Of a stretch of 21,610 bases of DNA, positions 1 through 21,610 are shown piece after piece (position 1 is the stretch's first letter; every line of letters starts with the position of its first letter). The notes below the pieces were generated by a model. The model did no database searches. It saw only the letters and a list, made by a program, of their open reading frames with translations, and was not told where the DNA came from. The stretch is from a virus. Where the stretch lies: the IMG/VR virus record IMGVR_UViG_3300020555_000006, positions 1 through 21,610 of that record, one strand, 5' to 3'. The position numbers and the translations under genes were made by a program.

Positions 1-504
1 GGTATCTGCAATCCCATGTACAGAAGTGGTGTCCGAAGAGTGTGTTGAAACAGCAGTGTCTGCATATGTCTTTGTAGCTAGCTCTGCAGTGTCTGCAATG
101 CCGTGAATAGAGGTTGTATCTGAGCTGTGTGTGGAAACTGAAGTATCTGCATAAGTCTTTGTAGCAAGTTCGGCGGTATCTGTAATGCCATGAACAGAAG
201 TCGTATCTGAAGAGTGCGTAGACACTGCAGTATCAGCATACGTTTTTGTAGCAAGTGCCGCTGTGTCTGCAATGCCGTGAACGTCTAGAGTGTCTGATGA
301 GTGATTAAAAACTGATGTAGAAACTGCTGAAGCAGCTGCAGTATCTGCGTATGACTTTGTAGCAAGGTCAGCTGTATCCGTAATACCGTGCACAGACGTT
401 GTATCTGAGCTATGGGTGCTTACAGCGGTGTCTGCATATGTCTTTGTGGCAAGTGCTGATGTATCCGCAATTCCATGAACGGAGGTTGTGTCTGAGTTAT
501 GTGT
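1..504 (-). repeat. Tandem 87-bp coding repeats in the tail fibre gene
   Basis: Five full copies and one partial copy of a 29-residue (87-base) unit lie at fibre residues 129-157, 158-194, 195-223, 224-252, 253-281 and 282 onward. The second copy is lengthened by eight residues (AAASAVST region). Copies differ at silent positions and at a few residues (IADT/ITDT, TAEL/TADL/TAAL). They are therefore diverged protein repeats rather than a recent exact duplication. The regular period fits a trimeric fibre shaft, which is inference. Confidence 0.9.
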
Positions 505-888
505 TCCTATTTCAGTGGTTACATATTCCTGTGTAGCTAGTGTTCCTGTTGCATCTGGCAGAGACAGTGTTCTATCTGCTGTAGGGTCTACTACTTGTAA
601 TGCAGTTTCAAAATCATTTGCAGTTGCGCCTTCAAACAGAATGCCAACACCAGTTCCAAGGGAGACTGTTCCAGTAAATGTTGGGTTAGCAATCGTAGCG
701 TAGAGGCTAGATGCAGCTGCTGGAGTTAGTGTGATGTAAGGTAGAGAAGCCCAAACTGTAAGCCCGTCTCCAACTTTAAGCTTTTTACTGTCAGTTTCTA
801 CGCCAACTTCACCTTCAAGAAGAATTGGGTTTGATGCGGTCCACTCAGCCGCAGTTCCTCTGCGTAGTAGAATATTAACAACTGCCAT
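1..888 (-). CDS. Tail fibre protein with tandem repeats, C-terminus beyond the window
   Basis: This is the N-terminal 296 residues of a tail fibre or receptor-binding protein; the frame stays open to base 1. The ATG shares one base with the TAA of the preceding gene (TAATG). Residues 8-50 (RRGTAAEW, then LKVGDGLTVW) resemble the N-terminal domain of phage major tropism determinant-type fibres. Residues 68-118 hold a PTFTGTVSL...DPTADRT.SLPDATGT module that also occurs in the fibre gene at 1178-2542. From residue 129 to the window edge there are about six copies of a 29-residue unit with the core HSSDTTSVHGI and ATKTYADT. Fibres of this sort attach the virion to the host surface. The receptor cannot be read from the sequence. 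Fibre assignment is firm; the distal domain is not visible. Confidence 0.85.
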   Translation of the reverse strand, partial: MAVVNILLRRGTAAEWTASNPILLEGEVGVETDSKKLKVGDGLTVWASLPYITLTPAAASSLYATIANPTFTGTVSLGTGVGILFEGATANDFETALQVVDPTADRTLSLPDATGTLATQEYVTTEIGTHNSDTTSVHGIADTSALATKTYADTAVSTHSSDTTSVHGITDTADLATKSYADTAAASAVSTSVFNHSSDTLDVHGIADTAALATKTYADTAVSTHSSDTTSVHGITDTAELATKTYADTSVSTHSSDTTSIHGIADTAELATKTYADTAVSTHSSDTTSVHGIADT

Positions 889-1172
889 TACGAAACTCCT
901 CCGTCATAAGACCCTGTGTAAGACCCCTCAAATGTAGAGGATGGGAAGCCACCAAATACATTTGGAGTTCCACCGTAGAAAGAGGCTGGTCTTCCACCAT
1001 CTACGTTAAGTTGTCCAGAGCCACCAGTACCGACAATGTCAATCCAAAGTGTGCCATCGTATATTCTTAACTTTAATGTTGTAGTGTCAAAGTATAGGTC
1101 ACCTGCACGTTGGCCAACAGGCTCGCTGCTCTTAGCCAGTACGTTTAAGGGTACTAATGCCTTTGTACTCAT
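888..1172 (-). CDS. Small tail-fibre-associated protein
   Basis: A 94-residue protein. Its first half contains GQRAGDLYFDTTTLKLRIYDGTLW, a pattern also found near the N-terminus of the neighbouring fibre (GQVYYNTVANEMRVYNGTIW at 1178-2542). Such segments are common at the start of phage fibre and baseplate proteins. The second half is Gly/Ser/Tyr/Phe-rich (FYGG, VFGG, SYTGSYDGG), low in complexity and probably flexible. It lies five bases after the larger fibre gene and overlaps the next fibre start by one base, so it belongs to the fibre cluster. It could be a fibre linker, a chaperone or a short decoration; the sequence does not decide. Confidence 0.65.
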   Translation of the reverse strand: MSTKALVPLNVLAKSSEPVGQRAGDLYFDTTTLKLRIYDGTLWIDIVGTGGSGQLNVDGGRPASFYGGTPNVFGGFPSSTFEGSYTGSYDGGVS

Positions 1173-1177
1173 TTATA

Positions 1178-2542
1178 TTACCCGATTACAACGACTCTGT
1201 ATGCGTTAGCTGTCGGTGCAGATGCAAAGAGGAGGGTGATAGTGGATGTTGTGGCTCGTATGTTGTCTACCATAACCTCTTCTCCAGTTGATACTTCATA
1301 TACTTGAACGTGAACATCTAGTGTGCCTAGGTTGTGAGTTACTGTGTATGAGGTAGCTGATGTAGAAAGGGTTGTTGAGTACTTTCTGGCTACTACGGCT
1401 GCATCAACAGAAATGGTGTTCGTTCCAACAGTGATGCCGTTTCCAGCGCCAATTGCAAACCCGTTAGCATCTGTTGCGGCACCTGAGTTCGCGGCAAGTT
1501 TGATGGATGCGCCACCAGCAGCTGTTTGCAAACCACCTGTAGAAAGGGGAGCAAAGGTGAAGTTAGTTCCTGTAAGAAGAACGCCGTTAGAGGCTGTGTA
1601 GGTTCCAGCACCTGAGAACTGCGCAAAAGTAAGAGCAGTAGTGCCTAGCGTAATAGCGTCATCGGTGTTTAATACCCAACCACTATTTCCGTTTACTGTA
1701 CCTTCGCTAACAAAGGTAAAGAGACCAGCAGTTACTTCAGAGCTTACGTTTGCGTCTGGAGCACGGTCTGGGGTTCCTGAAGCCTTAACTACATAAATAC
1801 CATTTTCAGAACCAGTTGATTGATTCTTAACAAGAATGCGGTCACCAGTAGCAAGAGTTACTCCGTCAAGAGTATCTCCATTTTCAAGGTCTGTAGATAA
1901 AGTTACTGATGTAGTTGTAGCTGCACGAACTGATGCCTTAACATCAAGGCCTTGTGCAACAGAGTCAACGTAGTTCTTAGTTGCAGCATCTTGTGCACTT
2001 ACTGGGTCTGCTACGTTTGTAATTAACTGGCCATTCATTGTGAATGAGCTAGTTGGTGCTGTTAAATCTGTTACCTTGTTTGTGGTAAGGATTACTGTTC
2101 CGCTAGCATCAGGAAGAGTAATTGTGCGGTCAGCGGTTGGGTCAGTTGCAGTAAGCGTGGTTTCGTTACCGTTTGCTGTAGAACCTTCAAATACGATTGT
2201 AGAGTCCAACGAAACCGTACCTGTAAAGGTTGGGTCAGCAAGAGGAGCTTTAAGGTCAAGCTGCCCTTGAATCCCAGAGGTTACGCCATCTACGTAGTTA
2301 AGCTCTGTAGTGGTAAGTGTTGCGCCATCAAGGATGTTAAGTTCTGCGGCATCTGCGGTTACGCCGTTAAGTCCAACAGCTTCCCAGATAGTACCGTTGT
2401 AGACACGCATTTCATTAGCAACGGTGTTGTAGTAAACCTGGCCTGTTACAGGACTTGCTGGGTCAGTAGCTAAGTTTTGTATACGAGCATTTTGAAGCTC
2501 GTTCTTGACTAAGTCAATTGATGTTAAAAATTTACGTGCCAT
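1178..2542 (-). CDS. Tail fibre protein (454 aa)
   Basis: A tail fibre or side-fibre protein. The start at 2542 (MARKFLTSID) is preferred because AAGGAG lies nine bases upstream; an open frame extends to 2587 but overlaps the previous gene. Early residues carry the GQVYYNTVANEMRVYNGTIW segment and an ELNILDGATLTTTELNYVDG repeat typical of phage fibres. A PTFTGTVSL...DPTADRTITLPDASGT module is shared with the fibre at 1-888. The middle (GDRILVKNQSTGSENGIYVV, then WVLNTDD) matches a domain frequent in phage fibres. The C-terminus (YTVTHNLGTLDVHVQVYE to YRVVVIG) is the HNL-type beta domain also present in the 106-residue protein just upstream. It is a structural virion protein, probably involved in host contact. 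Confidence 0.85.
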   Translation of the reverse strand: MARKFLTSIDLVKNELQNARIQNLATDPASPVTGQVYYNTVANEMRVYNGTIWEAVGLNGVTADAAELNILDGATLTTTELNYVDGVTSGIQGQLDLKAPLADPTFTGTVSLDSTIVFEGSTANGNETTLTATDPTADRTITLPDASGTVILTTNKVTDLTAPTSSFTMNGQLITNVADPVSAQDAATKNYVDSVAQGLDVKASVRAATTTSVTLSTDLENGDTLDGVTLATGDRILVKNQSTGSENGIYVVKASGTPDRAPDANVSSEVTAGLFTFVSEGTVNGNSGWVLNTDDAITLGTTALTFAQFSGAGTYTASNGVLLTGTNFTFAPLSTGGLQTAAGGASIKLAANSGAATDANGFAIGAGNGITVGTNTISVDAAVVARKYSTTLSTSATSYTVTHNLGTLDVHVQVYEVSTGEEVMVDNIRATTSTITLLFASAPTANAYRVVVIG

Positions 2543-2555
2543 TATTTGTGTCTCC

Positions 2556-2876
2556 TTAGGACAAGTACGCTTTTCCGCTAAATGCACCAGTAAAAGTAAG
2601 AGTTAACGAATCACTGTTTGTATACTCAATCTCTCCTTCGCAGATAGCGCCAGACGAATCGGCAACTGTCACGTTAGGGAGAAAGTTTAAGTTATGATTT
2701 ATGACCCAAATATTAGACGAGATACTCTGGACATGAGTATATGCGAGAGTTTGAGCTGTAGGTCCCCCAACTATTACTGGATTTATTCCAGAGATACTTC
2801 CTGGGGATGGGGCAGCAATTAGGATAACGTCTTGATTTGTCCCTGCGGAATCTCCTGGGCGAACGTATTGGGTCAT
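2556..2876 (-). CDS. Small tail protein with HNL-type C-terminal domain
   Basis: A 106-residue protein whose ATG overlaps the TGA of the upstream adaptor gene (ATGA), so translation is probably coupled. Residues about 55-106 (WVINHNLNFLPNVTVADSSG to FSGKAYLS) form a beta-rich domain seen at the C-termini of many phage fibre proteins. A diverged copy ends the next fibre gene. The N-terminal half is rich in Gly, Pro, Ala and Ile and has no recognised domain. It probably belongs to the tail tip or to the fibre attachment site. Its exact position in the virion cannot be told from sequence. Confidence 0.7.
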   Translation of the reverse strand: MTQYVRPGDSAGTNQDVILIAAPSPGSISGINPVIVGGPTAQTLAYTHVQSISSNIWVINHNLNFLPNVTVADSSGAICEGEIEYTNSDSLTLTFTGAFSGKAYLS

Positions 2877-3934
2877 TGAGTCACCTGCGCAGTTACAAAG
2901 ATTTTTCCAGTAACGTAGGTGTGAACCAATCCGTTTGAGTCAGTTAGCTGTACATCGTAATAGCAGACCCCAGGAAGCTTCTTTGTCTGTGTAGCAGTTA
3001 GGTCTAGCTGCAGTGTACGCAACCCAGTCCCATCTACAGCTCCTACATTTGGGTAGGAGGTTGCAAAAGATGCAAGTAGGATTGGGCTATTTGGAGCAGG
3101 ACGAATCTCTGATTTAGCAACATAGTTATTGACCTCAAACCCAAACTGAATTTGCACTGAGTAGCTGTCTCCAGTGTAGACGTACAGGTCTTGAGTAAAC
3201 GCAGAGGTCAGTTTCTTTATACCGCCGTAGGTAGGTATTGGTATGTAAACGCGTTCCTTTGGTTCTCTGTCGTCTATCTCTTGAGGTACATAAATTGGTA
3301 CGTAATGGTTTGTGGTCTTAGAGATACGACGTAGACTAAACACATCAATCTTGTACAACCCAATACCAAGCTGTGAACACAGCTCTCTGTACTGGGTTTT
3401 ACGAACTTCAATCATTTGCATCAACTGACGGTAACGTTCAGAACGAGGAATCTGAACTCCGTCAGGAGCTGTAATATCAATGTCAAAGGATGCATCTGTA
3501 GCAAGAGTGTAAAGAGCTAAGGTAGAAGCCCAAACAAGTACGGGATATTCTTCCAACGTAGGCAGAGTTGTAATGGATACAGGACGACCATAAGAGTCTA
3601 CGTGGTTAGCAGTATGCTGTTGAAAAGCTGTAGTAACAAACTGTTCAATTTCAGCACTTGTAAAGTAACGATAATAATTTCCAGCAACAACAATTAACCG
3701 ACCTGAGATAGGAGCGGTATCAAAAACAATATATCCAGTTGCTTCTTCAACTTCTACGGTTGTAGAAACATCTACACCATTAACCGTAATAATTAAGTTA
3801 ATACCATCAAGAGGAGAGTACGGAACTAAGTAACGTGTTGAGGTTCCATCAGCTGTTGTTTGGTAAACAAATGATTTAGGGAAGTCACCAAGCTCGGACC
3901 GTAAACGGCCTGCCAAACTGGTAAGAATAGCCAC
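2873..3934 (-). CDS. Probable head-tail adaptor/tail protein
   Basis: A 353-residue protein if translation starts at the GTG at 3934, which has GGAGG four bases upstream. A TTG at 3961 would add nine residues but has no good ribosome site. It is the first gene after the strong terminator and lies between the head genes and the fibres. The N-terminal part is a beta region (YLVPYSPLDGINLIITVNG). A helical section follows (EYPVLVWASTLALYTLATD, then RQLMQMIEVRKTQYRELCSQ) resembling the helices of phage head-tail connector proteins. The last 110 residues are beta-rich (DLYVYTGDSYSVQIQF; VCYYDVQLTDSNG), like the ligand-type beta-sandwich of baseplate upper proteins. The adaptor role rests on position and fold impression; a tail tip protein is the main alternative. 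Confidence 0.6.
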   Translation of the reverse strand: MAILTSLAGRLRSELGDFPKSFVYQTTADGTSTRYLVPYSPLDGINLIITVNGVDVSTTVEVEEATGYIVFDTAPISGRLIVVAGNYYRYFTSAEIEQFVTTAFQQHTANHVDSYGRPVSITTLPTLEEYPVLVWASTLALYTLATDASFDIDITAPDGVQIPRSERYRQLMQMIEVRKTQYRELCSQLGIGLYKIDVFSLRRISKTTNHYVPIYVPQEIDDREPKERVYIPIPTYGGIKKLTSAFTQDLYVYTGDSYSVQIQFGFEVNNYVAKSEIRPAPNSPILLASFATSYPNVGAVDGTGLRTLQLDLTATQTKKLPGVCYYDVQLTDSNGLVHTYVTGKIFVTAQVTQ

Positions 3935-3989
3935 GTAACCTCCAAAAGCTGTATGAAGCAATCATCTCAAAAATAACCTAATAAAAAAG

Positions 3990-4037
3990 GTCCAACCCCC
4001 AACTGGGAGGAGGGCGGGAACCAGTTGAGGGTCGGAC
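3990..4037 (-). terminator. Strong intrinsic terminator after the head genes
   Basis: Arms at 4021-4037 and 3990-4006 form a 17-base-pair stem around a 14-base loop. In leftward RNA the stem is fully paired, with two G-U wobbles, and CUUUUUU follows directly. Read rightward, the same two positions would be A-C mismatches, so the element is built for leftward transcription. It sits 15 bases past the stop of the 4052-4423 gene and separates capsid genes from adaptor and fibre genes. Confidence 0.9.
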
Positions 4038-4051
4038 TACTTTTTGACGGC

Positions 4052-4423
4052 TTAGTTAGGCCGCCAAATATATCCGAGCTCTTCTAGGTAGTTAGCAAGA
4101 TGACCAGGCACTCGGTACTTAACTCCAGCTTTAAAACTGTAGTGGTTTCCTACTCCGTATGTCATCTCGTCAATATCTGTAATTGTGCGAATAACTACTG
4201 AGTCGTTCGCTGTTGTAACTCCGATGTTCTCAATCTCGTCTAAAACAAGCGGAGCATCTGGTTTCTTTGGGTCAAAGACGTTGTTCTCTAAACTCTCCGC
4301 CTCAACCTGTGCCGCAATTGAAATTTCATCTTTGCGGTCTTGTATTGCTTTTGCGTTTTTCTTTGCTGCAGTTTCTGCTGCACGTCCTGTCGCATCTAAT
4401 GGACTTGTTGGTGTGTTTGCCAC
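4052..4423 (-). CDS. Small head protein following the capsid gene
   Basis: A 123-residue protein starting with GTG at 4423, with AGGAG about nine bases upstream. The N-terminal 50 residues are Ala/Lys/Glu-rich and probably helical. The C-terminal part ends in YSFKAGVKYRVPGHLANYLE, then LGYIWR. This pattern of a basic beta hairpin and a 'VP..LA..L...GY' helix is often seen in small phage proteins encoded next to the capsid gene. It may be a head-completion, decoration or neck protein. It lies between the hairpin after the capsid gene (4462-4492) and the terminator at 3990-4037, so it is the last gene of the head transcript. No specific function is recognised. Confidence 0.65.
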   Translation of the reverse strand: MANTPTSPLDATGRAAETAAKKNAKAIQDRKDEISIAAQVEAESLENNVFDPKKPDAPLVLDEIENIGVTTANDSVVIRTITDIDEMTYGVGNHYSFKAGVKYRVPGHLANYLEELGYIWRPN

Positions 4424-4461
4424 GGTGTATTTCTCCTATGTTAGTTTGTGATTAATGATGG

Positions 4462-4492
4462 CTGGGGACCCAGGAAGGAGTAGGGTCCCCAG
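4462..4492 (-). terminator. Hairpin after the major capsid gene, without U-tract
   Basis: A perfect 10-base-pair inverted repeat (CTGGGGACCC at 4462-4471, GGGTCCCCAG at 4483-4492) with an 11-base loop lies 19 bases past the capsid stop codon. No T-run follows in the leftward sense. It could be a partial terminator or an mRNA-stabilising 3' hairpin that keeps capsid mRNA more abundant than downstream mRNA; both readings are inference. Confidence 0.75.
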
Positions 4493-4510
4493 ACATCGGT
4501 AAAGCGAGTC

Positions 4511-5641
4511 TTAGTTTGTGTAAACCTTGACGATAGCCTGGTCGGTGATAACACCAAGACCCCAGATTGCGTACCATGCAAGAGCGTGCTCACGACCGAA
4601 GTCAAGAACGCCACCGTCACGTAGTTCAACTGGAAGGCTGATTGCGTGACCAAATGCGTTGTCACCAATCATGATTGATTCGTAAACATCTGCTGAGTTA
4701 CCTGTAGCTGAAGTTAGGTAACCCTTTTCAGCTGTGTAATCTGCAGACTCTGGGTTTCCACCTGAGCCTGGAGCAGTGTTAGAAGACACAGGGATGCTAC
4801 CTGCTGATGCTGGTGCACCAACAAGTGATGATGTGGTGTATGAACCACCAGCAGCAAGCTTCTTAATCTGTGTTGTTTCAATGAAAACTACGTCGTATAG
4901 ACGACCGATTTCACCGAGCATGAAGTTACCTGGAGCAGCGTACTTTGTGACTTCAATGAACTCTGGGTTAGAGCGAAGGTCACGAGACTGCTTTGGGTGT
5001 ACGAACTGTACGTATGTCTCACCTAAGCGAGGGATGTTCTTACCAGCAAGGGTAAGAGCTGCATCCTTGATTGCGCCTGTTGTTAGCTTGTGGTTTCCAT
5101 CAAGCTGTGAGATTGCTGTAGCAGCTGTTCCTTCATCGTAGTTAGTGAAAGCGCCACCTGTGATGCCTGAGCGGTCATAACCAAATACTGCAGAAGTTGC
5201 TGCAGAAAGTGTGTTACGTGCTTGTACATCTAGGTACTGTGCCATGTGACGACCTAGAAGACGTGAGGCTGAAGCCATTACGTCATCAAATGATGCATTC
5301 AAAAGTAGTTCAGAAACTGCTACTGCGTAGCCGTGTTCTGCAACTGTGATTGCAATCTGCTCTGCTGTGAGAGCGTTAGTTGTCATACGGACACCTTCAG
5401 TAAGAGGTGATGGGTCTACTGCGAAGTTCTTGTAACGAAGGAAGTTCACGCGAAGACCAGGTGCAACACCTAGTTCAGTCTTCTTTACTGCGAACTGTTC
5501 AAAACGAAGAATTGGCATTGCCTGGAACAAAATTTCTTTTGACCAGATTGTTTGAATTGCCTGGTTCAAAGATGAGTTTGAACCAGAGTAAGCTGTTGGA
5601 GCACTCGCTAGTTGCGAGGAGCCTGTAATTGCACTTGCCAT
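4511..5641 (-). CDS. Major capsid protein, N4-gp56 family
   Basis: A 376-residue protein with the layout of the N4-gp56 family of major capsid proteins. It has an N-terminal section IWSKEILFQAMPILRFEQFA followed by GLRVNFLRYKNF, LTEGVRMTTNAL and ITVAEHGYAVAVSELL. A helical stretch comes next (RLLGRHMAQYLDVQARNTL), then VQFVHPKQSRDLRSNPEF and GEIGRLYDVVFIETTQI. The C-terminal part (IMIGDNAFGHAISLP to LAWYAIWGLGVI) is also typical. It forms the icosahedral shell on the scaffold encoded just upstream. It sits in the usual portal, scaffold, capsid order and is followed by a 10-base-pair hairpin. No separate prohead protease of a known phage family is found between portal and capsid. Confidence 0.93.
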   Translation of the reverse strand: MASAITGSSQLASAPTAYSGSNSSLNQAIQTIWSKEILFQAMPILRFEQFAVKKTELGVAPGLRVNFLRYKNFAVDPSPLTEGVRMTTNALTAEQIAITVAEHGYAVAVSELLLNASFDDVMASASRLLGRHMAQYLDVQARNTLSAATSAVFGYDRSGITGGAFTNYDEGTAATAISQLDGNHKLTTGAIKDAALTLAGKNIPRLGETYVQFVHPKQSRDLRSNPEFIEVTKYAAPGNFMLGEIGRLYDVVFIETTQIKKLAAGGSYTTSSLVGAPASAGSIPVSSNTAPGSGGNPESADYTAEKGYLTSATGNSADVYESIMIGDNAFGHAISLPVELRDGGVLDFGREHALAWYAIWGLGVITDQAIVKVYTN

Positions 5642-5678
5642 TTAGGTCAAGTCCTTTCAGTAGTTGGTTGGTGGGGGA

Positions 5679-6428
5679 TTAACCGAACAGTCCCTGACCA
5701 CGGTTGCTGGCTGCAGTGCCAAGAAGCTTGGCTCTTTGTTTCGCATAATCTGCCAATGACATATCCCTGATTGAATCAGGCGTGTACGAAGTGTTTTCCG
5801 AATTGTTATCCAGGGGTCCTGATGCAGGCGCTGTAACTCTTGCGCCTACCATTTGTTGCTTTGCAGATTGCATTGCTGCTTGAGCAGATTGCAAAATACT
5901 TTGTGACTTCTCACGCAATAGCGTGATACTTGCCTCAACCTCGTCTTGCGTATTACCGTTAACAAGGTCAATGAGCTCAGGAACAATGTTGTCACGTTCC
6001 TGCTCTACACGAGTTGCGCGGTAATTTGTAAGGTGGTTGAGTTCTTGTTCTTTGTGTAGAAGAGCAAAAGCTTTTTCTCTTTCAAGACGTTCGTTCTCTA
6101 ACTGAGCCTGAAATTCTTGCTCCTTCTTAGCGAGGAGTTCCTTGGCAGAAAGTTCTTCTTCTTCCCTGGACTTTTTAGCTTGCTCTTCTAGCTCACGTAC
6201 AGACTGCTCGTGAGCAGCTTTACGTGCGGCTTCGTCTTCTTGTGCTTTCTTCAAAGCTTCAAGTTCCTTAGCCATCTTTTCCATTTGAGGATACAGCTTA
6301 GATTTTTCTTGCGCACGAGCCTTTGCGACGTCGTCTGCAGTAAAAACCTGTTCCACTGGTTCACTCACTTCTTGAGCGACAGCTGCTGCTGCAGTTGCTG
6401 CTTCAAATACTTCTTGATTATCGGCCAT
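5679..6428 (-). CDS. Capsid scaffold protein
   Basis: A 249-residue, highly charged protein located between portal and capsid genes, where scaffolds usually lie. Residues about 33-160 are an almost unbroken coiled coil rich in Glu, Lys, Ala and Gln (KLYPQMEKMAKELEALKKAQ, then ELLAKKEQEFQAQLENERLE). A shorter helix with Gln/Ala follows (SILQSAQAAMQSAKQQM). The C-terminus has a short basic segment (LADYAKQRAKLLG), as in scaffolds whose tail binds the capsid protein. AGGTGA upstream of the ATG serves as ribosome site. It would guide prohead assembly and then leave the shell. The assignment rests on composition, coiled coil and position, and is good but not motif-based. Confidence 0.82.
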   Translation of the reverse strand: MADNQEVFEAATAAAAVAQEVSEPVEQVFTADDVAKARAQEKSKLYPQMEKMAKELEALKKAQEDEAARKAAHEQSVRELEEQAKKSREEEELSAKELLAKKEQEFQAQLENERLEREKAFALLHKEQELNHLTNYRATRVEQERDNIVPELIDLVNGNTQDEVEASITLLREKSQSILQSAQAAMQSAKQQMVGARVTAPASGPLDNNSENTSYTPDSIRDMSLADYAKQRAKLLGTAASNRGQGLFG

Positions 6429-6549
6429 TATTAATCACCTGTTTTTCTTGTGTCGTTGTCCGTATGCCTTGCGGCGTATCACGTTGGGGTTTAACAAGAC
6501 AATTTCATACCATTTAGGATAAAAAATCTCGTTATATTGTTATTTATTT
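6429..6549 (-). other. Intergenic gap between portal and scaffold genes
   Basis: A 121-base gap, the longest without a gene in this tightly packed region. It is AT-rich near the portal stop and holds TATCCT (a TANNNT match in the leftward sense) without a convincing -35 box. I see no open frame and no solid terminator. An internal promoter for scaffold and capsid is possible but unproven. Confidence 0.4.
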
Positions 6550-8286
6550 TTAATTCTTGTCTACTGCTCTCCTCTGAGGAATTTTAGTTCCGTAGGCTTC
6601 AGTGACAAGTCTTTCTCTGATTGCAGCTTCTTGGCTCTTTTCAATGCCCATCATTTGCTGCTGAGCTGGGTCGTTGACGCTGTCGTCAGTTTGAGGGCCA
6701 TTAATACCGTCTCCCATGATGTCTCCATCACCGAGTTCGGTTGGCTGCATAGGGATGGCAGAGTTTCCATCAGGTCCTGGCATCATTCCAGTCATATCCA
6801 TAATTGCTTTCTGGATTTGAATCTTTACGAGTTGCAAAGCGCCATCTGCGCCAGCATCGGAGATAAGCTCTTGACGAATCTCTTGTAGCTTCTCTTCTGG
6901 GAATTCCTCACCAAGTGTACGTAAAGCACCTTCTTTAGACTCAAGACCCATACCAATTTTAGTTTGAATCTCATTCAAGACAATTAACTTATCTAGTGGG
7001 AGAGGCTGAGGGAACTGAACAGAATTTTGGAAAGTAATTGGGTCTGAAAAATCAAGCTGTGTTAACTGGCCTTCTTTGATTGGGCCGTCTTCATCAGGGT
7101 TGTACATAAACTGCATAGGCTCTTTTAGAGCAAGAGTGCGAAGAGCAAGCTCGTTAATTCTTTCAATACCAACACCGTACTGAGCAACCTTCTGTGAGTA
7201 ACGGTTCATTAATGGCTGGTACTGAATAGAAAGTGCAACACCCGATGTATTAGAGATAGGTTGAACTTGACCCAGTGCGGTTTCTGGGATGTTCATTAGC
7301 TCGTGCATTGAGCGCTTTAGAAGTTCTAAGTACTTCAAGGCTCCGTCAATGCCTTGTGCACCGCCTTCCAGGTTGAAGACTTGAGCATCTTTTGGAAGAC
7401 CGCCCCAAACCTTCTTTGCGCCTTTTTCTAAGTTAGAAGCTTTAGCACCAACAATAACTGTCACAGGAGAAGCGTGGTAGTTAATGATGTCTGCTATGTC
7501 AGTTGATATCTCATTGTAAGCGCGGTTTATTGTAATGATGTCGTGTGCGTCTGGGAGACCCCAAGGTGAACCAGAAACTGGAACGTTCGGTATGTGTACA
7601 ACAGGAACTAACCCAAGTGGATTAGGACGAGAATCAATTAACTCATCGTTTATGTACTCTTCAATTGTGTCGTCTGTAAGAATTTCAGTGTAGGTAAATA
7701 CTTGACGTGTGCCTTCAAGGGATGTTCCCCAGAAACGATACTTCTGCTTAAAACGCAATAGACGCGTACGGTCGTGTGGGTGAAACTCAGGGAAAGCAAA
7801 AGAAGAGTTAAGAGGAAGAATACGAACTCTACCTGGGTGATTTCCTCCAGCAGAGTCTACCCAAGGTTCTTCGTACGCAATTTTTACAAAACAGTCCCCA
7901 GTAATGCCACCTTGTTGCCCCATCTCAAGTAGCACACGCATTTTTTCGTTGTCTACTTCCCAGATTCGTTCTAGGCGGTCTGGAATAATTGCTTCCGTTG
8001 CTTTTGGTGAACGGAAATGAATACCCTTACCAAATACAAAGCGTGATAAAAAGTCGTTAAATGCACGGTAGTAATTAACCGCAATTTGCATTTCGCCAGA
8101 CTCACGGCGATAGCCCCAGTGGTGCCCAAGGTACATTGCCCAGTTTAGTGAGTAACGGTTTAAGCGTGGACCATGTACTTCAAATTCTTCGTCAGCTAAT
8201 TCCACCAAACCCAGTGGAGAAATAGAGATAGTTAAATCGCTGGATGCGGCTCTATACGATGGTGGAGAAAAATCAAGATATGACAT
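6550..8286 (-). CDS. Portal protein
   Basis: A 578-residue portal protein. The portal dodecamer sits at one capsid vertex and is the channel for DNA entry and exit. Supporting segments are LNWAMYLGHHWGYRR near residue 50, VNYYRAFNDFLSRFVFGKGI near 90, and the wing/stem region with PLGLVPVVHIPN and SPWGLPDAHDIITINRAYNE. The MNIPETALGQVQPISNTSGV segment is typical of portals that contact the DNA tunnel. The tail is Met/Gln/Gly-rich and probably disordered. The ATG overlaps the stop of the upstream 88-residue gene by one base. It follows terminase after two small genes and precedes scaffold and capsid, the standard order. Confidence 0.92.
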   Translation of the reverse strand: MSYLDFSPPSYRAASSDLTISISPLGLVELADEEFEVHGPRLNRYSLNWAMYLGHHWGYRRESGEMQIAVNYYRAFNDFLSRFVFGKGIHFRSPKATEAIIPDRLERIWEVDNEKMRVLLEMGQQGGITGDCFVKIAYEEPWVDSAGGNHPGRVRILPLNSSFAFPEFHPHDRTRLLRFKQKYRFWGTSLEGTRQVFTYTEILTDDTIEEYINDELIDSRPNPLGLVPVVHIPNVPVSGSPWGLPDAHDIITINRAYNEISTDIADIINYHASPVTVIVGAKASNLEKGAKKVWGGLPKDAQVFNLEGGAQGIDGALKYLELLKRSMHELMNIPETALGQVQPISNTSGVALSIQYQPLMNRYSQKVAQYGVGIERINELALRTLALKEPMQFMYNPDEDGPIKEGQLTQLDFSDPITFQNSVQFPQPLPLDKLIVLNEIQTKIGMGLESKEGALRTLGEEFPEEKLQEIRQELISDAGADGALQLVKIQIQKAIMDMTGMMPGPDGNSAIPMQPTELGDGDIMGDGINGPQTDDSVNDPAQQQMMGIEKSQEAAIRERLVTEAYGTKIPQRRAVDKN

Positions 8287-8552
8287 TACTTATCTTTCTT
8301 CTTATCTTTCTTAGAGTCTTTCTTCTTATCAGCAACTGTAGCATTCTTTTTCTTAACATCACGAATATGCTTTTTTTTATGCATTTCTAATTTGCGAGTT
8401 TGCTCATTTGTTTCAATAAATTTGCCGCCTGATTGGATGTAGCGCTCATGAACCCAATGACTTGCTCCAGGATTAGGGTAGTTAGAATACTTAGCCTTTG
8501 CCTGAGCAACAATCATCAAATAAAGTTTTTCATTTGCTGGCTTACTTGCCAT
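8286..8552 (-). CDS. Small basic protein with Lys-rich tail
   Basis: An 88-residue protein starting at MASKPANEKL. AGGAGG seven bases upstream fixes this start; an open frame reaching 8585 would run through the hairpin at 8578-8599. Residues about 10-50 (AKAKYSNYPNPGASHWVHER, then YIQSGGKF) form a compact motif found in small phage and viral proteins. The last 35 residues are almost all Lys, Asp and Glu with KKK runs (KKKDSKKDKKKDK), so the tail is disordered and strongly basic. It sits directly before the portal, with stop and start overlapping. A nucleic-acid-binding or head-packaged role is possible, but no function is recognised. Confidence 0.6.
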   Translation of the reverse strand: MASKPANEKLYLMIVAQAKAKYSNYPNPGASHWVHERYIQSGGKFIETNEQTRKLEMHKKKHIRDVKKKNATVADKKKDSKKDKKKDK

Positions 8553-8577
8553 TACATCTCCTCCTGATAACCCGATA

Positions 8578-8599
8578 GCCCCCACACTACTGTGGGGGC
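8578..8599 (-). terminator. Perfect 9-bp hairpin upstream of the pre-portal gene
   Basis: GCCCCCACA and TGTGGGGGC form a perfect nine-base-pair stem with a four-base loop, between the stop at 8619 and the AGGAGG of the 8552 start. There is no U-run. It may be a weak terminator or a processing/stability hairpin. Its CCCACA/TGTGGG core recurs in the hairpin at 10709-10724. Confidence 0.7.
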
Positions 8600-8618
8600 A
8601 TACCGACGTCTGTCTAAA

Positions 8619-9014
8619 TTAGTCGTTTACGACTGTTGCAGATTGACGCTGTGAGCGTCCGCCTGATACTACTTTGGTCTCAATTACTTGAGCTGCGTAG
8701 TCGTTCATTGTTCCGTGCGCAAACTCGCCAAGGAATGTTGGTGCTTCTACCCATGAGGCAGAACCAACGTGTGCTCGCTCTGCAAGAGTTTCTGCAGCTG
8801 GCTTTAAGAATACGTTTGCATTGTGATTAGGACGACCTGGTGCAGGAGCGTAACCCTGCATCATGCCCTTTTGAAAATCATTTGGTACATCTGTGTCTGT
8901 TGCAATACCTTCTTCAAAACGAAGTGGTCCGCGACGTGTTGCATTGCCTGCTTCCTTTAGTTCGTACACATGTGGTGCACGCTCTGGAAACTGTGGTGCT
9001 GGGGAAATTCCCAT
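8619..9014 (-). CDS. Hypothetical protein between terminase and portal
   Basis: A 131-residue protein with AAGGAG seven to eight bases before its ATG. No domain was recognised. It is Pro/Gly/Ala-rich in the first half (APQFPERAPHVYELKEAGNA; QGYAPAPGRPNHNANVFLKP). A short probable structured segment follows (ASWVEAPTFLGEFAHGTMND), then a Ser/Arg/Gln-rich end. It has no signal peptide or membrane segment. Its place between terminase and portal suggests a virion or packaging accessory protein. Its strong ribosome site suggests substantial expression. Function is unknown. Confidence 0.6.
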   Translation of the reverse strand: MGISPAPQFPERAPHVYELKEAGNATRRGPLRFEEGIATDTDVPNDFQKGMMQGYAPAPGRPNHNANVFLKPAAETLAERAHVGSASWVEAPTFLGEFAHGTMNDYAAQVIETKVVSGGRSQRQSATVVND

Positions 9015-9089
9015 AGTAAGACTCCTTAAGGTTGTAGATGGAAGGCCATTCCAGGTAATAGTTTCCCGCTTTTTAAAGAGCCTGTGTGG

Positions 9090-10685
9090 TTAACCGAAGA
9101 AAGGATTTGAAGAAGCAACAACTTCTGGCATTACTAAATCTTGAGTTAAGGAACAGGCAATAGATAAAGAGTCCACAAAGTCATCGTGGGCGTAGTTTTC
9201 GTCAGGGGCTGCAACCATAAAGTTAGGTCCTTTGAACTGAACTTCGGCATCAGTCATCTGTTGATAGAAGCGTTTCCAGGTGCGTAATCGTCGTGTCTTG
9301 GCATGAGCAGGCCAGGAAATCATCTCTCGTTGAATTAGCGCTTGTAGGTGTTTCCATCGTTTAGATTGCTCACTTGGGCTTGAAGTTATTGGCATAACCT
9401 CAGCTCTTGGTAGTAGAAGCTTTAAACGTTGCGCTACTGCATCGCCTACACCGTTTGCGTCTACTCCAACTGCAAGTACATCGTAGTTCTCTAAGAAGTT
9501 AACTATTTGAAAATATTGCTCTTCCCAGTCATCTCCCTGTAGTTCTAACCAGTTAAGGATGCGATGGTCAAAGTAACCGAACTCATCTGGTCTATCCCAG
9601 TCAACCCAAACAACCGTTACAACAGTTGAGTCAGTTTTACGTGCAGGGTCAATACCAACAACACAAGGAGTCTTATGCCAAGACTTAACTAACTCCTGCG
9701 AAGTATCTCCTAGCTCATCCATCTTAGACGAAGTAATAAACATACCTCGTTCAAGTAACCACTTGCAGTTGTAAGACATTTGGAACTCGTCAGAGTCTTC
9801 ACCGATACGCAACATCTCTTTTTTAATTGAGCGTTCGTAGTTCTTGTTGTACTTAATAACTTCTTTCCAGTCCCACTGGTAATGATTTTGTCTATTACCG
9901 CGAGTAGTCTGTCGTCTGCGGTTTAACTGAATGGCTTTGTAAAAGTTGTTCTTACTTGTTGTTGGAGTACCTGTCTTTACCATTGTTCCTGCGTAGTACG
10001 CAAGCATTGGAGCAATAGACTTAGATACAACAAAGTCATCTGCTTCTTGGCACTCATCAATTACAATAAGATGAAAAGACTTAGATTCAATTTTTGCACG
10101 TGGGTTAGCGGTCATCATTGTGATGCTTGAACCAGAGTTAGTAAGTTTAATCTGACGAGTTACTCCGCCAACACGTGCAGCTTTGTCGTCAATTTCAACG
10201 TCGTTTAAAATCTCTAGTGCACGCTCAGATGTAAGACGAGTTACTGCACGACCAAACAGTGTTTCTGCCTGTCCTTCTGTTGGAGCAAATAAACCAACCC
10301 ACACACCGTCTTTAAACTTACCAAGAAGTTCTGGGTACAGCTTTGCTAACCGAGGTAACAAAATCATTAGAGTAACTACAGTGTCAGCAACTGTTTCTGA
10401 CTTACCTGACTGACGTGCAGCAAGTGCAGTTATCTCTTCAGCGTCATTGATAATCACTGACTCCATAATGCGTCGTGCTAAAGGCTTTTGATATGGGTGC
10501 AAGTCATGGCCTACTAGAACTTTTAAAAAGTCCATCATCTTGTCAATTAGCTTGTCTACAAATTGCTGAGAGAGCTCATCAAGCTCTTCTTCTTTTTCAA
10601 GCTCTATCTGCTCAAGGTCTTCTTCCTGTAAATAAAACTCAGGATTAATTTCCTCAAACTTCTCGTCATCAAAATCAATAGGCAT
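9090..10685 (-). CDS. terL: Terminase large subunit (packaging ATPase and nuclease)
   Basis: A 531-residue motor protein that pumps DNA into the prohead through the portal and cuts concatemers. Walker A is at residues 91-96 (RQSGKS), and Walker B at 206-211 (LIVIDE) with catalytic E211. A coupling-type TGTPT lies at 238-242. The RNase H-like nuclease domain begins near residue 340, with acidic residues D346 (GIDPARKTDST), D409 (VGVDANGVGD) and the D501/D502/D505 cluster (HDDFVDSL). The N-terminal 50 residues are very acidic, which is somewhat unusual. GAGGA precedes the ATG. A GNRA-type hairpin lies just upstream. No small subunit was identified with confidence. Confidence 0.96.
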   Translation of the reverse strand: MPIDFDDEKFEEINPEFYLQEEDLEQIELEKEEELDELSQQFVDKLIDKMMDFLKVLVGHDLHPYQKPLARRIMESVIINDAEEITALAARQSGKSETVADTVVTLMILLPRLAKLYPELLGKFKDGVWVGLFAPTEGQAETLFGRAVTRLTSERALEILNDVEIDDKAARVGGVTRQIKLTNSGSSITMMTANPRAKIESKSFHLIVIDECQEADDFVVSKSIAPMLAYYAGTMVKTGTPTTSKNNFYKAIQLNRRRQTTRGNRQNHYQWDWKEVIKYNKNYERSIKKEMLRIGEDSDEFQMSYNCKWLLERGMFITSSKMDELGDTSQELVKSWHKTPCVVGIDPARKTDSTVVTVVWVDWDRPDEFGYFDHRILNWLELQGDDWEEQYFQIVNFLENYDVLAVGVDANGVGDAVAQRLKLLLPRAEVMPITSSPSEQSKRWKHLQALIQREMISWPAHAKTRRLRTWKRFYQQMTDAEVQFKGPNFMVAAPDENYAHDDFVDSLSIACSLTQDLVMPEVVASSNPFFG

Positions 10686-10708
10686 TATTTCCTCATTAAT
10701 TGACTAGA

Positions 10709-10724
10709 CCCACATTGCTGTGGG
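10709..10724 (-). other. Small GCAA-loop hairpin before terL
   Basis: In the leftward RNA CCCACA-GCAA-UGUGGG forms a six-base-pair stem closed by a GNRA-type tetraloop. It lies in the 87-base gap between the 75-residue gene and terL, about 25 bases before the terL start. No U-run follows, so it is more likely a stability or processing element than a terminator. Confidence 0.6.
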
Positions 10725-10772
10725 CCATCGCCAGACCAGGAGAGAGGTGAAGCAGGAAAATAGTAGCACACA

Positions 10773-11000
10773 CTACGCACGTTTCTTTAGTTCCTTGGCG
10801 ATTGCATTAAAAACTTCAGTTCCCAGTACAACTTCATCAAGAAGGTCGTTGTTGTGACTCTTCTGCCATTCTGTAATAAGTTTGCCAATCGTGTACATGG
10901 ACTGCTCCATCCACAGAATCAAGTCTGGCGTTGATATCTTTGAGACTCTCTTCTCTATCTGAGTCTGGGGCTGTCCATCCTGCTTCTTCCGTAAAATCAT
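10773..11000 (-). CDS. Small helical protein upstream of terL, overlapping frame
   Basis: A 75-residue protein. Residues 24-75 (TPDLILWMEQSMYTIGKLIT, then LLDEVVLGTEVFNAIAKELK) look like a genuine all-helical domain; the first 22 residues are less protein-like. The ATG at 11000 has GGGAAG nine bases upstream. For 164 bases it overlaps the 3' part of the gene at 10837-11244, in another frame. Its position directly before terL is where a small terminase subunit often lies. It is short for that family and no DNA-binding motif was recognised, so this is only a possibility. Confidence 0.6.
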   Translation of the reverse strand: MILRKKQDGQPQTQIEKRVSKISTPDLILWMEQSMYTIGKLITEWQKSHNNDLLDEVVLGTEVFNAIAKELKKRA

Positions 11001-11244
11001 CGTAGGTTACTTCCCGTGTGTTGAGTGCCGATTTAAGTGCGTCTTCTTCAGTTTTAAAGCCAGTCCACTTGCCGAAGGCTAGTGCTTTGTACTTAGGTAA
11101 TCTTACTAAAAAGGGTTCAGAAGTCCTAAAAGGTTCTTCTATTTCTTGCGTCCATCCACGCACAACAAACTTTTTGCCCCAAATAACAGGTAAGTCAATT
11201 AGTTGTACAAAGTGTTTTGGTCCGATGTTGTGTACCTTTGGCAT
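10837..11244 (-). CDS. Hypothetical protein, 3' end overlaps the next gene
   Basis: A 135-residue protein. Residues 1-85 look well structured and beta-rich (HFVQLIDLPVIWGKKFVVRG; PFLVRLPKYKALAFGKWTGF). The last 50 residues (ARLDSVDGAVHVHDWQTYYR onward) share DNA with the helical protein at 10773-11000 in another frame and look less protein-like. A +1 shift in the overlap would join the good part of this frame to the good part of the next; no slippery site was identified. It follows the KTSC gene without a gap. Function is unknown. Confidence 0.6.
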   Translation of the reverse strand: MPKVHNIGPKHFVQLIDLPVIWGKKFVVRGWTQEIEEPFRTSEPFLVRLPKYKALAFGKWTGFKTEEDALKSALNTREVTYDDFTEEAGWTAPDSDREESLKDINARLDSVDGAVHVHDWQTYYRMAEESQQRPS

Positions 11245-12018
11245 TTATCTTCCTCTTGGGTTTTTTCCACCCTTAGATGGGTTCTTACCACGTTTGCTTT
11301 GAGCAATTGTTTTGTACATAGTCTTAGTCTGTCCTGGAACTTTTCCTTTTACTGCAATTTGAGCACCACGACTATAGCGGTAGAACGCCTGCTGTGCTTT
11401 CTTAGACAGGCTTGATACATCTGCTGGACCACGAGGCTTAAAGTCAAGCATACGAGCAATGATAGCTCCCTTAGAACGGTTGGCCTTAAACGCAGCCCAC
11501 TCACCGCCTGAAACTTCGTAGTAGTTGTAGAAGGTTCCGTCGCGGAAAATAACCGTAAGTTTTTCTTCATCTTCATCGTAACCAGCAGCAACTGTTCTTG
11601 GTCGGTCTGGATTAGTAGTAGAGGTTGGAACTACAGTGATATCAGCTGGAGATGTATCTTCCATCTCATCTGGTTGAAAACCAGGTATTCTCCAGTTAGA
11701 TGGATTGTCTAACTGGTCTGTGTTCATATTATGATTAAAGTCAATAATCTCGTATACGCTACGGCCAGGTGCATCGCCCTCTGCGGTTCTGTAGTCTTCA
11801 CCAGCCCAATTAGCGTAGTTTGTAGGATTGTAATAATCCATTGACTGACTATCATCAAACATGATGTCAGAGATGCGGTTGAAAGAACCTTTAGAAGATG
11901 CGGTTACTCCGCCTTGAAAATCATCACCGAAAATATCTCGGCCTATTGCATTCATCATTTCCTGAGCAGACGGAGCAGCCCTCCGAGAAGAGCTGCTTCC
12001 GCCTGTAGGACGTACCAT
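11245..12018 (-). CDS. KTSC-domain protein
   Basis: A 257-residue protein. Residues about 140-192 (AGYDEDEEKLTVIFRDGTFY, then EWAAFKANRSKGAIIARMLD) match the KTSC domain. That domain is a small beta-rich fold known from the C-terminus of some lysyl-tRNA synthetases and from many standalone and phage proteins, and its role is poorly defined. The N-terminal 130 residues are polar and probably disordered (GGSSSSRRAAP; SMDYYNPTNYANWAGEDYRT). The C-terminal 40 residues are strongly basic (KRGKNPSKGGKNPRGR), suggesting nucleic-acid contact. It stands between the Ig-like protein and the overlapping pair before terL. Confidence 0.75.
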   Translation of the reverse strand: MVRPTGGSSSSRRAAPSAQEMMNAIGRDIFGDDFQGGVTASSKGSFNRISDIMFDDSQSMDYYNPTNYANWAGEDYRTAEGDAPGRSVYEIIDFNHNMNTDQLDNPSNWRIPGFQPDEMEDTSPADITVVPTSTTNPDRPRTVAAGYDEDEEKLTVIFRDGTFYNYYEVSGGEWAAFKANRSKGAIIARMLDFKPRGPADVSSLSKKAQQAFYRYSRGAQIAVKGKVPGQTKTMYKTIAQSKRGKNPSKGGKNPRGR

Positions 12019-12036
12019 AAATAAAGCCCTAATTAA

Positions 12037-12702
12037 TTAGGACGCTGCTGCCCATGGTGTGATTGTTACTGCTGCACCTGGAGCTGTGTTGTTTGCGCCT
12101 GCTGCAACTGACTGTGTCTTGATTGTTCCAGCAACACCTGTGAGACCAGCAACAGTAAGACCTGTTGTTGAAAGCGCACCAGAAGTTGTGGTTGTGAAAG
12201 AAACAGTGTTTGTAGCAACTGCTGTAACTGTCCATGTACCGTTGAGAGCTGTATCTGGTGATACGAGGTCTGCAACTGTAATCTTTGTTCCAACAGGGTA
12301 CTTAGCACCAGCACCTGATGAGGTGATTGTTGCTGTTGTACCTGTACGTGATACTGCTGTGATTGTTGAAGCTGCGTTTGTAGCTGCTGTTGCAGTTGTA
12401 GGAACGAGTGATGCGTCCTTCATTGCGTCTGTTGCAAGAGCTGTTGTAAGACCAAGTACTGAAGGTACGAGTACATAGTCAGTTGCACCAACTACATCTT
12501 CGCCTGCTGTGTTTGGTGAATATTGTGGAAAACCGTTCCATCCTGAAAGAGCAATGATGTGGTTATCTAATGCTGGGTCTAGACGACCTGTTGATGTATC
12601 TGGGCGAGCATCGTTTGGTTGAATAGGGAAGTTTCCCCATACAAAGTCAATTGCAACTTCGCCTGCGGAATCTAAAAGATTTCCGTTGTTATTTACTGCC
12701 AT
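12037..12702 (-). CDS. Thr/Ala-rich Ig-like surface or decoration protein
   Basis: A 221-residue protein starting at MAVNNNGNLLDSAG (12702). An open frame back to 12741 would place its ATG inside a hairpin loop (12734-12754), so the inner start is preferred. Residues 1-95 form an N-terminal unit (VAIDFVWGNFPIQPNDARPD; NHIIALSGWNGFPQYSPN). Residues about 107-180 form an Ig-like beta unit (VSRTGTTATITSSG; GTWTVTAVATNTVSFTTTTS). The rest is Ala/Gly/Thr-rich. Ig-like domains of this sort decorate phage capsids or tails and bind surfaces weakly. The gene has its own possible promoter in a 94-base gap, which would suit an abundant virion protein. Confidence 0.65.
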   Translation of the reverse strand: MAVNNNGNLLDSAGEVAIDFVWGNFPIQPNDARPDTSTGRLDPALDNHIIALSGWNGFPQYSPNTAGEDVVGATDYVLVPSVLGLTTALATDAMKDASLVPTTATAATNAASTITAVSRTGTTATITSSGAGAKYPVGTKITVADLVSPDTALNGTWTVTAVATNTVSFTTTTSGALSTTGLTVAGLTGVAGTIKTQSVAAGANNTAPGAAVTITPWAAAS

Positions 12703-12733
12703 GATGTCTACTTTCTCTAGAGAGGTTTGGAAT

Positions 12734-12754
12734 TTCCCCATGCGCTTAGGGGAA
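12734..12754 (-). other. Hairpin in the leader of the Ig-like gene
   Basis: TTCCCC (12734-12739) and GGGGAA (12749-12754) pair around a nine-base loop that contains the outer ATG at 12741. It lies downstream of a promoter-like sequence and 32 bases before the preferred start, so it would sit in the 5' untranslated region. It may stabilise the mRNA. Confidence 0.5.
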
Positions 12755-12762
12755 CCTTAAAG

Positions 12763-12793
12763 ATAGTATCCAAGACTATTGACGTGATGTCAG
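12763..12793 (-). promoter_or_regulatory. Possible internal promoter for the Ig-like gene
   Basis: In the leftward sense CTGACA (12793-12788) is followed after 19 bases by TACTAT (12768-12763), a TANNNT -10 match. The spacer is longer than ideal. It sits in a gap within an otherwise packed operon, just upstream of a leader hairpin. It is a weak candidate based only on pattern. Confidence 0.3.
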
Positions 12794-12796
12794 CGT

Positions 12797-13027
12797 TTAT
12801 TCCTCACAGATGTGGTCATCAAGGTCTTCTTGAATTAAGATGACTTCACAATGACGGCATTTAAAGAATCTAATGTCATCTAATCCAACGTGTAAAGAAT
12901 CTGAGTGACTAGGGTCAACTGCCATTTCTGGTTCAGCTAAAACTTCTGGAGGAAAAGGTCCTCTAGGAGCGTGCACTACTGAAGGTATTGCGTGACCCTG
13001 TACCGCAAATTTGCGAATGACAGGCAT
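12797..13027 (-). CDS. Small zinc-finger-like protein
   Basis: A 76-residue protein ending in FFKCRHCEVILIQEDLDDHI-C. This gives a C-x2-C-x11-H-x-C metal-binding pattern at the C-terminus. The first 50 residues are Pro/His-rich (GHAIPSVVHAPRGPFPPEVL) with no recognised domain. The ATG shares one base with the stop of the upstream zinc protein at 13027, so the two are translationally coupled and probably work together. A zinc site is likely; DNA, RNA or protein binding cannot be told apart. Confidence 0.65.
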   Translation of the reverse strand: MPVIRKFAVQGHAIPSVVHAPRGPFPPEVLAEPEMAVDPSHSDSLHVGLDDIRFFKCRHCEVILIQEDLDDHICEE

Positions 13028-13290
13028 TATTCTTCAGGTGTTGTCGGCTCTTCTTCAACGACAGGTTCTTCAACCGCAGTCTTTGATGCCTTCTTAGAGG
13101 ACTTTGTTGCTAAAGCCTCAAATGCATTTGATTGTTCTTGAACCATTTCTTCAGAACGCTTTAGTAGACCAGCGTTTTTACGGTCATTGAGAAACTTCGG
13201 CAAGTGCATAGAGCAGTAAGGGATTGTATGAGAAGGTGTAATCTCATAAATCCAAACGGAAGCGTTAGTGCAATTAGCGCATGTTGTCAT
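13027..13290 (-). CDS. Small zinc-binding protein
   Basis: An 87-residue protein. Residues 1-40 hold CANC near the N-terminus and YCSMHLPKFL after about 20 residues. This gives a C-x2-C...C-x2-H metal site like that of small phage and actinobacterial zinc-ribbon proteins in which a 'YC..HLP.FL' segment closes the finger. The C-terminal half is Glu/Thr/Lys-rich and disordered (KTAVEEPVVEEEPTTPEE). AAGGAG lies seven bases before the ATG. It is coupled to the next zinc protein by a TAATG overlap. Molecular target is unknown. Confidence 0.7.
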   Translation of the reverse strand: MTTCANCTNASVWIYEITPSHTIPYCSMHLPKFLNDRKNAGLLKRSEEMVQEQSNAFEALATKSSKKASKTAVEEPVVEEEPTTPEE

Positions 13291-13305
13291 TGTTCTACTC
13301 CTTAG

Positions 13306-13596
13306 TTAGCAGTCCCACTTACGAAGTGAGAGGGCCTTTCTTGTTGGTCTTCCTTTTTCGTCCTTCATAGGACCAGGCATTCCGCCCATCCTAGCGCAGA
13401 AAGATTTACGACGTGCTGCAGACTTGGGAGATTTCTTTGCTTGGTCTGCTGACACAGGTGGTTTTAAATTATGTCCTTGCGCTTTTGCAGAAGCTCTACC
13501 TTTAGCATTTAATCCGCCTTCAGGATTCTTTCCTTCTTTGCGAGTCCATGCAGGGGTTTTGTGCGCTTTTTTATGCGCTTTCTTTTTTGTAGTCAT
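13306..13596 (-). CDS. Small basic phage protein of the DUF6321 type
   Basis: A 96-residue, very basic protein. The order TPAWTRKEGKNPEGGLNAKG, GRASAKAQGHNLKPPV, AARRKSFCARMGGMPGPM and RKALSLRKWDC at the C-terminus is a conserved pattern in a family of small phage proteins that I know as DUF6321. Its role is not established. The conserved Cys in SFCARMGG and the final Cys could form a pair. The N-terminal KKKAHKKAHK is Lys/His-rich. The start overlaps the stop of the 268-residue basic protein. Family-level recognition comes from memory of the motif and needs a profile search; function is unknown. Confidence 0.75.
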   Translation of the reverse strand: MTTKKKAHKKAHKTPAWTRKEGKNPEGGLNAKGRASAKAQGHNLKPPVSADQAKKSPKSAARRKSFCARMGGMPGPMKDEKGRPTRKALSLRKWDC

Positions 13597-14402
13597 TACT
13601 TCTTCTTAATACCAACCATGCGGCCAGTTGTCTTATCACGAGTTACTGTTGGCTGTCCTTTAGCAGGAACAGCTTTCTTAGCTGCTGCCTTCTTTGCAGG
13701 AGCAGCAGTAGGTGTAGGGTTTTTTAAAGAAACCATTCTTCCACCAGGTCCGCGTGTAACTGTTGGTTGTGGTCCTTTAGGAGTTGCAGGAGCTGCTGCT
13801 GGTGTAGAAGCACGGTTCCCTGGCATACCAACAAAAGATTTAGTTTGTCTTGGAGCAACTGTTGGTGTTGGGTTAGTTGCAGGACTTGGCGGTGTCTTTA
13901 AAGTAAAACTAGCGGATGCTTTGCCACTAGTAATGGACACAGGTGTTCCGCCTTCTCCTGCAGATGCAACGCGAGACAGCAAGTCTGTAGCGTGCTTATG
14001 TGCAACTCCAGCTTCACGTACGCGTAGGCTGGACTCTGTACGAAGCTTTCCTGTTGAAAGATGATGCTCAACAGCTGCCTTCTCTATGTCGTTGTTGTGT
14101 CCAAGAACAATCTTCTTTATCTCATGACGACGGCCCGCACCATCTTCTTTTAAACGTTGATTGTGCTCTTGAGCCGAAAGAGATGATGCTTGTTCATGAC
14201 CTTGCGCAGATAGTGCGGAAGCAATTCCACCTTGATGAGAAGCTAAGTCTTTTGCAAGTTCGTTACTGTGGTGAGCTGCTTCTAACCCCATCTGATGTGA
14301 CAACACCATTTGGCTTGTACCTGTTGCACGAGCAGACATATCGCTAAAGAATTTGCTTGGGCCAGATGTGCTCACTGGCTTGTTGTATCTGCTTAGGTCC
14401 AT
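13596..14402 (-). CDS. His/Ala-rich coiled-coil protein with basic tail
   Basis: A 268-residue protein. Residues about 28-150 are a helical, His-rich region (SHQMGLEAAHHSNELAKDLA; HEIKKIVLGHNNDIEKAAVE), probably coiled coil. The rest is Pro/Ala/Thr/Lys-rich and disordered. It contains two copies of a short unit, PTVTRGPGGRMVSLK and PTVTRDKTTGRMVGIK, separated by an AKKAAAKKA stretch reminiscent of histone H1-like or DNA-condensing tails. No signal peptide or membrane segment is present. It lies between the membrane-protein cluster and another basic small protein. A DNA-binding or virion internal role is possible; no function is recognised. Confidence 0.6.
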   Translation of the reverse strand: MDLSRYNKPVSTSGPSKFFSDMSARATGTSQMVLSHQMGLEAAHHSNELAKDLASHQGGIASALSAQGHEQASSLSAQEHNQRLKEDGAGRRHEIKKIVLGHNNDIEKAAVEHHLSTGKLRTESSLRVREAGVAHKHATDLLSRVASAGEGGTPVSITSGKASASFTLKTPPSPATNPTPTVAPRQTKSFVGMPGNRASTPAAAPATPKGPQPTVTRGPGGRMVSLKNPTPTAAPAKKAAAKKAVPAKGQPTVTRDKTTGRMVGIKKK

Positions 14403-14416
14403 GTGCTAATAGTCCC

Positions 14417-14776
14417 TTACTTTTGGTCTTCTGTTTTGTTATTCACTAAGCAATTTTCAATACCGATAAGTCGCTCACTCAGGTCATCAAAAGCGTCCAT
14501 TATCAACACTTGATTTTCGTATAACCTGTCTACACGGTCTTTTACAGTTGTGAAACCACCGTTTTGGCTTAATTCGCCATCCATGTTGTTAAGGCGTTCC
14601 ATCACACCTGGGACACGGTCACGACCTGGGGCTTCTTCTTCACCTTCCCAATCGCGCATGAACCGCTCTGCCCATTGAGCCCAACGTTTTACTCGTTTGT
14701 ATAGTGGACTCAAGAGCACCCCCACACTAATGAGAGCACCAGCGACAATACCTAAAGTCATAAAAGTGTTTGTCAC
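14417..14776 (-). CDS. Holin-like membrane protein, DUF2746 type
   Basis: A 119-residue protein starting with GTG at 14776, with GAGGAG eight bases upstream. Residues 6-28 are a single membrane helix (LGIVAGALISVGVLLSPLY). A cytosolic section follows with RWAQWAERFMRDWEGEEEAP, PGVMERLNNMDGELSQNGG and a heptad helix. This layout resembles DUF2746 proteins of actinobacteriophages, which are often found beside lysis genes and regarded as holin-like. It would sit in the host membrane and help time lysis. It is the third of three small membrane proteins in a row (15192 to 14417). Confidence 0.75.
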   Translation of the reverse strand: MTNTFMTLGIVAGALISVGVLLSPLYKRVKRWAQWAERFMRDWEGEEEAPGRDRVPGVMERLNNMDGELSQNGGFTTVKDRVDRLYENQVLIMDAFDDLSERLIGIENCLVNNKTEDQK

Positions 14777-14794
14777 TGGTGCTACTCCTCTAAA

Positions 14795-14986
14795 TTACTT
14801 TGAGCCGAAGCCGTATGATGGGTCTTTTGGGTTTACAAACTTTGCTGCTGGACCGAGAAGACCTGCAATGAAAGCGTTTACCAAAGTCTTTGGGTCTGAA
14901 ATTCCGCTCATATAGAGCGCAGCAACAGCAGCAATAGATGCACGAAGCCAAGTAGCTCCTGCAGCCTTAAGTGTATTGATATCCAT
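14795..14986 (-). CDS. Small membrane protein, holin candidate
   Basis: A 63-residue protein with AAGGAG four bases before the ATG. Residues about 12-48 contain two hydrophobic stretches (WLRASIAAVAALYMSG; LVNAFIAGLLGPAAKFV). The tail NPKDPSYGFGSK is typical of a widespread type of small phage membrane protein. The size and two-segment shape suit a class II holin or antiholin. It lies between two other small membrane proteins, but the endolysin is about 5.4 kb upstream rather than next to it. Holin activity is inferred. Confidence 0.7.
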   Translation of the reverse strand: MDINTLKAAGATWLRASIAAVAALYMSGISDPKTLVNAFIAGLLGPAAKFVNPKDPSYGFGSK

Positions 14987-14997
14987 GGTTCTCCTTA

Positions 14998-15028
14998 CTG
15001 AGTGCCCTACTCAGAGACAATAGTCTCT
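14998..15028 (-). other. Two adjoining small hairpins between membrane-protein genes
   Basis: CTGAGT (14998-15003) pairs with ACTCAG (15009-15014), and AGAGAC (15013-15018) pairs with GTCTCT (15023-15028). The two overlap by two bases, so only one can form fully at a time. They lie between the stop at 15028 and the next ribosome site. No U-run follows. They may modulate expression of the downstream membrane protein. Confidence 0.4.
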
Positions 15029-15192
15029 TATTCTTCGCGGTTACGCAGCGGATACGTGATAGCCCATGCAACTAATGTCGCAATAATTGCGTAACCAACA
15101 ATTGTTTTTGCAGAACCATCTAGAACTACCCAAGCAATAAACATGCCAAGTAATGTCCATAGTTGGTCAATCATGTCCTTTAGTACTTTCAT
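15028..15192 (-). CDS. Two-helix mini membrane protein, holin candidate
   Basis: A 54-residue protein, below common length cut-offs. Its ATG overlaps the TGA of the 846-residue exported protein (ATGA), so it is translationally coupled to that gene. Residues 11-25 (LWTLLGMFIAWVVLD) and 31-48 (IVGYAIIATLVAWAITYP) are two membrane segments joined by a short turn. The ends are charged (MKVLKDMIDQ; RNREE). It could be a holin, an antiholin or a partner of the exported protein. The coupling makes a link with that protein as likely as a lysis role. Confidence 0.7.
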   Translation of the reverse strand: MKVLKDMIDQLWTLLGMFIAWVVLDGSAKTIVGYAIIATLVAWAITYPLRNREE

Positions 15193-17729
15193 TGCTTGCG
15201 TCTCCTTACGCCTTTGCTATCACCTGATGGGCCTCCACCACCAGAACTTCCACCCCCACCAGAAGAGGAACTTCCAGTAGAGCCTGTTGCAGCAGCGGCT
15301 GCATTTATCGCAGCACCTGCAGCAACAACCGTTGCAACAACCGCTTCGGTTGCTTCTTCACGTTCTTCGTCTGACATATCTGCGCCAATACTTCCAAGAG
15401 CTGCTAAAGCTGCGCCTGGGTCTGACAGTGCTGTTGCTAATAGTTCTCCAGGATTTTCTAACAACTCAATTTGTGCAGCAACTTCAGCGGTGATTACAAC
15501 TGCATTACCGTTTTCGTCGGTACGCACATCAACTGGTGTTTCTGCAGGCAAGTCTTTGTATTCAATTCCTGCTTCTTGTATAGCAGATGCAGAAAGTGCT
15601 TCACCAGGAGCAACCGACTCTAGAAGTGCAGTTACAACAACCGTTTTTTGTTCTTCAGTTAGTTTACCTTCTTCGGCAGCCTTCTTCAGTGCTTCTTCTT
15701 CTGCTTTTTTAGCAGCTTCTTCTGCTGCAAGTTTTGCTGCTTCAGCTTTAGCATCTTCTTCAGCTTGTGCCTTTGCTTCAGCTTCTGCTGCTGCTTTGTC
15801 TGCTTCTGCTTTTGCAGCTTCTTCAGCTTTAGCTTTTGCTTCAGCTTCTGCTGCAAGACGGTCTGCTTCAGCTTTAGCTGCAGCTTCTTCAGCAGCAATT
15901 CGTTCTGCTTCTAAGCGTGCTTCTTCTTCAGCCTTTGCTTTTGCTTCTGCCTCTGCAGCAAGTCTGTCAGCTTCTGCTTTTGCAGCCGCTTCCTCTGCTG
16001 CTATACGGTCAGCCTCTGCTTTAGCTGCTGCTTCTTCAGCAGCAATTCTTTCTGCTTCAGCTTTTGCAGCAGCAGCTTCTGCAGCTAATCTGTCAGCTTC
16101 AGCTTTTTCTGCAGCGGCTTCGGCAGCTAACCTTTCAGCTTCCGCTTTTGCTGCTGCTTCAGCTGCTGCTGCATCTCGTGCTGCTTGTTCTGCTGCTGCT
16201 TTCTCCGCAGCAATACGTGCGGCTTCTGCTTCAGCTGCTAACTTCTCTGCTGCTTCTTTTTCAAGCCTTGCTTTCTCGGCTGCTGCAAGTGCTGCAAGTC
16301 TTTCTGCTTCTGCTTGAGCTGCCGCTTGCTCTGCTGCAATACGTGCAGCTTCTGCGGCCGCTGCTTGTGCAGCAGCGATTCGTGCGGCCTCTGCAGCGGC
16401 TGCTTGTTCAGCGGCAACTCGTGCTGCCTCTGCTTCTGCTGCAACTCGTGCGGCCTCTGCTGCTGCAGCTTGTTCTGCTGCAACTCTTGCAGCCTCTGCT
16501 GCCAATGCTGCTTGTCTTGCTGCTTCTGCAGCTGCAGCTTGCTCTGCAGCTATGCGGGCTGCTTCTGCTGCGGCTGCTTGTTCAGCTGCTATACGAGCCG
16601 CTTCTGCTGCTGCAGCTGCGGCTGCTTCTGCAGCAATACGAGCCATGTTAGGAACTAGCAATGACACTTCATTGGAACGACCAGAGTAAAGACGTTGAGT
16701 GTCGTTGTCCCCTCGGATAGAGAAGGTGTATGTAGAGTCTAAACCACCACTACCAGCAAACACTTCTTGTCCTATAGATACAGTTGTGTTTAACGCATTA
16801 GCATCTCCAACATTACCTGTTGCAATACCCCAACCTGCAGAAGTGCCGTTAGTAAAGAAGATTGCATAACGCTCTGGAGGTGTTCCTCCGCTTGGGGCAT
16901 TCCAAGTAAGAGTTACAGTGCCACCATCTATTGTTGCAATTAAGTTTGTTGGTGCGTTGACCACAGGTGCGACATAAGGAGGGATAGCTGCTAAAGCTGC
17001 TTGTGCATTAGCAAGTCGTTGTTGTGCTGCTTGCAAGACGGCTAATAAAGCAGGGTCTTTAATCATCGTTGGAGTTGTTGCACCAAACCATGCGGCAGGC
17101 GTTACTTGCCAGTTTCCAGACGGCTCTGTGACGTAAAGCGTTGAGCAAGCTCCGCCACCGTTCTCGTAGAACCAGGCGTCAATAGCATACGGAGTTCCTG
17201 CAGTTAGTTGAACCCCTGCACCCCAGGCACCGTTGCATCCTTTATCAACCCACTCATCAATTGCTACTTGACCGTTTACTGTCATGTAGAAACCGTCATC
17301 TGCAATATTCATGAACTGGTATTGACCAGTATTAGGGACGGTAATAGTTCCGTAATAGTGCACAGTTACATGGTCTGAGTTGCATCCAAGTACTGAACCG
17401 CTACCCCAGTTAGATGCAATCTGTGACACAGTCAATGTTGCACATAGGTTTGCTTCGTCAGGTGTTCGGCTCATTGTGTTGTTATAAACTTTTGCAGTTA
17501 AACCTGAAGCAGTAGTTGCAGTTGAAGTGTCAGGTATTAACAGGGTGTCATAGTTTGTTTGTGCAATACTCACAGCTGCTTGTGCAGCGTTGACTTCTTG
17601 AGTCGCTGCAGCAACTCGTGCGTTGTACTCTTCAAGAGTATTTGCGTATGCTGGTGTGACAAATACTGCGGGTAAAAGTGCCGCAGATATAAATACGAAT
17701 AGTGCTGCGAATTTTCGCAGTGCTTTCAT
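15189..17729 (-). CDS. Exported PA14/fibronectin III protein with long TolA-like coiled coil
   Basis: An 846-residue protein, the largest here. Residues 1-29 are a clear Sec signal peptide (KALRK, hydrophobic core, then TPAYA cleavage site), which is rare in phage late genes. Residues 30-65 are a short coiled coil. About 75-215 form a PA14-type beta domain (NIADDGFYMTVNGQVAIDEW). The protein's only four cysteines (96, 116, 165, 195) lie there, suited to two disulfides outside the cell. About 256-360 are a fibronectin III domain (GGTVTLTWNAPSGGTPPERY). Residues 362-685 are Ala/Glu/Lys repeats. About 700-800 form a helical domain, followed by an Ala-rich hydrophobic helix, a Gly/Ser linker and RRRK. 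PA14 often binds carbohydrate. Surface anchoring, exclusion or lysis roles are inference. Confidence 0.85.
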   Translation of the reverse strand: MKALRKFAALFVFISAALLPAVFVTPAYANTLEEYNARVAAATQEVNAAQAAVSIAQTNYDTLLIPDTSTATTASGLTAKVYNNTMSRTPDEANLCATLTVSQIASNWGSGSVLGCNSDHVTVHYYGTITVPNTGQYQFMNIADDGFYMTVNGQVAIDEWVDKGCNGAWGAGVQLTAGTPYAIDAWFYENGGGACSTLYVTEPSGNWQVTPAAWFGATTPTMIKDPALLAVLQAAQQRLANAQAALAAIPPYVAPVVNAPTNLIATIDGGTVTLTWNAPSGGTPPERYAIFFTNGTSAGWGIATGNVGDANALNTTVSIGQEVFAGSGGLDSTYTFSIRGDNDTQRLYSGRSNEVSLLVPNMARIAAEAAAAAAAEAARIAAEQAAAAEAARIAAEQAAAAEAARQAALAAEAARVAAEQAAAAEAARVAAEAEAARVAAEQAAAAEAARIAAAQAAAAEAARIAAEQAAAQAEAERLAALAAAEKARLEKEAAEKLAAEAEAARIAAEKAAAEQAARDAAAAEAAAKAEAERLAAEAAAEKAEADRLAAEAAAAKAEAERIAAEEAAAKAEADRIAAEEAAAKAEADRLAAEAEAKAKAEEEARLEAERIAAEEAAAKAEADRLAAEAEAKAKAEEAAKAEADKAAAEAEAKAQAEEDAKAEAAKLAAEEAAKKAEEEALKKAAEEGKLTEEQKTVVVTALLESVAPGEALSASAIQEAGIEYKDLPAETPVDVRTDENGNAVVITAEVAAQIELLENPGELLATALSDPGAALAALGSIGADMSDEEREEATEAVVATVVAAGAAINAAAAATGSTGSSSSGGGGSSGGGGPSGDSKGVRRRKQ
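15675..16646 (-). repeat. Ala/Glu-rich 13-14-residue coding repeats
   Basis: The repeat section of the exported protein covers about 325 residues. The N-terminal half uses a 13-residue unit (EAARIAAEQAAAA). The C-terminal half uses a 14-residue unit (KAEADRIAAEEAAA). The pattern resembles the TolA central helix. Base composition is strongly biased (runs of GCT/GCA codons), which makes long false open frames on the other strand. The region is prone to slippage and to misassembly. Confidence 0.9.
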
Positions 17730-17777
17730 TAACCCCTCAAAAGTTAATAAGACCCTCTGAGAGTATTAAAGCAGAAG

Positions 17778-17993
17778 TTACATTGGTTTTCTTAGCTTAT
17801 TAATAATTTGTTTTGAACCAACATCACCTGAAGCGTTAACAGACTCTCCCTGAACACCGCGTCCTCTACTTGCCCAAGCAAATATTGATGCACGTGTCTC
17901 AGATTTAAACCTTGACGGTGTAGAAACAAATCTTTGTTCAACACCTTTTCTGTTGTTAACTTTAAGTGGTCGTCGGTTTAGCTGAGGCTCCAT
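17778..17993 (-). CDS. Small basic hypothetical protein
   Basis: A 71-residue protein rich in Arg, Lys, Ser and Asn (QLNRRPLKVNNRKGVEQRFV; SIFAWASRGRGVQGESVNAS). It has no membrane segment and no recognised domain. Its ATG shares one base with the stop of the upstream gene, so translation is coupled. A 48-base gap with GAGGGG then leads to the exported PA14 protein. It may be a virion-associated small protein. Function is unknown. Confidence 0.5.
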   Translation of the reverse strand: MEPQLNRRPLKVNNRKGVEQRFVSTPSRFKSETRASIFAWASRGRGVQGESVNASGDVGSKQIINKLRKPM

Positions 17994-18289
17994 TAGTAAC
18001 TACCGCCATCTCCGTAACTTCCAGCAGATGTTCCGCCCATTCCACTATAGTCACTTGCTGATTGACCTGAAGAAGGTTCTAGATTACCTGGCGTATTAGT
18101 TCCTGAAGACTGTGTTTGTAAAACATTTCCAGCCATAAGTGAGCCAGTCATATATGGGTAGGAACCCCACCAGTAACCATTGCCAACAAATCCTCGTTCC
18201 CCTACAGGGCGAGCAAATCTTTGACGCTGTTGGTCTTCTGCGGTCTCAATTGCTCCGTCAAACTGATGACCTAAGTTTCTGTTGCTCAT
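17993..18289 (-). CDS. Gly/Ser/Tyr-rich hypothetical protein
   Basis: A 98-residue protein. The first 35 residues are charged (NLGHQFDGAIETAEDQQRQR). The rest is low-complexity with aromatic and Gly/Ser residues (GNGYWWGSYPYMTGSLMAGN; SDYSGMGGTSAGSYGDGGSY). Such tails are usually disordered and sticky. The ATG overlaps the TGA of the 49-residue gene upstream (ATGA). No domain is recognised. Its tail composition resembles that of the 94-residue fibre-cluster protein at 888-1172, but similarity of composition is not evidence of homology. Confidence 0.5.
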   Translation of the reverse strand: MSNRNLGHQFDGAIETAEDQQRQRFARPVGERGFVGNGYWWGSYPYMTGSLMAGNVLQTQSSGTNTPGNLEPSSGQSASDYSGMGGTSAGSYGDGGSY

Positions 18290-18435
18290 GATGTTTTATC
18301 CAAGTTCTCTTTGTTGTATGCACCTACGTCTTGCTTTACTGCTCCGTACATTCCTAGCCCATAAAACTGTTGACCAGAAAGTGGTTGCCACAACTTGTAA
18401 TAGTCAACCATTGTCAGTGGGTTATCTGTCGGCAT
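18286..18435 (-). CDS. 49-residue hypothetical protein
   Basis: A small gene that length filters miss. It reads MPTDNPLTMVDYYKLWQPLS, continues through GQQFYGLGMYGAVKQDVGAY and ends NKENLDKTS. It overlaps the 3' end of the DUF7455-like gene by 14 bases, and its TGA overlaps the next ATG (ATGA). The overlaps on both sides and the protein-like composition support it. The ribosome site (AAGG) is weak. Function is unknown. Confidence 0.55.
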   Translation of the reverse strand: MPTDNPLTMVDYYKLWQPLSGQQFYGLGMYGAVKQDVGAYNKENLDKTS

Positions 18436-18628
18436 AAATAAATAAACCTTCTGGGTCATGCACTTGAACTGACTGTTGAACTAAAGTGTACCCAGTTTCC
18501 CGTGCGTGATGTCCGCAAAAATAAAGCTCCCCAGTTAACAAGGTTGCACGAACCATTGCTCGTGCAGCACACTTGTCACAGCGGTCTAATGCTGTTAACT
18601 CGCGTTGTGCGTGGGCTGTGTCTATCAA
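18422..18628 (-). CDS. DUF7455-like zinc-binding protein
   Basis: A 68-residue protein starting with TTG at 18628, overlapping the TGA of the gene before it (TTGA). LTALDRCDKCAARAMVRATL followed by GELYFCGHHA is the pattern of DUF7455 proteins, which are small actinobacterial proteins with a C-x2-C...C-x-H-H metal site. Their function is not well established. A host-type family in the phage supports an actinobacterial host. It is one of five small zinc-binding proteins in the window. Confidence 0.8.
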   Translation of the reverse strand: MIDTAHAQRELTALDRCDKCAARAMVRATLLTGELYFCGHHARETGYTLVQQSVQVHDPEGLFIYADR

Positions 18629-18768
18629 TTGCTAAACCCTGGGCTTGGTGGCTTACTTGCAGTAGCTCCAGCAAAGTTATCTTGTGCAGCGTTTATCGCA
18701 AGAGGCTTTTCTCCTTCAAACTTTTTAGTTTGAGGCATTGCTCCTTTGAACTCTTCATTAGATAACAT
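18625..18768 (-). CDS. 47-residue hypothetical protein, possibly leaderless
   Basis: A small gene: MLSNEEFKGAMPQTKKFEGE, then KPLAINAAQDNFAGATASKP and PSPGFSN. It is the first leftward gene after the divergent promoter region, and its TGA overlaps the TTG start of the DUF7455-like gene. No Shine-Dalgarno is visible before the ATG at 18768. TAAACT lies exactly six bases upstream, the spacing of a leaderless actinobacterial mRNA. An inner ATG (residue 11) has GGAG only two bases away, which is too close. Function is unknown. Confidence 0.55.
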   Translation of the reverse strand: MLSNEEFKGAMPQTKKFEGEKPLAINAAQDNFAGATASKPPSPGFSN

Positions 18769-18816
18769 GGGTTTAGTTTACCCCTTTCCTAGAATAAGTA
18801 CGGGCATAATACGGAG
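18769..18816. promoter_or_regulatory. Divergent promoter region with mirror-image -10 boxes
   Basis: The 48 bases between two divergent small genes hold two -10-like boxes. Rightward, CATAAT at 18805-18810 is followed by six bases and ATG at 18817. Leftward, TAAACT (18780-18775) is followed by six bases and ATG at 18768. In both cases transcription would begin at or next to the start codon, as for leaderless actinobacterial mRNAs. No good -35 box is seen on either side, so an activator may be needed. This is pattern evidence only. Confidence 0.45.
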
Positions 18817-18933
18817 ATGGAGTCCAAAGAGTTCTTGGAACGTTATACTTGTGCTCTGTGTAGTAAACGATACGTAGTACCTGATTTAGCACGTATGTGC
18901 GAGAAAAAACACTTGGAGAACTCTGATGCCTAA
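18817..18933 (+). CDS. 38-residue zinc-finger miniprotein, rightward
   Basis: One of only two rightward genes. It encodes MESKEFLERYTCALCSKRYV followed by VPDLARMCEKKHLENSDA. C12, C15, C28 and H32 give a C-x2-C-x12-C-x3-H pattern, the spacing of a classical zinc finger with one His replaced by Cys. GGAG directly abuts the ATG, too close for a normal ribosome site, and CATAAT six bases upstream suggests a leaderless mRNA. Its last eight bases overlap the start of the FmdB-like gene. The Cys/His spacing and the coupling support a real gene. It could bind DNA, RNA or protein. Confidence 0.65.
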   Translation: MESKEFLERYTCALCSKRYVVPDLARMCEKKHLENSDA

Positions 18934-19102
18934 GTACGAATACGCCTGTATCCAGTGCGATTTAGATTACGAAAAAGAGCGTAGCATCCATGATGCAGAA
19001 CCTGAATACATCTGCAACAAGTGTGGCTACGCTCTTCAACGTGTCTTTAACTCTTTTGGCCTTCAGTTCAAAGGCTCAGGGTTTTATAAAACTGGTGGTT
19101 AG
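18926..19102 (+). CDS. FmdB-family zinc ribbon protein, rightward
   Basis: A 58-residue protein: MPKYEYACIQC, then EYICNKCGYALQRVFNSFGL and FKGSGFYKTGG. Two CxxC knuckles (C8/C11, C30/C33) and the 'QFKGSGFY.T' end are hallmarks of the FmdB family of putative regulatory zinc ribbons. GGAG lies seven bases before the ATG. It overlaps the preceding zinc-finger gene by eight bases, so the two form a rightward mini-operon. Its TAG overlaps, on the opposite strand, the TAA of the leftward membrane-protein gene (19099-19101), so the genes meet tail to tail with no terminator visible between them. FmdB-like proteins occur in phages and bacteria; their molecular role is not settled. Confidence 0.88.
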   Translation: MPKYEYACIQCDLDYEKERSIHDAEPEYICNKCGYALQRVFNSFGLQFKGSGFYKTGG

Positions 19103-19440
19103 TTAGAGTTCTCTTCTTTGGTCACAAGTCCACCAAACTTAGTTGCCTTGTCTGCTGCTTGACGTTCTTCAACTTCAACGTCTGCAACAGTTTTAGCGCC
19201 TTTATCAACAGTTGAAAATGCAGCGTTGATTTCATCAAGGCTAAGCTTTCCATCGTCCATAAATGCACGAGCTAACTTCTCAACAACTGCGGCGACCGCA
19301 GTCAGACCAGCAACTAGTACTGCTTGTGCTACTGGAATACCTGCAACGGCACCAGCTCCAATTACTGCAAGACCGCTTGCTGCAAACACCGCAACAATAC
19401 GCATCAATACATTCTTCAAGGTTGACATTAGATTCCTCAT
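19099..19440 (-). CDS. Small membrane protein with EF-hand-like loop, holin-like
   Basis: A 113-residue protein if it starts at 19440, where ATG overlaps the TGA of the coiled-coil gene (ATGA) and AGAGGAG lies eight bases upstream. An ATG at 19428 is a close alternative; an open frame to 19512 is less likely. Residues about 11-52 are hydrophobic with little charge (MRIVAVFAASGLAVIGAGAV; AQAVLVAGLTAVAAVVEKL), one or two membrane helices. FMDDGKLSLDEINAAF follows, a partial EF-hand-like loop lacking the first two acidic ligands. The tail is charged. It resembles holin-type small phage proteins and lies 0.99 kb after the endolysin. Confidence 0.7.
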   Translation of the reverse strand: MRNLMSTLKNVLMRIVAVFAASGLAVIGAGAVAGIPVAQAVLVAGLTAVAAVVEKLARAFMDDGKLSLDEINAAFSTVDKGAKTVADVEVEERQAADKATKFGGLVTKEENSN

Positions 19441-19793
19441 CCGTTTTTCTCCTCTGTTCCGTAGTTTATCGTAGTGACGGTATCGCTGTACTCTTCTAGT
19501 GCTTCTAGACATACTTTTTGCTCAGACATTAAGAAATCCTCAATCTCAGTACGACGAAGAGCAATCTGCGCCTCTGTTTGAGAAATTACCTCTTCAGAAA
19601 GTTCATCACGGTGCTCGGTATACTGCTCAACCATGTAGGTCAATACAGACTGCATAGTTGCTGCTTTTAATTGGGATTCTTCCCAACGCTTTTTAATTTC
19701 GTTTATTTTCTTCTCTTTAATAAAAGCATCTGCCTCTAGCTGCTTTTCAGCCCTCTTTAGTTGAGATTTTGATTGGTAGTGTGTTTGGTCCAT
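19437..19793 (-). CDS. Coiled-coil hypothetical protein
   Basis: A 118-residue, mostly helical protein. Residues 8-45 (KSQLKRAEKQLEADAFIKEK) and about 60-100 (EHRDELSEEVISQTEAQIAL) show heptad-like charge and hydrophobic spacing. There is no signal peptide and no membrane segment. Its stop overlaps the start of the membrane protein gene downstream, suggesting joint expression. It follows the HslV-like gene by 17 bases. A regulator of the holin-like protein, a scaffold-type helper or an adaptor for the peptidase are all possible; none is shown by the sequence. Confidence 0.6.
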   Translation of the reverse strand: MDQTHYQSKSQLKRAEKQLEADAFIKEKKINEIKKRWEESQLKAATMQSVLTYMVEQYTEHRDELSEEVISQTEAQIALRRTEIEDFLMSEQKVCLEALEEYSDTVTTINYGTEEKNG

Positions 19794-19810
19794 GCCCTCA
19801 CACTAGCAGA

Positions 19811-20359
19811 CTATTTGTATTGTTCAACAATTTGGATTGGGCCAGAAGTGTTTACATCTAGCTTTGCTGCAATCTCAATTGCCTTCTCTGGCTTGGCTCC
19901 TGCGTAAATAGCGCCAATAGCGTAGTCAGAACCAGAACCAACGCCATAAATGCCATCTGCAGAACGGCAAACGGATAAATCATCGGCAATATCAAATACT
20001 TCTCCAGAAACAGCCATAAGGAAGTTAAACCGACCTTCTCCTGCTTTGCCGCCTTCTTTACCCTCATTGAAGTCGTAGCCATTATCAGTAAGGCATTTAC
20101 GAAGAGAAGGCAGAGCTTTAGTAATCATAAAGTGATAAATGTCTTCAGAGTCTTTCAAACTTAGTTTTGGTGGGTTCCACATATGTTGCACAACATCGCA
20201 AGGTTGAACTTCGCCACTTCCTGCAATTAAGAACGCTCCACGTTTTGCTATCTTCTTCATATCGGGATGGTTGTAACGACGACCACCATCACCAGTCACC
20301 TGATTATCTGCAGCCATAACACATTTGTCTTTGTATTGAACAGCAACGATAGTTGTCAT
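19811..20359 (-). CDS. HslV/proteasome-like Ntn-hydrolase peptidase
   Basis: A 182-residue protein aligned by eye with HslV, the peptidase ring of HslUV. After removal of Met1 the N-terminus is TTIVAVQYK, matching the TTI-V start whose Thr1 is the nucleophile. Asp18 (MAADNQ), Lys36 (DMKKIAKRG), the glycines of LIAGSGEV and the GSGSDYAIGA loop match HslV active-site positions (Thr1, Asp17, Lys33, SGS region). The length is close to that of HslV. No HslU-type unfoldase is present. GGGGG serves as ribosome site; a terminator ends 21 bases upstream of the start. It might process phage proteins, possibly proheads, or host proteins. Peptidase family is firm, role unknown. Confidence 0.87.
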   Translation of the reverse strand: MTTIVAVQYKDKCVMAADNQVTGDGGRRYNHPDMKKIAKRGAFLIAGSGEVQPCDVVQHMWNPPKLSLKDSEDIYHFMITKALPSLRKCLTDNGYDFNEGKEGGKAGEGRFNFLMAVSGEVFDIADDLSVCRSADGIYGVGSGSDYAIGAIYAGAKPEKAIEIAAKLDVNTSGPIQIVEQYK

Positions 20360-20380
20360 ACTTACCCCCAGATAGAAGAA

Positions 20381-20406
20381 CCCCCCTAGATTACCATCCA
20401 GGGGGG
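20381..20406 (-). terminator. Terminator between endolysin and HslV-like gene
   Basis: Arms 20396-20406 and 20381-20391 give an 11-base-pair stem with a four-base loop in leftward RNA. One pair is a G-U wobble that would be an A-C mismatch in rightward RNA. UUCUUCU follows. It lies 20 bases after the endolysin stop and 21 bases before the HslV-like start, so it probably limits read-through into the peptidase gene. Confidence 0.82.
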
Positions 20407-20425
20407 CCTTTTGGGGAATGTCCGA

Positions 20426-21169
20426 TTAGAGTAGTTTGACCAGTTCAGCCCAAGTCTTCGGTCCAACCACGCCATTTGAGTCAATTAGGTCATGATTGTC
20501 TTGGAAAGCAATAACTGCCTTCTTGGTGGCAGCGCCATATACGCCGTCTGCACGCAGTCCTAGGGCCTCTTGTACGGTCTTGACGCCGTCACCCTTATCT
20601 CCTGGCTTAATGGTTCCTGGGAACGCTGGAGCCTCTGCTGCGGGTACTTCAGCTTGGACCTCGTTACCCTTGTAGTTAGGGCGGCCCCAACCTACGATAG
20701 AGACTAGAACCTTCTTCTTGTTTGGCTTGTATGCACGAACCTGCTCGCATACCTCGCCACCATTGCGTTGGTCACCCTTCTTCTTTCCAGAGGTGTTTCC
20801 TTCAATGGTTGCTACAACGCCATCAGCAATAATGCCTGTGCAGATACCTACGTGAGAAATGCGGTTGACGCCGTCTCCTGGGAAATCAAAGTACAGGATA
20901 TCTCCTGGTTGTGGGGTTTGACCGCAGTCTGCTTCAAACCAAGTTCCCATCTTTTGAAATGCCGCTGCACCTGCAACTGTAGAGACAGTGTTAGGGATTT
21001 TAACCTTTGCTTCGTGAGCTACCCACATACAGAAACTTCCGCACCATGGAAGGAAGTTAGCCTTTGTGAAAGCGCCATACTTTGTTTGGTTGTCCTTTGG
21101 ACCTTCAATAGTTCCTACTTCTTTGCGAGCAATGTCAATCATTGCTTGAGCTGTTCCTAATGCTGCCAT
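20426..21169 (-). CDS. Endolysin: CHAP amidase/peptidase plus peptidoglycan-binding domain
   Basis: A 247-residue cell-wall lysin. Residues about 10-130 are a CHAP domain. Cys43 in PWCGSFCMWV is the nucleophile, His106 in RISHVGIC the base, and Glu123/Asn125 in TIEGN complete the site; QPGDILYFDF is also typical. After a Pro/Ala/Glu linker (residues 170-187), residues 188-247 are a PG_binding_1 domain (DKGDGVKTVQEALGLRADGV; GPKTWAELVKLL). CHAP enzymes cut peptide bonds or the amide link in peptidoglycan. No signal peptide is present, so release needs a holin; candidates are at 19099-19440 and 14417-15192. The ATG overlaps the stop of the upstream gene by one base. Confidence 0.94.
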   Translation of the reverse strand: MAALGTAQAMIDIARKEVGTIEGPKDNQTKYGAFTKANFLPWCGSFCMWVAHEAKVKIPNTVSTVAGAAAFQKMGTWFEADCGQTPQPGDILYFDFPGDGVNRISHVGICTGIIADGVVATIEGNTSGKKKGDQRNGGEVCEQVRAYKPNKKKVLVSIVGWGRPNYKGNEVQAEVPAAEAPAFPGTIKPGDKGDGVKTVQEALGLRADGVYGAATKKAVIAFQDNHDLIDSNGVVGPKTWAELVKLL

Positions 21170-21582
21170 TATCTTTTACGCAACTTTCCAACTACGTGCT
21201 TAACAGCTCCAGCAAGGGTGTCATTTGGCAACTTTGTCTTTGTCCGAGTCTTTTTACTTGAGGTTACTGCAGGTGCGGCTTTACTTGCGGGAGCACTAGG
21301 CTCTGAATCCCACAATGACCTTGCTGGCTGTGCGGCACGTGCATCATTTGCAGCCTTGGCTCGTCCTGCAGGTGTTTGCATAAACGCTTCGTGTTCTGCC
21401 TTTACATAGTGATGTTTGCGAGCTTCGTATCCAAGGCGCTCTGCAGTAATCATTGCGTGTCCGCCTTCTACACCTTTTGGATGCTTTTCTTTTAAAATGT
21501 TTAGTCCGTGACGAATGTCTGTGCGAACATCGTTTACAGTGCGATGTCCTCCATGGGTGTTTGTTAAATGACCGTCACTCAT
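21169..21582 (-). CDS. Basic His-rich hypothetical protein upstream of the endolysin
   Basis: A 137-residue protein. The first 85 residues are helical and His-rich (GHLTNTHGGHRTVNDVRTDI; ITAERLGYEARKHHYVKAEH). A Pro/Ala/Ser linker follows, then a basic tail (SSKKTRTKTKLP; VKHVVGKLRKR). AGGGA precedes the ATG. It overlaps the end of the gene before it by eight bases and the endolysin start by one base. Its composition recalls the 268-residue protein at 13596-14402 (His-rich helices, then Ala/Pro linker, then Lys-rich end), possibly because both bind DNA. No domain is recognised. Confidence 0.6.
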   Translation of the reverse strand: MSDGHLTNTHGGHRTVNDVRTDIRHGLNILKEKHPKGVEGGHAMITAERLGYEARKHHYVKAEHEAFMQTPAGRAKAANDARAAQPARSLWDSEPSAPASKAAPAVTSSKKTRTKTKLPNDTLAGAVKHVVGKLRKR

Positions 21583-21610
21583 TGTTCCCTGATGGTGTAT
21601 ACCAGTGGTA
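21575..21610 (-). CDS. C-terminal fragment of an upstream gene
   Basis: The frame open at the right edge reads YHWYTPSGNNE and then TGA, overlapping the start of the next gene by eight bases. The overlap style matches the rest of the operon, so a gene probably enters the window here. Only 11 residues are visible, so nothing can be said about its function. Confidence 0.4.
   Translation of the reverse strand, partial: YHWYTPSGNNE

Follow-up and report, generated by a model that had tools for sequence, protein, structure and literature searches.

A proteasome-like peptidase in actinophages: family, gene contexts and possible function

HslV (ClpQ) normally requires the unfoldase HslU. In HslV, helix H2 is followed by a short linker, whereas BPH, the bacterial proteasome homologue, a cellular protein of Thiobacillus and Cupriavidus (PDB 5ovs, 5ovu), has a long acidic pore loop (PMC5777263) and no known unfoldase (PMC5777263; PMC8665760). 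Purified BPH failed on the model substrates that its authors tried (PMC5777263). Phage-borne proteasome homologues were described by Fuchs, Alva and Lupas (2021; PMC8665760) and include PPH, with about 140 residues and without helix H2, and AAH, for which no Actinobacteria-specific phages were found. Beyond this sequence survey, we found no open-licence paper on the function of phage proteasome homologues.

Here, we describe a phage-borne peptidase gene in a stretch of viral DNA of 21,610 nucleotides (IMG/VR record IMGVR_UViG_3300020555_000006), hereafter called the window. The genes needed for its interpretation are:

4511-5641, minus strand: major capsid protein of PHROG 1357, sharing 62% identity with its counterpart in Streptomyces phage LuckySocke
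5679-6428, minus strand: scaffold-like protein of 249 aa between portal and capsid, named from position and composition
6550-8286, minus strand: portal protein (SPP1 type)
19099-19512, minus strand: small protein that includes a hydrophobic stretch and probably starts internally, near 19440
19437-19793, minus strand: 118-aa helical protein of the 'MS(K/N)xQxK' type, directly downstream of the peptidase
19811-20359, minus strand: proteasome-like (PHROG 1040) N-terminal-threonine peptidase, 182 aa
20426-21169, minus strand: endolysin (CHAP and peptidoglycan-binding domain), directly upstream of the peptidase

Family and fold of the phage peptidase

The peptidase gene occupies the coordinates given in a preliminary description of this DNA and shares the minus strand with the endolysin, terminase, portal, scaffold and capsid genes. 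Its translation, MTTIVAVQYKDKCVMAADNQVT, starts with Met-Thr-Thr-Ile-Val. The median dN/dS of about 0.08 is among the lowest in the window and indicates strong purifying selection; hence, the open reading frame is a real, constrained gene and not a chance one. Met1, Thr2, Thr3, Ile4, Asp18, Lys36, Gly47 and Gly49 are kept in all 60 distinct IMG/VR relatives, and Asp18, Lys36, Gly141 and Gly143 are invariant across 53 diverse alignment rows including BPH and E. coli HslV. The only departure from Thr at position 2 comes from a BPH row whose first residues are missing. Residues 141-143 form a Gly141-Ser142-Gly143 motif. The HslV-type catalytic positions and the proteasome-type active site noted previously are thus supported by conservation both in close relatives and in diverse rows, with Thr2, Asp18 and Lys36 (the latter two equivalent to Asp17 and Lys33) as expected for Ntn hydrolases of the proteasome superfamily.

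The profile of PHROG 1040 ('peptidase HslV family') matches residues 1-180, spanning the length of the protein, with 116 bits (E 3.9e-33). In contrast, the NCBIfam HslV models TIGR03692 and NF003964 reach 21.3 and 21.6 bits against cut-offs of 157.75 and 137, and Pfam Proteasome (PF00227) scores 20.5 bits, just below its cut-off of 22.4. A profile comparison with one E. coli HslV sequence aligned only 45 C-terminal columns and says little, the profile being shallow. The PHROG 1040 match and the HslV scores far under the cut-offs place the peptidase in the proteasome superfamily and in a known phage family, not in HslV proper. The HslV-like identity proposed earlier therefore stands in the broad sense and falls in the strict one (21 bits against 137-158). 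Besides the equivalog score, an encoded HslU partner and the short linker after helix H2 are missing, while the fold, the TTI start, the Thr-Asp-Lys set and the GSG loop are shared with HslV.

Each of 18 related records holds exactly one PHROG 1040 copy, and a scan with a peptidase profile yielded at least 591 IMG/VR loci. The members in T5-like and other phages have the same family profile, N-terminal Thr, catalytic residues and orphan gene; the T5-like ones differ in forming a distant branch, about 30% identical over the first half, and their version (AAS21) is matched by 170 phage records. Like PPH and AAH, the peptidase is a phage-borne group I proteasome homologue without a known AAA+ partner (PMC8665760), but its length of 182 aa and the two helices that precede its pore loop do not fit the description of PPH. 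This kind of enzyme is already known from Fuchs et al. (2021) and from public annotations, where T5-like phage records bear the label 'peptidase HslV family'; contrary to what had been supposed, it is not unusual in itself.

The AlphaFold monomer model (pLDDT 89.6) has a proteasome fold, with Z scores of 16.7-18.1 to BPH, HslV and 20S beta subunits. The best PDB match is BPH 5ovs (Z 18.1), and HslV reaches 17.3-17.5, a difference that amounts to a tie by the standard of the structure-comparison method itself. The pore loop covers approximately residues 93-110 (about 18 residues) and is partly disordered in the model, with residues 102-107 at pLDDT <50; in the alignment, a short linker takes the place of a long pore loop in E. 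coli HslV. The phage peptidase thus resembles BPH in fold, catalytic layout, long pore loop and lack of a known unfoldase, but BPH is cellular, its loop is strongly acidic and that of the phage protein less so, and the sequences are 20-24% identical.

No HslU was found among the open reading frames of the window, in agreement with the preliminary description, nor in 18 records of related phages (38-129 kb), which may be incomplete. Furthermore, no AAA_2 domain of the HslU/ClpX kind scored above the cut-off in 14 related records, in line with the orphan status suggested before. Weak AAA_2 matches in two records were considered as a phage AAA+ partner and rejected, as they belong to AAA_5 (MoxR/CobS-like) ATPases. 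Two scans of genome contigs gave no bacterial relative. From the BPH-like long loop and the absence of HslU from the related records, we naturally infer that the peptidase would act independently of HslU.

Hosts and gene neighbourhoods

WhiB marks actinophages, and WhiB is encoded in all 14 related records searched (29-129 kb), suggesting that the related phages are actinophages. The nearest isolated full-length homologues, with 39-40% identity, are found in OX376641 and OX376640, which are Planktophila phages LanE43AprF5 (F5) and E7. With these two, phages of Ca. Nanopelagicales were brought into culture for the first time (PMC10202952). A further phage with a relative of the peptidase, DSL-LC01, has its host recorded as Actinomycetia. 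Whatever its subfamily, this large actinophage branch extends the known distribution of phage-borne proteasome homologues, because Fuchs et al. (2021) found no Actinobacteria-specific AAH phage.

The gene lies in several contexts. In the branch of the window, the endolysin gene is followed by those for the peptidase, the small helical protein and the hydrophobic protein, whereas in F5 and E7 the peptidase follows the portal; in 80/80 relatives of the F5 branch, it is located 5-18 bp after the portal and before scaffold and capsid. A third group has the peptidase after a RuvC-like resolvase (named from sequence, not by profile). In DSL-LC01 it precedes the WhiB gene, and in the T5-like Pantoea phage AAS21 it is situated between the genes for thymidylate synthase and RNase H. 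On a tree of 53 rows, whose deep forks are poorly resolved, 11 changes among six context labels are needed.

The 118-aa helical protein adjoins the peptidase in most relatives with endolysin context and is not obligatory in other phages. An obligate partnership was considered since the small 'MSKTQDK' helical protein adjoins the peptidase in 20/20 cases of one branch. A fixed two-gene system was rejected, as the related form of this protein in the RuvC context occurs without the peptidase in 24 of 40 loci (within the fetched stretch) and in six of ten whole records. Proteins of the MSKTQDK/MSNRQDK family (window 19437-19793; L074, L181, L418-L453) are frequent in these actinophages, whether or not the peptidase is present, and many of them end in GIQxD. 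The product of 19099-19512 matches PHROG 26427, which bears the label nuclease, at E 5e-23, and its holin match is weak.

Several further genes deserve mention. The window encodes at 15189-17729 a protein of 846 aa that begins with a signal-like segment and combines a PA14 domain (E 4.5e-10) with a very long coiled coil rich in Ala; it has homologues in 34 related loci and is possibly a surface or lysis protein. The open reading frames at 10773-11000 and 10837-11244 share 164 bases, which they read in different frames; homologues of both occur in 18-20 related loci, and the two are possible overlapping genes. In the block upstream of the terminase, 11245-12018 encodes a KTSC-domain protein (E 8.5e-10). 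In phage AAS21 (L092), a gene at 18103-18717 annotated 'ATP-dependent Clp protease' adjoins holin and lysozyme.

Loss and exchange in place

The position after the portal was surveyed in 78 loci with an F5-type portal and downstream sequence. The peptidase is the next gene in 66 of them, is found elsewhere in one and is absent from 11; where inspected, the peptidase-free slots hold an unrelated protein of 75-86 aa. Moreover, the near-complete records G030 and G031, whose capsid is present (70% identity), have no match to PHROG 1040 anywhere, an absence that is strong and not final, as IMG/VR records may be incomplete. Where the peptidase is retained, it may differ strongly between close relatives, with portals 96% identical and peptidases only 33% identical. 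Rank correlations of identities are 0.90 for portal and scaffold and 0.84 for portal and capsid, against 0.23 for peptidase and scaffold and 0.09 for peptidase and capsid (calculated from 26 and 17 loci, with non-independent pairwise values).

The post-portal slot appears as a hotspot (L301, L321, L214, L243, L264, L292), occupied by an F5-, window- or DSL-LC01-type peptidase or by an unrelated 75-86 aa protein; two of these unrelated proteins, of 76 and 79 aa, were tested and gave no PHROG match. In a separate case, a 4.5 kb contig (L058; IMGVR_UViG_3300020044_011660) carries two different peptidase genes, at 1737-2288 on the plus and 3337-3888 on the minus strand, which are either a chimera or a real pair.

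A single copy, strong constraint, loss, varied gene blocks and replacement in place together characterise the peptidase, by comparison of the loci, as an accessory gene exchanged between phages. Part of the swapping pattern could result from ordinary recombination between conserved flanks, and the neighbouring genes of the post-portal region vary in length too. We found no description in the open-licence literature of the actinophage branch, of the portal slot or of the exchange in place, which to that extent are new.

Possible functions

The slot after the portal is the place of the prohead protease in many phages. Hence, after the portal adjacency in the F5 branch (5-18 bp, 80/80 relatives) had been seen, we at first favoured a head maturation protease that digests the scaffold or trims capsid or portal, that is, a proteasome fold serving as prohead protease. 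In the IMG/VR records searched, we did not find a conventional S78 prohead protease, and, as pointed out before, no conventional prohead protease lies between portal and capsid of the window, where the sole open reading frame encodes the 249-aa scaffold-like protein (its place carries the annotation 'scaffolding protein' in LuckySocke). An elongated helical scaffold would, moreover, suit an ATP-independent ring peptidase. The reverse tests of loss, exchange in place and correlation speak against this idea, which the preliminary description had raised. The peptidase is not a constant, co-inherited member of the head module, as it is missing from near-complete F5-like genomes whose capsid is 70% identical and does not co-diverge with scaffold or capsid. 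Other branches place it by the endolysin or RuvC. D'Alembert and DSL-LC01 have annotated conventional head maturation proteases alongside this peptidase. Compared with the window and F5 capsids, those of the Streptomyces phages LuckySocke (62%), BRock (61%), Immanuel3 and FlowerPower (both about 55%, partial coverage) are related, yet these phages show no homologue of the peptidase; LuckySocke-type phages share the portal-scaffold-capsid order with the window, and no Streptomyces phages are among the matches of the homology searches. Coexisting head proteases, capsid relatives free of homologues, loss and swapping thus indicate that the peptidase is probably not a head protease, and we regard such a role as unlikely.

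Host-facing roles, i.e., counter-defence, takeover or turnover, fit the data better than virion maturation. In counter-defence or host takeover, the peptidase would destroy a specific host protein, with versions swapped because hosts differ. The exchange of peptidases with identities as low as 33% among phages whose portals are 96% identical, loss in sister phages and strong constraint within lineages are consistent with this possible, if tentative, reading. On the other hand, PADLOC gave no hit for the peptidase, the target is putative, ordinary mosaic recombination at conserved flanks might equally produce such a pattern, and neighbouring genes in the region likewise vary in length. We hold loosely the speculative proposal of an arms-race tool in phages of abundant freshwater Actinobacteria, in which divergent peptidases swapped at the fixed post-portal slot would each destroy a different host defence or regulatory protein without an unfoldase. 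In general turnover late in infection, a ring peptidase without a cap would remove unfolded proteins or, in nutrient-poor cells, break down host protein so that its amino acids can be reused. This reading is suggested by the BPH-like architecture without unfoldase and by the location in a nucleotide-metabolism block of the T5-like phage, but seems somewhat doubtful and alone would not explain replacement by very different versions. It is very unlikely that the peptidase depends on HslU and borrows an AAA+ unfoldase of the host: HslV normally needs HslU and no phage HslU was found in the window or related records, but the peptidase is not an HslV orthologue and its long pore loop is unlike HslV. 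In addition, Actinobacteria, the host phylum indicated by WhiB, have no HslV mark in the distribution table of Fuchs et al. (PMC8665760). Connectase of the same superfamily provides a precedent for a ligase or amidase instead of a protease (PMC8665760); this is likewise highly improbable, as connectase lacks the first helix pair that the phage peptidase model has.

Our preferred explanation, with a probability of roughly 0.5, is that the peptidase belongs to the HslV/BPH branch of the proteasome superfamily and is an HslU-independent, exchanged accessory enzyme whose substrates most likely lie among the proteins of the infected cell. Judging from conservation, the host would remove Met1 and thereby expose Thr2, which might serve as nucleophile together with Asp18 and Lys36. 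The subunits would most likely assemble into a ring or double ring, as in BPH, with a cavity probably guarded by the long flexible pore loop, and may cut unfolded or selected proteins without HslU. Location in several gene blocks, replacement in place and absence make host-cell targets likelier than phage capsid, scaffold or portal, and candidates are host regulators, defence proteins, or damaged or surplus proteins late in infection. Several points run counter to this explanation: the F5 branch keeps the peptidase exactly in the usual prohead-protease slot, the search of IMG/VR records brought up no S78 prohead protease, a protease of broad specificity need not co-evolve with its substrate, and purified BPH failed on the substrates tried (PMC5777263).

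The open-licence papers found do not assign a function to any phage-borne proteasome homologue. The question can be tested with cultured Planktophila LanE-43 and its phages F5 and E7, and with natural, near-complete sister phages that have or lack the gene. The swapping in place and the loss of the peptidase speak against a capsid protease and point to a host-facing activity.
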